Translations under genes and position numbers: made by a program
From: Candidatus Dormiibacterota bacterium
Lineage (GTDB): Bacteria > Chloroflexota > Dormibacteria > Dormibacterales > Dormibacteraceae
Direction of reading: 5' to 3'
NCBI GenBank assembly: GCA_024280995.1
Contig: JAMXLM010000005.1
Coordinates: 1-64,000 of the forward strand
Length of the DNA stretch: 64,000 nt
The notes under the pieces: model-generated
What the model was told of the DNA's origin: nothing
The model's input: only the letters and a program-made list of their open reading frames with translations
Database searches by the model: none
Shown: positions 1 through 64,000 of the stretch, piece after piece
Position numbering within the stretch: the first letter of the stretch is position 1
How the letters are laid out: every line of letters starts with the position of its first letter

Positions 1-296
1 GCGGGTGCTCGGTGGCGGCGCTGAGCGCCAACAAGAGCAATCCGCAACCGGCGATGACAGGCATCAGCCTGAGCGCCAGCGCCTCCGGCTGCTCGAGCCC
101 CGAGTACTCCTACTACGTGCTCCCGCCCGGAGGGACCTGGCAGAACCCGCAGGGTTACTCGTCAACCGCCACGCTCCCGTGGACGCCATCGTCTCCGGGC
201 ACCTATTCCCTGGTGGTCTGGGTGCGTCAGCACGCAGGCCCGACCACGTCCAACGCGTTCGAAACCTACGCGCTCGCGTCCTTCACTCTGACCTAG
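1..296 (+). CDS. 3' end of a secreted protein carrying the Cys-rich C-terminal repeat domain (5' end outside window)
   Basis: Frame 3 is open from the window start to TAG at 294-296. Translation GCSVAALSANKSNPQPAMTGISLSASASGCSSPEYSYYVLPPGGTWQ...YSLVVWVRQHAGP..FETYALASFTLT matches the repeat domain seen in the next genes. Confidence 0.85.
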   Translation, partial: GCSVAALSANKSNPQPAMTGISLSASASGCSSPEYSYYVLPPGGTWQNPQGYSSTATLPWTPSSPGTYSLVVWVRQHAGPTTSNAFETYALASFTLT

Positions 297-307
297 CGGT
301 TCATGTC

Positions 308-338
308 GCCGGCTCGCTGCTGAAAATGCGCAGCCGGC
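308..338 (+). terminator. possible hairpin downstream of the truncated repeat-protein gene
   Basis: Inverted repeat GCCGGCT (308-314) / AGCCGGC (332-338), 17-nt spacer, just after the stop at 296; no clear T-tract. Confidence 0.35.
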
Positions 339-378
339 TTACAGAAAAGTTCCGAGTTGGCCGGTTCTCGCGGCTAGG

Positions 379-2484
379 ATGCCGCACCCAATGGCGCGCT
401 GGGGAGCGCAATGGCCGCGGTGGTCGGCCGCGATGCTGGTCGCTGGAATCCTCTGCACATCTCTGGTCCTGGGCTCGAGCCGGCACACGAACGCGTCCGC
501 AAATCCGGTGCCCGCGTTCGACCACGTTTTCATCGTCGTGATGGAGAACACGTCGGCTTCGACCATCATGGGCAACACGGCGCAGGCGCCTTACATCAAC
601 TCACTCGCCGGCCAGTACTCCTACTCCAACAACTACTACGGCGTCACCCATCCCAGCCTGCCGAACTACCTGGCGTTGACGGGTGGCTCGACGTATGGGA
701 TCGCAGCCGACTGCGCGGTGGCGACGTGTCCAGTCAACGCTTCGAACATCGCCGACACGGTGGAGGGGGCAGGCAAGACCTGGAAGGCATACATGGAAGG
801 CATGCCTTCTCCGTGCGACACCGCCGACTCGTATCCGTACGCGGTCAAGCACAACCCGTTCGTCTATTTCGACGACATCCGAACCAATGCGTCGCGGTGT
901 CAGAGCCATGACGTGCCGTACGGCCAGCTCTCCAGCGACCTTGCCAGCACCGCCACGACTCCGAACTTCGTCTGGATCACGCCGAACATGTGCGACGACA
1001 TGCATGACTGCGCCGTCAGCACCGGCGACTCATGGCTGAAGGCGCAGATCCCGACGATCCTCGCCTCGCCGGCATTCACTCAGCAGAACTCGCTGCTGCT
1101 CATCACGTGGGATGAAGACGATTACACCGGCTCCAACCAGGTCGACATGCTCGCGGTCGGGAGCCAGGTCAAGCGGGGTTACGTGTCGTCGTCGACGTAC
1201 AACCACTATTCGACGCTGCGAACGATCGAGAGCGCATGGAGCTTGCCCGCGCTCACGACGAGCGGCGATGGCGCCGCCGGCGCGATGTCGGACTTTTTCG
1301 GGGCGCCGCCATGCGGGTTCGGCTCCATCGCCGCCAGCGCGACGTCACCGCAGCCAAGCGGGACCAGCGTTGTCTTCACGGCGTCGGCCGGAGGTTGCGC
1401 CTCCAGCCCGGAATACGAGTTCTGGATCAGCGGTCCGTCCGGCTGGACGCTCGGCCAGGCGTACAGCTCGAGCAACACCTGGCTGATCGACTACACGAAG
1501 ATGCCGGTCGCGGCCACCTACACGATCGATGTCTGGATCCGTAACACCGGGTCGCCGGCGCAGTACGACACGTACGGCCTGATGACCTGGACCATCGGTG
1601 GCTGCAACTACGCGTCGACGACGCAGACGGGCAGCGTCTTCACGACAACCGCCGGCGGCGTCGAATGCACCAGTCCGCAGTTCAAGGTCTGGCTGGTGGG
1701 CAAGGGCCTGCTCTGGACGGTGGTCCAGGACTGGAGTTCGGTCAGCGCGTATACGTTCGACCCGGTGAAGCTCGGCCTGGCTCCCGGCACTTATTCGGTC
1801 GACGTCTGGGTGCGAGAGCAAGGCGCGTCCTCGAACGCCAACTACTACGAGACCTGGGGTCTGGCGACAACGCACGTCGCGGGCGGGCCGTGCGGCGCGT
1901 CGATACCGAGCCTTGCGTCCACGCCGCAGTCACCCCTGATGACGAGGGCGGCGGTGAGCTTCACGGCATCCGGGTGCGGCGCGGGAGCGGCCTATGAGTT
2001 CTGGCTGTATCCGGGGCCTGGTAATCGCTGGCTCGACTTGCAGCCGTACAGCACTTCGCCGACCCTCAGTTGGGATCCGGCGACCCTCGGGTTGGGCGCG
2101 GGCAACTACAGCATCATCGTCTGGTCGAAGGCGGCAGGCTCGAACACGGCCGATTACGACAGCTACGCGATGACCTCCTACGACGTCAATGGCTGCAGCA
2201 ACGAAACCGTGACCGGCAGCCTTTCCGATCCGCAGGCGGCCGGCACCACAGTTCAGTTCACCGCGGCGGCCCAGGGCTGTCCCAGCCCTGAGTATTCGCT
2301 GTGGGTCCTGCCGTCCGGCGGTACGTGGACGAACGTCCAGGGTTACAGCGCCGGCGGCACCTTCAGCTGGGCGGCGCCGGCCCGCAACACCTACTCGATC
2401 GTCATCTGGGCCCGAGAGTCCGGCGGACCGTCGACCGCGACCACCTACGAAACCTTCGGCGACACGAGCTTTACCGGAACCTGA
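379..2484 (+). CDS. secreted phosphoesterase-family protein (acid phosphatase/phospholipase C-like) with four C-terminal repeat domains
   Basis: 701 aa ORF; N-terminal hydrophobic signal; AFDHVFIVVMENTSASTIMGN...APYINSLAG..YSNNYYGVTHPSLPNYLALTGG is typical of PF04185-type phosphoesterases; four ~95-aa repeats follow. Confidence 0.85.
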   Translation: MPHPMARWGAQWPRWSAAMLVAGILCTSLVLGSSRHTNASANPVPAFDHVFIVVMENTSASTIMGNTAQAPYINSLAGQYSYSNNYYGVTHPSLPNYLALTGGSTYGIAADCAVATCPVNASNIADTVEGAGKTWKAYMEGMPSPCDTADSYPYAVKHNPFVYFDDIRTNASRCQSHDVPYGQLSSDLASTATTPNFVWITPNMCDDMHDCAVSTGDSWLKAQIPTILASPAFTQQNSLLLITWDEDDYTGSNQVDMLAVGSQVKRGYVSSSTYNHYSTLRTIESAWSLPALTTSGDGAAGAMSDFFGAPPCGFGSIAASATSPQPSGTSVVFTASAGGCASSPEYEFWISGPSGWTLGQAYSSSNTWLIDYTKMPVAATYTIDVWIRNTGSPAQYDTYGLMTWTIGGCNYASTTQTGSVFTTTAGGVECTSPQFKVWLVGKGLLWTVVQDWSSVSAYTFDPVKLGLAPGTYSVDVWVREQGASSNANYYETWGLATTHVAGGPCGASIPSLASTPQSPLMTRAAVSFTASGCGAGAAYEFWLYPGPGNRWLDLQPYSTSPTLSWDPATLGLGAGNYSIIVWSKAAGSNTADYDSYAMTSYDVNGCSNETVTGSLSDPQAAGTTVQFTAAAQGCPSPEYSLWVLPSGGTWTNVQGYSAGGTFSWAAPARNTYSIVIWARESGGPSTATTYETFGDTSFTGT
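1312..2484 (+). repeat. four tandem ~95-aa two-cysteine domains (protein-level repeat)
   Basis: Domains start CGFGSIAAS, CNYASTTQ, CGASIPSL, CSNETVTG; each has a second Cys before SPxY/F and a GTYxIxVWxR core. Confidence 0.85.
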
Positions 2485-2492
2485 CGGATTGC

Positions 2493-2517
2493 CACTTGAC
2501 AACCCGCTTGTTAAGTG
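2493..2517. promoter_or_regulatory. inverted repeat in the upstream region of the propeller gene
   Basis: CACTTGACAA (2493-2502) / TTGTTAAGTG (2508-2517), 9 of 10 bp complementary, 5-nt loop; contains a perfect TTGACA and the GTTAAGTG motif also found upstream of the gene at 20852. Confidence 0.4.
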
Positions 2518-2540
2518 AGATGTATCGCGCGGGTTTAAAG

Positions 2541-5500
2541 GTGGGGAGGGCCCGACGCCTGGCGTCTGTCTTGGCCGCCGCTTTGGTGGTGGCGGCGTTT
2601 TGGGTAGGCCAGTCGCTGCCCGCATCGGCGAAATCGACGCCGCCCCCGCCGCAGCAGACCGCACCCCACCCACACGCAAGCAAGTCGCCGGCTCTGCGAA
2701 ACCTCCAAACGGCGTCGTCGATACCGTGGGTCTGGCAGGACCCGCGACCGGACGGCAATCCCTTTTTCGCGATCAGCTGCCCGACCACGACGTTTTGCTG
2801 GGCCGGCGGGTACAGCCAGCTGGCGCAGACGGTCGACGGCATGACCTGGACAACTCAACCCGCGGTCGAGACCAACGCCATCAGCTGCGCGGATACGACG
2901 CACTGCGTGGCGGTCGGCGACAGCGGGGAGGTGCTGACCTGGAACGGCACTACGTGGTCCGCGCAGGTCATCAACTCGGGCAACTTCCTCTTAGGGGTGA
3001 GCTGCCCCTCGGCCGGCACCTGCTACGCGACCGGCGCCAACGGCTTCATCTACAAGTCAACCGACGGCGGCGCGACCTGGCCCAATCCGGTCAATGTAAC
3101 GGGCTCCCTCGGTTTCCCACCGTTCTTCGCCATCAGCTGCGGTACGACGATGTTCTGCTGGGCGGTCGGACCCACGGGATTGGAAGCCTGGACCAAGGAC
3201 GGAGTGACCTGGAACCTCGGAACCGCCGGCAGTAACGACCTCTACGGGGTCGGATGCTCCGGCACCCTGGGTTGCGTTGCGGTAGGGCTGAACGGCGTCG
3301 TGGTGACCACGACCGACCCGCAGCTCGGTTTTTCCGTGGGTTTTGAGTCGAGTGCCGCCACTCTTGTCGGAGTCAGCTGCCAGTCGGCGCCGTGCTTCGC
3401 AACCGGCGTCGACGGAAGCGCCTATCTGATGCCTAACTTCGCTACGCCGCGGCCGAATTACTTCACTCACGGGTCAACCGGAGAGAACGGCGGCCTGTTC
3501 GCGATCAGCTGTCCGGCCGCGGCCACCTGCTTCGCCGCCGGCGACTTTGGAACCATCTCGACGACGACCGATGGCGGTAACGCTTGGAACCTGACGGGCC
3601 TCCCCGCCAGTCCCACCGGCATAAGCTGCCCAGGCGCCACGACCTGTTTTGCGGTTGGATCCGGCGGCAGTATTCAGCACACGACGGATGGGAGCACCTG
3701 GGGAGCGCAAGCCTCGAACACCGGATCCTTCCTCCGATCCGTCAGCTGCTCGAGCACCCTTCACTGCGTAGCGGTCGGCGACAACGGGACGATCGACGTG
3801 ACCGTGGACGGGTCGACGTGGACCGTCAAGCCGTCCGGCACCACAAACAGCATCTTCTCGGTCAGCTGCGCTTCAGACCTGGTCTGCTATGCAGTCGACG
3901 GCGTCAACGACTACAAATCCACGGACGGCGGATTGACCTGGACCAGTGCGGCGATTACCGGCGCAACGTCGGTGAGCGGCATCAGCTGCCCTTCCATTAC
4001 CACCTGCTTCGCGTCCGAGGCGACGAGTCCCGGCATCGTACTCAAGACGACCGACAGCGGCGCGACGTGGCCTGTGAGTTTCAACGTCGGAAGCGATCCC
4101 AATGCCGGAAGCAACGCGCCGCTCAGGGCTATCAGCTGCAGCTCGACCAGCGAGTGCTACGCGGTCGGCGACTCCGGCCTGATCGCGACGACCACAGACG
4201 GGGCCACTTGGCGCACGGATTTCGCGAATTCAACCGCCAACCTCAGCTCCGTGAACTGCCCGAGCGCCGGCACGTGCTACGCGTCGGCAAACGACGAAAC
4301 GATTCTGCACACCGCGGACTACGGCGCTGACTGGGACATCCAGATGGGCAGCCGCAACTTCTCGTCGGTGAGCTGCCCCTCGGCTGCGGCGTGCTTCGCT
4401 GCTGCGGCCAGCGGCGTCAGCAAGACGACAACATCGGGTGCGGCATGGACCGTGGAGCGCCCTACCGGGACAACGGCGCCAATCACCGCGTTGAGCTGTT
4501 TCGGCTTCAGCAACTGCGTCGCGGCGGCCCAGCACACCGTGCTCGTCTCCCATGACGGCGGAAACACGTGGACCCAGCATGTTCTCGGTACGACCGATCA
4601 GGTGGACTCTGTAAGCTGCCCATCCGCCAACACGTGCTATGGCGTCGGATGGCCCGGCGCCATCTACAAGACGATCGACGGCGGCTCGACCTGGGTGCTG
4701 CAGACGAGCGGCTTCTACGGCTCCGACAACGTGCTGACGTCAGTGAGCTGCCCAGACACGACGGACTGCGTCGCGGTCGGGATCGGAGGCCTTGCGTTCT
4801 CTACGAGCAATGGCAGCGCGTGGGTGCAGGAGTCGACGAATACGCCGAATAGTCTGTTCGGGGTGAGTTGCGCGACCACCAGCGCGTGCGTCGCGACCGG
4901 CAGCGGCGGCGTTGTCACGGTTAGGAGCTCAGGAACGTGGACGGTGCATTCGTCCGGCACCCTCCAGAACCTGGACGCGGTGAAGTGCGCGACGCTGTCG
5001 ATCTGCTACGCGGTGGGCAGGTCAGGCACGGTTCTCACAAGTGCCACGGGTGGCGCGACCTGGACTGCGAAGACCTCAGGCACGACCAACAACCTGCTCG
5101 GCATCGACTGCTCTCAGCCGACGCGGTGCATCGCCGGCGGCGTCGGCGGGACGGCGATCATCACCACCGACGGCAGCACCTGGGTCCCACTGAACATGCC
5201 GACGCCCAACGCTTTCATCGCCATCCAGTTCAAGGACACGGTGCACGTCTGGATGGCAGGCGGAGGCGGCATGATCCTCGCGATCGCGTCGTGCGCCTCG
5301 GCGACAGTGAGCTCGATCGAGACGTCGCCTCAACCAGGCGGCACGACCGTGCACTTCACCGCGACGTCGAGCGGTCCCTTCTGCACGAACCCGCTGTACC
5401 AGTGGTGGGTCTGGTCTCCCGCCACGGGTTACCAGCTGCGTCAGGCGTACAGCACCAGTCCCACATTCCAGCTGAACACGACGGGAATGGCCCCCGGCAC

Positions 5501-6488
5501 GTACACCATCGACGTCTGGGTCGAGCAGTCGGGTTCGATTCTCGGGACGTTGGGCTACGAGACGTTTGCGCTGCAGTCATGGGTGGTCGGAGGGTGCGAC
5601 TCGGCCTCTGTGACGCCTAACCCAGCTCCGACCACCGGCATCCAGACGTTCACCGCCACGGCCGCCGGGGTGGGATGCACAAGCCCGCAGTTCCAGTACT
5701 GGTTCTACTCGGTAGCCGGTGGCTGGCAGATCATGCGTCCCTACAGCACCGTTCCGACCTTCAGCATCGACACCAGCACCCTTAAAAGCACGACCTACTC
5801 GGTGGACGTGTGGGTCAAGCAGTCGGGCTCCCCGCTGCAGTACGAGACCTGGGCCCTCGGCACGATCCCCAAGGGAGCGTGCGGGACGGGCGCGACCACC
5901 ACGATCGGCTCGGTGCCGGCCTCTCCGCAGGCGGAGGGGACGCCGGTCACGTTCACGACTGCGAGCACCTGCGGGGCGACGCCCTACTACAAGTACTGGG
6001 CGTACCCAGGGAACGGGACCCAACCCGCGTACCAGACCCTCCAGGGTTACAGCACCAATGCCGTCTATTCCTGGAACACGACAGCCGGCTGGAAACCAGG
6101 GACGCAAAGCATCATCGTCCATGTCACGAAGCAGGCGCCGACAAGCCCCACCCAGGCTCCCGACACCTGGGGCCTGGTCTCCTACACCCTCCTCGGCTGC
6201 TCGTCGGCGACGATCGCAGCCTCGCCACCCTCGCCCCAGGAGCTCGGCACCAGCAACGTGACGTTTACTGCCACCGCCGGCGGGTGCAGCAACGCTCAGT
6301 ACCAGTTCTACTACTACCCCCCGGGCGGCCCGTGGGTCAAGGCCCAGGACTGGAGCTCGGCCAATACATACAACTGGAACGAGGCGGGATTACCGCCGGG
6401 GACTTACGCCTTTGTCGTCTACGTCAGGAAGCAGGGCACTGGCAATCAGTTCGACTCGTTTGCGCTGATCAGCTACACGACCAGCTAG
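2541..6488 (+). CDS. secreted multi-repeat (BNR/YCF48-like) beta-propeller protein with four C-terminal repeat domains
   Basis: The ORF track begins at 2301. The likely start is GTG 2541 (alternative ATG 2520): both precede the signal peptide ASVLAAALVVAAFWVGQSLPASA, and upstream DNA aligns with the start of the gene at 20852. About 21 propeller repeats, then four C-terminal domains. Confidence 0.8.
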   Translation: MGRARRLASVLAAALVVAAFWVGQSLPASAKSTPPPPQQTAPHPHASKSPALRNLQTASSIPWVWQDPRPDGNPFFAISCPTTTFCWAGGYSQLAQTVDGMTWTTQPAVETNAISCADTTHCVAVGDSGEVLTWNGTTWSAQVINSGNFLLGVSCPSAGTCYATGANGFIYKSTDGGATWPNPVNVTGSLGFPPFFAISCGTTMFCWAVGPTGLEAWTKDGVTWNLGTAGSNDLYGVGCSGTLGCVAVGLNGVVVTTTDPQLGFSVGFESSAATLVGVSCQSAPCFATGVDGSAYLMPNFATPRPNYFTHGSTGENGGLFAISCPAAATCFAAGDFGTISTTTDGGNAWNLTGLPASPTGISCPGATTCFAVGSGGSIQHTTDGSTWGAQASNTGSFLRSVSCSSTLHCVAVGDNGTIDVTVDGSTWTVKPSGTTNSIFSVSCASDLVCYAVDGVNDYKSTDGGLTWTSAAITGATSVSGISCPSITTCFASEATSPGIVLKTTDSGATWPVSFNVGSDPNAGSNAPLRAISCSSTSECYAVGDSGLIATTTDGATWRTDFANSTANLSSVNCPSAGTCYASANDETILHTADYGADWDIQMGSRNFSSVSCPSAAACFAAAASGVSKTTTSGAAWTVERPTGTTAPITALSCFGFSNCVAAAQHTVLVSHDGGNTWTQHVLGTTDQVDSVSCPSANTCYGVGWPGAIYKTIDGGSTWVLQTSGFYGSDNVLTSVSCPDTTDCVAVGIGGLAFSTSNGSAWVQESTNTPNSLFGVSCATTSACVATGSGGVVTVRSSGTWTVHSSGTLQNLDAVKCATLSICYAVGRSGTVLTSATGGATWTAKTSGTTNNLLGIDCSQPTRCIAGGVGGTAIITTDGSTWVPLNMPTPNAFIAIQFKDTVHVWMAGGGGMILAIASCASATVSSIETSPQPGGTTVHFTATSSGPFCTNPLYQWWVWSPATGYQLRQAYSTSPTFQLNTTGMAPGTYTIDVWVEQSGSILGTLGYETFALQSWVVGGCDSASVTPNPAPTTGIQTFTATAAGVGCTSPQFQYWFYSVAGGWQIMRPYSTVPTFSIDTSTLKSTTYSVDVWVKQSGSPLQYETWALGTIPKGACGTGATTTIGSVPASPQAEGTPVTFTTASTCGATPYYKYWAYPGNGTQPAYQTLQGYSTNAVYSWNTTAGWKPGTQSIIVHVTKQAPTSPTQAPDTWGLVSYTLLGCSSATIAASPPSPQELGTSNVTFTATAGGCSNAQYQFYYYPPGGPWVKAQDWSSANTYNWNEAGLPPGTYAFVVYVRKQGTGNQFDSFALISYTTS
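2740..5280 (+). repeat. about 21 tandem ~40-45-aa propeller repeats (xSC-x5-CxAVGxxGxIxxTxDGGxTW)
   Basis: Counted 20 copies with a Cys pair (AISCPTTTFCWAGG, AISCADTTHCVAVG ... GIDCSQPTRCIAGG) plus one degenerate copy (AIQFKDTVHVWMAGG). Confidence 0.8.
5292..6488 (+). repeat. four tandem ~95-aa two-cysteine domains
   Basis: Domains start CASATVSS, CDSASVTP, CGTGATTT, CSSATIAA. Confidence 0.85.
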
Positions 6489-7643
6489 TTACTGGAGCGT
6501 GAAGCTCGTCATCCCGTAGGTCGCGTACTGGTCGGGCGAACCCTGCGGCCGGACCCAGACAACGATCGCGTAGTTTCCGGGCGTCGACGCCGTCCACGTC
6601 GCGGTGTTCGACGCGCTGAACGACCCGAGAGGAGTCCAGCTACCGCCGGGCGGAAGGACCCAGAACTCGTACTCGGGGGCGGCGCAGCCGGTCGAGGTTG
6701 CGGTCAGCGTGATCGAGGTTCCCGCGGCCTGCGGCGAGGCGGGCGCGGCGGCAAGCGTCGCGGCGGCGCACGTCGTCAGGGTGAACGAGTAGATCCCATA
6801 CGTGTCGTAGGAAGCGGTCGATCCCGACTGCTTCACCCACGCGTCGACCGAGTACGTTCCAGGCTCGTACGCGCCGACGCCGAAGGTGGGCGCCCAGGTC
6901 CCACTGCCAAAAGCCTGCTTCATCTGCCAGCTTCCGGACGGCGGAAGCAGGAACCACTGATAGCTCGGACTGTTGCATCCGGTTGTCGTGGCCGTGAACG
7001 TGCTGGTGCCGCCGACCGGCTGACTGGATCCGCCGCTGGAGGCAATCGTGGCCGGGCTGCACCCGGACCCGACCTGGTAGGTCGCCAGCGCGTAGGTGTC
7101 GTACTGGTTCGGCGAGTTGGTGTCCTTGACCCACGCGGCCAGCGAGTAATTGCCTGCGGGCAGGGTCGATGCCGGGAAGCTCACGGTCGCGCCGGCTGCG
7201 TACGCGCCGGTGTTCTTCCAGACGCCACTCGGGCCGAGGTACCAGAGCTGGCGCAGTGAGCTGGTGCATCCTGCCGGAGTCACGGTGAACGACACGCTGC
7301 CGGAACCTGACTGCTGCGTCGCGCTGGGAGTCATGGCGGCCGACTGGCAGCCTGTCAGGACGAACGGAAGCAGGCCGAAGTTGTCGTAGGCGGCCGTCGA
7401 GCCGGATCCTCGGACGTAGACGTCCAGCGAGTAGGTGCCCAGCTTCAGGCCGGCGGTGTTCCACATGAACGTCGTGCTCGAGGTGTAACCGCCGGAGAGG
7501 TTGACCCACGAACCACCCGGCGGCAGCATGAAGAAGTCGTAGCTGGGGGTGCCCGCGCAGCCGGTGCTCGAGGCCGTCAAGGTGATGCCGGTCCCCACCT
7601 CCGCGGGCGAGGTGGCGCTCGCCGCCAGGCCCGCCGACGAGCA
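6489..7643 (-). repeat. four tandem ~95-aa two-cysteine domains
   Basis: Domains start CSSAGLAAS, CQSAAMTPS, CSPATIASS, CAAATLAAA. Confidence 0.85.
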
Positions 7644-9047
7644 GCTCGGGTTCAAGCGAAACGCCACGATCGCGGTCGCGGCCGGGACGAAGACCATGTT
7701 GTTCGACGCCGCCGGCGTGATGAAGTGATGGACCGAGCCGACGCTGGCCGAGAACCGCTGATTGCCCGTCGCCAGGTCGAGCGCATGCAGCGTGCCGCTG
7801 TTCACATCGACGAACCAGACGGCTCCGCCGGCAACGATCGGCGCGCCCGCCCATCCCGACGAGAAATTCCACAAGCTCGTGAAGCTCTTGTTGTCCGCGC
7901 TCTGCTGCAGCGCGTGGAGGCCGTCCATGCACGGCACGAAGATGTACGGCGCGAAGTAGGCGGTCCCGCCGAAGCTCGACGAGTTGCACGCCGTGCCTCT
8001 GAAGATCTCGCCACCGATATGGCCCATCGCATTCGGGGCGACGAGGAATCCGTCCCCCGTCTTGCCGCTCTGGAACAGGTAGCCGCCGCCGACAAACATC
8101 GGACCCTCTGAGCCGAGGTCGGCGTCAGGGCAGGTGAAGTTCGACATCCAGTCGCTCGGCGCGAAGTAGTCGGTCGGCGTGTTGCCGAGCAGCGCGGGCA
8201 GCTTGACTATCGCATCGTTGAAGTCGAAGGTCGACGGGCAGCCGGAATTACCCGTGGTGTCGTACACGTAGCCGCTTCCGTCGACCGCGGGCCCGGATGC
8301 ACCCCACATCCCGGCCCCGCCGCTCGTAGGCGTCTGGTAGGAAGTGAGTCCCCCGCCGTCCGATTCGCGCACGCTGGCGATGAAGCCGCTGTAAGGTGTG
8401 CAGTCGCCGTCGCGACCGCCGTAGGGCACGTACACGCGACCGTTCGCGATTGCGAGAGCGCCGCGCTCGCCCTGGCTCGCGAAAAGGCCAGGTGGCTCGA
8501 TTCCCACCGAGTAGACGAGGGCCGGGTGAGGAGAGGCGGCGAGGTTGATCGCCCACAGCAGGAAGTCGGGAGAGCCGGCGTTGTCGTACTGGCCGGCGGC
8601 GAAGAACATGTTGGTGGCGGGGTCGATCGCCGGCGTGCCGGTGATGCCGCCGGGCGGGTTGTTCGAGCACGGAAGCGAGGCGGTGAACGGGGTCGCCAGG
8701 TGGATGCTCCAATCGACGTGCCCGGTCGCGGCGTTGAGCTGGAAGAACCAGTCCGCCTCGGTGACTACGTAGACCTCGCCGCCGTACAAGAGCGGCTCGG
8801 CGAAGACATCGCCGAAGCCGGCAAGGCTTGCCGTCCATGCGGAGCTCACGCTGCCGAACGCTGACGAGGACCTGTCCACGCCGTCGCGCGAGATGTCGTG
8901 GTGATACGTGGTCCAGTCCGCGCTGCTGGCAGTGAGGTGAGACCCGGGGAGGTGGGTGACAGGTTGCGCGCCGTCCCGAGCCAGGACGAACAGAGACGCC
9001 ACCAGCACGACCTGGACCAACAGCGCAAAACGCCGTTTTGCTTTCAC
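6489..9047 (-). CDS. secreted PQQ-like beta-propeller protein with four C-terminal repeat domains
   Basis: 852 aa; signal peptide; SADWTTYHHDISRDG...LYGGEVYVVTEADWFFQLNAATGHVDWSIHL resembles PQQ-like propeller blades; four terminal repeats. Confidence 0.8.
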   Translation of the reverse strand: MKAKRRFALLVQVVLVASLFVLARDGAQPVTHLPGSHLTASSADWTTYHHDISRDGVDRSSSAFGSVSSAWTASLAGFGDVFAEPLLYGGEVYVVTEADWFFQLNAATGHVDWSIHLATPFTASLPCSNNPPGGITGTPAIDPATNMFFAAGQYDNAGSPDFLLWAINLAASPHPALVYSVGIEPPGLFASQGERGALAIANGRVYVPYGGRDGDCTPYSGFIASVRESDGGGLTSYQTPTSGGAGMWGASGPAVDGSGYVYDTTGNSGCPSTFDFNDAIVKLPALLGNTPTDYFAPSDWMSNFTCPDADLGSEGPMFVGGGYLFQSGKTGDGFLVAPNAMGHIGGEIFRGTACNSSSFGGTAYFAPYIFVPCMDGLHALQQSADNKSFTSLWNFSSGWAGAPIVAGGAVWFVDVNSGTLHALDLATGNQRFSASVGSVHHFITPAASNNMVFVPAATAIVAFRLNPSCSSAGLAASATSPAEVGTGITLTASSTGCAGTPSYDFFMLPPGGSWVNLSGGYTSSTTFMWNTAGLKLGTYSLDVYVRGSGSTAAYDNFGLLPFVLTGCQSAAMTPSATQQSGSGSVSFTVTPAGCTSSLRQLWYLGPSGVWKNTGAYAAGATVSFPASTLPAGNYSLAAWVKDTNSPNQYDTYALATYQVGSGCSPATIASSGGSSQPVGGTSTFTATTTGCNSPSYQWFLLPPSGSWQMKQAFGSGTWAPTFGVGAYEPGTYSVDAWVKQSGSTASYDTYGIYSFTLTTCAAATLAAAPASPQAAGTSITLTATSTGCAAPEYEFWVLPPGGSWTPLGSFSASNTATWTASTPGNYAIVVWVRPQGSPDQYATYGMTSFTLQ

Positions 9048-9066
9048 GCAGCCGCCGAGATCTTAG

Positions 9067-9681
9067 TCAATCGGCTGGCGGATGACGAATACCAACACCG
9101 ATCACATATGCGTGATGAATCGTGAAGGTGGTCCACGTGACGATGTCGAAGTAACGCACGAACACCGCTCGCAGGTCCCGGGCATCGCGGGGGTGCGAAC
9201 CGCGGTCGTAGCGCCAGAGGAGCCGGCTCCGCAATCGGGATGGCGCGGCAACCGCGTCGAGGAACAAGAAACGTCCGCCTGGCCTCAGCGCGCGGGCCGC
9301 CTCAGCAAACAATCGCTCGAGCTCGGCATCGTCGAGGTGGTGCGAAACCGCCCTGCACAGGACGAGGTCCGCGACCTCGCTCACGATTGGCAGCCGGGTT
9401 GCGTCGCCCTGCACGGCCAGTCCACCGGCGTGCGTGCGGCGGAAGCCGATGAGCTTCGCCTCATCGATGTCGACGACGACGTGGTGTGTGTACTCCAGCC
9501 CGATATCGGAAGCAAGTCCAGTGCCGCCGCCCACGTCGAGCCACCATTCACCGCGGGCGAATCCGTTCGCGCTTTCCCGAAGACGGCGGTTGACCTCGTC
9601 TGCTCCGGTTGCTCGCTGGATGAGGTCGTAAAGCGCCGGATGGGATGCCAGCGAGTGCAGCAGACTTGTGGCGGGCTTCAC
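9067..9681 (-). CDS. class I SAM-dependent methyltransferase
   Basis: WWLDVGGGTGLASDIG ... LVLCRAVSHHLDDAELERLFAEAARALRPGGRFLFLD. Start placed at GTG 9681, overlapping the upstream stop (GTGA); the longer ORF to 10011 is antisense-like read-through. Confidence 0.75.
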   Translation of the reverse strand: MKPATSLLHSLASHPALYDLIQRATGADEVNRRLRESANGFARGEWWLDVGGGTGLASDIGLEYTHHVVVDIDEAKLIGFRRTHAGGLAVQGDATRLPIVSEVADLVLCRAVSHHLDDAELERLFAEAARALRPGGRFLFLDAVAAPSRLRSRLLWRYDRGSHPRDARDLRAVFVRYFDIVTWTTFTIHHAYVIGVGIRHPPAD

Positions 9682-10466
9682 ACGCGAGAGGCGATGGCCA
9701 GGAGCGACGTGCCCGCGGGCAGGCGCCACCGGCTGCGAATGAAACGGACCTCGGGTGCGAGCATCAGACCGAGTCCCGCGCCGATGGCGGGCCGCACCCG
9801 GAGGTCGGCCTGCACGAGCTCGGCCGGGTCGACCTCCTGTGCACGGCCTCGCCGCCCGGTCAATCGCCTTCCGGCCCACAGGACCGGCGTGAGCGCGGTC
9901 ATGAAAGGGGTCATGTACTCGACGCGGTACCCGGTCTCGGCAAGCTTGGTGTGAAGGTCGCCGAACCTGTATCTCCTCCGATGATGCGCGGCGACGTCGA
10001 AATAGCTCCACAGGCGCGGGTCTGCCGGCACCGTGAGCAGCAGGAATCCCTTCGGCCTCAGCAGGCCGCCGAGCTGCGCGAGGACGTGCTGGTCGTCGTC
10101 GACGTGCTCGATGACGTCGAATGCGCCGATGACGTCGAACTGAACGCCAAACGGCGGGTGGCCCGCGTCACCGACGACCAGGCCAGCCTGCGGGGTTCGG
10201 AGCTTCGCGTACCTCAGCCCCTCGGACTCATAGTCCATGCCGAAAAGGCGCCCCTGGGGGACCACCTCTTGAAGTGCGCGGAGGACATTGCCGGTTCCGC
10301 AGCCGACCTCGAGCACCCGGTAGCCGGCTTCGAGGCGCGGCCTGACGAGCTCGAACGCCGCGACGATCGCGCGGTTGCGGGCCTGGAACCAGAAATGCCG
10401 GTCCTCGACCTCGGCCAGCTTCTCGTAGAGCCCTGGGTCGTAGACGCGGCTGGGCTCGGGGTCCAT
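9678..10466 (-). CDS. class I SAM-dependent methyltransferase
   Basis: GYRVLEVGCGTGNVLRALQEV ... FDVIGAFDVIEHVDDDQHVLAQLGGLLRPKGFLLLTVPA. Confidence 0.85.
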   Translation of the reverse strand: MDPEPSRVYDPGLYEKLAEVEDRHFWFQARNRAIVAAFELVRPRLEAGYRVLEVGCGTGNVLRALQEVVPQGRLFGMDYESEGLRYAKLRTPQAGLVVGDAGHPPFGVQFDVIGAFDVIEHVDDDQHVLAQLGGLLRPKGFLLLTVPADPRLWSYFDVAAHHRRRYRFGDLHTKLAETGYRVEYMTPFMTALTPVLWAGRRLTGRRGRAQEVDPAELVQADLRVRPAIGAGLGLMLAPEVRFIRSRWRLPAGTSLLAIASRV

Positions 10467-10480
10467 TCGGACTTTCGCGG

Positions 10481-11674
10481 TTACACCTCGAAATCGACGA
10501 TCTGCTCGATGACCCGGTCCTGTTCGTCAGCCGTGAGCGTGGTGAAGAACGGCAGCCTCAACAGCCGGTCGCTCAGGTCCTCGGTCACCGGACACTGTCC
10601 TTCGCGCCCACCGAAACGGCGGCCGACCTCGGACAGGTGGAGCGGCAGGTAGTGAAAGACGCTTAGGATCCCGGCGATCTTCAGCGCATCGATGAGGCGC
10701 GTGCGCGATTCGAGCGACGGCATCAGCAGATAGAACATGTGATACGTCTGCTCGCGGTCCGCGGGGATCACCGGCAGCTGCACGCCGGACCGCCTCGCCC
10801 AGCTCTCGAGGCCCGAGTCGTAGCGCTCCCAGATCGCCTGACGCCGGCTCTGGATCTCGTCCTTCAGCTCGAGCTGCGCAAGCAGCACCGCGGCCAGGAG
10901 GTCCGAAGGCAGGTAGCTCGAGCCCACGTCGGTCCACGTGTACTTGTCGACGAGCCCTCTGAAGAACCGGCTTCTGTTTGTCCCCTTCTCGCGGATGATC
11001 TCCGCGCGTTCGACCAAGCTCTCGTCGTTGACGATGAGCGCGCCGCCCTCGCCGCAGCTGAAGTTCTTCGTCTCGTGGAAGCTGAGCGTCGACATCTTCC
11101 CGAAGGTGCCGAGCAGTTTGCCCCGGTACTTCCCGAAGAGACCGTGCGCGTTGTCCTCGACGATCGCGACACCGTGTCGATGGGCGATCGTCATGATCTG
11201 GTCCATCTCGCATCCGACGCCCGCGTAATGCACCGGGACGGCCGCGCGCGTGCGGGCGGTGATGGCCCGCTCGAAAAGTCGCTCGTCGAAGTTCATCGTG
11301 TCCGGACGGACGTCGATGAACACGGGGCGCGCACCGCGAAGCACGAACGCGTTCGCGGTCGACACGAACGTGTAGGCGGGGAGGATCACCTCGTCACCCG
11401 GTTGAATGTCGAGAAGAAGCGCCGTCATCTCGAGAGCGTGAGTGCACGACGTCGTGATCAGCGCCTTCGCAACTCCGAGCTGGGACTCGAAGAACGAGTG
11501 GCAGGCTTTGCTGAATGGGCCGTCGCCCGAGATATGTCCGCCTTCGAGCGCCTGGGCCATGTATTCCTTCTCGCGACCGAGGAAGCTCGGGCGGTTGAAC
11601 GGAATCGGAAACTGGCTTGCGATTAGAGGCGGTTGGGTTCTGCCTCGAGTGGTGGTCACTGACGCATTTTGCAT
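10481..11674 (-). CDS. DegT/DnrJ/EryC1/StrS-family aminotransferase (dTDP-4-amino-4,6-dideoxygalactose transaminase-like)
   Basis: IPFNRPSFLGREKEYMAQALEGGHISGDGPFSKACHSFFESQLG ... LTTSCTHALEMTALLLDIQPGDEVILPAYTFVSTANAFVLRGARPVFIDV ... LSFHETKNFSCGEGGALIVND; WecE-like. Confidence 0.85.
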   Translation of the reverse strand: MQNASVTTTRGRTQPPLIASQFPIPFNRPSFLGREKEYMAQALEGGHISGDGPFSKACHSFFESQLGVAKALITTSCTHALEMTALLLDIQPGDEVILPAYTFVSTANAFVLRGARPVFIDVRPDTMNFDERLFERAITARTRAAVPVHYAGVGCEMDQIMTIAHRHGVAIVEDNAHGLFGKYRGKLLGTFGKMSTLSFHETKNFSCGEGGALIVNDESLVERAEIIREKGTNRSRFFRGLVDKYTWTDVGSSYLPSDLLAAVLLAQLELKDEIQSRRQAIWERYDSGLESWARRSGVQLPVIPADREQTYHMFYLLMPSLESRTRLIDALKIAGILSVFHYLPLHLSEVGRRFGGREGQCPVTEDLSDRLLRLPFFTTLTADEQDRVIEQIVDFEV

Positions 11675-11700
11675 GATCGATCTCGACTCTATGCGATAGG

Positions 11701-13413
11701 GTGATTGCCCGAGCGATGGCGAGTCATCAGTCGGTCACAGGTCAGACCAAGCCCGCCGCGATCGAAATGACAGCCGAACGCGCTCGGCTGCTCGCCGCTC
11801 TCTGGCGAGGCGAGACGCCGGTCGTGCTCGTGGCGCTGCTCGCGCACGGCGGGCTGCTCCTGAACCAGGGCATCTACTGGGATGACTGGATCGTCTACAC
11901 GCAAATCAAAAGCGGCGCCTGGGCCAACCTGACCAGCCTCGCAGACCAGCTGGGCGGCATTCCCACATACCTATACATATGGGTCGTCGCCGCCGCGCTC
12001 CCGCCCGAAGGTGTCGGCTACAAGTTCCTCGCGTTCGCGCTGATCATCGCGTCAGGGCTTGTGCTTCTCGCCATCTGCCGGCGGATGGGCTTCCTGACCC
12101 CGGCGGAATCGGTCCTGGTCACCTGCCTTGCGGTCGCGTATCCCGCGGACCACACGCACGTCCTGCTCATCACGGTGCCCTATCTCGTCTACTGGTTTTC
12201 GTTTCTCCTCGGCGTCCTGCTGATGTTTCAGTTCGAGAACGCGCACGGAGTCCGGAGATGGGTCTATCGGATCGGAGCGCTCGTCCTCCTTTTCTTCGGC
12301 TTTGGCTTGAACTCTCTGCTGGCTTTCTATTTCGGCGTGCTCGCCCTCGGCCTGTTCTACGTCATGCGCCGTCGCCCCGGCATCACAGCGCGAGACCTCG
12401 TGATCGACGTGGCGCCGAAGCGCCTCGACTTCATCCTTCTTCCGTTCGTCTTCTGGCTGATCTATCGGATCTTCTTCCCGCCGAACGGGATCTACAGCTA
12501 CTACCACCAGTTCGTCATCGACCTCCCGACGCTGCAGTTCGGAGTCGGCGGTTTCCTGCAGGCGGGCCTGCTCGACCAGCTGCGGGACAGCCTGCTGGCC
12601 CTCATCGGGCTGCCGTTGCTCTGGCTCGTGCTCGTGGTCGCCGTCTACCGCTTCTGGCCGAGCTCGTGGGCGGAGACAGGGTCGCGTGCCCGCGCCGGCG
12701 CGATCCTCGCTTTCGGCTTCGCGTTCCTCGTTCTCGCCGTCGTTCCTTATATCGTTGTCGGACTGGCGCCGTCCGCGGAAGGCTGGAGCAGCCGCCACAC
12801 CATTCTCCTGGGCGTCCCGGTCGCGCTCATCGTCGTCTCGTCCGCGCGCCTGCTCTTCGCGCCTTCGAAGGGACAGCTGAGCGCGGTCGGAGCAGCTGTG
12901 ATCGTGAGCCTGCTTGCCGGGTTCGTACTGGATGCCGCGCAGGGCTACATCGGCTGGGAGGCGCGGTGGCTTACCGATTCTTCTTTCGTCGCGAACCTCG
13001 CGGCCGATCCCGCGGCAGGCAAGTATTCGGTCTACTGGATCCGCGATGACGATCGGCTGGGCGGCGAGCCCTCGTATCGCTTCTACGAGTGGTCGGCGCT
13101 GCTCACTCGCGCGTACGGGGGCCAGACGCGCGTCGGGGTCGATGCGACCACGCCCGATCCGGCCTTCCTCGACGCCAACGCGCAGTACTTCAACTCGAGC
13201 TACGGCCTGGCCGGCCTCGATCCCTCAGGTTGCGAGGCCGTGGTGACGATCACGCGTGGGCCGACGGCCGGCTCCCAGCTGGGCATGGTCGCCCACTACT
13301 TCATCTACAGCCTCACCGATCCCGCCTACCGAGGCCGCTGGCTGGCCGGCCTGACGGCGGTCAGCGTGCAGGCGGTCGACTCACCGCGCGCGACGAGCTG
13401 CCCGGCGCGTTAG
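11701..13413 (+). CDS. polytopic membrane protein, possibly glycan-related
   Basis: 570 aa, many hydrophobic segments; adjacent to the sugar aminotransferase and methyltransferases. Confidence 0.7.
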   Translation: MIARAMASHQSVTGQTKPAAIEMTAERARLLAALWRGETPVVLVALLAHGGLLLNQGIYWDDWIVYTQIKSGAWANLTSLADQLGGIPTYLYIWVVAAALPPEGVGYKFLAFALIIASGLVLLAICRRMGFLTPAESVLVTCLAVAYPADHTHVLLITVPYLVYWFSFLLGVLLMFQFENAHGVRRWVYRIGALVLLFFGFGLNSLLAFYFGVLALGLFYVMRRRPGITARDLVIDVAPKRLDFILLPFVFWLIYRIFFPPNGIYSYYHQFVIDLPTLQFGVGGFLQAGLLDQLRDSLLALIGLPLLWLVLVVAVYRFWPSSWAETGSRARAGAILAFGFAFLVLAVVPYIVVGLAPSAEGWSSRHTILLGVPVALIVVSSARLLFAPSKGQLSAVGAAVIVSLLAGFVLDAAQGYIGWEARWLTDSSFVANLAADPAAGKYSVYWIRDDDRLGGEPSYRFYEWSALLTRAYGGQTRVGVDATTPDPAFLDANAQYFNSSYGLAGLDPSGCEAVVTITRGPTAGSQLGMVAHYFIYSLTDPAYRGRWLAGLTAVSVQAVDSPRATSCPAR

Positions 13414-14570
13414 ACGAGCTTGTAGACAGTGTACTGGCTCGTGTCGTAAGCGGTCCCTGATCCCGTCTGTCGAGCCCAGACGACCACGTAGTAGCTCCCC
13501 GCTGCCAGGCCGCTGGTGCTCCAGGCAAACGTTCCATTTGTGGTGTAGGCGATCTGCCTCCATTGACCACCCGACACCGGCTTGTACCAGAGGGAGTACT
13601 CGGGGGCAGGGCAGCCGCTGGCGCTGCTGCTCACGGTGACGGTGGTCCCACGTGGCGCCGACCCTGACGGGGAAGTGCCCAACGACACGGATGAGCAGCC
13701 ATCGAGTGTGTACTGGCCACCCGAGAACGCGTCATACCCGGCTGGTGTGCCGGAGCCCGGCTGGCGCGCCCACATCACGACCTGGTAGTTGCCGGGAACG
13801 AAGCCGGCGGTGTTCCAGCTGAAGGTCGAGGTCGAGCTGTACCTCTGGGCCACCGTCCAGACCCCGCCCGGGCGGCGCGTCCAGAACTCGTACTCTGCGT
13901 TGGGACAGCCGCCGCTGGACGAGCCGGTGAAGCCGATCGTGGCGCCGACGGTCAGAAAGCCGGGACTTGGCGAGAGCGAGGCGGACGTGCAGCTCGTGAT
14001 CGAGTACGGCCCGCCGCCGCCCTGGTCGTATTGGTTCCCGGACCCGCGCTGACGGATCCAGACCGCCAGGTTGTAGGTGCCCGGAATCCATCCCGCCGTG
14101 TTCCAGGTCCAGGTCGAGGTCGAGCTGTACGACTGAACGACGCGCCACTTACCGGATGGCGGCTGCAGCCAGAACTGGTACTGCGGCGCGGGGCAGCCGG
14201 TGGTGGTGCCCGTGAACGTGTAGGACGAACCGACCGGCTGGGGCGAAGCGAGGCTCGCGTTCAGACCGACGGTTGCGCATCCGTTGAAGGTCAGCTGTGT
14301 CGTCGCGAACGTGTCGTACGCATTGACGTCGCCGCCGTTGTTCTTGACCCAGACGACGACGTTGTACGTGCCGGGAATCAAGCCGTTGGTGTTCCAGCTC
14401 CAACCCGACGTCGAGCTGTAGCCACGGACCTCATCCCACACTCCGCTCGGGGACTGCACCCAGTAGGCGTAGATCGGCGAGGGGCAGCCGGATGTCGCGC
14501 TCGAGAACGACACCGTCCCGCCTACCGCGAGCGGCGAGGTGACGCTGCTCGACAGCGTCGGGACGGCGCA
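13410..14570 (-). repeat. four tandem ~95-aa two-cysteine domains
   Basis: Domains start CAVPTLSSS, CATVGLNAS, CTSASLSPS, CSSVSLGTS. Confidence 0.85.
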
Positions 14571-15860
14571 GCCGCCGAACTTGCCGTGCAGCAGCTGCCA
14601 GAGCTCCGGTGAGTTGCCTCCATAGTCGAGGGTGAATATGCCGATGCCGCGGAGGTTCATGTTGTTCGCCAGGTCGTACTTGGCACCCAGCGAGGTCGTG
14701 TCATCCCAGACCTCTTCGCGCCAGCAGCCGTTGTTCTTGCTGTACCACGTCGCGTACGCGTCTTCGTGCGTGAACGGGTCGCGGCCCAACGCGTAGTTGT
14801 AGGCGTCGTAGTAGGTCGGCATCGCGACCGAGTCGACGTATCGGGGCACGGTCCATCGCGCCGCGTTTGGATCGGTCGGTGGCACGGCGTTCGGGCCGGG
14901 TCTGCTGGCGCCGGGGACGCAGGCGGTGTAGCCGTAGTACGGCACGCCAAGGATCACCTTCGAAGCGGGCACGAGGCCGAGATACCCGGTGACCGAGTTG
15001 GTGTCGTTGTAGTAGTACGAGTTCAGCGGTCCGACCGGGCTGAAGCAGTACGTCGCGCAGACCAGCGGCTCGAAGTGGTAGTTGCTGCTGTCGGAGTCGT
15101 AGTCCATCAGGAAGAAAGAATCGACGTACGGGTTGAGGCCCTTGATGTCGAAGTAGCCGCCCTGATAGCTCGCGTTGTAGGTAGCGATCGAGATGTAGGC
15201 CGAGGGCATCGCCGAGCGAAGCGACGCCATCATGCTGTCGAGCATCTGGTGCTGGTAGAGGCCGCCGGGACAGAGCTGGTCGCTGCCCTCGTAGTCGATG
15301 TTCACGCCGTCCGCGTTCTTGGCCCTGACCTCGCTCACGATGTCGCCGATCGTGTGGTTGGCCTGCGCCGTCGAGAGGCCCTGGCACATCCCGGTGTTGA
15401 CGCTGCCGCCGTGGGTCGACGTGAAATCGTGGAGCAGGATGCTCGGGACGACCTTGACACCTGCCGCATGAGCGGCGCTCACGAGGTTCGTCAGGTTGGT
15501 GGAATTCCATGAGTTCCAGCTCGAGTCGAACGCGAACGATCCGTCACCGGCGTTCACGTGCAGGCCGAAAAAGGCGATGGTCGTCAGGCTGTTGAAGTCC
15601 CAGCCCGGATAGCCGACTGTCGCATCGGCGATGTTGGCGGCGTTCACGTAACCAAACACCTCGCGTCTCGGCTTGGTGAAAGTTGCGCTCTTGAGCGTGG
15701 TGGATTGAACTCGACCCTGGACGGCGTGCTGCGTCGCGGCTACGGTCGATCGTGGCGCGCTGTCAGCGGCGTGTCCACCGATCGAGGTAGCCGGCAGCGT
15801 CAGTGCGACGGTCGTGAGGGCGACCGCCATCCGGAGGCTGGCACGATGTTGGCGGGGCAT
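13410..15860 (-). CDS. secreted GH18-family (chitinase-like) protein with four C-terminal repeat domains
   Basis: 816 aa; signal peptide; DGVNIDYEG (DxxxDxE variant), LMDYDSDSSNYHF, ILGVPYYGY, GIGIFTLDYGG; four terminal repeats. Confidence 0.85.
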   Translation of the reverse strand: MPRQHRASLRMAVALTTVALTLPATSIGGHAADSAPRSTVAATQHAVQGRVQSTTLKSATFTKPRREVFGYVNAANIADATVGYPGWDFNSLTTIAFFGLHVNAGDGSFAFDSSWNSWNSTNLTNLVSAAHAAGVKVVPSILLHDFTSTHGGSVNTGMCQGLSTAQANHTIGDIVSEVRAKNADGVNIDYEGSDQLCPGGLYQHQMLDSMMASLRSAMPSAYISIATYNASYQGGYFDIKGLNPYVDSFFLMDYDSDSSNYHFEPLVCATYCFSPVGPLNSYYYNDTNSVTGYLGLVPASKVILGVPYYGYTACVPGASRPGPNAVPPTDPNAARWTVPRYVDSVAMPTYYDAYNYALGRDPFTHEDAYATWYSKNNGCWREEVWDDTTSLGAKYDLANNMNLRGIGIFTLDYGGNSPELWQLLHGKFGGCAVPTLSSSVTSPLAVGGTVSFSSATSGCPSPIYAYWVQSPSGVWDEVRGYSSTSGWSWNTNGLIPGTYNVVVWVKNNGGDVNAYDTFATTQLTFNGCATVGLNASLASPQPVGSSYTFTGTTTGCPAPQYQFWLQPPSGKWRVVQSYSSTSTWTWNTAGWIPGTYNLAVWIRQRGSGNQYDQGGGGPYSITSCTSASLSPSPGFLTVGATIGFTGSSSGGCPNAEYEFWTRRPGGVWTVAQRYSSTSTFSWNTAGFVPGNYQVVMWARQPGSGTPAGYDAFSGGQYTLDGCSSVSLGTSPSGSAPRGTTVTVSSSASGCPAPEYSLWYKPVSGGQWRQIAYTTNGTFAWSTSGLAAGSYYVVVWARQTGSGTAYDTSQYTVYKLV

Positions 15861-15909
15861 GGGCGGGATTGAGAGACCAGCACTTTATGTTTCGGTACCC
15901 GGGCTAGTC

Positions 15910-15931
15910 AACCCCGAGCACGGTCGGGGTT
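15910..15931. terminator. hairpin between the 15945 gene and the GH18 gene
   Basis: AACCCCGA (15910-15917) - gcacgg - TCGGGGTT (15924-15931), perfect 8-bp stem. Confidence 0.5.
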
Positions 15932-15944
15932 TGTAAAGACGAAC

Positions 15945-16496
15945 TCAGGAGCCGGTCGAGGCTGCCGAGCTCCATGCATCCCGAACCATCAGCCAGCTCA
16001 GGAGCAGCATGAACAGGCCAAGCGCCGCGAGCGCCACCGCGGCTTCGAGAAGTGTCGTGGTCGGCCTCTGCGAAGGGATGTCGAACGTGAACGCCCCCGC
16101 GAGGCGGGTGATGCGGCCGTTGTAGACCTCGACCGTCGCGGTGCCGCCCTGGCTGATCGTCCCGGCGGCGGGGGCGCCGTCCACCGGAAAGCTGGTGTTG
16201 AAGGTGCGCCCTTGAATCGAATCGAACGCGATCACGACCTGCTCGCGGTCGAGCTGGTAGACGTTCACGACCGTGGCCGTGCCGACGTAGCGACACGGAT
16301 TCGACACCGCGTCGGACAGCCCACACGAAGGTGCGGACTCGAAGCGGGAGAGACTCGCGCTGTTGCGCACGTAGCTGACGACGAACAGGACCGCGGCGAT
16401 CAGCACCGCGATGCTGAATGCGGCCGCGGCGATCGCCTTGATCTTTTTGTAGCGTGGCGCCAACCCCCTTCGCGCTCCCAGGACAGTGACGCCCAC
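15945..16496 (-). CDS. two-TM membrane protein of unknown function (DUF3592-like)
   Basis: 183 aa; TM segments near both termini around a small beta-rich domain. Confidence 0.6.
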   Translation of the reverse strand: MGVTVLGARRGLAPRYKKIKAIAAAAFSIAVLIAAVLFVVSYVRNSASLSRFESAPSCGLSDAVSNPCRYVGTATVVNVYQLDREQVVIAFDSIQGRTFNTSFPVDGAPAAGTISQGGTATVEVYNGRITRLAGAFTFDIPSQRPTTTLLEAAVALAALGLFMLLLSWLMVRDAWSSAASTGS

Positions 16497-16542
16497 GGAC
16501 GGCGATGGTAGCGAAGCCGGGGAACGCTAAGCTACCTACCCG

Positions 16543-18210
16543 GTGAGCTCGCGCGACCTCCCGAGTCGAGCGCTGTATCAAGGACGCGATCGCGCGGCGG
16601 CGCGCTCGTTCCTCCACGCGATCGGTCTCACCACCGAAGACATCGGTAAGCCTTTCGTCGGCGTCTCCAACTGCTGGACCGAGACGATGCCCTGCAACTT
16701 CGGCCTGCGCGACCTCGCCGTGCCGCTCAAGCGCGGCATCAAGGCAGCCGGCGCAAACCCGATGGAGTTCAACACGATCGCGATCTCCGACGGCATCACG
16801 ATGGGCACCGAGGGGATGAAGACCTCGCTTGTGAGCCGTGAGGTCATCGCCGACTCCATCGAGCTCGTGGCGCGCGGCCACATGTTCGACGCGCTGGTCA
16901 CCATCTGCGCTTGCGACAAGACGATCCCGGGCTCGGCGATCGCCCTGGCGCGTGTCGACAGGCCCGGCTTCCTTCTGTACGGCGGGTCGATCATGGCCGG
17001 CATCTGGCGAGGCCGGCAGGTTGCGGTCGGTGACGTCTACGAGGCGATCGGCGCCGCCGCGGCGGGCAAGATCACCGACGCCGACCTCGCGGAGCTGGAG
17101 GCTGTGGCGTGCCCCGGCCCCGGCGCGTGCGGCGGTCAGTACACGGCCAACACGATGTCGATGGTGATGGAGGTCATCGGCCTGTCGCCAGTCGGCTTCA
17201 ACTCGATCCCGCAGATGGACCCGGAAAAGCACCGCGCGGCCGAACGAGTCGGCGCCCTTGCGCTCGACGTCCTCGAACACGACCGGCGACCGTCGCAGGT
17301 CCTCGCCCGCCGCAACTTCGACAACGCGATCGCGGCCGTTGCCGCGAGCGGCGGGTCCACCAACGCGGTCCTCCATCTGCTCGCGCTGGCGCGCGAAGTC
17401 GGTGTCGACCTCGCCATCGACGAGATCGACCGCATCAGCCGGCGCACGCCGCTGCTGTGCGACCTGAAACCCGGCGGCCGGTTCGCCGCGGTGGAGCTCC
17501 ACAAGGCCGGCGGCATCGCGCTGCTGACCAAGCGCCTGATCGAAGGCGGCTATGTCGACGGCGACGCGATGACCGTCACCGGCCGCAGCCTTGGCGAAGA
17601 GAGCGAGGCGGTCAAGGAGACGCAGGGCCAGGAGGTCGTCGCCCCGCTCGCCAGGCCGCTGCGATCCGAGGGCGGTCTCGTCATCCTCAAAGGCAACCTC
17701 GCGCCCGACGGGGCGGTCACGAAGATCACCCAGCACACGCCGACCACACACCGGGGACCTGCGCGGGTGTTCAACCGCGAAGAGGACGCGTTCGCCGCCG
17801 TCTACGCCGGCCGAATCAAGGCGGGCGACACGGTGGTCATCCGCTACGAGGGCCCGAAGGGCGGCCCGGGGATGCGAGAGATGCTCCAGGTCACGGCCGC
17901 GATCGTCGGCGAGGGTCTTGGCGACTCCGTCGCGATGGTCACGGACGGACGCTTCTCGGGCGCCACGCGCGGACTGATGCTCGGCCACGTCGCGCCCGAA
18001 GCCGCGGTTGGTGGACCGCTGGCGGCCCTGCGTGACGGGGACATCGTGTCGATCGACGTCGACGCCCGGACGCTGGCGGTCGAGGACGTGGACATCGCGG
18101 CCCGGCTCGCGGACTGGTCTCCGCCCGAGCCGCACTATCGCCGCGGGGTGCTCGCTCGCTACGCGATGCTGGTCGGCTCGGCTTCCGAAGGGGCGATGCT
18201 CAAGCCCTAG
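16543..18210 (+). CDS. ilvD: dihydroxy-acid dehydratase
   Basis: 555 aa, GTG start; FVGVSNCWTETMPCNFGL, CACDKTIPGSAIALARV, ACPGPGACGGQYTANTMSM, MVTDGRFSGATRGLMLGHVAPEA. Confidence 0.95.
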   Translation: MSSRDLPSRALYQGRDRAAARSFLHAIGLTTEDIGKPFVGVSNCWTETMPCNFGLRDLAVPLKRGIKAAGANPMEFNTIAISDGITMGTEGMKTSLVSREVIADSIELVARGHMFDALVTICACDKTIPGSAIALARVDRPGFLLYGGSIMAGIWRGRQVAVGDVYEAIGAAAAGKITDADLAELEAVACPGPGACGGQYTANTMSMVMEVIGLSPVGFNSIPQMDPEKHRAAERVGALALDVLEHDRRPSQVLARRNFDNAIAAVAASGGSTNAVLHLLALAREVGVDLAIDEIDRISRRTPLLCDLKPGGRFAAVELHKAGGIALLTKRLIEGGYVDGDAMTVTGRSLGEESEAVKETQGQEVVAPLARPLRSEGGLVILKGNLAPDGAVTKITQHTPTTHRGPARVFNREEDAFAAVYAGRIKAGDTVVIRYEGPKGGPGMREMLQVTAAIVGEGLGDSVAMVTDGRFSGATRGLMLGHVAPEAAVGGPLAALRDGDIVSIDVDARTLAVEDVDIAARLADWSPPEPHYRRGVLARYAMLVGSASEGAMLKP

Positions 18211-18302
18211 ACGGTCCACCCCGGCGCGTTAAGCGCAGATCGAACAGATTCTTTACATCTACTGGGAGCAATGCGGCCAGTAGTTATCCACAATGGACCG
18301 CA

Positions 18303-20798
18303 GTGAGCTCCAGCCGGCTTCTTTCTCGCGCCGTGGTTGTGTTGACTGTCGCCTCGGTGGTGGTTGCGGTCGGAAACGCCGACGCTGCCGCGCCGTCCTT
18401 CGCGGGTGCTCTGCAGTCCGCCGCCAAGGCTCGGCAGGTTCCGCTTCCTCTGCTCGAAGCGATCACCTACGTGAACGTCCGGTGGGAGCCGACGATGAGC
18501 CCCGCCATCGACGGCGGCGTCGGCCCGATGAAGATCCTGCCTTCGCAGGTCGCCACGGCAGCCTCGCTGAGCGGCCATACCCGCACGGAGGTCACGAGTG
18601 ACGCGGCGGCCAACATCGACGCCGGCGCGGCGCTCCTATCGGGCTACCACAAATCCGGCAGTGGCCTGGACTCGTGGCACGCGGCCGTCGCGACCACCCA
18701 GGGACCTCTGGTCGCCGGTGCGGTTTTCGACGTGTTGCGCAGCGGAGCGAATCGGACGACCGCGTCGGGTGAGTCCATCAGCGTGGCCCCGCAAGCCGTG
18801 TCCACTGCGCCGTCGCTTCAGACCTCGACCTCTGTGTCGACCGCCTCCACCGACTATCCCGGCGCGACGTTCGTCCCTGCCTCGCCGTCGAACTATTCGA
18901 TCGCGAACCGGCCCTTCGACTATCCGGTCGACATGGTGGTCATCCACGACATCGAAGGCAGCGCCAACGATGCGATCCAGGCGTTCGAGGACCCGGCGCG
19001 CCAGGCCTCGGCGCACTACGTGGTCTCGTACGCCGGCCAGATAACGCAGATGGTGCCCGAGCACGACATCGCATGGCACGCAGGCAACTGGGACTACAAC
19101 ACCCGCGCGATCGGGATCGAGCACGAGGGCTTCGCCTACACGCCGGGCCTCTACACCACCGCTGAGTACCAGGCGAGCGCCCACCTGATCGCCTCGATCT
19201 GCTCGCGGTGGGGAGTGCCGATGGATCGCACCCACGTCATCGGCCACTACCAGGTGCCCGACCCGTTCAACCCAGGTCTCTACGGCGGCGCCGACCACCA
19301 CACGGATCCGGGTCCGTACTGGAACTGGACCTACTACATGAGCATCGCCGCTCAGTACGCCAACGCTCTCCCGAGCCCGCCGCACATGGTTCTCACCGCG
19401 GATGCCTTCGCGGGGGACGCGAGCGCGACCGTCGACTGGCAGCCGGCGCGGTCGTGCCACAAGCCGGTCACCGGCTACCAGGTCGTGCTGCAGCCCGGAA
19501 ACGTCATCCAGAACGTCCCGGCCACGGCGACCTCGGCCACCTTCACAGGGCTGACGAACGGGGCGAGCTACACGGCGACCGTCACGGCGTTCACAGCCGA
19601 TGGTCAGGACAGCTTGCAGTCGAACACGGTCGTTCCCGGCGCACCATGCACGGCCCCAAGCATCACGGCGTCGCAATCCTCACCTCAGCCCATCAGCACG
19701 GTGATCAACATCAGCGCCGGATCCGCGAGCTGCCCCAACCCTCGGTACAAGTTCGAGGTGCAGCAGCCGAACGGGACGTGGTCGCTCGGGCGGGGCTTCG
19801 GCGCCTCGACCTGGAATTGGGACACGACCGGGCTCGTCGCGGGCAACTACACCGTCCGCGTCTCGGCCAACCAGTTCACGAGCGACTACAGCTCCGCGCA
19901 GTCGACCGCCAACCTGGCGTTCACGGTCACGGGCTGCACGTCCGCGTCGCTGTCGCCCGCGCCCGGAACTTACCCCACCGGAGCCAGCGTCACCTTCGCC
20001 GCGACGGCCGGTGGGTGCCCGAGCCCCGAGTTCGAGTTCTGGGGTCGCGCGACGGGTGGTACGTGGTCGATCGTGCAGCCTTACAGCTCCACCGCGACCT
20101 TCGTCTGGAACACGGCAGGCGCGCCGCGCGGGTCCTACGACGCCGCGGTCTGGGTGCGGCAGCATGGCTCGGGTACGCCGAGCTATGAAGTGGGCAGCGG
20201 CGGCACCTACGTGCTCGGTGGCTGCACCGTCGCGAACCTGGCGCCGGCTCCCGGTTCGTTCGAGGTGGGCGGCTCAATCGCGTTCACGGCCGACTCGGGC
20301 GGCTGCCCGAACGCCCAGTACGAGTTCTGGGTGCGCTCGGCGAGCGGAACGTGGAGCGTGGCGCGCGGGTACAGCTCGACGCCCACTTACACCTGGAACA
20401 CGGCCGGGTTGCCGCCCGGCGGATACCAGGTCGCGGTGTGGGTGCGCCAGGTCGGCTCCCCGACGTCGACCTACGATGCCGGCACCGGCGGCACCTACCA
20501 GCTGACCGGCTGCTCGACCGCGACGCTGAGTCCGGCGCCGGGGTCTCTGACCCGAGGATCGGTGGTCCAGTTCACGGCGACCGGCGGGGGCTGCAGCACG
20601 CCTCAGTACGCCTTCTGGGTGAAGGCTCCGGGCGGCTCTTGGAGGCTGGCCCAGGCCTACGGCTCGAGTGCCACTTTCAGCTGGAACACAGCGGGCCTGG
20701 CGGCAGGCACCTACCAGGTGGCGGTCTGGGTCCGCGAGCAGGGCAGCGGCACCGCCACCTATGACGCGGGCGCGGGCGGCACTTACTCACTCGCCTAG
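18303..20798 (+). CDS. secreted N-acetylmuramoyl-L-alanine amidase (PGRP/Amidase_2 type) with SLT-like N-terminal region, FN3-like domain and four C-terminal repeat domains
   Basis: 831 aa, GTG start; VVIHDIEGS, AHYVVSYAGQITQMVPEHDIAWHAG, IGIEHEG, HVIGHYQVPDP ... HHTDPGPYWNW; FN3-like TGYQVVLQPGN..ATFTGLTNGASYTATVTAF. Confidence 0.85.
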   Translation: MSSSRLLSRAVVVLTVASVVVAVGNADAAAPSFAGALQSAAKARQVPLPLLEAITYVNVRWEPTMSPAIDGGVGPMKILPSQVATAASLSGHTRTEVTSDAAANIDAGAALLSGYHKSGSGLDSWHAAVATTQGPLVAGAVFDVLRSGANRTTASGESISVAPQAVSTAPSLQTSTSVSTASTDYPGATFVPASPSNYSIANRPFDYPVDMVVIHDIEGSANDAIQAFEDPARQASAHYVVSYAGQITQMVPEHDIAWHAGNWDYNTRAIGIEHEGFAYTPGLYTTAEYQASAHLIASICSRWGVPMDRTHVIGHYQVPDPFNPGLYGGADHHTDPGPYWNWTYYMSIAAQYANALPSPPHMVLTADAFAGDASATVDWQPARSCHKPVTGYQVVLQPGNVIQNVPATATSATFTGLTNGASYTATVTAFTADGQDSLQSNTVVPGAPCTAPSITASQSSPQPISTVINISAGSASCPNPRYKFEVQQPNGTWSLGRGFGASTWNWDTTGLVAGNYTVRVSANQFTSDYSSAQSTANLAFTVTGCTSASLSPAPGTYPTGASVTFAATAGGCPSPEFEFWGRATGGTWSIVQPYSSTATFVWNTAGAPRGSYDAAVWVRQHGSGTPSYEVGSGGTYVLGGCTVANLAPAPGSFEVGGSIAFTADSGGCPNAQYEFWVRSASGTWSVARGYSSTPTYTWNTAGLPPGGYQVAVWVRQVGSPTSTYDAGTGGTYQLTGCSTATLSPAPGSLTRGSVVQFTATGGGCSTPQYAFWVKAPGGSWRLAQAYGSSATFSWNTAGLAAGTYQVAVWVREQGSGTATYDAGAGGTYSLA
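19647..20798 (+). repeat. four tandem ~95-aa two-cysteine domains
   Basis: Domains start CTAPSITAS, CTSASLSPA, CTVANLAPA, CSTATLSPA. Confidence 0.85.
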
Positions 20799-20813
20799 GG
20801 GATTCGCTGCTTT

Positions 20814-20851
20814 CCACTGTTAAGTGGCCGCTGTATACTGCCGCCGCTCTA
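20814..20851 (+). promoter_or_regulatory. putative promoter of the 20852 gene
   Basis: CCACT-GTTA-AGTGG (20814-20827) followed by TATACT (20834-20839) 12 nt before the ATG; shares GTTAAGTG and TGTAT with the region upstream of 2541. Confidence 0.45.
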
Positions 20852-23800
20852 ATGGGGAGGGTTGGGGCGCGTGTGTCCGCGGCCGCACTGTCGTGCGCGT
20901 TGCTCCTCGCCCTCGACGTGGCGCCGCAGACGGTCGTCGCCGCGGCAAAGCCGGCCAAGGTCGCGGCGGCCGCGAGCCACTCACCGAAGCTAAGGCTCGG
21001 CCGCGCCAATCCGGCCCGAGAGCTCGGCCCCGAGCGCGCTCACGGTAAGCCCAAGCCGGCGCGACCGCCATCAGGGCGGCTCCGAACGGCGGTCTCAGCG
21101 CCGTGGACCGCCCTCGGACCGCAGCCGATCAGCAGCGTCGACACCTACGGCGCGTCGTCAGGTCGCGTGACCTCGATCGCGTTCGACCCGACGACTTCGC
21201 AGATCGTTTACGCCGGGACGGCCGGCGGCGGCGTGTGGAAGACGACCAACGGCGGCCTGACCTGGAGCCCGATGAGCGACAACCAGGCAACCCTCGGCAT
21301 CGGAGCGGTGGCCGTCGATCCCCACCAGCCATTGGTGGTGTACGCGGGCACCGGCGAGGGGAACCGCTGCGCCGACTGCCTCTCCAGCGATGGGCTGCTG
21401 CAGAGCAGGGACGGCGGGGTCACGTGGACTCTGCTGGGCTCGCCGCTATCCGGTCACTACGTGAATGCGATCGTCGTCGACCGGACCAACAGCAACCACG
21501 TCGTCGTCGCCAGCAGCGCTGGGCTGTTCGACTCGTTTGACGCGACGTTCTGGAACGCCAACACAAGCTTCGCCGCGCTCTCGACCACCAGCGAGCCGCG
21601 GGTGGACAGCCTCTTCCAGGACGCGAGCTCGCCGAACGTCTGGTGGGCATCGGTCAGCGAGCGCTGCTTGGCGGACGGTTTCATCGCGCGCTCGACTGAC
21701 AACGGGAGCACCTGGTCGGTCGTGCGCCGGATGTCGACCTTCGCCGGCATGCCACAGGCAAAGCGGATCGCGATGGCCGGTGGCCCTGGCGGTGTCCTCT
21801 ACGGCCAGGTCGCATCCTGTGGCGTCGGCGCCTGGGGCGATGGACAGTTCGCGGGCATTCTCAAGTCGACGGACTCGGGCGCTCACTGGACGCTGATCAG
21901 GTCCGCGTCCGGCCTCATCGATCCGTTCTCGCTGGGTGGCGGCTTCTATCAGGGCTGGTACGACAACGTGGTCGCCGTCGACCCCACCAATGTGAACCAC
22001 GTCGTCTTCGGCGGCGTGACCGTGCTTGCCACCCGTGATGGAGGCGCGAGCTTCGTCGACGTCGCGCGCCCCTACAGCAACGGACCTGTCCACCCCGACA
22101 CGCACGCCCTCGTATTCACCGGAGCTCCCGACACCCTTTACACCGGCAACGACGGCGGAATCTGGCAGTCGTCCAACCTAGGCAACAGCTGGACGAACCT
22201 GAACTCGACGCTCGCGATCACCACTTTCTACGGCGGAGCCGCAGCCGATTCGACGCATCTCGTCGCCGGCTCGCAGGACGACGGCACGGTCGCGACCTAT
22301 CCGGGCGGATCGGCTGCGCCGGCCTGGTCCGAAGAAGAGGACGGCGACGGAACGCTGGCGCAAATCGTTCCGGGGACCTCGATTTATTACGGCGCCCAGC
22401 CGGGTGGCGTGATCTTCGAGGGGGACTACACCACGCCCGGGGTGTTCAGGCTCGCGTCTCCCTGCGACAACAACTCGGCGACGCCTGCCTGCAACGATCC
22501 CGCGAGCTTTGTCGCACCATTCGCCGTCGATCCGGGGAGCACTGCCTCCGCGACCACCCTCTACGTCGGCTCCAACCGCGTGTGGCGGAGCACGACCGGG
22601 GGCACGCCCGCGGGGAGCGCGGGCTGGACCGCGATCAGCCCCGATCTCACGACCGGGCTGAATGTCTTCACGACGCCGGACACTCTTTCAGCGATCGCTG
22701 TCGGCCCCAACGGAACAGTCGTCACGGGCAGTTGGGGCGGCGCCCTCTACGAGAGCACCAACGCCAACTCGGCCAACCCGACGTGGACTCAGATTCAGTA
22801 CAACGGGTTCCCGTACTTCGATCCCACCCGCTACGCCGGCCGGCCGTGGATCACAAGCATTGCGATCGCGCCGAACGGGGAGATCTACATCGCGACCGGC
22901 AGTTTGGGTGGTGGCGTATTCCTCGGCAAGCCTCCGATTCTGTTGAACCAGCTGTTCTGGACCGCGCTCGGATCACCCTCGGGCACTTTCGTCGACAGCG
23001 TGGCGGCAGACCCGGGCAATCCGCAGATCGTTTACGCGGGCACCGACGCCGGCGCGTTCCAGTGCTACCTGTGCGATCCGTTCAACCTCCCAGTCTCCAA
23101 CTGGCAACCGCTGGGCAGCGGTTTGCCCAACTCGCCGATCGACCAGATCACAGTCGCGGCGGATAAGAACGAGATCGTCGCTTTCACGCACGGTCGCGGC
23201 GCGTGGATCATGCCAAACCCCAACGCTCAGTCAGTGTTTTTCCACCCAAGCCCTCTCGACTTCGGATCGGTATATCCGGGATCGCACCCACCACCATTGG
23301 AGGTGATCGCGTCCACGCCTATGAGCACTCCCAACGTCAATTGGGGGGCCGCAACAATCACGGGCACAAACGCCTCCGACTTCGCGATCACGTCGGACGG
23401 CTGCGTCGGGTCAGGAACGTACTGCGGTATTTACGTCGGCTTCACGGCGTCAGCGGCGGGTACCCGAACAGCGACCTTGAACCTGGTCGACGACGCCGCC
23501 GGCAGCCCGCAGTCAGTGCCGCTGACCGCTTATGTCACTCCAGCGAACGTGTCGTTCAGCAGCAATCCGGTGAACCTTGGCGCCACCACCGTCGGCACCA
23601 CGAGCTCGCCGGTGACGCTGACGATCAGCAGCACCGGAACCGGCCCCCTGACCTTCGGCACTCTTTCTGTGGGGGAAACCGATGGCCAGAACGTCGCGAT
23701 CGTCGGCGGCTCGGATCACTGCAGCGGGCAGAGCGTCGGTCCGGGTGGAAGCTGCTCTGTCCAGCTCACCATGTCGCCCCCCTATGCCAAGGGCGTCAGC

Positions 23801-26800
23801 GCGACGCTGACGGTGCCCGACAACGCCGGCTTTGGAACTCAGTACGTGAGCATCACCGGCGTGTCGAATGGGGCGTGGGTGGGAGTCCCGCCCGCGCTGA
23901 TCGATTTCGGCGGCGTCAACGTAGGTGTCGCGAGCATGCCACAGCAGGTGCTCCGGACCAATTTCGGCAACCAGGACTTGATCGTGACGGCCGTTTCGAT
24001 CACTGGCGCCAACGCCTCAAACTTCAACATCATTTCGCAGAACTGCACCACGGGTCCCGTGCACCCCGGCCAGTCCTGCGACGTCCAGGTAACCTTTACG
24101 GCGGACGCGCTGGCGTCCCGGACGGCAACCCTGAGTTTTACCGACAACGGGTTCAACGAAAGGGCTACGACGCTTAACGGTCACGGGGTCAATACCTCCG
24201 CGACCGTGAATTTCTCCAGCATCGAGTACAACACGGTCGCCATCGGCGGATTTGGCGCCGCGGATGTGCTGATGCACAACAACGGCCCTGACGCGCTGAC
24301 GGTCGAAGGATTCGCCGTCACCGGTCCCAACGCGTCCGACTTCACATTTGGTTTTTCCACCTGCCTGCTCCCGTTGACGCTGTCGAACGGCGGAGGGTGC
24401 GACTTCATCATGGACTTCCGGCCGGCCGCACAGGGCACTCCGTCGCGGTCTGGAACACTGACCATTTACGACAGCACGGGCTCACACGTGATCACACTCC
24501 ATGGCACGGCGAGCGGGCCTAGCTTCGTCTTCTCCGCGAACCCGCTTGATTTCGGCACGGCCACGGCGGGGTCGCCCGTCACGCGATCTCAAACGATCAC
24601 TAACGGCGGCGATGCCGCCTTCACTGTCAACGCGATCAGCAATGGATGCTGCTTCAACGACTACACCGTCGCAACCGACGGCTGCACGGGTGTGAGCATC
24701 GCCCCGGGTGCAAGTTGCTCCCTGACGTTCAAGTTCGATCCGTGGGGCTCCGGCGACCGCTCGGACTTCATCCGTGTCTTCGCCAACAGCTACGCGATCA
24801 ACGCCACTTTTAACGTGACCGCTACCGGCGTGGCGCCGTCGCCATCGTCTCCGGTGACCGTCTTTCCGGACACAGGGGTGATGCACACGAGCGCCCCTAC
24901 GACGGTAACTGTGACCAACGCCGGCCCCGCGGCCTGGATCGTCGGCACTCTCACAACCGGCTCGGTCGACTTCGGAATTGTCGGTGGCACTGATCTTTGC
25001 AGCGGAACTACCGTCAATCCCGGCGGCAGCTGCACCGTCCAGGTGGTGTTTACGCCGAAGAACACCTCAATGCGATTCGCGGGTCTGACCGGCAGCGGCA
25101 ACTACCATTTCGGGGTCGCGCAGCTCAGCGGCAATGGGATTTCTCCTTACGCCAACCCGCCACGAGCCGTCGCATTCGGTTCGATCGAAGTCGGCGCGGC
25201 GCACGCGGTGGACATTCCGGTGACAAATTCGGGAACCACCACCCTGCACGTGACAGGCGCCACCTTCACGTCAGGGACGGCTTTCAGCTTGACCTCACAA
25301 ACATGCCAGAGCGTCGCTCCTCAGGGTCAGTGTTCGCTGACCGTCACGTTCGCTCCAAAGACCGCGGGCCCGATCAGCGACACGATGACGGTGGTCGATG
25401 ACGAGGTGACGCCGCCGTCGATCTCGCTGACCGGCACAGGAGTCGCGGCGGCGCCGTGCAGCGGGGCGAGCATTGTGTCCAGCCCGTCGGTGCCGGCCAG
25501 CCCCGGAACGCAAGTGACGTTCACCGCAAGCGCGGTCGGGTGTCCGCGGCCCATGTTCGATTTCTGGCTGACGCCGCCTGGTGGCTCAGCGGTCGAGACG
25601 CAGACTTATTCCGCGCAGAGCTGGTGGGTGTGGGACACGTCCGGCCTGCCCGCCGGCAGCTATCTGGTCACGGTGCGGGTACGCGACTTTCTCTCCTCTG
25701 CGGTACAAGAGGCATCCGCGGCGATCACGTTCCGGATCGTCAGCCCGGCTTGCGCTTCGGCGACCGTCACTGCCGACCATCCCGGCCCGCAGGCGGCGGG
25801 GACGCGCGTGACCTTCACAGTTGCGCGTCCTGGCTGTGCCGATCCGGCCAGCTATCAGTTCTGGGTGATTGGCAACGGCATGCCCTGGTCGCTCGTCCAG
25901 TCCTACAGCACCACGGCAACGTGGACTGTCGACTACTCGCTGCTCAAGGGCGTAGGTACCTACTCGATCGACGTGTGGGTCAAAGAGCCTGGCTCGACAA
26001 ATCAGTACGACACGTTCGGGCTCGCGTCCTTTGTAGTTGCCGGATGCACGTCGGCGGCGATTACGCCGAACGCCGCCAACAGCGTATTCACGGTTTCCGC
26101 GGCCGGCCCCGCGTGCGCAACGCCTGAGTACCAATACTGGATCTTCAGCGTCAAGACAGGCTGGTTCATCGCCAAGCCGTGGACGACTACATCCACGTTT
26201 GACCCGAGCACTTTGACCCTGAGCGCCGGAACCTACTCGCTCGACGTGTGGGTCAGACAGCAGGCCCCGTCGAGCAGCCCGGCGCACTACGAGACCTGGG
26301 CGTTGAGCACGATCGTCATTCCCGGTGGGGGTTGCGGCGGCGCGACACTCGCACCCTCGATCTCATCGCCGGCCGCAGTCGGGGCATCGGTGAAATTCAC
26401 CGCCACGGCGGGCAGCTGCTCGTCGCCGCAGTACGAGTACTGGTTGTTCCCGGGCACCGGTGGTGGGTGGCAGCTCCTGCAGGGTTACAGGTCCGCCGCG
26501 ACCTACAACCTGGACAGCTCGGCGCTGCACCTCAATGCGGGCACCTACAGCGTGGTCGCGTGGGTCAGGCAGCCGGGCACGCCAAGCACCGCTTACGACG
26601 CGTACGGGTTGTACTCGTTCACATTCGGCGGCGACGACTCCGTCGCCCTCAACTCGGACTTCCACAGCCCGCAGCCGTTGGGCCGAACGGTCACGTTCAC
26701 GGCCGTCCCTTCCGGCCTGGCCGCGACGTCATCGGAGTACGAGTTCTGGGGACTTGCGCAAGGCGGCAGCTGGGTCCTCCTCCAGTCTTGGTCGTCCGAC

Positions 26801-26935
26801 CCTAGCCTGAAGCTCGAAACCCTTTACGACCCGTACGGGGCCCTCGCCGTCGTCGTCTGGGTCAGACCCGCGGGCACCTCGCCGCCCGGCGGATACGAAA
26901 CGTACGACCTAGTCAGTTACGCCTTGACTGGCTGA
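20852..26935 (+). CDS. giant secreted protein: sortilin/BNR-type propeller, choice-of-anchor-D/ASPM-SPD2-Hydin-like Ig domains, five C-terminal repeat domains
   Basis: 2027 aa; YAGTAGGGVWKTTNGGLTWSPMSDN, VYAGTGEGN..GLLQSRDGGVTWTLLG; repeated LDFGSV / VNLGATTVGT / PGGSCSVQLTM units; C-terminal repeat domains. Confidence 0.85.
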   Translation: MGRVGARVSAAALSCALLLALDVAPQTVVAAAKPAKVAAAASHSPKLRLGRANPARELGPERAHGKPKPARPPSGRLRTAVSAPWTALGPQPISSVDTYGASSGRVTSIAFDPTTSQIVYAGTAGGGVWKTTNGGLTWSPMSDNQATLGIGAVAVDPHQPLVVYAGTGEGNRCADCLSSDGLLQSRDGGVTWTLLGSPLSGHYVNAIVVDRTNSNHVVVASSAGLFDSFDATFWNANTSFAALSTTSEPRVDSLFQDASSPNVWWASVSERCLADGFIARSTDNGSTWSVVRRMSTFAGMPQAKRIAMAGGPGGVLYGQVASCGVGAWGDGQFAGILKSTDSGAHWTLIRSASGLIDPFSLGGGFYQGWYDNVVAVDPTNVNHVVFGGVTVLATRDGGASFVDVARPYSNGPVHPDTHALVFTGAPDTLYTGNDGGIWQSSNLGNSWTNLNSTLAITTFYGGAAADSTHLVAGSQDDGTVATYPGGSAAPAWSEEEDGDGTLAQIVPGTSIYYGAQPGGVIFEGDYTTPGVFRLASPCDNNSATPACNDPASFVAPFAVDPGSTASATTLYVGSNRVWRSTTGGTPAGSAGWTAISPDLTTGLNVFTTPDTLSAIAVGPNGTVVTGSWGGALYESTNANSANPTWTQIQYNGFPYFDPTRYAGRPWITSIAIAPNGEIYIATGSLGGGVFLGKPPILLNQLFWTALGSPSGTFVDSVAADPGNPQIVYAGTDAGAFQCYLCDPFNLPVSNWQPLGSGLPNSPIDQITVAADKNEIVAFTHGRGAWIMPNPNAQSVFFHPSPLDFGSVYPGSHPPPLEVIASTPMSTPNVNWGAATITGTNASDFAITSDGCVGSGTYCGIYVGFTASAAGTRTATLNLVDDAAGSPQSVPLTAYVTPANVSFSSNPVNLGATTVGTTSSPVTLTISSTGTGPLTFGTLSVGETDGQNVAIVGGSDHCSGQSVGPGGSCSVQLTMSPPYAKGVSATLTVPDNAGFGTQYVSITGVSNGAWVGVPPALIDFGGVNVGVASMPQQVLRTNFGNQDLIVTAVSITGANASNFNIISQNCTTGPVHPGQSCDVQVTFTADALASRTATLSFTDNGFNERATTLNGHGVNTSATVNFSSIEYNTVAIGGFGAADVLMHNNGPDALTVEGFAVTGPNASDFTFGFSTCLLPLTLSNGGGCDFIMDFRPAAQGTPSRSGTLTIYDSTGSHVITLHGTASGPSFVFSANPLDFGTATAGSPVTRSQTITNGGDAAFTVNAISNGCCFNDYTVATDGCTGVSIAPGASCSLTFKFDPWGSGDRSDFIRVFANSYAINATFNVTATGVAPSPSSPVTVFPDTGVMHTSAPTTVTVTNAGPAAWIVGTLTTGSVDFGIVGGTDLCSGTTVNPGGSCTVQVVFTPKNTSMRFAGLTGSGNYHFGVAQLSGNGISPYANPPRAVAFGSIEVGAAHAVDIPVTNSGTTTLHVTGATFTSGTAFSLTSQTCQSVAPQGQCSLTVTFAPKTAGPISDTMTVVDDEVTPPSISLTGTGVAAAPCSGASIVSSPSVPASPGTQVTFTASAVGCPRPMFDFWLTPPGGSAVETQTYSAQSWWVWDTSGLPAGSYLVTVRVRDFLSSAVQEASAAITFRIVSPACASATVTADHPGPQAAGTRVTFTVARPGCADPASYQFWVIGNGMPWSLVQSYSTTATWTVDYSLLKGVGTYSIDVWVKEPGSTNQYDTFGLASFVVAGCTSAAITPNAANSVFTVSAAGPACATPEYQYWIFSVKTGWFIAKPWTTTSTFDPSTLTLSAGTYSLDVWVRQQAPSSSPAHYETWALSTIVIPGGGCGGATLAPSISSPAAVGASVKFTATAGSCSSPQYEYWLFPGTGGGWQLLQGYRSAATYNLDSSALHLNAGTYSVVAWVRQPGTPSTAYDAYGLYSFTFGGDDSVALNSDFHSPQPLGRTVTFTAVPSGLAATSSEYEFWGLAQGGSWVLLQSWSSDPSLKLETLYDPYGALAVVVWVRPAGTSPPGGYETYDLVSYALTG
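25457..26935 (+). repeat. five tandem ~95-aa domains; the fifth lacks both cysteines
   Basis: Domains start CSGASIVSS, CASATVTAD, CTSAAITPN, CGGATLAPS, DDSVALNSD. Confidence 0.85.
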
Positions 26936-27527
26936 CGGCCGGCACGGCCGGCAACCATTCCGCGCGAGCCTCCTCGTAGGCTGCGATTTCCTGCTCGCGA
27001 CGTTCGATCAGGGAGATGTCATCGAAACCTTTCAGGAGCATCTCGCGCGGGAACGCGTCGATCTCGAACGGATAGGAGAACCCGTCACCTCGAACCTCCT
27101 GCCCCTCCAGGTCGACCACGACCATCGCGGTGGGATCTTCCGTGACAAGGTCGATGAGGTGCCGGACCTGCGATTCTGGCAGCGTCACCGCGAGCAGCCC
27201 CGTCTTATAGCAGTTGCCGCGAAAGATGTCCGCGAACGAGGGCGCGATGATCGCCCGGAAGCCGAAGTCGCGCAGCGCCCAGGGCGCGTGCTCACGCGAC
27301 GACCCGCAGCCGAAGTTCGCGCCCGCGACGAGCACTCGCGCGCCGGCGTGCTCCGGCCGGTCGAGGACGAAATCACCTCGCGCACGCCAGTCATAGAACA
27401 GGAAGGGGCCGTAGCCGGTGCGCTCGATTCGCTTGAGGAACTGCTTCGGGATGATCTGGTCGGTGTCGACGTCGGCAAGATCGAGGGGCGCCATGCGGCC
27501 CTCGACGCGTTTGATCGGCGCCGGCAT
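26913..27527 (-). CDS. leuD: 3-isopropylmalate dehydratase small subunit
   Basis: MPAPIKRVEGRMAPLDLADVDTDQIIPKQFLKRIERTGYGPFLFYDWR ... GANFGCGSSREHAPWALRDFGFRAIIAPSFADIFRGNCYKTGLL. Confidence 0.95.
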   Translation of the reverse strand: MPAPIKRVEGRMAPLDLADVDTDQIIPKQFLKRIERTGYGPFLFYDWRARGDFVLDRPEHAGARVLVAGANFGCGSSREHAPWALRDFGFRAIIAPSFADIFRGNCYKTGLLAVTLPESQVRHLIDLVTEDPTAMVVVDLEGQEVRGDGFSYPFEIDAFPREMLLKGFDDISLIERREQEIAAYEEARAEWLPAVPAVSQSRRN

Positions 27528-27529
27528 GG

Positions 27530-28906
27530 CTAGATCAGCTCCCTCACGTCCACCAGGTGCCCGGTGATCGCCGCGGCGGCCGCCATCGGCGGCGACATCA
27601 GGTGCGTCCGCCCGCCCGAGCCCTGCCGGCCTTCGAAGTTGCGGTTCGAGGTAGAGGCGCAGCGTTCGCCGGGGGCCAGGATGTCGGGGTTCATGCCCAG
27701 GCACATCGAGCAGCCGGCGTTGCGCCACTCGAACCCAGCCGCCTTGAAGACGGCGTCGAGGCCCTCTTTTTCCGCCGCGAGCTTCACCGAGGTGGAGCCC
27801 GGGACGACCATCGCACGCACCTTGGGGTGAACGTGACGGCCGTGGATCACGCCGGCCGCGGCACGCAGGTCCTCGAGCCGGGCGTTGGTGCACGAGCCGA
27901 TGAACACGCGGTCGATCGCGATGTCGGCCAGCGCGACGCCCGGCTTCAGGTCCATGTAGCGAAGCGCCCGCTCGTCCGTCTCTGAATGCGGCGAGGGCAC
28001 GCGCCCGGTCACCGGCGCCACCTGCGCCGGCGTGGTGCCCCACGTCACGTGGGGTTCGAGCGCCGAGGCGTCGACCTCGATCTCACCGTCGAAGACCGCG
28101 CCGTCATCCGACCTCAGCGACCGCCAGTGGTCGAGGGCCTTCTCCCACGCGGCGCCCGTTGGCGCGTGCGGCTTGCCCTCGACGTAGGCAAATGTCGTTT
28201 CGTCGGGCGCGACCATGCCGGCCTTGGCGCCCCACTCGATCGACATGTTGCAGATCGTCATGCGCCCTTCCATCGACAGGCCGCGGATGGTCGGGCCGCG
28301 GTACTCCACCAGGTGGCCCTGTCCGGCGGACGTCCCGGTGCGGCCGATCAACCCGAGCACGATGTCCTTGGCTGTGACCCCGACCGGCAGGTCGCCCGAA
28401 ACGGTGACCGCCAGGTCGCCCTGGCGCTTCTGCGGAAGGCACTGGGTCGCGAGCACGATCTCGACCTCGGACGTCCCGATGCCGAACGCCAGCGCGCCGA
28501 AGGCACCGTGCGTTGAGGTGTGTGAGTCGCCGCAGACGATCAGCATCCCGGGCTGGGTCAGGCCCAGCTCTGGGCCGATGACGTGGACGATGCCCTGAGC
28601 CCGGCTGCCGATCTGGTGCAGGGCGATGCCCTCGGCGCGGCAGTTCTCGACGAGCACGTCCATCTGTTTGCGAGAAAGCTCGTCGGCCGCTTTGACGCCG
28701 CCGCGCGTAGGCACGTTGTGGTCCATGGTCGCCACGGTCAGGTCCGGCCGGCGGACGTGCCGGCCGGCCATGCGCAGGCCCTCGAACGCCTGCGGCGAGG
28801 TGACCTCGTGGACCAGGTGCAGGTCGACGAACAGCAGGTCCGGCTCGCCGGGCGCTGAACGGACGACGTGGGCGTCCCACAGCTTCTGGGCGAGGGTGCG
28901 TGCCAT
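27530..28906 (-). CDS. leuC: 3-isopropylmalate dehydratase large subunit
   Basis: [15 protein letters not shown] ... [34 protein letters not shown] ... [23 protein letters not shown] ... [33 protein letters not shown]. Start at 28906, not 29104. Confidence 0.95.
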
Positions 28907-28999
28907 AGGGAACGACAACTTTACGCAGCAGATGCTTGAGAAATTTGTGCCCCGCCTACAACCAGGGAGGGAGACTCGCTCGTTAACATCCTCAGCCAC

Positions 29000-29083
29000 A
29001 TGACTCAGTCCCGCGTGCTCGGCCTCGTACTTGTGGGCCTTCTTGGCCTTATTGGCATTCCCTCGGGGGCACGCGCGACCTAG
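29000..29083 (+). CDS. leader peptide of the ilvB operon (27 aa)
   Basis: ATG 29000 to TAG 29081: [27 protein letters not shown]; 6 Leu, 3 Val and 2 Ile, followed directly by an intrinsic terminator and then ilvB. Confidence 0.8.
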
Positions 29084-29132
29084 CAACCGCCAGACAGATC
29101 GCAAAAGCCCCCGACCGAAAGGCGGGGGCTTT
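29064..29132 (+). promoter_or_regulatory. putative transcription attenuator of the ilvB operon (antiterminator segment plus terminator)
   Basis: CGGGGGC at 29064-29070 duplicates the 3' arm of the terminator and can pair with GCCCCCG at 29107-29113, excluding the terminator. Confidence 0.7.
29104..29132 (+). terminator. intrinsic terminator between leader peptide and ilvB
   Basis: AAAGCCCCCG (29104-29113) - accgaaagg - CGGGGGCTTT (29123-29132), 10-bp perfect stem followed by CTTCATTT. Confidence 0.85.
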
Positions 29133-29168
29133 CTTCATTTCCAGAGCAAAAAGGAGCCCGCCAGAAAA

Positions 29169-30851
29169 GTGACCGGAGCCGACATGATCCTCGAGGCGCT
29201 GGAGCGCGAGGGAGTCGAGTACGTCTTCGGCTACCCCGGCGGGGCCAACCTGCCGCTCTATCAGCACCTGCACGAGCACCCGCGCTTGAAGCACATCCTC
29301 GTCCGCCACGAGCAGGGCGCCGCGCACATGGCCGACGGCTACGCGCGAGCGTGCGGAAAGCCGGGCGTCGTTTTCGCCACGTCGGGCCCGGGCGCATTGA
29401 ACCTGGTCACCGGCCTATGCACCGCCTACATGGACTCGGTGCCGATGGTCGCGATCACCGGCCAGGTGGCCAGCACCCAGGTCGGCCGCGACGCGTTCCA
29501 GGAGTCGGACGTCATCGGCGCCACGTCCTCGGTGACCAAGCACAGCTACCTGGTCACGAAGATCGACCAGCTGCCGCGCGTGATCCACGAGGCGTTTCAC
29601 ATCGCCACCACGGGCAGGCCGGGACCGGTGCTGATCGACGTCTGCAAGGACGTGCAGCAGGCCGAGGCCGAGCGGGTCACTCCCGACCGGCTCCAGATCG
29701 CGGGCTACAGGCTCAACGGCCACGTCGACCTCGGCGAGGCAAGCCGAGCGGCGAGGGCACTCGCTGAGGCGGAGCGGCCGGTGATCCTGGCCGGTCACGG
29801 GGTGATCCTCAGCCACGCCGAGCCACAGCTCCAGGAGCTGGCCGAAGCCGCCGCCACGCCGGTAGGGACGACTTTGCTGGGCATCGGCGCCTTCCCGGTC
29901 CGGCATCCGCTGTCCCTGCACATGACCGGGTTCATGGGCACCGGCTGGAACCTCAAAGCCGTCCAGAACGCCGACGTCCTGATGATGGTCGGGATGCGCG
30001 TGGACGACCGCGTCACCGCGCGCCTCGCCGACTTCGCGCCCAGGGTCAAGACCTTCATCCACGTCGACATCGATGGGTCGGAGATGGGCAAGAACGTGCG
30101 CCCTCACATCGAGCTCGTCGCCGACGCCAAGCAGGCTCTGGCCGCGATGACCCCGCACGTCGGCCCGGTGCAGAAGGATCGCGGACGGTGGCTTTCCCAG
30201 ATCGACGCTTGGCGCGAAGAGCACCCGCTGCGCTACAAGCACTCGAACGGCCGGCTTCAGCCGCAGGACGTGCTGCTCGACATGTACCGCCGCGCCGACA
30301 ACCGCGCGATCGTCGTGGCCGACGTCGGCCAGAACCAGATCTGGGCCGCGTTGTGGTGGAACTACGACCGGCCGGGCCTGTTCATCAACTCGGGCGGCGC
30401 GGGCACGATGGGCTTCGCCTTACCCGCTTCGCTTGGCGCGAAGTTCGCGCGACCGGACCTGCCGGTCTGGTGCGTCGCCGGTGAGGGCGGCTTCGTCATG
30501 ACCGCTCAGGAGCTGTCGGTCGCCGTCGAGCACCAGCTCGACGTCAAGATCGTGATCCTCAACAACTTCTCGCTCGGCATGGTCCGGCAGTTCCAGGACG
30601 ATTTCTACGGCGGGGTCCGTTCGCACGTCGACCTGACGCACTCTCCGGACTTCGTAAAGCTCGCCGAGGCGTACGGCCTTCCGGCGCGCCGGGTCGAGAG
30701 GCTGGAGGACGTCGCGCCTGCTCTGGACGCCGCCGAGCGCACGAGAGGACCCTTCCTCGTCGACTTCCGCATCGACCCGGAGGCGAACGTCTACCCGATC
30801 GTCCCGCTCGGCAAGTCGCTCAACGAGTTCTGGGAGGCACCCGAGGCATGA
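29169..30851 (+). CDS. ilvB: acetolactate synthase large subunit
   Basis: [34 protein letters not shown] ... [38 protein letters not shown]. Start set at GTG 29169 with upstream AAGGAG; the ORF track start at 29031 lies inside the leader. Confidence 0.93.
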
Positions 30852-31297
30852 GCCAGATCCGCGTGCTGTCCCTCGAGGTCGAGGACGCGCCGAACACCCT
30901 CACCAAGGTCTCGGGCGCGATCCGCCGCCGCGGCTTTCACGTCCGCGGCATCTCTGTCGGCCCGAGCCGGCACGCGGGGCGTTTTCGCCTGACCCTGCAG
31001 GTCGATCACGGCCACGCCGAGGCCGACCAGGTGCGCAAGCAGCTGGAACGGCTGGTCGAGGTCGTCGAGGTCGAGGACCTCACCGGCGACGAGGTGCACA
31101 GCCGCGAGCTGGTTGTCGCAAACGTCGCAACGTCGGATGTCGACGCGCTGGTCCGGCTCGGCGCCAAAGTCCTGTCCGGCACGACCGTCGAGTTCTCGGG
31201 CGAGCGCGACGAGGTCGGCGCGTTCATCGACGAGCTCCACCGCCACGGAATCGTCGACGTGGCCCGCTCCGGGCCCGTCGTGATGAGGAGAGCCTGA
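30848..31297 (+). CDS. ilvN: acetolactate synthase small subunit
   Basis: 149 aa ACT-domain protein: [38 protein letters not shown] overlap with ilvB. Confidence 0.92.
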
Positions 31298-32289
31298 TGA
31301 AGATCCACTACGAGGTCGACTGCCCACCGCAGCTCGGCGAGCCCGTCGCAATCATCGGCTACGGAAGCCAGGGCCGCGCCCACGCGCTGAACCTGCGCGA
31401 CTCCGGCGAGGACGTCCGGGTCGGCCTTTACCCCGGAAGCAAGTCCATCGAGCGCGTCGAGGCCGACGGCCTGCGCGCGGTGCCGGTGCCCGAGGCCGTC
31501 AGCGAGGCGACGGCGGTCATGGTGCTCACCCCCGACGCGGGCCAGGGCAAGCTCTTCCGCGAGTCGATCGAGGACCACCTGCAGCCGCGATCGCTGCTGC
31601 TGTTCGCGCACGGCTTCTCCATCCACTTCGCCCAGATCGCGCCGAACAAGGACATCGACGTGGCGATGATCGCGCCGAAGGGGCCGGGCCACCTGGTCCG
31701 CAGCACCTACGTCAGCGGCCAGGGCGTGCCCGCCCTGATCGCGGTCCACCAGGACGCCACCGGCAAGGCGTGGCCGCGGGCGCTTGCCTACGCGCGCGCG
31801 CTGGGCGCGGGCCGCGCCGGCATCCTCGAGACCACATTCAAGGAAGAGACGGAGACCGACCTGTTCGGCGAGCAGGCGGTGCTGTGCGGGGGCGTGGCCA
31901 ACCTGGTCAAGTCCGGCTTCGAGACGCTTGTCGACGCCGGGTATCAGCCGGAGCTCGCGTACTTCGAGGTCCTTCACGAGCTGAAGCTCATCGTCGACCT
32001 CATGTACCGCGGCGGACTGGGCTTCATGAGGTACTCGGTCTCCGACACCGCCGAATACGGCGATTACGTGTCGGGGCCGCGAGTCATCGACGACCGTGTG
32101 CGCGAGTCGATGCGCGACGTCCTGCGCGAGATCCAGGACGGCAGCTTCGCCGAGCGGTGGCTCGACGAGAACTCGAACGGCCGCGAGCGATTCGTTGCGA
32201 TGCGGAGGAAGGACGCGGATCACCAGATCGAAAAGGTCGGGCGCGAGCTGCGCTCGATGATGACGTGGTTGGAGCCAGTAGAGAAATGA
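31297..32289 (+). CDS. ilvC: ketol-acid reductoisomerase
   Basis: [34 protein letters not shown] ... [27 protein letters not shown] ... [14 protein letters not shown]. Confidence 0.95.
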
Positions 32290-33545
32290 AAGATTCAAGT
32301 CCGGACCGGGTATTCATCTTCGACACGACGCTGCGCGACGGTGAGCAGTCGCCGGGGTTCCACCTCGACGCGAACTCCAAGCTTCGAATCGCGCGCCAGC
32401 TCGAGAAGCTGGGCGTGGACGTCATCGAGGCCGGTTTCCCGATCTCCTCGCCGGGCGACTTCGAGGCGTGCCGCCGAATCGCGCGCGAGATCCGCGGCGC
32501 GACGATCACCGCGCTTGCCCGGGCGGTGCCCGAGGACATCGATGCGGTCTGGGGCTCGATCAAGGATGCCGAGGACCCGCAGATCCACATCGTTCTCTCC
32601 GTCTCGGACGTGCACATCCAGCGCAAGCTCGGAATGACGCGCGAGCAGGTGTTGAGGCGCGGCGCCGAGATGGTCGCGTACGCGCGCTCCATGTGCGACA
32701 AGGTCGAGTACTCACCCGAGGACGCGGGACGCGCCGACCCGGCCTACCTGGTCGAGACGGTCGAAACGATGATCGGAGCCGGCGCCACGGTGATCAACAT
32801 CCCCGACACGACCGGCTACTGCCTGCCCCATGAGTTCGGTGCGCTGGTGGGTAGGGTCATCAAAGAGGCGCGTGGCAGCGACAAGGCGCTTTTCTCCGTC
32901 CACTGCCACAACGACCTCGGCCTCGCGGTCGCCAACACGCTGGCGGCGATCGAAGCCGGCGCGCGTCGTGTCGAGTGCACGATCAACGGCATTGGCGAGC
33001 GGGCGGGCAACACGTCGCTCGAGGAGGTCGTGATGCTGCTCAAGGTCCGGCAGTCGAAGCTCGGTCTCGAATGCGGCGTCGAGACGACTCAGATCACGCG
33101 CGCCTCACGGCTGGTCTCGGAGCTGACAGGCACGCCCGTGCAGCCGAACAAGGCCGTGGTCGGAGCCAATGCTTTTGCGCATGCGTCGGGCATCCACCAG
33201 GACGGCGTCCTGAAGGACCGGCTGAACTACGAGATCATGAAACCCGAGGACGTCGGTCTCTCAGACTCGAGGATCGTCCTGACGGCGCGGTCGGGCCGTC
33301 ACGCATTCCACCATCGCCTCGACCGGCTCGGCGTGAAGCTGGCCGAGGGCGGAGACGACGCGGCGTGGCAGCGCTTCCTCCAGCTCGCCGACACCAAGAA
33401 AGAGGTCACCGACGAGGACCTGCGCAAGATCGCGGCCATGTCGGAAACCAATGGTCACGTGGGCAACGGCCACCCGCCCGTCACCGACCAGCTGCACGAC
33501 CACAACCACGTGGCCGACGCGATGCGCCATCTGATCTTCGGGTGA
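32286..33545 (+). CDS. leuA: 2-isopropylmalate synthase
   Basis: [52 protein letters not shown] ... [40 protein letters not shown] 32286 overlaps the ilvC stop. Confidence 0.92.
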
Positions 33546-34354
33546 AGGTTGCTTACCAGGGCGAGCCGGGCGCCTACTCGGACGAGGCAGTCTCGGCCGT
33601 CTTCCCGGACGCCCAGGCGGTCGGCTTCGCCACCTTCCGGCTGACCTTCGACGCGCTCACGATGGGCGCCGTCGACGCCGCCGTTCTGCCGGTGGAAAAC
33701 TCGAGCGCCGGCGTCGTCCAGGAGGTCTCCGACCTTCTATGGGAAAGGCCCGGACTGCGCGTGGTGCGCGAGCACGTCCAGCCCGTCCGTCACTGCCTGC
33801 TCGGCTGGCCGGGACCGGTTGAGCGCGCCCTCTCCCACCCGCAGGCGCTGGCCCAGTGCGACCGCTACCTGCATTCGCGCCAGATCCGTCCGGTGGCCTT
33901 CCACGACACGGCAGGCGCCGCCCGCGCGGTGGCCGAGCAGCGCCAGCCGGGGACGGCGGCGATCGCGAGCAGGGCGGCGGCAGCTCGCTACTCCCTGTAC
34001 GTGCTCGCCGAGTCGATCCAGGACGATTCCGAGAACCGGACGCGGTTCGTCGTCATCGAGAAGGGCGACCCCGTCCGGCCCCGCGACGCCATCGCCGGAT
34101 GGAAGGGATCCATTGCGTTCGTGACCGCCCACCGGCCGGGATCGCTGGCGCACGCGCTTGACTGCTTCGCCCGCCGGGGCGTGAACCTCACCCGGCTCGA
34201 CAGCCGCCCGATCATGGGCCGGCCGTTCGAGTACCGGTTCTACCTCGATTTCACGATCAACGGGGACGCTCCCGCGGCCGAAACGGCGTTGAGCGACCTC
34301 GAAGAAGCCAGCGCGGAGATCAAGCTCTTCGGAACCTATCCGGCCGCCACTTAG
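33542..34354 (+). CDS. pheA: prephenate dehydratase
   Basis: [24 protein letters not shown] ... AVLPVENSSAGVVQEVSDLL ... C-terminal ACT domain (HRPGSLAHALDCFARRGVNLTRLDSRPI); GTG overlaps the leuA stop. Confidence 0.9.
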   Translation: MKVAYQGEPGAYSDEAVSAVFPDAQAVGFATFRLTFDALTMGAVDAAVLPVENSSAGVVQEVSDLLWERPGLRVVREHVQPVRHCLLGWPGPVERALSHPQALAQCDRYLHSRQIRPVAFHDTAGAARAVAEQRQPGTAAIASRAAAARYSLYVLAESIQDDSENRTRFVVIEKGDPVRPRDAIAGWKGSIAFVTAHRPGSLAHALDCFARRGVNLTRLDSRPIMGRPFEYRFYLDFTINGDAPAAETALSDLEEASAEIKLFGTYPAAT

Positions 34355-34360
34355 ACGGCG

Positions 34361-34399
34361 AGCCCTCTCCCTGGAAGGGGTGTTCACAAGGAGAGGGCT
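34361..34399 (+). terminator. hairpin after pheA, end of the ilv-leu-phe operon
   Basis: AGCCCTCTCC (34361-34370) / GGAGAGGGCT (34390-34399), perfect 10-bp arms, 19-nt loop; no strong T-tract. Confidence 0.5.
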
Positions 34400-34452
34400 G
34401 AGAAGCGGGGCCGCGGCGGGAAGCACGTGGACCGCGACCCTGCACCGGGAAG

Positions 34453-34562
34453 CTTAACTTAACAGCGTTAAGTCTGAGCCGATTTGTCAAAAATCGACCA
34501 TTGGAAGCTGAAAGAAGCGTTTCAGCGCCCGGTGACCCCAGGCCTTCAGGATTTCGTATAAA
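34453..34562 (+). promoter_or_regulatory. regulatory region of the XRE-TPR regulator: CTTAAC/GTTAAG operator-like repeat, second inverted repeat, and -10-like TATAAA
   Basis: CTTAAC 34453-34458, overlapping CTTAAC 34458-34463, GTTAAG 34467-34472; GCTGAAA 34507-34513 / TTTCAGC 34520-34526; TATAAA 34557-34562, 10 nt before GTG 34573. Confidence 0.5.
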
Positions 34563-34572
34563 GTGACGACCC

Positions 34573-35955
34573 GTGGCCCGCGGGGGCGCTGAAGCGCCCA
34601 CTGCCGGAGGAGGGAACCCCAAGAGACGCCGGCTTCCTGGCGTCAATCTCCGCCCTGGCTCGGTCAAGCAGGCTCGCCTCGAAGCCGGCCTGAGCCTCGC
34701 CCAGCTGGGCAAAGGACACGTCACGGCGCCGGCCATCTACCTCGTCGAGACGGGACGGACGAGGCCGTCGCTGCCGACCCTGGAGCACATCGCCCGGCGC
34801 ACAGGCAAGTCGGTCGAGTTCTTCCTCGCCGAGCCGCAGGGCGCGTCCGACGACACCGACACGAGGCTTGTCGAGCTCGAAGCGCTCGTCGCCGACGGGC
34901 GCAACGGCGAGGCCATCGCGCTCGGCAGGTCGCTGCTGGACCGCAGCGCCTCGGCCTACCGTCTGGGCCGGATCCGCTTGCTGGTCGGGCAGGCGTACCT
35001 GGGCGCATCGGACTTCGACGGCGCTGCGAGCCTTCTCGGCGACGCCCGCGCTCACTTCGAGGCGGTCAATGAAGGCGCGATGCTGGCGGAATGCCTCGGT
35101 GCGCTGGCCGTGCTGGCGACCGCCACGCAATCGCCTGACGCGGTTGGGCTGGCGGAGCGGGCCCTGGCGGCCTGCCGCCGCCTGAAGCCGATCCCGGCGC
35201 CGACCGAGGCCCGGCTCCTGGGGTTCCTCGGCGACGCGCACGCCGCCAACCGCGACTGGGACCACGCGGTCGCCGCCTACGAGCAGTCGATCGCGGCGGG
35301 CAACGCCGTCGCCAGCCTGCGCGGGGCCGGCCGGCTGTACGCCGGGCTCGGCACCGCCTACCGCGAATCCGGCGAGGTCGAGACGGCGGCGCGATATACG
35401 GGCCGGTCGCTTGCGCTCCTGGAGCTTTTCCGCGACCGCGACCAGCTGGCGAAGAGCGAGCACAGCCTCGCCATGGGCCTGCTGAAGCGCGGCGATCTGA
35501 CCGCCGCGCGCCGGCACCTGGAACGGGCGCTCGAGCTGTGCTCCGAGTTCGACCTCGGCTGTGGGCGCAGCCTGGTGCTGCTCGGTCTTGTGGAGCTGGA
35601 GATTCGCGAGGGCGACATCGAGCGCGCGTACTTGCTCGCTAGCGAGTCCCTCGAGCTCGCGACCCGCCTCGAGGAAGGCGCCACCATCGCCGAGGCGCAC
35701 GTCGCGTTGGGCCGGATCGCGGACCTTCGTGGAGACCACCAGGCCGCGGACAGGCTGTTCGAGGACGCCATCCGAGGCTTCGACGCGATGGGCCTGCGCG
35801 AGCGGCTGCTCCAGACCCACGGCGCCTACGCCGAGACGCTGGAGAGGCGGGGCGAGCTGGCCCGCGCGTACGCGCACATGAAGGAAGCGCTCCAGGCGAG
35901 CCGGCCTGAGCTGCTCCGCCGCGAGCAGACTGGCGAGAAGGTCAACTCAGCTTGA
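34573..35955 (+). CDS. XRE-family transcriptional regulator with TPR-like C-terminal region
   Basis: VNLRPGSVKQARLEAGLSLAQLGKGHVTAPAIYLVETGRTRPSLPTLEHIARRTGKSVEFFLAEP is an HTH_XRE pattern; the rest is TPR-like helical repeats. Confidence 0.8.
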   Translation: MARGGAEAPTAGGGNPKRRRLPGVNLRPGSVKQARLEAGLSLAQLGKGHVTAPAIYLVETGRTRPSLPTLEHIARRTGKSVEFFLAEPQGASDDTDTRLVELEALVADGRNGEAIALGRSLLDRSASAYRLGRIRLLVGQAYLGASDFDGAASLLGDARAHFEAVNEGAMLAECLGALAVLATATQSPDAVGLAERALAACRRLKPIPAPTEARLLGFLGDAHAANRDWDHAVAAYEQSIAAGNAVASLRGAGRLYAGLGTAYRESGEVETAARYTGRSLALLELFRDRDQLAKSEHSLAMGLLKRGDLTAARRHLERALELCSEFDLGCGRSLVLLGLVELEIREGDIERAYLLASESLELATRLEEGATIAEAHVALGRIADLRGDHQAADRLFEDAIRGFDAMGLRERLLQTHGAYAETLERRGELARAYAHMKEALQASRPELLRREQTGEKVNSA

Positions 35956-36038
35956 GGCTCGGCCGAAGACCCTCGGCGAAGATCCGTCGAGGGCTCTTTG
36001 GACGAGCCTCTAGGCCTCTGATAACGTAGGTCGCGACC

Positions 36039-38432
36039 TTGGCGAAAGCGGTTCGCAGCTCGAAATTCACGCTCTCCGCCGAAGCTGTCATCGCCGACTA
36101 CCGGCTTGCGTACTCGAGCCGCCGCGCCAGCGTGATCGGCCGGGCTGAGGTGCTGCGGGGCAACGCCACCTTCGGGATCTTCGGCGACGGCAAGGAGATC
36201 GCGAACATCGCCATGGCGAAAGCCTTCAGGCCGGGCGACTGGCGAGCGGGCTACTACCGCGACCAGACCTTCATGTGGGCGACTCGCATGTCGAACGTGC
36301 GCGAGTTCTTTGCCCAGCTCTACGGCAACGCGAGCATCGAAGACGAGCCCGCCTCGGGCGGCCGGCAGATGGGCAACCACTTCGCCACGCGCTTCCTCGA
36401 TGACAGCGGCGCGTTCCTGCGCAGCGTCGACATGCCTAACTCGAGCGCCGACGTCTCAAACGTGGCCGGCTGGATGCCGCGGCTGGTCGGGCTCGCGTAC
36501 GCCTCGAAGCTGTACCGGGTGAACCCGCAGCTCAAGGAGGCGCAGGACGGCTTCTCGCGCAACGGCGACGAGGTGGCGTTCGGGACGATAGGCGACGCGG
36601 CGACGTCCGAGGGCCTCTTCTGGGAGGCGATCAACGCCGCCGGCGTGCTCCAGGTGCCGATGGCGATGTCGGTGTGGGACGACGGCTACGGCATATCGGT
36701 CCCGATCGCCGCGGAGACGACGAAGTCGTCGATCTCCGACGTGCTGCGCGGCTTCAGCCCGGACGATCGGGCCGGCATCGACATCTACGTCACCCGCGGA
36801 TGGGATTACCCGACGCTCGTCGAGACGTACGCGACCGCAATCGAAAAGGTCAGGCGCGAGCAGAAGCCGGCGCTCATCCACGTGACCGAGATGACCCAGC
36901 CGCAGGGCCACTCCACGAGCGGCAGTCATGAGCGTTACAAGTCGAAGGAACGACTTCGCTTCGAGAGCGAGTACGACTGCGTCGCGCGGATGCGCGACTG
37001 GATCATCGAGTTCGGCATCGCGAGCGAGTCGCAGATCGAGGGCTGGGAGGCGGCGGACAAGGAGGCGGTCGAGGCCGCGCGCGACCTGGCATGGGAGGCG
37101 TTTCAGTCTCCGCTCCGAGCAGAGCGCGATCGCGCCGTGACCATCCTGCGCCGGGTCGACATGCCGGAGGTCGCGGAGATCACGAACACGCTCGACGAGG
37201 CGCCCAAGGTGACGCGGTCGCTCATCCTGTCGAGCGCCACCCGGGCACTCCACCGTTTGCGAGGCATCGAGTCGCCGGCCCGGTCCGAGCTGGCGAAGTA
37301 CGTGGCCGAGTACCGGCGCGAGAACGTCGACCGCTACAACTCTTTCCTGTATTCCCGCTCGGCGCAGTCGCCACTGGCGGTGCCCGTCGTGCCGGCCGCT
37401 TACTCCGAGAAGTCGCCGACCGTGGACGGCCGCCAGGTGCTCGTCCGCAACTTCGACGCCAACTTCGCCCGCGACCCGCGGATATTCGTCATCGGCGAGG
37501 ACGTGGGCAAGCTCGGCGACGTGAACCTTGTCTTCGAGGGCTTGCAGGCGAAGTACGGCGACCTGCGGCTCACCGACACCGGGATCCGCGAGGCGACCAT
37601 CCTGGGCCAGGCGATCGGCGCGGCGATGCGCGGCTTGCGGCCGATCTGCGACATCCAGTACCTCGACTATTTCCTCTACGCGCTGGAGACGGCATCCGAC
37701 GACCTGGCGACGCTTCACTGGCGGACGGTCGGCGGGCAGAAGGCTCCGGTCGTCGTCCGCACCAAGGGGCACCGGCTGGTCGGCATCTGGCACTCCGGCT
37801 CGCCGATGTCGGTCTTGCTCGGCGCGATGCGCGGCGTCTACGTCTGCGTGCCTCGGAACATGACCCAGGCGGCGGGCTTCTACAACACGCTGTTCCAGGG
37901 TGACAACCCGGGGATCGTGATCGAGGTGTTGAACGGATACCGCTTGAAGGAGCGGGTGCCGGACAACATCGGATCGTTCACCGTGCCGCTGGGAGTTCCG
38001 GAGGTGCTCCGCTCAGGGACCGATGCGACGGTGGTGACGTACGGCGCGTGCTGCGCCATCGCGCTCGACGCGGCCGCGACGCTCGACGAGCTTGGCGTCT
38101 CGTGCGAGGTCATCGACGTGCAGACGCTGAACCCGTTCGACGTCGGCGGGACGCTGGTCCGCTCGCTGGAGAAGACCCACGCGCTGATCTGTGTCGACGA
38201 GGACGTTCCGGGAGGCGCGTCGGCCTTCATGCTCCAGCAGATCCTCGAGGCGCAGCAGGGCTGGTGGCAGCTGGACGCGGCGCCGCGGACGTTGGCCGCA
38301 TCGCCCAACCGGCCGGCTTACGGGCCCGACGGCGACTACTTCACCAAGCCGAACCGGGAGAGCATCGTCGAGGCGGTGTACGAGGTCGTGCGCGAACGCC
38401 AGCCGTGGCGCTTCCCGCCCCTCGACTCCTGA
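36039..38432 (+). CDS. fused E1 alpha/beta 2-oxoacid dehydrogenase component (TPP-dependent)
   Basis: 797 aa, TTG start; N-half GYYRDQTFMWATRMSN...GDAATSEGLFWEAINAAGVLQVPM..VWDDGYGISVP; C-half VLVRNFDANFARDPRIFVIGEDVGKLGDVNLVFEGLQAKYG...RLTDTGIREATILGQAIGAAMRGLRPICDIQYLDYF. Confidence 0.88.
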   Translation: MAKAVRSSKFTLSAEAVIADYRLAYSSRRASVIGRAEVLRGNATFGIFGDGKEIANIAMAKAFRPGDWRAGYYRDQTFMWATRMSNVREFFAQLYGNASIEDEPASGGRQMGNHFATRFLDDSGAFLRSVDMPNSSADVSNVAGWMPRLVGLAYASKLYRVNPQLKEAQDGFSRNGDEVAFGTIGDAATSEGLFWEAINAAGVLQVPMAMSVWDDGYGISVPIAAETTKSSISDVLRGFSPDDRAGIDIYVTRGWDYPTLVETYATAIEKVRREQKPALIHVTEMTQPQGHSTSGSHERYKSKERLRFESEYDCVARMRDWIIEFGIASESQIEGWEAADKEAVEAARDLAWEAFQSPLRAERDRAVTILRRVDMPEVAEITNTLDEAPKVTRSLILSSATRALHRLRGIESPARSELAKYVAEYRRENVDRYNSFLYSRSAQSPLAVPVVPAAYSEKSPTVDGRQVLVRNFDANFARDPRIFVIGEDVGKLGDVNLVFEGLQAKYGDLRLTDTGIREATILGQAIGAAMRGLRPICDIQYLDYFLYALETASDDLATLHWRTVGGQKAPVVVRTKGHRLVGIWHSGSPMSVLLGAMRGVYVCVPRNMTQAAGFYNTLFQGDNPGIVIEVLNGYRLKERVPDNIGSFTVPLGVPEVLRSGTDATVVTYGACCAIALDAAATLDELGVSCEVIDVQTLNPFDVGGTLVRSLEKTHALICVDEDVPGGASAFMLQQILEAQQGWWQLDAAPRTLAASPNRPAYGPDGDYFTKPNRESIVEAVYEVVRERQPWRFPPLDS

Positions 38433-38501
38433 CCGCCGCCGGTAACGTTTCGGAATCTCGCCCAGGGCCGGCGATTTTCCGGGAAACCGAAGTGACCACC
38501 C

Positions 38502-40295
38502 CTACATCGGGTCGCCCGGCAGGTACTCCGCGACCGCCAGCGCCGGCGCCCGGTTCAGAAGCTTCACTCCTTCGAGCAAGTAGCCGATCCAGGAGAGCGC
38601 CGGGACGGGCGCGGCCAGCGGCGCCACGTACCGGCGTGCGCCTCTTGGCTCGCGCAGTGGAACGGATGAAGAAAGCCGGGCGAGGTCACGCGCCTTCTTG
38701 AGGCCGGTGTCGAGACCGCCCAGCTCGTCCACGAGCTTCCGCTCCACCGCTTGACGGCCCGTCCACACCTTGCCCTGGGCGATCTGATCGAGCTCTCCGC
38801 GCGGCATCTTCCGCGCCGCCGCCACCACGTCCAGGAATCCCGAGTAGAGGCGGCCGATCTCACGACGCAGGAGCTCACGCTCCTCCTCTGAATACGGCCG
38901 CTCGTCGGTGTTCATCGTCGAGTGCTTCCCGACGGCGATGGTCTCCCGGTTGACGGAGAGCATGTTGAACAGCTGCCCGGTCACGATCTTGCCGCCGAGA
39001 ACGCCGATCGACCCGGTCAGTGTTCCGGGCCGGGCGACGACCCACGCGCCAGGCATCGCCACGTCATACCCTCCAGACGCCGCGACCGAGCCCATGACCA
39101 CGACCAGCGGCTTGCGGGCCGCGACGACGGCAAGGGCATGCCGCATCGCCTCGCTCGCCGTCGACGAACCGCCGCGCGAGTCCACGAACAGCACGACCGC
39201 GGCCGCCCGTCGGTCGGACGCCACCTGGCGCGCCAGCTGGACGACGGTCAGGTCGCCTGCTCGCTCGTCACCCAGCAGCGGCACGTTGACCGGGGGCCGA
39301 ACCGGCGACCGGCCCGAGCGACCGTCGAGGATGGTGCCTTCGATCCTGATCAGGGCGACGTACTTGCCGGCTCGCAGCTTCGGCGCGGGCACGCGCATCT
39401 TTCGTGCCGCCCGCTCCCAGCTTGCAACCTCGCCACCGAGACGGGCGGGCAGGTCCTCCTCCGTCAGAACCCCGTCGACGACGTGCTTTGCGACCGCGAC
39501 GTCATCGCCGTAGGGAGCGGCGTCGATCAGATCCCGCGCACCGGCGCCGTCCAGCCTTCGACCTTCCGCGACGGCGCCCGCCAGGTCTGAGTACAGCGAG
39601 TCGAGCACCCATGTGACCTGCTCGCGGTACTCGGGTGTCATACCCGTCTTGGTCAGCGGATCCGCGGCCGACTTGTAGGGCGAGACCTGGATGAAGTCTG
39701 CGCTCAGGCCGACGCGCGCGAGGCCGTCGGCGAGGAAGGCGGCGGTGTTCCCAAAGCCAAGACCCTCGACCATGCCGGCGGGCATGAGCAGGATCTCGTC
39801 GCACGCGCACGCCAGGTAATAGGTCGCGGTCGTGTATGAGGTCGCCCAGGCAACGACGCGCTTGCCCGACGAGCGGAGATCCTGGACAAGCTCGCGGAGG
39901 TCCTGCAGCAATGCCATCGAGGTGTCGAACCGCCGCAGGTGCAGGACGACTCCCTTGATGCGCGAGTCCTTGCGTATGGCTTCGAAGCGCTCGCCGAGCT
40001 CCCGGACGCTGACGCGCGGCCGACCGGCGAACGGGCGCTGCCAGAACGGGCGCGGAGGATCAGGCAGGGCGGGCAGCGCGTCCTCGAGGACGAAGACCAC
40101 GTACGGCGGCGGCTTGCCGATCGAGCGCCGGATGCTCGAGACCAGCCACCACAGCCACCGGAATGGGTAGAGAAGCAACCCGTTCGCCAGTCTACGGGCC
40201 GAAAGCGTGGAGGGAACCTTGCCAGGTTCCTCTACGTCGGGGCGCGATGCCCGATCAGTAAAGCGTGTCGCGGCCGGGCAGAGCCCGGCCGCCAA
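38502..40295 (-). CDS. sppA: S49-family signal peptide peptidase SppA-type protease
   Basis: Two S49-like halves: IKGVVLHLRRFDTSMALLQDLRELVQDLRSSGKRVVAWA.. VSPYKSAADPLTKTGMTPEYREQ and VVLFVDSRGGSSTASEAMRHAL..VVVMGSVAASGGYDVAMPG. True start probably downstream of 40270 because the ORF start overlaps a terminator hairpin. Confidence 0.8.
   Translation of the reverse strand: MAAGLCPAATRFTDRASRPDVEEPGKVPSTLSARRLANGLLLYPFRWLWWLVSSIRRSIGKPPPYVVFVLEDALPALPDPPRPFWQRPFAGRPRVSVRELGERFEAIRKDSRIKGVVLHLRRFDTSMALLQDLRELVQDLRSSGKRVVAWATSYTTATYYLACACDEILLMPAGMVEGLGFGNTAAFLADGLARVGLSADFIQVSPYKSAADPLTKTGMTPEYREQVTWVLDSLYSDLAGAVAEGRRLDGAGARDLIDAAPYGDDVAVAKHVVDGVLTEEDLPARLGGEVASWERAARKMRVPAPKLRAGKYVALIRIEGTILDGRSGRSPVRPPVNVPLLGDERAGDLTVVQLARQVASDRRAAAVVLFVDSRGGSSTASEAMRHALAVVAARKPLVVVMGSVAASGGYDVAMPGAWVVARPGTLTGSIGVLGGKIVTGQLFNMLSVNRETIAVGKHSTMNTDERPYSEEERELLRREIGRLYSGFLDVVAAARKMPRGELDQIAQGKVWTGRQAVERKLVDELGGLDTGLKKARDLARLSSSVPLREPRGARRYVAPLAAPVPALSWIGYLLEGVKLLNRAPALAVAEYLPGDPM
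40270..40292 (-). terminator. hairpin downstream of the isocitrate lyase gene
   Basis: GCGGCCGGGC (40270-40279) - aga - GCCCGGCCGC (40283-40292), perfect 10-bp arms. Confidence 0.5.
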
Positions 40296-40309
40296 TGCCT
40301 TGCAGTTGA

Positions 40310-41437
40310 CTAGACGACCTTCGACACCTCCAGGCGCTCATCGTGGTCCATGCTCAAGCGCTGGGCGCCGTACTGGCTCCCCACCTGGTGGTGGTACGGC
40401 ACGCCGGTGTACAGGTGGTGCGAGCGCGTCGGGACGTCGGCGCCGGCCGCCCATTCCCTGCGCTGCAGCTCCATGTAACCCTCTTCCTTGTTGACCTTCA
40501 GGTCGTTGAGGAGCGTGGACATTCCGAAGCCCGCCGCATGCTGCATCGCGAGCGTGATGAAGATGAACCCCACGCCCAGGAGTCCGAGCTCGTCCCACGT
40601 GATCGGGTCCTTCTCGTTGAACCACTTGAAGGACGATGAGTAATTGAAGGCGAAGCGAGCCTTGGGGAATCGCTTGCGGATCTCACTGCAGAAGGTCTCG
40701 GTGGGCTCGCGCTCGGCGGTTGGAAACTCGCACCACAGAAGGTCGGGCACGCCGCTGTCGAGGTAGCGCAGCCCACGGTCGATCGCAAGCCCGAGGCCGC
40801 GCTTCGACTCCGGCGCCTCGGTCGCCGAAACACCGTCGGTGCGGGCGATGATGACGAAGTCCTCGTGGCCGAGGTCGTCGGCGGTGGCGCGCATCATGCG
40901 CAGCTTGCCGATGAACTCGTCGGCGGAGATCAGCGCCTTGCCGGCGATGTGGCCGCAGCGCTTGGGTGTCACCTGGTCCTCGAGGTGCGCCGCCGCGATG
41001 CCGGCGTTGACGTAGAGCTCGGTCGTGCGCTGGACGTTGAACATGTTGCCGTAGCCGGCGTCCATGTCGACGACCACCGGCGGGATCTCGAGATGGATCG
41101 GCGCGACCTTCTTCTCGGGGTCGCCCGTCGCCATCGTCAGCTGGAACTTGCGCAGCCCGCTCACGGTGCGTCGCGCGCCGTCCGCGATCTCCACGGACGA
41201 GTAGAGGTCCATGTCGGTCGTGCCGAGGTGGCCGATAGCGAACGAGTAGCCGCTGAAGTACACGGCGTCGAAGCCGTGATACATGAGCAGCTGTGCGCCC
41301 ATAGGGTCGTAGACCCCCGGCGCAAAGACGTAGGGCTTCGCCGCGAGCAACCGGCGCAATCGTTTGCTCGGCGGCTCGTTGCGGGACGCGGGCACTTTAA
41401 ACCCCTCCGGGAGGAGGGGCGTGCTCATCAGCTCCAT
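40310..41437 (-). CDS. aceA: isocitrate lyase / PEP mutase family protein, probably isocitrate lyase
   Basis: YVFAPGVYDPMGAQLLMYHGFDAVYFSGYSFA ... VDMDAGYGNMFNVQRTTELYVNAGIAAAHLEDQVTPKRCGHIAGKALI; KRCGH signature. Confidence 0.8.
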   Translation of the reverse strand: MELMSTPLLPEGFKVPASRNEPPSKRLRRLLAAKPYVFAPGVYDPMGAQLLMYHGFDAVYFSGYSFAIGHLGTTDMDLYSSVEIADGARRTVSGLRKFQLTMATGDPEKKVAPIHLEIPPVVVDMDAGYGNMFNVQRTTELYVNAGIAAAHLEDQVTPKRCGHIAGKALISADEFIGKLRMMRATADDLGHEDFVIIARTDGVSATEAPESKRGLGLAIDRGLRYLDSGVPDLLWCEFPTAEREPTETFCSEIRKRFPKARFAFNYSSSFKWFNEKDPITWDELGLLGVGFIFITLAMQHAAGFGMSTLLNDLKVNKEEGYMELQRREWAAGADVPTRSHHLYTGVPYHHQVGSQYGAQRLSMDHDERLEVSKVV

Positions 41438-41644
41438 GCCGGGCCTCCTATTCGTTTTCGTGGTCGCAGTTGCAGGGTTCCGGGCACTCGCACTCGTGAA
41501 CTGTGCTCTCGGGGTCTCGCTCTTGCGATTGGATTTCTCTATCCATGTCGAAGAAACTATCAAGGAAGCCGATGTACGTCCAATCAATTGATCTGATGAA
41601 GGCCATCGGAAGAATCGATGCGGACAACGACCCCGCGAAGCGTT

Positions 41645-42565
41645 CTAGCGGGCTTCGAGCAGCTCCAGGAAGGCGGCCACGATTCCGCCCGGTTCGCCCG
41701 CGTCGCGGCGACGGAAGGCGACGATCGTGTTCTGCATCGGCGGCGCGTCATGCATCTTCACCACCCGCAGCGTCTTGCCGTCGACCTCTCGGGCGACGGC
41801 GGTGCCGGGGAGCAGGGCCACGCCGAGTCCGCGCTCGACCATCTTCTTGGCCGCCTCGATGGAGTCGAGCTCCATCAGCCCACGCAGGCTGACGCCGGCC
41901 GAGAGAAATGCGGCCTGCGTGATCTCGTAGTAGCTCGACGTGCGGTCGAACATGATCAGCTTCTGGCCGGCGACCTCGGCCATCGCAACCCCCGTGCGTT
42001 TGGTGAAGGGATGCTCCGGCGCGCACACCAGGACCAGGTCCTCAGTGTGGAACGGGCGAAGCTCGAGGTCGGGGTGGCGGATGGCGCGGCCGAGGCCCAG
42101 CTGGACCTCGTCCCGAAGCACGAGGTCGACGACATTCTCGGAGTGGCCGGTCCGTACCGAGACTTCGACCCTGGGATGGGCGGCGACGAACTTCTCGAGC
42201 AGCTCCGGTAAGACGTATGTGCTGACCGCGGGCGCGGCCGCGATCATCAGGTGGCCGGCGGAGGCGTTCAGCACCTGGCCCAACGCTTCCCTACCGTCGC
42301 TCAGCGCCCGCAGCGCGCGCTCCGCGAACGGCACCCAGGCGCGGCCGGCATCGGTCAGGCGCATGCCGTGCGGTGTGCGCAGGAACAGCGGCGTTCCCAG
42401 CTCTCGTTCGAGCCCGTGCAGGCGCGCGGTCAGGGTCGGCTGGGTGATGAAAAGAGCTTCGGCGGCCCGGCTGACGCTGCCCCTCCGAGCGACCTCGAGG
42501 AACCCCTCGACCTGGACCAGCTGGATCCCGCTCGGCTTCCCGTTACGGGTTTCTTCTATGGCCAC
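41645..42565 (-). CDS. LysR-family transcriptional regulator
   Basis: VEGFLEVARRGSVSRAAEALFITQPTLTARLHGLERELGTPLFLRTPHGMRLTDAG; LysR substrate-binding domain follows. Confidence 0.92.
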   Translation of the reverse strand: MAIEETRNGKPSGIQLVQVEGFLEVARRGSVSRAAEALFITQPTLTARLHGLERELGTPLFLRTPHGMRLTDAGRAWVPFAERALRALSDGREALGQVLNASAGHLMIAAAPAVSTYVLPELLEKFVAAHPRVEVSVRTGHSENVVDLVLRDEVQLGLGRAIRHPDLELRPFHTEDLVLVCAPEHPFTKRTGVAMAEVAGQKLIMFDRTSSYYEITQAAFLSAGVSLRGLMELDSIEAAKKMVERGLGVALLPGTAVAREVDGKTLRVVKMHDAPPMQNTIVAFRRRDAGEPGGIVAAFLELLEAR

Positions 42566-42744
42566 CGTCCGAAGCTACAAATCTTATCTATAGGACGAAC
42601 GGTATGAGCCGCCTTGTCCGACGCATGTAGCCGAGATAGAGCTCCGACATGCACCACAGGTAAAAGACCGTCCAGAAGATGACGATCGTGGCCAGGCTGT
42701 GGTCAGGCGCGAAGAAGAAGACCTGGGGCTGCAAGGCCTCCTCG

Positions 42745-42942
42745 CTACTGGTTCGTGCGGCGGAGCAGCACTCGCGCGGCGGCGATCGCCACCGCCCAGA
42801 CCGGCACCATCGTGATCACGAACGGTCGAATGGTGTCACTCGCCGAGTTCGAGACCTGGTCGAAGGCATGAAACACGGCGACGGTGCCGTACAGGAGAAA
42901 CAGGAGCGCGACTCCAAGCCAGGCGACGGTCGGCCATCTCAT
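42745..42942 (-). CDS. small two-TM membrane protein
   Basis: MRWPTVAWLGVALLFLLYGTVAVFHAFDQVSNSASDTIRPFVITMVPVWAVAIAAARVLLRRTNQ (65 aa), divergent from the LLM gene; the longer ORF to 44070 is antisense to that gene. Confidence 0.5.
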   Translation of the reverse strand: MRWPTVAWLGVALLFLLYGTVAVFHAFDQVSNSASDTIRPFVITMVPVWAVAIAAARVLLRRTNQ

Positions 42943-42984
42943 TGCGAATGGAATCTTAGACCGGGCGCTCGTATTGTCCCTTTC

Positions 42985-43944
42985 ATGGCTGCATTCTTCG
43001 GCTTCCACATGCCGAATTACACGTATCCCGGGATCGCCGACGACAAGCTCTTCGACCAGGTCGTCGCGCAGGCGCGGGCGGCCGAAGCCGCGGGCTTCGA
43101 CCTCGTCACGGTGATGGACCACTTCTATCAAATTCGCGGCGTCGGACCGGAGACCAACGCGATGCTCGAGGCGTACACGACGCTGGCCGGCATCGCATCG
43201 CACACGTCGCGAGTCAAGGTCGGAACGCTCGTCACGGGCGTGACCTACCGCAACCCGGCACTGCTCGCCAAGCAGGTGACGACGCTCGACGTAATCTCGA
43301 AGGGACGCGCCGTGCTCGGCATCGGCGCCGCCTGGAACGAGGACGAGCACGTCGGTTACGGCTTTGAGTTTCCGCCCATCGCCAGGCGCATGGACCGGCT
43401 CGACGAGGCGGTGACGATCGCCAAGCTCATGTTCACCGAAGAGCGGCCATCGTTCGAGGGCAAGTTCTTCCGCATCGATCGCGCGCTCAACGTGCCCCGG
43501 CCGATCCAGAAGGGCGGGCCGAAGATCATGGTGGGCGGCGGCGGCGAGAAGCGCACGCTGCGCATCCTCGCCAAGCACGGCGACATCGGCCACTGGTTCG
43601 GCGGGCCGGTCGAGGAGCTGAAGCGAAAGCGCGGAGTCTTCGAAGAGCACTGCGCCGCGGTCGGGCGCAACCCGGCGGACGTGATGATCATCCTGGGTGT
43701 CGGCCTCGTGCTGGCCGAGAACGACGCGATGGCGAAGGCGATGATGAACGCGATCCCCGCGGAGCGAAGGCCGATGATCCGGATCGTTTCCTCGATCGAC
43801 GAGGCGGCCACCTACCTGCGTCCATATCTCGACGCGGGATTTGGCGGCTTCACCTTCAACAACCCGACGCTGCCGACCATCGAGGCGATCGGCCACGCCG
43901 GAGAGCTGATCAAGGCGCTGCGAGGTAGCTCGGTCCCGGCCTAG
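42985..43944 (+). CDS. LLM-class (F420-dependent-like) flavin oxidoreductase
   Basis: MAAFFGFHMPNYTYPG..FDLVTVMDHFYQ ... TLVTGVTYRNPALLAKQVTTLDVISKGRAVLGIGAAWNEDEH. Confidence 0.88.
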   Translation: MAAFFGFHMPNYTYPGIADDKLFDQVVAQARAAEAAGFDLVTVMDHFYQIRGVGPETNAMLEAYTTLAGIASHTSRVKVGTLVTGVTYRNPALLAKQVTTLDVISKGRAVLGIGAAWNEDEHVGYGFEFPPIARRMDRLDEAVTIAKLMFTEERPSFEGKFFRIDRALNVPRPIQKGGPKIMVGGGGEKRTLRILAKHGDIGHWFGGPVEELKRKRGVFEEHCAAVGRNPADVMIILGVGLVLAENDAMAKAMMNAIPAERRPMIRIVSSIDEAATYLRPYLDAGFGGFTFNNPTLPTIEAIGHAGELIKALRGSSVPA

Positions 43945-43974
43945 AGGCGCGACCCAGGGCTCCTGGGCGCGCCT
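43945..43974. terminator. hairpin between convergent genes
   Basis: AGGCGCGaCCCAGG (43945-43958) / CCTGGGCGCGCCT (43962-43974), one bulged base, between convergent stops. Confidence 0.55.
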
Positions 43975-44603
43975 CAGCTCTTGAAGATCTTTTCGCCCGC
44001 GCGCACCTCGACCTGGAGGTGATTCTCGGGCGGCGCGAGCGGGCACGCCCAGCGCGGGCTGTACGCGCACGACGCGTTGTACGCGTAGTTGAAATCGATC
44101 ACGACCTCCGTCGAACCCGGGGTGACTTCGAGCACGAGCCCGTCGGTGTCTTTGGCCGTATCGAAGAGATAGCGCCCGCCGCCGTACGTGCCGTGGCCTG
44201 ACGTGCGGTCGCGAAACGGGACGAACAGCCCGCCCGCGTACTGGACGAGGCTGAGGATCGTCAGCCTGCAGTCCTGTCCGTGGAGCTCGAACTCGAGGAT
44301 TCCGGCCCGCCGGTAGCGCACGGCGCCGTCCTCGCCGCCGGTGTCGATGGTCAGCTCGGTGCCGTCACCCGGTGCCACCCGCGCGGGGACGCGATACGCG
44401 GGGTCGGCGTCGAAGTAGTGCAATCCGGCAAAGGAATCGCGGTCGTCAGGCTCGATCGGCGATTGCGGGTGCGTTCGAAAGAGCTCGTCGCGGCCGCGGC
44501 GGAACCTCTCGAGCGCGTCGGGTCCGTCGATCCGAAACAGGTCGCCGACGCGCCGGCGCCAGTCGACGAGGTCGAGGTACGACTGCGGGTCAGTGTCCGT
44601 CAA
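43974..44603 (-). CDS. DUF1684-family protein
   Basis: LTDTDPQSYLDLVDWRRRVGDLFR ... GLHYFDADPAYRVPARV ... FVPFRDRTSGHGTYGGGRYLFDT ... VVIDFNYAYNASCAYSPRWACPLAPPENHLQVEVRAGEK; TTG start at 44603. Confidence 0.8.
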   Translation of the reverse strand: MTDTDPQSYLDLVDWRRRVGDLFRIDGPDALERFRRGRDELFRTHPQSPIEPDDRDSFAGLHYFDADPAYRVPARVAPGDGTELTIDTGGEDGAVRYRRAGILEFELHGQDCRLTILSLVQYAGGLFVPFRDRTSGHGTYGGGRYLFDTAKDTDGLVLEVTPGSTEVVIDFNYAYNASCAYSPRWACPLAPPENHLQVEVRAGEKIFKS

Positions 44604-46233
44604 CAGCCTGTTCGGTGTGCGACAGCTTGTAGCTGGCGGCAGGGGGAAGGTTCGACAGCGCCTGGTGGATGTCGTCGTCGGTGGCGTCGGTGACGACCAG
44701 GGTGTAGCGGCGCGAATGCGGCTCCAGCTCTTCGACCGGAGCGGGCGATGGGCCGGCCGCCGGCGTCGCGACGACCGCAACGCGTGGCGTCTCCGCGGGC
44801 TTCGGCGGTCGCGCAGCGGCGTCGGCGCGAAGCACGCGCCAGTGATAGATGCCGACTCCGGCCGCGACGAGGATCACCGCGAGGTAGTGGCCGACGTCGA
44901 GGTTGGAGGTGTCGTTGAGGCGCGGGTTGGCGCTGAAGAGCTGCTGCAGCACGGCGTTCACGATGCCGACGCCGCCGGCAAGGACTCCCAGAACGCTGCC
45001 CAGGAGCGCGGCCCACACGTAGAGCTTTCGGCTGAGCGACTCGCGGTCCATCGCCCACGGTGACTGGCGCCAGTGCGCGACCCACACCGCGCCGCCGACG
45101 ACCAGCAGCGTGACCGAAACGCTGACAGGGTCCTTCCAGTCCGACGCGCGAACGCCGATGATCGGGGCCTGGATCTGCTCGGCCAGGTTCCACAGCAGCA
45201 TGCCGGCTCCAAGCGCCCACGCGCCCAGCGAGATGAGCGCAGCCAGGTTGGTGTACAGCCGCCGGATCGCGGCCTGCCTGTCCGCCTCCTGACCGGCGGC
45301 GTCGCGGATGAGGCGCCGGCTGACCAGGAACCATGCAACGCCGTAGACGAGCAGCTGCGAGCCTGGGCCTGAGGCGGCCGCCATGAAGTTCGTGCCGGCG
45401 CCACCCGGGTTGTCGACACCGAGCGCGCGGGCGAGGAGGAAATACAGGATCTGGCTCGCGCCTGTCAGCGCCACGGCGATGCTGACCGCCACCGCTATGA
45501 ACCCCTCGAGCGCGCGAAGGGTCGAGTGCCTGTCGTCGGTGACGTGCCACAGCGCGATCACCCGCGCGTGCACTCCCCACAGCACGAGGCCGGCGACCGC
45601 CAGCCCCGCGGGACCGGAGAGCATTCGAGCGTTGGTGCCGAGCGCGAGGTCATTCCACCCGACCTGCAGCAGCGCAGCGGTGCCGGCCAGCATGGCCAGA
45701 AGGCCGGCGAGGAGCGCCACGTACATGTACCAGCGGCGGAGGGTCGCCGACCGGCCTTCCTCTCCCACCGCCGCTCGGTCGCGCCACGCGACGTAGAAGT
45801 GGCCGGCCCAGATCGCGACGAAGACCAGCGTCGCCCATCCGACCTGGGACTCGCCGAGAGCGTTGAAGCTGAGGCCGTCGAGCATCGGTTCCAGAGCCTG
45901 GCCGACGAGAAAACCGATGGTGACCGTCGCGGCAAGGGCCGAGCCGAGGCACGCCGCGTACAGGTAGAGGCGGCGCAATGAAGAGGCACGCTCGTAGGGA
46001 TCGCGGAGGGCAAATCGCTGCGCGAAGCCGAAATGGATCGCCCACACGGGCAGGGCGACGACCGTCATCGCGCTGAAGATGGCGAGCTGTCCGCGGTCGT
46101 AATTTGCGCTCGCATCGTTGAAGACGAACAGCAGGACGGTGCCGCCCAGCTGCACGAGACCCGCGGCAAGGACCACCAGCGACGCGGTGCTGACGAGGTA
46201 GAGATAGAGCCGCCGCAGGATCATCGGCGCCAC
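44590..46233 (-). CDS. DUF5671-like polytopic membrane protein with repeated TM modules
   Basis: 547 aa; repeated RRLYLYLVSTASLVVLAAG / RRLYLYAACLGSALA / RRWYMYVALLAGLLA / RRLYTNLAALISLGA / RKLYVWAALLGSVLG units. Confidence 0.7.
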   Translation of the reverse strand: MAPMILRRLYLYLVSTASLVVLAAGLVQLGGTVLLFVFNDASANYDRGQLAIFSAMTVVALPVWAIHFGFAQRFALRDPYERASSLRRLYLYAACLGSALAATVTIGFLVGQALEPMLDGLSFNALGESQVGWATLVFVAIWAGHFYVAWRDRAAVGEEGRSATLRRWYMYVALLAGLLAMLAGTAALLQVGWNDLALGTNARMLSGPAGLAVAGLVLWGVHARVIALWHVTDDRHSTLRALEGFIAVAVSIAVALTGASQILYFLLARALGVDNPGGAGTNFMAAASGPGSQLLVYGVAWFLVSRRLIRDAAGQEADRQAAIRRLYTNLAALISLGAWALGAGMLLWNLAEQIQAPIIGVRASDWKDPVSVSVTLLVVGGAVWVAHWRQSPWAMDRESLSRKLYVWAALLGSVLGVLAGGVGIVNAVLQQLFSANPRLNDTSNLDVGHYLAVILVAAGVGIYHWRVLRADAAARPPKPAETPRVAVVATPAAGPSPAPVEELEPHSRRYTLVVTDATDDDIHQALSNLPPAASYKLSHTEQAVDGH

Positions 46234-46250
46234 GGTACTACCATGCGCAC

Positions 46251-46430
46251 GTGATCTCTCAGGAATTGCTGGAAATCCTGGCCTGCCCGAAATGCCACAC
46301 GAAGATCGAGCTCAAGGAGCCCGACAAGCTCCGGTGTCCGCAGTGCAAGGTTCTCTACCCGATCGTCGACGACATCCCGATCATGCTGATCGAGGAAGGC
46401 AAGCCGGAGGCTTCAGAAGAGAAGCCCTAG
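46251..46430 (+). CDS. Trm112-family zinc-ribbon small protein
   Basis: GTG 46251; MISQELLEILACPKCHTKIELKEPDKLRCPQCKVLYPIVDDIPIMLIEEGKPEASEEKP (59 aa, below the ORF-track length cut). Confidence 0.8.
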   Translation: MISQELLEILACPKCHTKIELKEPDKLRCPQCKVLYPIVDDIPIMLIEEGKPEASEEKP

Positions 46431-46452
46431 GTCCACTCCTGGGCCGGAGGGG

Positions 46453-47634
46453 CTAGGCGGCACATTCGTAGCGCGAAGTGTCGGTGGTTGACGGGCTCGC
46501 CTCGGCGGTGTTGATGTCGCCCTGGATCTCGTCGTCTGTGAGCGCGTAGGCCTGGTTCGGGTCGCTCGCCGAAGTCGCGAACACCATGCCCAGCACCCTG
46601 CCCTGCAGGTCGATCAGCGGCCCGCCCGAGTTGCCCGGATGCACGCTGGCCTGAAGAACGTAGATCTGGCGCGTGACGAAGTTCTCGTTGTAGATGTCGC
46701 GACCCTGCGCGGCGACCGAGCCGTCGACGACCGCGGCCACGATCCTCTCCGGACCGCCGCCGGGATATCCGATCACCGCCCCATCGGTGCCGCGTTGCGC
46801 GGGCCCAAACGTCACGCCAGGCGCTGTGAAATCTGGCGCGTAGAGGACCGCGACGTCGCGCTCGGGGTCGAAGTAAACGACCTCCGCATGCACTGACGAG
46901 CCGTCGGGTCGGGTGATCGTGTGCGACCTCGTGCCGGAGACGACGTGCGCGTTCGTCACGACGTAACCATTGCCGACCGGAAAGCCGCTGCCGGTGACGA
47001 GGCCGCCGCAGCCGACGCTCGAGATCTTGACCACGCTCTGCGCCGTTCGGTTGACGGCGGGGGTGTCGACCGAGGCCGGGACCTGCAGGGCGCCGGGCAG
47101 GTTTGGCTCCAGTCCCGCGAACACCGGCGGGAACTGCACCCCGGCGAGGACCTGGGCAACGCTTGCGAGCGGGCCGGGCGGCCGCGGGGCGATCGAATCC
47201 ATCGCGCGGAGCACGGCCGACCGGTTGATCTGCTGCGCGATCTCCGCCACCGGGCCGCGCGCGAAGCTCAGGCCCAGGAACCAGCACATCACGAGGACGG
47301 CAAAGCCCGACAACGCCGCACCCGCGACGGAGTCGGTCGAGGTATGGACCCCGGTGCGCAGGATCTTGCGCCGGATCGGCTCGCCGACCGCGAAACCGAT
47401 GCTCGAGCCCAGGCTGCCGCCGATCACGAGCACCAGCACGGCGCCGAGGGGCCGCGCGCTGGGATTGCTGATCTGGAGGTAGTCGAGCACGTACCTCGCC
47501 GACGCGGCGCCGAGCAGCACGCCGATGAGCAGGCCCACGTACTGCGCGATCGAGAGCCAGAAGCCGCGGCGGTACCCGTTGGCGATGCCGATGGCCATGG
47601 CGACGACGATCAGCAGGTCGATGAGGTTGAACAT
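46453..47634 (-). CDS. CvpA-domain membrane serine protease (MarP-like)
   Basis: N-terminal CvpA-like TM region; trypsin-like C-half with TNAHVVSG, ERDVAVLYA, QASVHPGNSGGPLID. Confidence 0.85.
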   Translation of the reverse strand: MFNLIDLLIVVAMAIGIANGYRRGFWLSIAQYVGLLIGVLLGAASARYVLDYLQISNPSARPLGAVLVLVIGGSLGSSIGFAVGEPIRRKILRTGVHTSTDSVAGAALSGFAVLVMCWFLGLSFARGPVAEIAQQINRSAVLRAMDSIAPRPPGPLASVAQVLAGVQFPPVFAGLEPNLPGALQVPASVDTPAVNRTAQSVVKISSVGCGGLVTGSGFPVGNGYVVTNAHVVSGTRSHTITRPDGSSVHAEVVYFDPERDVAVLYAPDFTAPGVTFGPAQRGTDGAVIGYPGGGPERIVAAVVDGSVAAQGRDIYNENFVTRQIYVLQASVHPGNSGGPLIDLQGRVLGMVFATSASDPNQAYALTDDEIQGDINTAEASPSTTDTSRYECAA

Positions 47635-47691
47635 CCAGCCCTAATTGGTAACACCCTGACCTGTCGTTCTGGCTCCGCGATAATTGGCACC

Positions 47692-47859
47692 GTGGTATTT
47701 CTCGCCGGCGAGTGGGTGGAGGCCTGGCTGGGCCTGAGCATCACCTTCCTCGTCGCAACTCTCGGGGTCACCGGATTGGGATGGTGGGTGCTTCGAGGAG
47801 ACGCGCGCAACCGCAAGGCCGAGACTCCGGAGGCTGATTCCGCCTCCGAGCACCACTAG
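47692..47859 (+). CDS. small single-TM protein
   Basis: GTG 47692; VVFLAGEWVEAWLGLSITFLVATLGVTGLGWWVLRGDARNRKAETPEADSASEHH (55 aa). Confidence 0.5.
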   Translation: MVFLAGEWVEAWLGLSITFLVATLGVTGLGWWVLRGDARNRKAETPEADSASEHH

Positions 47860-49505
47860 GCCGGCGCCGCTTCCTCGACCAGCTCCCCCGACTCGCGGAG
47901 GTCCCGAAGGGGCATGAAGCTGCGGACCGGTGGAACCCGCTCGAAGTTGTAAGGCGGCGGCGGTGAGGTCGTCGCCCACTCGAGCGTGTTGCCCTGCCAG
48001 GGGTCGTTGCCCGCGATCTCGCCGTGGTTCCAGCTGCGGATGATGTTGATCAGGAAGATGCCGACCGCGATGGCTATAAGGAATGACGAGGCCGTGATGA
48101 TCAGGTTGGTCGTCGCCCAGGCTTCGTTGGAGTAGGTCCAGATACGTCGCGGCATGCCCTCGAGACCGAGGGTGTGCATGATGAGGAAGGTCCCGTTGAA
48201 GCCGATGAACGTGAGCCAGAAGTGCCACTCACCGAGCTTCCTGTCCAGCAGCCGGCCTGTGATCTTCGGGAACCAGTAGTAGATACCGGCGAAGATCGCG
48301 AAGACGCTTCCGCCGAAGAGCACGTAGTGCAGGTGGGCGACCACGTAGTAGGACTGGTGCAGCTGCGTGTCGACGGGCACTGACGCGAGGTAGATGCCCG
48401 TAATGCCGCCGATCAGGAACGTTGCGAGGAAGCCGAAGACGAACTTGATGGGGACTGTGAAGTCGATCGAGCCCCACCATGCCGTCGCGATCCAGTTGAA
48501 CATCTTGATGCCGGTCGGCACCGCGATCAGCATCGTCATGAGCATGAAGAAGCCCTCGACATACGTGTTCATGCCGACCGTGAACATGTGGTGCGCCCAG
48601 ACGGTCATCGACAGGAAGACGATGCCGAACAGCGCGGCGACCATCGACATGTAGCCGAAGATCGGCTTGCGCGCGAAGACCGGGACGATCTCGGAGATCA
48701 TCCCGAACGCGGGCAGGATCATCACGTAGACCTCGGGATGGCCGAAGAACCAGAAGAGGTGTTGATAGAGGACCGGCCGGCCACCCGTGGTGAAGAACTG
48801 CGTTCCGAACTGGCGGTCGAACTCGAGCAGGATCATGGCCGCCGCCAGAGGGGCGCCGACGATGAGCAGCAGGATCGAGGTCGAGATCTGCGCCCACACG
48901 AAGAGCGGAAGGCGCGAGAAGCGCATGCCCGGCGCGCGAAGGGCGACGATCGTGGTCAGGAAGTTGGTCGAGGCCATGATCCCGCTGATCGCCCAGACGA
49001 TGATGCTCATCGCCCAGAAGTCGACCCCGAGGCTGTGGTTCTGGAAGGCCTTCTCGGTCAGCGGCGCGTAGCCGGTCCAGCCGGCGTCGAGCGAGTGGCC
49101 GGTCAGGAAACCGCAGTAGTACAGGATGATCGACACCGGCACGAGCCAGAAGCCGAGCAGGTTGACGCGCGGGAAGGCCATGTCGCGCGCGCCGATCATG
49201 ATCGGCACCATGTAGTTCGCGATCCCGGTGACGAAGATCGTGACGAAGAAGAAGATCATCGTCACGCCGTGCGCCGAGAGGATCTGGTTGTAGGTCGCCG
49301 CGTCGACGATCTGGAGGTTGGGCTGTGAAAGCTGCAGGCGGATGATCAGTGCGAAGATGCCGCCGACCACGAAGCTCAGCATCGCGGTGACCATGTACAT
49401 GATCCCGATCAGCTTGTGATCGGTGGTCGTCAGCCAGAGGCTTATCGGCTTGAAAAATGTGTCGTCGTAAGCCTTCGGGCGAGGGAGGACTGTGGTTGCT
49501 GCCAT
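47856..49505 (-). CDS. ctaD: cytochrome c oxidase subunit I
   Basis: 549 aa; HGVTMIFFFVTIFVTGIANYMVPIMIGARDMAFPRVNLLGFWL ... YQHLFWFFGHPEVYVMILPAFGMISEIVPVF ... VWAHHMFTVGM. Confidence 0.95.
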   Translation of the reverse strand: MAATTVLPRPKAYDDTFFKPISLWLTTTDHKLIGIMYMVTAMLSFVVGGIFALIIRLQLSQPNLQIVDAATYNQILSAHGVTMIFFFVTIFVTGIANYMVPIMIGARDMAFPRVNLLGFWLVPVSIILYYCGFLTGHSLDAGWTGYAPLTEKAFQNHSLGVDFWAMSIIVWAISGIMASTNFLTTIVALRAPGMRFSRLPLFVWAQISTSILLLIVGAPLAAAMILLEFDRQFGTQFFTTGGRPVLYQHLFWFFGHPEVYVMILPAFGMISEIVPVFARKPIFGYMSMVAALFGIVFLSMTVWAHHMFTVGMNTYVEGFFMLMTMLIAVPTGIKMFNWIATAWWGSIDFTVPIKFVFGFLATFLIGGITGIYLASVPVDTQLHQSYYVVAHLHYVLFGGSVFAIFAGIYYWFPKITGRLLDRKLGEWHFWLTFIGFNGTFLIMHTLGLEGMPRRIWTYSNEAWATTNLIITASSFLIAIAVGIFLINIIRSWNHGEIAGNDPWQGNTLEWATTSPPPPYNFERVPPVRSFMPLRDLRESGELVEEAAPA

Positions 49506-49520
49506 CCGATTCCTATCCTA

Positions 49521-50297
49521 CTAAGGCGACGGCGAGGCGGCCGCGGTCGCCTTGGCTTTCTGTTGGGCCATCCAGGCATCGAAGTCGGGTTGGTCCATCG
49601 CCTGGACGATGATCTGCATGGAGGCGTGGCCCACCCCGCATAGCTCCGCACACTCCCCGCGCCACTGTCCGACTCGGTCGATCTTCATCCACGAGTAGTT
49701 GTAGTAGCCGGGCACGGCGTCGGTCTTGCCCGAGATCGCCGGCACCCACCACGAGTGGATCACGTCCGTGCCGGCGAACTGGAGCTTGATAAGCGTGTGC
49801 GTGGGCACGACGAACGGCTCGACGGAGCTCGTCAGGCTGCCTTCCTGGTGAACGACGACGCCGTTGCCGTAGTCGTAGTCCCAGCCGAACTGGTGGCCGC
49901 TGATCGTGACCTGCATCTGCTGGTCGTTGATCGGCTGGAAGTAGTTCTGCAGCGCGACAAAGCTGAAGACGGCGATCGTCAGGACGATGACGAGCGGGAT
50001 CGCAGTCCAGATGAGCTCAACCCCCGTGTGCCCGTGGACCTGGGGCGGCGTGTAGCCCGCCGGTTGCCTCGACCGCCGGTACCGGATGGCGACCCACAGA
50101 AGCGCCGCCTCGTAGCCGACGAAGACGATGATGGCCGGGATCGAGATGCCGAGGTAGAGGTTGTAGATGGCCTGCCCGTTCGGCGAAACGGGTTCGGGAA
50201 AGATCGGGCTCAGGCCGCCCACACCGCAGCCGCTGAGAGCGATGGTGAGGGCTGTGAGGCCCAGAATCGTGAAGAGCGCCCGGGCGCTTCTTGTCAC
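49521..50297 (-). CDS. ctaC: cytochrome c oxidase subunit II (lipoprotein, CuA site present)
   Basis: GTG 50297; lipobox LSGC; GTDVIHSWWVPAISGKTDAVPGYYNYSWMKIDRVGQWRGECAELCGVGHASM contains the CuA ligand pattern. Confidence 0.92.
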   Translation of the reverse strand: MTRSARALFTILGLTALTIALSGCGVGGLSPIFPEPVSPNGQAIYNLYLGISIPAIIVFVGYEAALLWVAIRYRRSRQPAGYTPPQVHGHTGVELIWTAIPLVIVLTIAVFSFVALQNYFQPINDQQMQVTISGHQFGWDYDYGNGVVVHQEGSLTSSVEPFVVPTHTLIKLQFAGTDVIHSWWVPAISGKTDAVPGYYNYSWMKIDRVGQWRGECAELCGVGHASMQIIVQAMDQPDFDAWMAQQKAKATAAASPSP

Positions 50298-50372
50298 GAG
50301 GAGCAAGTATATCGACGGCCGGATTCGCGACCGGCGAGCCCGCTCGCATTGCGGATAGAATCCAAAACGATC

Positions 50373-50867
50373 GTGGCCGTCGCCAACAAACCTCGCTACG
50401 TCGACGTGTCCAATCCCAGCCTGTCGGTCCAGTGTCCGAACTGCGGGCTGAGGACGCAACGCTTCCTCGACCACTGCCGCAACTGCGGCTACAAGCTGTG
50501 GCCGTCGAGCGAGCTGGCGTCGGCCGCGTTCAAGGCATGGCGCGACGCCGACCCGAGCCGGGCCGAGACGACGCGATACGACCTGGACGTCCCCGAGGAC
50601 ACGGCCGGCCCGGAGGTCGACTATGCGGCGCGCGCCCACCAGCTAGGGATCCACATATTTCCAAGCAGCAACTACCCCTTCACCATCTGTGTCGGGGCGC
50701 TGTTCCTTGGACTGGCCGCGGTTCCGGTCCCCGGACCGGTGCGCATCGCGTTTCTCGTGATCGGCCTGTTGATCTTTCTGATCGGTCTGGTCGGATGGGT
50801 GCTCGTGGAGGACGTCCGGATGTTTCCGACCGACGGCTCGTCCGCGAGCGGTGAGGCACACCACTGA
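50373..50867 (+). CDS. zinc-ribbon plus two-TM protein, possibly an oxidase accessory/subunit IV-like protein
   Basis: GTG 50373; CPNCGLRTQRFLDHCRNCGYKLW then YPFTICVGALFLGLAAVPVPGPVRIAFLVIGLLIFLIGLVGWVLVEDVRMF; overlaps the ctaE start. Confidence 0.6.
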   Translation: MAVANKPRYVDVSNPSLSVQCPNCGLRTQRFLDHCRNCGYKLWPSSELASAAFKAWRDADPSRAETTRYDLDVPEDTAGPEVDYAARAHQLGIHIFPSSNYPFTICVGALFLGLAAVPVPGPVRIAFLVIGLLIFLIGLVGWVLVEDVRMFPTDGSSASGEAHH

Positions 50868-51493
50868 TGGCGGTCGCCACGATCCGGCCCGAACCGACCC
50901 CGGGGTACCCAGCGATCAAGCCCGGGATGATGGGCATGTACATCTTCCTGGCCTCCGAGGTGATGTTCTTCGGGAGCCTGTTCGCGACCTACTTCTATCT
51001 CTTCGGGTCCCACGTCGTGTGGCCGCCGCCGCCACCGACGAGCACGCCGGAGTTCTACGTCAGCTGGCTCGGCATCCCGGCGATCAACACCGTGGTGCTG
51101 CTGTCGAGTGGCGTGACATGCCACTTCGGGCTCGAAGCACTGTCCCACGACAACCGGCAGCGCTTCTACGTGCTGTGGATCGCGACGATCATCCTGGGCT
51201 TTGGGTTCGAGTTCGGCCAGCTCTACGAGTTCATCAGCGCCTTCGGCCGTGGTTTGAACCTGACGGCGAACAATTTCGCCAGCGCCTTCTTCGCGATGAC
51301 CGGCTTCCACGGCCTGCACGTGCTCGGTGGCCTGATCTTGCTGATCCTGATCCTGTACCGCGCCTCGCGCGGTCAGTTCGACTCCCGGAATCACGTCGGG
51401 CCGGCCGCCGTGACGCTCTACTGGCACTTCGTCGACGTGGTCTGGGTGTTCCTTTTCCTGATCCTCTACGTGGGGGTCACGGCGTTCAAGTGA
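50867..51493 (+). CDS. ctaE: cytochrome c oxidase subunit III
   Basis: 208 aa; MYIFLASEVMFFGSLFATYFYLFGSHVVWPPP ... TGFHGLHVLGGLILLILILYRA ... LYWHFVDVVWVFLFLILYV. Confidence 0.93.
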   Translation: MAVATIRPEPTPGYPAIKPGMMGMYIFLASEVMFFGSLFATYFYLFGSHVVWPPPPPTSTPEFYVSWLGIPAINTVVLLSSGVTCHFGLEALSHDNRQRFYVLWIATIILGFGFEFGQLYEFISAFGRGLNLTANNFASAFFAMTGFHGLHVLGGLILLILILYRASRGQFDSRNHVGPAAVTLYWHFVDVVWVFLFLILYVGVTAFK

Positions 51494-51518
51494 AACACCC
51501 GCTGGTATCAATACGAAG

Positions 51519-51878
51519 ATGAAAGCTCTCGCGGTCAGCCTTGCCACGGCGGCGCTGCTGGCGGGATGTGGCGGCAGCAGCCCAAGTCAACCTTCGGGCT
51601 CGATCAAGGTCACATTGACCGAGTTCAAGTTCGACCCTTCGACCATCTCGGTGCCGCACGGCAAGGTGGTGTTCTACCTGGTCAACTCGGGCTCCGTCCA
51701 GCACGACATGGCGATCCGTGACAGCTCGAACAACCAGATGGATAAGAGCGAGCTCGTCTCGGCCGGAGACTCGAGCGTCTTCACCGTGAACAACATCGCC
51801 GCGGGGACCTACACGATCTACTGCACCCAGCAGGGCCATGAAGCCTCTGGGATGAAGGGGACGCTGACCGTTACCTGA
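51519..51878 (+). CDS. cupredoxin-domain lipoprotein
   Basis: Lipobox LLAGCGG; VTLTEFKFDPSTISVPHGKVVFYLVNSGSVQHDMAI ... GTYTIYCTQQGHEASGMKGTLTV. Confidence 0.85.
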   Translation: MKALAVSLATAALLAGCGGSSPSQPSGSIKVTLTEFKFDPSTISVPHGKVVFYLVNSGSVQHDMAIRDSSNNQMDKSELVSAGDSSVFTVNNIAAGTYTIYCTQQGHEASGMKGTLTVT

Positions 51879-51893
51879 GGCGGCCGCCCCGGG

Positions 51894-52472
51894 CTACTTG
51901 GACGGCGACGCGCTCGGGCTGGGTGTCGGGCTCGGGCCCGGCTTGAGACTTATCAGCTCGATCTCGAAGATCAACGTCGCATTCGGCGGAATGGTCTGCG
52001 CGCCGGTCGTCTGATCGGTCTGGCCCTGGGCTCCGTACGCCAGCTCCGGCGGGATCATCAGCCAGCGCTTGCCGCCGACCCTCATCCCAGGCACGCCCTC
52101 GTCCCAGCCGGCGATGACCTGGCCCTGGCCGATCTGAAATGGGAACGATGTGCGCCCCGGATTGCGGCTGGAGTCGAACATCTGGCAGCTGGTGAACCAA
52201 CCCGTGTACTCAACTTCCGCGTTCTGTCCCTTTATTGCCGCTTCGCCGGTTCCCACCTTGAGGTCGACGATCTTCAAGCCGTCGGGGTAGGTCACGCTCG
52301 GGAGGCCGCTGCCGGCGTTGCAGTCGTCGGCGCCCGGCGAAACGCTCGGCTTCGCCGACGGGTTCGGGCTCTCGTTTGCGACAGGCGGGCTGCCTCCGTA
52401 GGGATCGCCGTAGCCGCAGGCGGTCGCCGCGAAGGCGGTCACGGCGAAGAGACCGAGGAGCGTTCGCCTCAC
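51894..52472 (-). CDS. FKBP-type peptidyl-prolyl isomerase (lipoprotein)
   Basis: VEYTGWFTSCQMFDSSRNPGRTSFPFQIGQGQVIAGWDEGVPGMRVGGKRWLMIPPELAYG. Confidence 0.9.
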   Translation of the reverse strand: MRRTLLGLFAVTAFAATACGYGDPYGGSPPVANESPNPSAKPSVSPGADDCNAGSGLPSVTYPDGLKIVDLKVGTGEAAIKGQNAEVEYTGWFTSCQMFDSSRNPGRTSFPFQIGQGQVIAGWDEGVPGMRVGGKRWLMIPPELAYGAQGQTDQTTGAQTIPPNATLIFEIELISLKPGPSPTPSPSASPSK

Positions 52473-52951
52473 GAAGCGGTGACGTCGAGCGAGGACATCG
52501 TGTCGCCGACCTTGATCTTGTCGATCACTTCCATGCCAGACGTGACCTGGCCGAAGTGGTTGTAGACGCCGTTGTCGGCCAGGAAGGGCGCGTCACCGAG
52601 CGTGATGAAGAACTGCGAGCCGCTCACCCCAGCCGCGCTGGAGGCCATGCCCACCGTGCCGCGCGGCCACTTCGACTCATTCGTTTCGTCTGGCAGCTTG
52701 TAGGGCGGCCCGCCGGTGCCGTCGCCCGAGGGGTCGCCTCCCTGGACGACAAACCCCGGGACGACCCGGTGGAAGGTCAGCCCGCCATAAAAGCCGTTCT
52801 GTGCGAGTGCGACGAAGTTGTTGACCGTCTGCGGGGCGACCTTCGGATCGACGAGCTGGATCACGAAGTCACCGCGCGAGGTGTGCACGGTGACGCTGTA
52901 CCTCTTGCTCGGATCGATCACGTTCGGCGGCGGCGTGCTGCGGTTTTCCAT
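52469..52951 (-). CDS. cyclophilin-type peptidyl-prolyl isomerase
   Basis: VNNFVALAQNGFYGGLTFHRVVPGFVVQGGDPSGDGTGGPPYKLPDE ... GSQFFITLGDAPFLADNGVYNHFGQVTSGMEVID; ATG 52951 preferred over 53011. Confidence 0.9.
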   Translation of the reverse strand: MENRSTPPPNVIDPSKRYSVTVHTSRGDFVIQLVDPKVAPQTVNNFVALAQNGFYGGLTFHRVVPGFVVQGGDPSGDGTGGPPYKLPDETNESKWPRGTVGMASSAAGVSGSQFFITLGDAPFLADNGVYNHFGQVTSGMEVIDKIKVGDTMSSLDVTAS

Positions 52952-53009
52952 CGGGAGACGATCCACGATAGAGGATCGCGGACCGGGTCCGCCGCTACGC
53001 TTTGCTGCC

Positions 53010-53648
53010 ATGGCCGACGAAGACTTTCACCTGGGCGCGGCGGTCGTCTCGAGCGACGGACGGGAGATCGGCAAGCTGGTGCACCTGCTCGTCGGGCCGG
53101 AGTACGGACTCCGCGCGCTTGTGGTGAAGGAGAGCGCGGCGTTCACAGGGCACGGTTTCTCGCCGGGGTCGTACCTGGTCAACGACGAGTTCGTCGTGCC
53201 GGTCGACGCAGCCAGATCGGTGACGCACGACCGGGTCGAGCTTTCGCTTTCCTCGGGCGACGTACGGCTGCTGCCGGCGTACCTCAGCTACCGCGAGAAG
53301 GAGGAGACGTCGACCGAGTTCGCGGCGGACGAGATCGGTCCTCTGACCGCGTCGCCCGAGGTGCCGCACTGGGTCGAGCAGTTGGCCAACAAGGCCGCCG
53401 ACTCGCTGGAGATCGACCGCGACGAGAACGTGATGATCGGGCACAGCGGGAAGAAGCTGGGCACCGTGAAGGACGTGCTGTTCGACGACGATCAGCTGGT
53501 CGGGGTCGTGATCCGGCCGGAGGGGTTCTTCCGCGGGGACGTGATACTTCCCCGTCGGTTCCTCGACCGGAGCGACGACGCCGCGCTGTTCGCACGCATC
53601 GAGGAAGGGGACCTCGAGAGGCTGACGCCCTTCAAGCCCGGCGACTGA
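53010..53648 (+). CDS. PRC-barrel-domain protein
   Basis: MADEDFHLGAAVVSSDGREIGKLVHLLVGPEYGLRALVVKES ... VMIGHSGKKLGTVKDVLFDDDQLVGVVIRP. Confidence 0.75.
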   Translation: MADEDFHLGAAVVSSDGREIGKLVHLLVGPEYGLRALVVKESAAFTGHGFSPGSYLVNDEFVVPVDAARSVTHDRVELSLSSGDVRLLPAYLSYREKEETSTEFAADEIGPLTASPEVPHWVEQLANKAADSLEIDRDENVMIGHSGKKLGTVKDVLFDDDQLVGVVIRPEGFFRGDVILPRRFLDRSDDAALFARIEEGDLERLTPFKPGD

Positions 53649-53657
53649 CCCGGAATT

Positions 53658-54797
53658 TCAGCGGGCCGGTTCGCGCGCCCCCGTCAAAACAAGCGTGCCG
53701 AGCCCGACCGACAACCCCGCGATCACGTAAAGCGCCACCTGCACCCCGGAGGTGGCAGCCACCGCGCCTCCGATCAACGGGCCCAGGAAGAATCCCATCG
53801 CGATCGCGCTGGCGTTGAACCCGAACACCGTGCTCTGCGCGTCGTGCGGCGTCTCCAGCCCGATCATGCTCGCGGTCGCGGGAATCAGGACCCCGAAGAA
53901 CAGGCCCGTGAGCCCGATACCGATCAGCGCCAACGCAGGCCACGGCGCGATCCCGATCACGGCGATCGAAACCGCTCCCGCGAAACCGGAAGCCGCGGCC
54001 GTGGTCACGTACCCGAGCCTGCGCGAGACAGTCGTATATCCGACCGCCGAGGCGCTGCTGAAGATCCCGGCAAGACTGAAGCCGATGCCGGCGAGGGCGG
54101 ACACGCCGGTGGTCAGCATCCCGAGCAGCCTCAGCACGAGGAGCTGCTGCGACGCCGAGTTGCAAAGGCTCACCAGGCCCTGCGCCGCCATCAGCACCAC
54201 CAGCGCCTTGATCAACCCGGGCTGAGCCCGCAACAGTGACAGCGAGCTCACGCGAGGCCCCGTCCTGCGAACCGGCGGGCTTTCCCGGACGATCACGAGC
54301 ACCGGGATGAGCGAGAGCAGGAGCAGGACGCCGCCACCGAGAAACACCAGGCGCAGTCCGAACACGGCGCCCGCCAGGCCGCCGACGACCGGCCCGATCG
54401 CGCCGCCAAGAGCGATGCCCGAGTTCACGACCCCGAGCGACCAGCCGACCCGCGACCGCGGGGTCTCGGCCGCGACCAGAGCCGTGGCCGCGGCCACCGT
54501 TCCACTCGTCGCGCCCTGCAGGAAGCGCAGGATCACTAGCTCGACCGGGTTCTGCGCGAAGAAGATCAGGCCGACCGTGATCGCCCCGCCGAGCATCGAG
54601 CGGAGGAGCATCGGCTTGCGCCCGAACCGGTCCCCGAGGATGCCCCATATCGGGCTCGCGATCGCCATCGCCAGACCCGAGGCGCTTGCCGTCGCGGCGG
54701 TCCACAGGTCCAGCTGGGGTCCACTGGCCACGCCGAGGTCGTGGTGGAGAAAGATCGACAAGAACGGAAAGGCGAACGAAAAGCCGAAGATCGCCAT
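53658..54797 (-). CDS. MFS transporter
   Basis: PIWGILGDRFGRKPMLLRSMLGGAITVGLIFFAQ; ~12 hydrophobic segments. Start may be further upstream (VNWRRNLAALWFAEF is in frame) with no obvious start codon. Confidence 0.85.
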   Translation of the reverse strand: MAIFGFSFAFPFLSIFLHHDLGVASGPQLDLWTAATASASGLAMAIASPIWGILGDRFGRKPMLLRSMLGGAITVGLIFFAQNPVELVILRFLQGATSGTVAAATALVAAETPRSRVGWSLGVVNSGIALGGAIGPVVGGLAGAVFGLRLVFLGGGVLLLLSLIPVLVIVRESPPVRRTGPRVSSLSLLRAQPGLIKALVVLMAAQGLVSLCNSASQQLLVLRLLGMLTTGVSALAGIGFSLAGIFSSASAVGYTTVSRRLGYVTTAAASGFAGAVSIAVIGIAPWPALALIGIGLTGLFFGVLIPATASMIGLETPHDAQSTVFGFNASAIAMGFFLGPLIGGAVAATSGVQVALYVIAGLSVGLGTLVLTGAREPAR

Positions 54798-54892
54798 GAA
54801 CTCGGCGAACCAGAGCGCCGCGAGGTTGCGCCGCCAGTTGACTCCGCCCGCGTTGATCGGAGGTGTTGTCGCGCGAACGTCGGTCGACAGGG

Positions 54893-57142
54893 CTACGAAC
54901 CGAGAATTTCGACGATGCGGTCGGACGTTATCGGCAGTCGGTCGACGACTGCGTCCGGCTTGCGCTTGCGCAGCGCGTCCTCGACGGCGGCGGATATGGC
55001 CGCCGGCGCCGGGATGGTGCCGCTCTCACCCGCGCCCTTGAAACTCTCCGGATTGGCGTCGGTCGGAGTCTCGATGTGCACGAGCTCCGGCGGCCTCACT
55101 TCGCCCGTGCTCACGATCGTGTAGTCGAGGAAGCTGGCGGTTCGGAAGCTGCCGTCCGGGTCGTAGACGGCTGCTTCGTGGAGCGAATAGCCGAGTCCGT
55201 GCGCGTACGCGCCGTGCATCTGGCCTTCGACGATCAGCTCGTTGATGACCTTGCCCGTGTCGTGGGCGATGACGTAGCGGAGGACCTCGACCTGCCCGGT
55301 GTCGGGATCGACCGCGACGTAAGCCGCGTGGCAGCCGCTCGAGTAGGCCAGTGGCCTCTTCGGGTCGAAGCTCTCGAGCACCTCGAGGCCTTCGTTCGGG
55401 ATCACCTCGCCGACCGGCACGCTTTTTGCCGGCGCGCCGCGGACCGCGATCCGGCCGTCTTCGATGATGAGGTCGGCAGCGTCGGCTTCGAGGACCTCGC
55501 CGGCACGCTCGAGCAGGCGCTTGCGCATCGCGACCGCCGCCTTGGCCGTCGCGTTGCCGACCTGGACGGCCGTGCGGCTGCCGGCGGTGAGCTCGGCGGG
55601 CGGCGTATTTCGCGTGTCGCCGGCGGTGACGCGGATTTTCTCGAACGGCCAGCCCAACCGGTCCGCCGTCACCTGCGCGGCCATCGTCTGATGCCCCTGC
55701 CCTTGCGGAGTCGAGCCTACGTACAGCTCCGCCGAGCCATCCTGGTTGAGGCGCAGCTTCGCGGGCTCGCCGCCGCCGAAGCCGGTCGATTCGACGCAGC
55801 AGGAAACCCCGAAGCCGACGAGCCGGCCGTCGTCGAGCTCCGGCGGCGGTCCGGCCTTCTCCAGCGTGAGGTTCAGCAGCCGCGGGTAGTCGCCGCTGTC
55901 GTAGACCAGCCCGCGCCTGCCCGACGGGAATCCGGTGGTGAAAGGGATCTGCTCCGGCTGGACCAGGTTGCGGCGCCGCAGCTCGGAGGGCGGGATGTCG
56001 AGCGCAACGGCGAGCTGGTCGATCGCCCGCTCGACGGCGTAGTTGCCGAGCGGGCGGCCGCCACCGCGGATGAAACCGGACGGCACCGCATTGGTGAACA
56101 CGACCTGCGATTCGACCTCCATCGCCGGCATCACGTACGCGGACAGCATGTGCGCGACGATGAGGTCGGGCTGGCTCGCGCCGCTCGCGGTGTAAGCGCC
56201 CATGTCGTGCATTAGCCGGCCGCGCAGCCCGCGAAGCTTGCCGTCGCGGTCGGCCGCGATCTCCATCTCGATGACCGAGCCATGCGCATGCGCCGTCGTC
56301 GCGCCGTCCTCGCTGCGCGACGCGACCCATCGTGCCGGGCGCTTCAAACGCCAGGCCGCAATCGCGGTCAGGACCTCCTCCGGGTACACGCTGCCCTTCG
56401 CGCCGAATCCACCACCGACGTCCTCGGCGAGGACGCGGACCGACTCCTCTTCGAGGCCCAAGACGCCGGCGATCGACTCGCGCACGCCGAAGACGTTCTG
56501 CGTCGAGGTCCAGACCTTGAGCCCGCCCGTGTCGTCGTCGGGTGCGGCCGTCACCGTGCGGGTCTCCATCGCAGCGCCGGCGACGCGGGCCGTCTGCAGC
56601 CGGATGCCTGCGGTCACGCTGCCGTCGCCAAAAGCGGCGTCGATGTCGCCGTACGTCACGGTCTTGCGCCGCGAGATGTTGTCGTCCATGTCTTCATGCA
56701 CGTGCGGCGCGTCTTTCGCGGTCGCGGCGTTGACGTCTCCCACGCCGGGCAGCGCATCCAGCTCGGCCAGCACCTGCTCCGCCGCGTCATGCGCCTCGTA
56801 GTCGGTGCCGGCGACAACCACGGCGAAGGCCTCGCCGACGTAATTCACCTCGTCTCCGTTGAGGATCGGTCGCGCGCGCGCGATGACGTCGTTGGGCGCC
56901 CAGTCGCTCAGCCCGTCGGCCACCTCGGGCAGGTCCGCCGCCGTCCATACCTCGAGCACGCCTGGCATCTCTTTCGCAGCCGCCGCGTCGATGGAGACGA
57001 TCCGCGCGTGCGGCACGGTCGAGCGCGCAAACGCGACATGGACGAGGCCGTCGAGCTTGATGTCTCCGGCGAAACGACCTCGGCCGGTGATCAGTCGCTC
57101 ATCCTCGACGCGAGGCATCCGCCGGCCGATGTACGGAGGCAC
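54893..57142 (-). CDS. xanthine dehydrogenase/aldehyde oxidase-family molybdopterin-binding subunit
   Basis: 749 aa; IGRRMPRVEDERLITGRGRFAGDIKLDGLVHVAFARSTVPHARIVSID ... EDVGGGFGAKGSVYPEEV ... GFIRGGGRPLGNYAVERAIDQLA ... GSTPQGQGHQTMAAQV. Confidence 0.88.
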   Translation of the reverse strand: MPPYIGRRMPRVEDERLITGRGRFAGDIKLDGLVHVAFARSTVPHARIVSIDAAAAKEMPGVLEVWTAADLPEVADGLSDWAPNDVIARARPILNGDEVNYVGEAFAVVVAGTDYEAHDAAEQVLAELDALPGVGDVNAATAKDAPHVHEDMDDNISRRKTVTYGDIDAAFGDGSVTAGIRLQTARVAGAAMETRTVTAAPDDDTGGLKVWTSTQNVFGVRESIAGVLGLEEESVRVLAEDVGGGFGAKGSVYPEEVLTAIAAWRLKRPARWVASRSEDGATTAHAHGSVIEMEIAADRDGKLRGLRGRLMHDMGAYTASGASQPDLIVAHMLSAYVMPAMEVESQVVFTNAVPSGFIRGGGRPLGNYAVERAIDQLAVALDIPPSELRRRNLVQPEQIPFTTGFPSGRRGLVYDSGDYPRLLNLTLEKAGPPPELDDGRLVGFGVSCCVESTGFGGGEPAKLRLNQDGSAELYVGSTPQGQGHQTMAAQVTADRLGWPFEKIRVTAGDTRNTPPAELTAGSRTAVQVGNATAKAAVAMRKRLLERAGEVLEADAADLIIEDGRIAVRGAPAKSVPVGEVIPNEGLEVLESFDPKRPLAYSSGCHAAYVAVDPDTGQVEVLRYVIAHDTGKVINELIVEGQMHGAYAHGLGYSLHEAAVYDPDGSFRTASFLDYTIVSTGEVRPPELVHIETPTDANPESFKGAGESGTIPAPAAISAAVEDALRKRKPDAVVDRLPITSDRIVEILGS

Positions 57143-57185
57143 GCTCCTACAATAAGTCGCTCCCCTGCACGGGGCCCTTGTGGAT

Positions 57186-57261
57186 GGGCGGCTAGCTCAG
57201 CTGGAAGAGCGCCAGCTTGACATGCTGGAGGTCGGGGGTTCGAGACCCTCGCCGCCCACCA
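57186..57261 (+). tRNA. tRNA-Val (anticodon GAC)
   Basis: GGGCGGC acceptor pairs with GCCGCCC; anticodon arm CCAGC-TTGACAT-GCTGG; T-loop TTCGAGA; encoded CCA. Confidence 0.93.
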
Positions 57262-57304
57262 ACGTTTCACCAGAAACGGGTCGGCAATAATTCCGAAGCG
57301 GGAC

Positions 57305-57381
57305 GGCCCGTTCGTCTAGTGGACTAGGACGCCGGCCTTTCAAGCCGGAGATCACGGGTTCGAATCCCGTACGGGCTACCA
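57305..57381 (+). tRNA. tRNA-Glu (anticodon TTC)
   Basis: GGCCCGT/ACGGGCT acceptor; anticodon arm CCGGC-CTTTCAA-GCCGG; ACGGG-TTCGAAT-CCCGT; encoded CCA. Confidence 0.93.
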
Positions 57382-57501
57382 ACCGGATGGTTCGACCCGC
57401 ACGATTCGACCCATTTCGGCCGAAACGTGCGGAAAACTGTTCTTGATTTCGCGCCTTCTGGCGGAAACCTGCGGAATTCCGTTCTAATTCGGACACCCGG
57501 C

Positions 57502-57575
57502 GCGGGCGTAGCACAATGGCAGTGCGCCAGCCTTCCAAGCTGGTTACGTGGGTTCGATTCCCATCGCCCGCTCCA
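57502..57575 (+). tRNA. tRNA-Gly (anticodon TCC)
   Basis: GCGGGCG/CGCCCGC acceptor; anticodon arm CCAGC-CTTCCAA-GCTGG; GTGGG-TTCGATT-CCCAT; encoded CCA. Confidence 0.93.
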
Positions 57576-57585
57576 TGCTTTCGTC

Positions 57586-57999
57586 GTGCAGATTCCTCGC
57601 CCGCAGGCGGTTGGTGACCAGCGCGTGGCCGCCCAGCTTCGATCCATCCTCTTCAGCGAGCCGCTGCTCGGCGCCGCGGAAGTCAGGCCCAGGGGTTACG
57701 GCAAGGTGATCTTCGCCTCGCTGCTCGGCTGGGCCGGACCGATCGTCGCCCGCCGCGCGACCGAGCCCCTGCCGCCGACGATCCTGTATCTCGCGGTCAC
57801 CTCGGCCGACATCCGGCTCTTCTCCAAGCCGCCGTTTGCCGACCCGTTCGAGATCGGCCGGTGGAAGAAGGGAAGTTATCGAGCATCGCTCGACGGCCGG
57901 CGACTGACGCTCGAGGTCGCCCGCCTCGGCCGCGTGACCGTCACCGCGGGTACTTCTGCTCGACCGGTCTTCGATCTGGTGATGCAGGGGTCGGCCTAG
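57586..57999 (+). CDS. hypothetical protein (~137 aa)
   Basis: GTG 57586: VQIPRPQAVGDQRVAAQLRSILFSEPLLGAAEVRPRGYGK...; the ORF-track start lies inside the tRNA region. Confidence 0.5.
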   Translation: MQIPRPQAVGDQRVAAQLRSILFSEPLLGAAEVRPRGYGKVIFASLLGWAGPIVARRATEPLPPTILYLAVTSADIRLFSKPPFADPFEIGRWKKGSYRASLDGRRLTLEVARLGRVTVTAGTSARPVFDLVMQGSA

Positions 58000-58053
58000 A
58001 ACTCACACCCGAATCCAAGCCTGCTCTGAGCTTCGACCGAGAGAATCGCTCGT

Positions 58054-58434
58054 ATGAACAAGCCCCGACTCATCCTTTTTGCGTCGGTCATCGCCGCGGC
58101 GATGATCTTCGGCGGCGTCATGGGAGCCACCGTGTTCGCCCGAGGCACGCTTTCGAGCGCGCTTGCCGCGATCCCGGCCGCAGCCTCGCCGTCGCCGACC
58201 TTCAAGTCCAACGAGGACCCGACCCACGAGAAAAACGAGAGTGCCGCGCACGAGGCGGCGGAGAACAACGGAACGCTCCACCCGGGAGGTCCAGGCGGCC
58301 CGGGCATGGGCGGACCTCCCTGCGGCGGCCACTCCAACGAGGACGCCACGCACGAGAAGAGCGAGACCGCGGCGCACGAAGCCGCAGAAAACGCAGCGTG
58401 CCCATCTCCATCGCCGACAACTTCGGGCGGATAG
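58054..58434 (+). CDS. small secreted His/Glu-rich protein with duplicated motif
   Basis: 126 aa; signal-like N-terminus; SNEDPTHEKNESAAHEAAEN and SNEDATHEKSETAAHEAAEN separated by a Gly/Pro linker. Confidence 0.65.
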   Translation: MNKPRLILFASVIAAAMIFGGVMGATVFARGTLSSALAAIPAAASPSPTFKSNEDPTHEKNESAAHEAAENNGTLHPGGPGGPGMGGPPCGGHSNEDATHEKSETAAHEAAENAACPSPSPTTSGG

Positions 58435-58458
58435 CCGTCAATCGCTAAGCTCCGCCGC

Positions 58459-59052
58459 GTGAGCGGAGCTACCCGGGTGTACCTGGAGGTCGGCGGCAAG
58501 CGCGTCTTCGCCAGCGCCGCCGACTGGCCAGGTTGGTCGAGAAGTGGCAAGACCGAGGAGGCCGCGCTCGAGAACCTGGCCGCTTACGCACCGCGGTATT
58601 CGAAGGTCGCCAAGCTGCCGAAGGACGCGACGAGGTTCGAAGTTGTCGACCGGGTCACCGGCAACGCGACCACCGATTTCGGGGCTCCGGGCGTGCCGGC
58701 CAGGGCCGATGCAACTCCTCTCCCTGCAAATGAGATCGAGCGGATGGTCACGGTCATGGAAGCCTGCTGGCGCTACCTCGACAAGGTGCGCGCGAAGGTC
58801 CCGAAGGAGCTGCGCAAAGGGCCGCGCGGCGGCGGCCGTGATCGCGACAAGATGTACGCCCATGTCCTCGACTCCGAGCTCGCCTACGCCGGCCCGATCG
58901 GACTCAAGTTGAAAAAGCACGACCGCCAGGCCATTCGCGAAGCGCTGCTCAGTCCGGTTCCGGGCGCGAAATGGCCCGCCGCGTACGCGATCCGCCGCAT
59001 CGCCTGGCACGCACTCGACCACGCGTGGGAGATGGAAGACCGAATACCCTAG
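58459..59052 (+). CDS. conserved hypothetical protein (197 aa)
   Basis: GTG start; VYLEVGGKRVFASAADWPGWSRSGKTEEAALENLAAYAPRYSKVAKL...; antisense ORFs are less protein-like. Confidence 0.65.
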   Translation: MSGATRVYLEVGGKRVFASAADWPGWSRSGKTEEAALENLAAYAPRYSKVAKLPKDATRFEVVDRVTGNATTDFGAPGVPARADATPLPANEIERMVTVMEACWRYLDKVRAKVPKELRKGPRGGGRDRDKMYAHVLDSELAYAGPIGLKLKKHDRQAIREALLSPVPGAKWPAAYAIRRIAWHALDHAWEMEDRIP

Positions 59053-59062
59053 TCGCTCGGTT

Positions 59063-59821
59063 ATGGAAGAGCAGAAAGGGGGACTGCTCCTCGTCATGGC
59101 GCATCCGGACGACGAGTCCATGGGCGCCGGGGGGCTGGTCCTTAGGCATACGCGCAATGGAGTCGCCGTTCATCTCATCTGCGCCACCTACGGCGAGGCG
59201 GGTTGGATGGGAAGGCCGCATGGGTCAAAAGCGGCGGACCTGCCCGAGATTCGCGCCCAGGAGCTCGAAGAGGCCGCCCAGGCGCTGGCGCTCAGCAGCG
59301 TCGAGCTCTGGGACTACCCCGACGCGGGGCTCGCGCACTCGGACCAGAAGGAGCTGACCCAGCGCATCTGGGAGCAGATAGGCAAGGTGAGGCCGCGGGT
59401 GGTCGTCGGTTGGGGACCGGACGGCGGATACGGTCATCCGGACCACATTGCGATGGGTGCGTGCACAGACGCCGCCGTGGCCGCGATGACCGAGGGGGAA
59501 CGGCCGGCGCTTTACCATCTCGCGATCGACGGGCAGCTCGCGGATTTCTATCACGAGGCCACGCACCTGGTGCCGTCGTCCAACGGCTTCCACGTGCGCC
59601 CGCAGGACACGGTCGACGTCGTCATCGAGCTCGACGCCGACGAGGTGATGATGAAGCTGCGCGCGATCGACTGCCACCAGAGCCAGCTCGAGGATTGGCG
59701 GATCGCGCTGCGCGACCATCCGCGGCTCATGCAGCAGGGGTACGGAAGGGAGCCCTACGTCGCGGTTTCGTCACGAGCGGCGGGCCTGACCGGGAAGGGG
59801 ATGCTGGGCGAGTTCGCGTGA
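59063..59821 (+). CDS. PIG-L/LmbE-family deacetylase
   Basis: LLLVMAHPDDESMGAGGLVLRHTRNGVAVHLICATYGEAG ... GWGPDGGYGHPDHIAMG. Confidence 0.9.
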   Translation: MEEQKGGLLLVMAHPDDESMGAGGLVLRHTRNGVAVHLICATYGEAGWMGRPHGSKAADLPEIRAQELEEAAQALALSSVELWDYPDAGLAHSDQKELTQRIWEQIGKVRPRVVVGWGPDGGYGHPDHIAMGACTDAAVAAMTEGERPALYHLAIDGQLADFYHEATHLVPSSNGFHVRPQDTVDVVIELDADEVMMKLRAIDCHQSQLEDWRIALRDHPRLMQQGYGREPYVAVSSRAAGLTGKGMLGEFA

Positions 59822-59878
59822 TCGACCTGCGACCCGAAGCGATGAAAAATAGCCAGGCAAGTTCCTTACATTCCCGTC

Positions 59879-59948
59879 GGCAAATCGCCGGTGCAAACGA
59901 CTAACCTTTAGCGCCTGATCCGGCCAGACGGATCCGGAGTTCCAACTC
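59879..59948 (+). promoter_or_regulatory. structured leader upstream of the first bactofilin gene
   Basis: Successive short hairpins including GATCCG (59917-59922)-gccaga-CGGATC (59929-59934) and GAGTT-cc-AACTC (59937-59948), ending 12 nt before ATG 59960. Confidence 0.35.
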
Positions 59949-59959
59949 GGGGGTGACGC

Positions 59960-60367
59960 ATGGACGTTCAAGAAGCGACGGCAGAAGGCACCGCCACTGC
60001 CGAAAACGGCGAAGTCAAACGAGATTCGAAAAAGCAGTTCTCGATGGGTCCTGGTGACATCCTCGAGGGGAAGCTCATCTACGACGGCTCGGTCCATGCG
60101 GATGGGCGCCTCGAGGGTGAGCTGCGCGTGACCGGCAACATCGAAGTGGCCAGCGGCGCGACGGTCAAAGCATTGCTGGAGGGCGGGAACGTCACACTCA
60201 AGGGCAACGTCGAGGGGATGGTCACGGCGCGAGACAAGCTGACCCTCGGCAAGAACGCTCGCCTGAGTGGCGACATCCAGGTGCGCAGGCTCCAGATCGA
60301 CGACGGCGCGACCTTGAACGGACACGTCCGGATGGGTGACTTTGAGCACCAGGCGTCCGGCCAGTAG
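59960..60367 (+). CDS. bactofilin family protein
   Basis: ILEGKLIYDGSVHADGRLEGELRVTGNIEVASGATVKALLEGGNVTLKGNVEGMVTARDKLTLGKNARLSGDIQ. Confidence 0.88.
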   Translation: MDVQEATAEGTATAENGEVKRDSKKQFSMGPGDILEGKLIYDGSVHADGRLEGELRVTGNIEVASGATVKALLEGGNVTLKGNVEGMVTARDKLTLGKNARLSGDIQVRRLQIDDGATLNGHVRMGDFEHQASGQ

Positions 60368-61022
60368 GGTCGCGACCCCCGTCCCGGCGGATGCCGGTCC
60401 CAATGGTTCCAACGGCTCGCGGCGCAACTCGGTAGTCCTCGGTCCCAACGATCGCCTTCGCGGCGAGCTGTACATCGAGGGCGACCTGCGAGTGACCGGA
60501 ACCGTCGAGGGTAACCTCGAGGTGACCGGGGACGTCGAGATCGCGGGGTCGGGCAAGGTCAAGGGCGACGTCACCGCGTACGACCGTCTGACCGTGGGCA
60601 GCGACGCATCGCTGATCGCGGGCGAAGTGCGCGTGGCCCGCCTGACGGTCGATGACGGCGCGACGTTCAGCGGCAAGGTCTCGATGGGCAAACAGCCGGC
60701 CGCGGCCAAACCGACCCCACCGCCAGAGCCGGAGGTCATGGCGCCGCGACCGGAGCCAGAGCCTCAGCCCATACCTGCACCTGTCGCGGACGCGGTCGCC
60801 CTGGCGGAACCGGAGCCGGTAGCGATCGAACCGGTGGTGATCGAGCCTCTCTCGGTCAAACCGGTCGCGGCGAAGCCCGTCCAGGCCAAGCCCGTCCAGG
60901 CCAAACCCGTCCAGGCCAAGCCCGTCGAGGCCAAGCCCGCTCAGCCCAAGCCCATCGCGGCAAAAGCCGCTCCAGTCAAGCCGATTCCGCCCAAGCCGCA
61001 GCCGAAGGGCAAGCGCCGCTAA
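60336..61022 (+). CDS. bactofilin family protein with Lys/Pro-rich repetitive C-terminal tail
   Basis: LRGELYIEGDLRVTGTVEGNLEVTGDVEIAGSGKVKGDVTAYDRLTVGSDASL; tail KPVQAKPVQAKPVQAKPVEAKPAQPKP; GTG start overlaps the previous CDS by 32 nt. Confidence 0.85.
   Translation: MTLSTRRPASRVATPVPADAGPNGSNGSRRNSVVLGPNDRLRGELYIEGDLRVTGTVEGNLEVTGDVEIAGSGKVKGDVTAYDRLTVGSDASLIAGEVRVARLTVDDGATFSGKVSMGKQPAAAKPTPPPEPEVMAPRPEPEPQPIPAPVADAVALAEPEPVAIEPVVIEPLSVKPVAAKPVQAKPVQAKPVQAKPVEAKPAQPKPIAAKAAPVKPIPPKPQPKGKRR
60872..60950 (+). repeat. 15-bp tandem repeat encoding AKPVQ units
   Basis: Near-exact copies of AAGCCCGTCCAGGCC within the bactofilin tail. Confidence 0.85.
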
Positions 61023-61031
61023 GCCGGAGGG

Positions 61032-61382
61032 CTACTTCTTCGGCTTTTTCGCGGGCATCTTGCGCGCGACTTCGAGCGCGCGCTTGATCAGAGCGGTCGG
61101 CGGCTTGGCGCGCCAGTCCCCGGGCAGGATCACGTAGCCGCTCATCTTGTGTCCGGCCACGGGCTCGAAATCGCGGCCCCCCTGCTTCTTGATCTTTTCG
61201 ATCTCGTCTTCGGGGAGCCGCACCATCAGCTCCTCGCCGACGATTCCGCAGAACATGTTGCCGTTCACGAATGCGGAGACCTGACCGAACATCGGCCTGA
61301 TCGCGATTCCTGGCCCGTCCGGAACCACCTCGGCGAACGCCGCTTTCGCGCCCTCGCTGGGCTTCGACATGTTCAGCTTCAT
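61032..61382 (-). CDS. TfoX N-terminal-domain protein
   Basis: GIAIRPMFGQVSAFVNGNMFCGIVGEELMVRLPEDEIEKIKKQGGRDFEPVAGHKMSGYVILP. Start uncertain (61382 or 61370); ORF extends to 61550. Confidence 0.8.
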   Translation of the reverse strand: MKLNMSKPSEGAKAAFAEVVPDGPGIAIRPMFGQVSAFVNGNMFCGIVGEELMVRLPEDEIEKIKKQGGRDFEPVAGHKMSGYVILPGDWRAKPPTALIKRALEVARKMPAKKPKK

Positions 61383-61567
61383 CGGACCTCGGGGCGCAGG
61401 CATCGAAACGAAATTCTGCTCCAGGCTCAATACGAACGTGGTCCAGCGCGCAAAACGCGGGTGTCGGCTGCACCGTCGCATGAGGCATTCGTCCCATTGC
61501 GATCGCGCACGGCGTGCCATTAGCGTTCCCAGCGACTTCTCAGGATTCACGTTTTGGAGGCTGTTAG

Positions 61568-61999
61568 ATGAAGAGGGTTCTCTCGGTCGCGGCGGCTCTG
61601 GTGGGTCTCCTGGTCATGTCGACTGCGGCGCATGCGACGACGACGACGACGATCCACGTCACCGGTGTCCCCATCGACGTCGGCCCCGCCGCCTGCATTC
61701 CCGGCGACCTGACAATCAGCGGCAACGGCGTTCTGCACATGACGGTCAACAACGCAGGCGACGCCTGGACCACCGGCACGATCGAAGGCAACGTGACCGG
61801 GAGCCTCGGCTACACCGGGCATGGCGTTGCGTGGTTCGGTTCCGAAGACAACAGAAGCAACAGTGTCAACCACTTCATCGCCAACACGGTCGGCACACTC
61901 GGTGATGGAACTCCCCTCTCGATTCACCAGGAGGGTCAGTTCACGATCAACGCGCAGGGAGTGCCGGTGGTGACTCGCGTAACCGCGACCTGTAGCTAG
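61568..61999 (+). CDS. secreted hypothetical protein
   Basis: 143 aa; signal peptide MKRVLSVAAALVGLLVMSTAAHA, then a Thr/Gly-rich domain (HVTGVPIDVGPAACIPGDLTISGNGVLHMTVNNAGDAWTTGTIEG). Confidence 0.7.
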   Translation: MKRVLSVAAALVGLLVMSTAAHATTTTTIHVTGVPIDVGPAACIPGDLTISGNGVLHMTVNNAGDAWTTGTIEGNVTGSLGYTGHGVAWFGSEDNRSNSVNHFIANTVGTLGDGTPLSIHQEGQFTINAQGVPVVTRVTATCS

Positions 62000-62010
62000 A
62001 CGCCGACCTC

Positions 62011-62039
62011 AGCCCTCGCCGCCGTCGGCGGCGAGGGCT
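62011..62039. terminator. long hairpin between 61999 and the ABC transporter operon
   Basis: AGCCCTCGCCGCCG / CGGCGGCGAGGGCT, perfect 14-bp arms around one base; no T-tract. Confidence 0.55.
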
Positions 62040-62118
62040 CCCTCATCCTCGAGAACGAGGCAGAAAATCGATCTCGCGGCTGACGACACCGCTCCCGCCG
62101 AAACCTAGCTTGGTGGTC

Positions 62119-63027
62119 ATGGAAAACACCACGATCGTCGAGACCCACGGTCTCACCAAGCGCTACGGCAGCGGAGTCCTCGCCGTCGACTCCGTGGCCA
62201 TGAGCGTGCGCCGTGGCGAGGTCTATGGCTTCCTCGGCCCGAACGGGGCTGGGAAGACCACGACCCTGCGCATGCTCGTCGGCCTGATTCGGCCGACGTC
62301 GGGCACGGCCACCGTTGCGGGCCACACGCCCGGCGACCCGCACGGCCTCGCGCGAGTCGGCTCTCTGATCGAGTCGTCGGCCTTCTATCCGTACCTGAGT
62401 GGGCGGGCAAACCTGCGTGTGGTCGCCGACCTTGCGGGCGTCGACCAGAAGCGCGTCAACGAGGTGCTCGACGTGGTCGAGCTGAGCTCACGCGCCCACC
62501 GCAAGTTCGGGACCTACTCGACCGGCATGAAGCAGCGACTCGGCGTGGCTGCCGCGCTGCTGAAGGACCCCGACCTGCTGATCCTCGACGAGCCCACCAA
62601 CGGCCTCGACCCACAGGGAATGGCCGAGATGCGCAGGCTCATCAAGGACATCGGCCAGGGCAACCGCACAGTGCTGCTGTCGAGCCACCTGCTCGGCGAG
62701 GTCGAGCAGATCTGCGACCGCGTCGGAGTCATCAGCAACGGCAAGCTGGTCCGTGAGTCGACCGTGCAGGAGCTGATCGGCGAGGAGGGCGTGCTCGTGC
62801 GTGCCCAGCCGCTCGACAAGGCGGAGCAGATGCTGGCGACGTTGTTCGGCAACGACGCCATCAGCCGCCAGGACGGCGCTCTGCACCTCAAGGTCAAGCC
62901 GGAGCAGAGCAGCGAGATCAACCGCCGGCTCGTCGGCGCGGGCATCGGCGTCAGCGAGCTGCGTCCGTTCGAGAGATCGCTGGAGGAAGTCTTCTTCCAG
63001 CTCACAGGAGAGAGGCAAGGATCATGA
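62119..63027 (+). CDS. ABC transporter ATP-binding protein
   Basis: Walker A GPNGAGKTT; signature YSTGMKQRLGVAAALL; Walker B LLILDEPTNGLD. Confidence 0.95.
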   Translation: MENTTIVETHGLTKRYGSGVLAVDSVAMSVRRGEVYGFLGPNGAGKTTTLRMLVGLIRPTSGTATVAGHTPGDPHGLARVGSLIESSAFYPYLSGRANLRVVADLAGVDQKRVNEVLDVVELSSRAHRKFGTYSTGMKQRLGVAAALLKDPDLLILDEPTNGLDPQGMAEMRRLIKDIGQGNRTVLLSSHLLGEVEQICDRVGVISNGKLVRESTVQELIGEEGVLVRAQPLDKAEQMLATLFGNDAISRQDGALHLKVKPEQSSEINRRLVGAGIGVSELRPFERSLEEVFFQLTGERQGS

Positions 63028-63827
63028 TCGCAACCATCAAAGCCGAGTGGCGTAAGAACCGATTCCGGCCCGCATTCCTCATCTCGTCCGGTCTCGTGGC
63101 GGCGGTCGTCGTGCTCGTCTTCATGACCAACTGGTACCAGGCGACCCACCCTGGCCAGAGTGACCGGCCAATCCCGCTGGCCATGCTGTTCCCTGACCAG
63201 TTCGTAAACGACGTAATGGGCGCCGGCTTCCCATTGGGCGCGGCGATGGCGATCGTGCTCGGAGCGATCGTTGCGGGGTCCGAGTACTCGTGGGGCACGT
63301 TGAAAACACTGTTCACGCAAGGCCCGGGCCGCCTGACGACGTGGTCCGGCCGGATTGTCGTCTTCACCGCCTGGATGGCGATCCTCTCCGCGATCCTCTT
63401 CGCGGTTGGCGCCGCTTGCAGTGTGCTGATCGTCACCGTCAACAATCACGCGATCGTGTGGCCCGCTGTGGCCGACATCGCGAAGGGATTCGGCGCCATG
63501 TGGCTGATCCTGACCGTCAACGGCATGCTCGGCATTGCGATCGCCGTGCTGGTGCGGCAGTCCGCGGCCGCGATCGGGATAGGCGTCGTCTACCTGCTCT
63601 CGATCGAGATCATCGCCGTCCGCTTCATCGACGGACTCAACAACGGCAGCTACAAGTGGATCGGCAACCTATTCCTCGGCCAGAACGCCACGGCGCTCAT
63701 CGGCCATCTGTCAAACGCCAAGGGAGTCACCATCAGCGCCGAGCAATCCTTGATCGTGCTGTTCGCCTGGCTCGCGGCGATGCTGGTGATCGCCGCCGGA
63801 CTTCAGCGCGTGAGGGACGTGACATAG
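63024..63827 (+). CDS. ABC-2 type transporter permease
   Basis: 267 aa hydrophobic protein, ATGA overlap with the ATPase; GAIVAGSEYSWGTLKTLFTQGPGR is typical of ABC-2 permeases. Confidence 0.88.
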   Translation: MIATIKAEWRKNRFRPAFLISSGLVAAVVVLVFMTNWYQATHPGQSDRPIPLAMLFPDQFVNDVMGAGFPLGAAMAIVLGAIVAGSEYSWGTLKTLFTQGPGRLTTWSGRIVVFTAWMAILSAILFAVGAACSVLIVTVNNHAIVWPAVADIAKGFGAMWLILTVNGMLGIAIAVLVRQSAAAIGIGVVYLLSIEIIAVRFIDGLNNGSYKWIGNLFLGQNATALIGHLSNAKGVTISAEQSLIVLFAWLAAMLVIAAGLQRVRDVT

Positions 63828-64000
63828 GCAGCGCATCGTTCAGCAGCTCGCGAGGCCGGCCGTGGTCATGGGTCACGGGCCGGCCTCGGCTTACCGACGG
63901 TCTTGTCGTCGGGCTCAGCCTCGTCGCCGGATTGCTCGCGTTGTTCGGTAGCGCGTTCCGGCTGCAGCTCGTCCCCGTCATCATCCCGGTCGCGGTGATC

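Follow-up and report, generated by a model that had tools for sequence, protein, structure and literature searches.

A probable leader-peptide attenuator, with predicted leaderless translation, upstream of the ilvBNC-leuA-pheA operon of a Candidatus Dormibacterota bacterium and its relatives

The DNA considered here belongs to a soil bacterium of a little-studied group, Candidatus Dormibacterota, known here only as a metagenome-assembled genome of 3.0 Mb. Its nearest named relatives are Candidatus Dormibacterota bacteria, some of them deposited under 'Chloroflexi'. Within the window, i.e. the whole stretch of 64,000 nucleotides that was analysed, a short leader ORF and a GC-rich hairpin precede five tightly packed or overlapping genes in the order ilvB-ilvN-ilvC-leuA-pheA (Table 1); this gene content, assigned from the sequence in the original prediction, is borne out by profile matches. 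The gene leuC is divergent from the operon and starts on the minus strand at 28906. The LeuA protein (32289-33545) is without the C-terminal LeuA_dimer regulatory domain, Pfam giving HMGL-like and HCS_D2 only, so that leucine feedback on this enzyme may be absent and attenuation may bear more of the control.

Table 1. Positions in the window of the operon genes and of the elements found or predicted upstream of them.
Feature	Position	Strand	Remarks
Dyad TTTGTG-N7-TACAA between divergent leuC and leader	28944..28961	.	candidate operator, putative function
-10 element TAACAT of operon promoter, predicted	28984..28989	+	TANNNT 9-12 nt before leader start in 29/29 family orthologues
Leader peptide ORF ilvL, 27 codons, 11 Leu/Val/Ile	29000..29083	+	ATG...TAG; kept in 29/29 family orthologues
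Control codons GTG, CTC, CTC, GTA, CTT, GTG, CTT, CTT, CTT, ATT, ATT	29015..29059	+	stalling frees antiterminator arm at all but the last (folding model)
Strand 2, antiterminator 5' arm UCGGGGGC, within last leader codons	29063..29070	+	pairs with 29107-29114; co-adapted with strand 3 across families
Inner helix 5' arm: GCGA 29075-29078, CU 29080-29081	29075..29081	+	overlaps leader end and stop codon; from folding; complementary in relatives
Inner helix 3' arm: AG 29096-29097, UCGC 29099-29102	29096..29102	+	AGATCGC nearly invariant in core group
Intrinsic terminator hairpin, strands 3 and 4, 10-bp stem (+2 possible pairs)	29104..29132	+	-22.0 kcal/mol; in all leader-bearing relatives
U-tract TTTCTTCATTT, interrupted	29130..29140	+	read from sequence
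Shine-Dalgarno AAAGGAG of ilvB	29150..29156	+	read from sequence
ilvB, acetolactate synthase large subunit, GTG start	29169..30851	+	TIGR00118, E 1.9e-208
ilvN, acetolactate synthase small subunit	30848..31297	+	TIGR00119 over cut-off
ilvC, ketol-acid reductoisomerase	31297..32289	+	TIGR00465
leuA, 2-isopropylmalate synthase, start approximate	32289..33545	+	NF002086 over cut-off
pheA, prephenate dehydratase, start approximate	33542..34354	+	NF008865 over cut-off, PF00800

The leader had been proposed as a peptide of 27 amino acids with 6 Leu, 3 Val and 2 Ile, followed by an intrinsic terminator with a 10-bp stem at 29104-29132, and both proved exact in all coordinates. Leu, Val and Ile thus take up 41% of the 27 codons, and the terminator hairpin reads AAAGCCCCCG-ACCGAAAGG-CGGGGGCTTT. 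Several deeper relatives possess longer, unbroken T runs after the hairpin. A scan for consensus promoters and terminators listed nothing at the leader region, because a -35 element is missing and the U-tract is interrupted, and the region folded as a whole shows a stability only modestly above that of shuffled sequences (z = -1.8). No known leader family was found in the region by an Rfam search at gathering score, a permissive search returning weak hits far below gathering, and the T-box model (RF00230) had no match in the window. There is no second copy of the attenuator element in the same genome.

To place the leader in an evolutionary context, orthologous ilvB loci were collected from genomes of the host family and of the class, and the DNA upstream of ilvB was compared. 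The host family contributed 29 distinct (non-identical), complete upstream regions, every one of which contains one leader ORF of 21-29 codons and then a GC-rich hairpin, with a Leu/Val/Ile share of the leader between 27 and 46%. Alignment of orthologous leaders had been proposed beforehand as a check, and it found the leader conserved. Among the 20 closest relatives, every gap within the ORF has a length divisible by three (3 nt in 47 cases, 6 nt in one), those 3' of the leader stop being mostly of 1-2 nt, and the ORF therefore has the pattern of a translated one; the stop codon itself varies among TAG, TAA and TGA. The same arrangement precedes ilvB in families f2 and f4, and the 21 regions from these two other families of the class also keep leader, terminator and antiterminator. 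The leader and the predicted terminator and antiterminator are thus conserved in three families while the sequences of the pairing arms turn over. Our script missed the leader ORF in three loci (L020, L147 and L161), in two of which, L020 and L161, one is visible by eye; in L096, L147 and L154 the 1000 nt ahead of ilvB yielded no terminator. In L022, L024 and other f2 and f4 loci that were read, a small ORF (e.g. ...DIALSEAGRNWVRRRHAAEPSHEVRRLAADAAVTASIASAYGTDW) separates the attenuator from ilvB, within the last 350 nt or so before that gene.

Judging by the position of the -10 element, transcription would start at about 28996-29000; no -35 element is recognisable at the operon promoter. A 4-mer resembling a Shine-Dalgarno sequence stands before ilvB in 26/29 of the family relatives and before the leader in none of the 29. 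Because its start lies 9-12 nt after the -10 box and lacks a Shine-Dalgarno sequence, the leader is probably translated leaderless. The start codon is ATG or GTG in f2, and in f4 it is TTG in 10/10 (L022, L023, L024, L098, L100, L158, L160, L166, L167, L021); TTG, as predicted for the f4 leaders, is an unusual start for a leaderless message. Leaderless messages seem to be common in the window, since TANNNT is found 8-12 nt before a possible start in 12/33 confident genes, compared to 1-4 at control offsets.

The divergent leuC also looks leaderless, with TAAAGT 11 nt ahead of its ATG. In the dyad between leuC and the leader (28944-28961), the distance from the start of TTTGT to the -10 hexamer downstream is 39-40 nt in 27/29 family orthologues, and the dyad is a candidate operator of a regulator, possibly for both divergent transcripts. 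The fixed distance from the -10 element and a promoter without a recognisable -35 would both suit a scheme in which transcription initiation, controlled through this shared dyad, is the main point of regulation and the attenuator a minor layer. Such a scheme is compatible with attenuation; as the main control we consider it unlikely, and it leaves the conserved leader, antiterminator and terminator unexplained.

The competing structure on which attenuation would depend was likewise proposed from the sequence, as a pairing of CGGGGGC (29064-29070) with GCCCCCG (29107-29113). Its positions are exact, and the main pairing extends to 8 bp, UCGGGGGC/GCCCCCGA, between 29063-29070 and 29107-29114. 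Together with an inner helix, this antiterminator is mutually exclusive with the terminator and of about equal stability (-23.0 versus -22.0 kcal/mol). Of 200 shuffled versions of the leader of the window, only 4 reach the pairing strength of the real leader with the terminator arm. The inner helix arms vary yet stay complementary, as GCGA/UCGC in the window, GCUGA/UCAGC in L011, AGUCG/CGACU in L014 and CGCGAA/UUCGCG in L135.

In the core group the main arms are CGGGGGC/GCCCCCG, GGGGGC of strand 2 being invariant in 20/20, and shuffle controls gave no support for covariation in the close alignment of this group (A1), where the pairing arms are nearly invariant. A deeper alignment (A2) misplaces the terminator arms, and for this reason duplexes were computed sequence by sequence and arms were swapped between lineages. 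The arms differ among the families: GGAGcGGGGC with GCCCCCUCC in f2 genomes, CCGGaGGGGC with GCCCCCCGG in f4 genomes, and GGGGGCUGGUC with GACCGGCCCCC in the f4 genome L021. With L021 placed in f2 for the grouping, a leader's own arms pair better with each other than with the average arm of other families in 46/50 cases, and a permutation that kept row and column effects, over 11 lineages grouped by hand, gave p = 0.002 for the co-adaptation of the arms. Only 1/11 lineages has its own arm as the top-ranking partner in the swap matrix, since certain long, GC-rich arms form good pairings with any other arm. A conserved protector (anti-antiterminator) helix 1:2 was not found. In the ribosome-free RNA strand 2 is mostly paired upstream, and a protector helix is not claimed since these partners differ between relatives.

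The position of the ribosome was then brought into a folding model, run with three footprints of 11-17 nt; its outcome is robust to this choice, moving by one or two codons. The branched-chain codons had been placed entirely upstream of the antiterminator arm, and the last of them indeed ends at 29059. Stalling was expected to free the antiterminator, and in the model strands 2 and 3 pair (2:3) ahead of the synthesis of strand 4 at 10 of the 11 Leu/Val/Ile codons. Onward translation was expected to mask it, and a ribosome from about codon 19 onwards covers strand 2 in the model. In a full-length equilibrium model the terminator is favoured at every stall position, narrowly at two of them, and the switch must therefore be kinetic. 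RNA free of ribosomes likewise adopts the 2:3 pairing in the model while strand 4 is still to be transcribed, so that the outcome in the absence of translation is not clearly predicted.

These results suggest the following mechanism. Transcription would begin on the leader ATG or a few bases ahead of it, giving a leaderless transcript on which a ribosome would initiate. Undercharging of the tRNA for Leu, Val or Ile would make the ribosome stall on the largely rare control codons (29015-29059), and the arm at 29063-29070, thereby left free, would pair with the 5' arm of the terminator at 29107-29114, aided by the inner helix (29075-29081/29096-29102), and allow RNA polymerase to read on into ilvB. 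When these amino acids are plentiful, the ribosome would reach the stop codon and cover the 5' arms of both helices, upon which the terminator at 29104-29132 would fold and transcription would end. The leader and its RNA switch thus probably shut the pathway down when Leu, Ile and Val are plentiful.

A simpler reading would be that of a constitutive attenuator or a plain intergenic terminator, in which the ORF is a by-product of local composition and no ribosome-dependent switching takes place. The interrupted U-tract and the preference of equilibrium folding for the terminator in the modelled states agree with it. So does a result from Streptomyces coelicolor, where mutation of the candidate ilvB leader codons had no effect and the tests did not fit classical attenuation (PMC1262725), and such anatomy therefore does not guarantee the mechanism. 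Against this, start codon, frame, stop and Leu/Val/Ile richness are kept in 29/29 family regions and recur in two other families, and the arm inside the ORF changes in step with that of the terminator; neither this nor a conserved ORF would be required for a plain terminator. We consider this simpler reading very improbable. The leader-attenuator observation is confirmed and its interpretation as attenuation supported, and a ribosome-mediated transcription attenuator very probably controls ilvBNC-leuA-pheA. New with respect to the original prediction are a probably leaderless start of the leader, a second antiterminator helix, GTA as a rare codon for Val, and the class-wide occurrence of the arrangement.

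The choice of codons in the leader bears on the signal to which the attenuator would respond. CTT and ATT had been described as uncommon, and they make up 8.5% of the Leu and 2.1% of the Ile codons in the operon genes, GTA accounting for 1.9% of the Val codons. In the 29 family leaders CTT is used for 65/186 Leu codons (35%, versus 4.4% in ilvB of the same genomes), ATT for 30/39 Ile codons (77% versus 1.9%) and GTA for 32/55 Val codons (58% versus 1.1%); the counts come from related sequences and are not independent, which limits the reading of Fisher p-values for this bias. One family uses CTA in the role of the rare Leu codon. In the part of the leaders ahead of strand 2, rare codons account for 48%, 27% and 51% of the codons for Leu, Ile and Val in f1, f2 and f4, where 5-8% would be expected, and for 23%, 2% and 15% of those for other residues, where the expectation is 8-9%. 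Judged by these frequencies, the bias is seen across the class and the enrichment of rare codons is strongest in Leu/Ile/Val codons.

It could be argued that the switch is real and that its signal is general translation speed or leaderless initiation (70S availability, growth rate) instead of the charging of Leu, Val and Ile tRNAs. The leaderless start is predicted, leaderless-like genes are frequent in the window at the ratio given above, and masking depends on ribosome position only, all of which would fit. However, three families have preserved both the Leu/Val/Ile content and the use of rare codons for precisely these residues, and the operon makes just Leu, Val and Ile; we regard a general signal of this kind as scarcely credible, and retain tRNA charging as the probable signal.

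Among the tRNA genes read in the host are those for Leu (CAG, GAG, TAG, CAA, TAA), Val (GAC, CAC, TAC) and Ile (GAT), and a further tRNA-Ile(TAT) is found in a tRNA array. This array of about 19 tRNA genes (L210 5068-7149, corresponding to G000:C44:33467-35548) contains many genes with low scores and specificities that are duplicated elsewhere in the genome, and is perhaps a mobile element or phage array. A published theory explains the codon bias of E. coli attenuators by selective charging of isoacceptors (PMC1183508). GTA may have its own isoacceptor. As ATT and ATC share tRNA-Ile(GAT), isoacceptor charging cannot explain the choice of ATT, for which slow wobble decoding or an RNA constraint would be needed. 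We tentatively raise the idea, itself rather doubtful, that the attenuator of this class reads the speed of slow synonymous codons (GTA, ATT, CTT/CTA) and not just the amino acid, these codons having been retained chiefly for Leu/Val/Ile in the face of a strong opposite bias of the genome. Combined with leaderless initiation including that from TTG, this would amount to a distinct attenuator design, dependent on 5'-end initiation and wobble-slow codons.

Attenuators of the leu, ilvGMEDA and ilvBN operons of E. coli and Salmonella have leaders with a Shine-Dalgarno sequence and a 1:2 pause/protector hairpin. The Dormibacterota leader resembles them in its control codons, in the mutually exclusive antiterminator and terminator and in the choice of rare codons, e.g. 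the rare control codon CUA of the E. coli leu attenuator (PMC1183508). By contrast, it has no evident Shine-Dalgarno sequence and no conserved 1:2 helix, and its final codons contain the antiterminator arm. Another counterpart is the ilvBNC attenuator of Corynebacterium glutamicum, whose leader peptide IlvL, MTIIRLVVVTARRLP, is leaderless, with the start codon 1 nt from +1 by experiment, and uses CUU (Leu) and GUA (Val) as control codons (PMC11857589, PMC10272879). Both systems combine an ilvB operon and a leaderless branched-chain leader with an antiterminator and a terminator, and the CUU and GUA codon types are also enriched in the Dormibacterota leaders. The two differ in phylum and in peptide, the model for C. 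glutamicum includes an anti-antiterminator hairpin of which no conserved equivalent exists in the Dormibacterota leader, the leaderless start is experimental in the former and only predicted in the latter, and no Rfam match links them. In Streptomyces, where candidate leaders have also been listed (PMC1262725), the ilvL attenuator upstream of ilvBHC encodes the leaderless peptide MRTRILVLGKRVG (PMC8079986). As predicted for the Dormibacterota leader, a short ORF without a 5' leader that contains Leu/Ile/Val codons, and then a terminator, stand ahead of ilvB, but the Streptomyces ORF has 13 codons, compared to 27 in the Dormibacterota leader, and fewer branched-chain codons. The Dormibacterota element would work like a classical leader-peptide attenuator, and our searches of the open-licence literature turned up no attenuator of the peptide-leader type from Dormibacterota or Chloroflexota.

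A different type of sensor occupies the same place in some relatives. The T-box (RF00230) likewise senses aminoacylation upstream of ilvB, but it binds tRNA directly and without a leader peptide, unlike the Dormibacterota attenuator. At the f3 locus L093 a T-box match (3437-3617, 52 bits, below gathering, E 2e-9) is found upstream of ilvB instead, and one related genus of the class, as identified by this match, carries a predicted T-box in place of the peptide attenuator. In other Chloroflexota a T-box upstream of ilvB matches above gathering in L111 (3221-3449, minus strand) and more weakly in L102 (3359-3616). Most other Chloroflexota loci examined have no terminator within 1000 nt upstream of ilvB.

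If the reading given here is true, ribosome-mediated attenuation of ilv genes extends to a Dormibacterota/Chloroflexota lineage. With T-boxes at the corresponding position in related genomes, a single class would allow one to trace how two sensors of tRNA charging are exchanged. Finally, the 50 leaders, with their strong amino-acid-specific codon choice, would together with the tRNA genes of the host form a test set for theories of attenuator codons, in which the charging of isoacceptors should not distinguish ATT from ATC.
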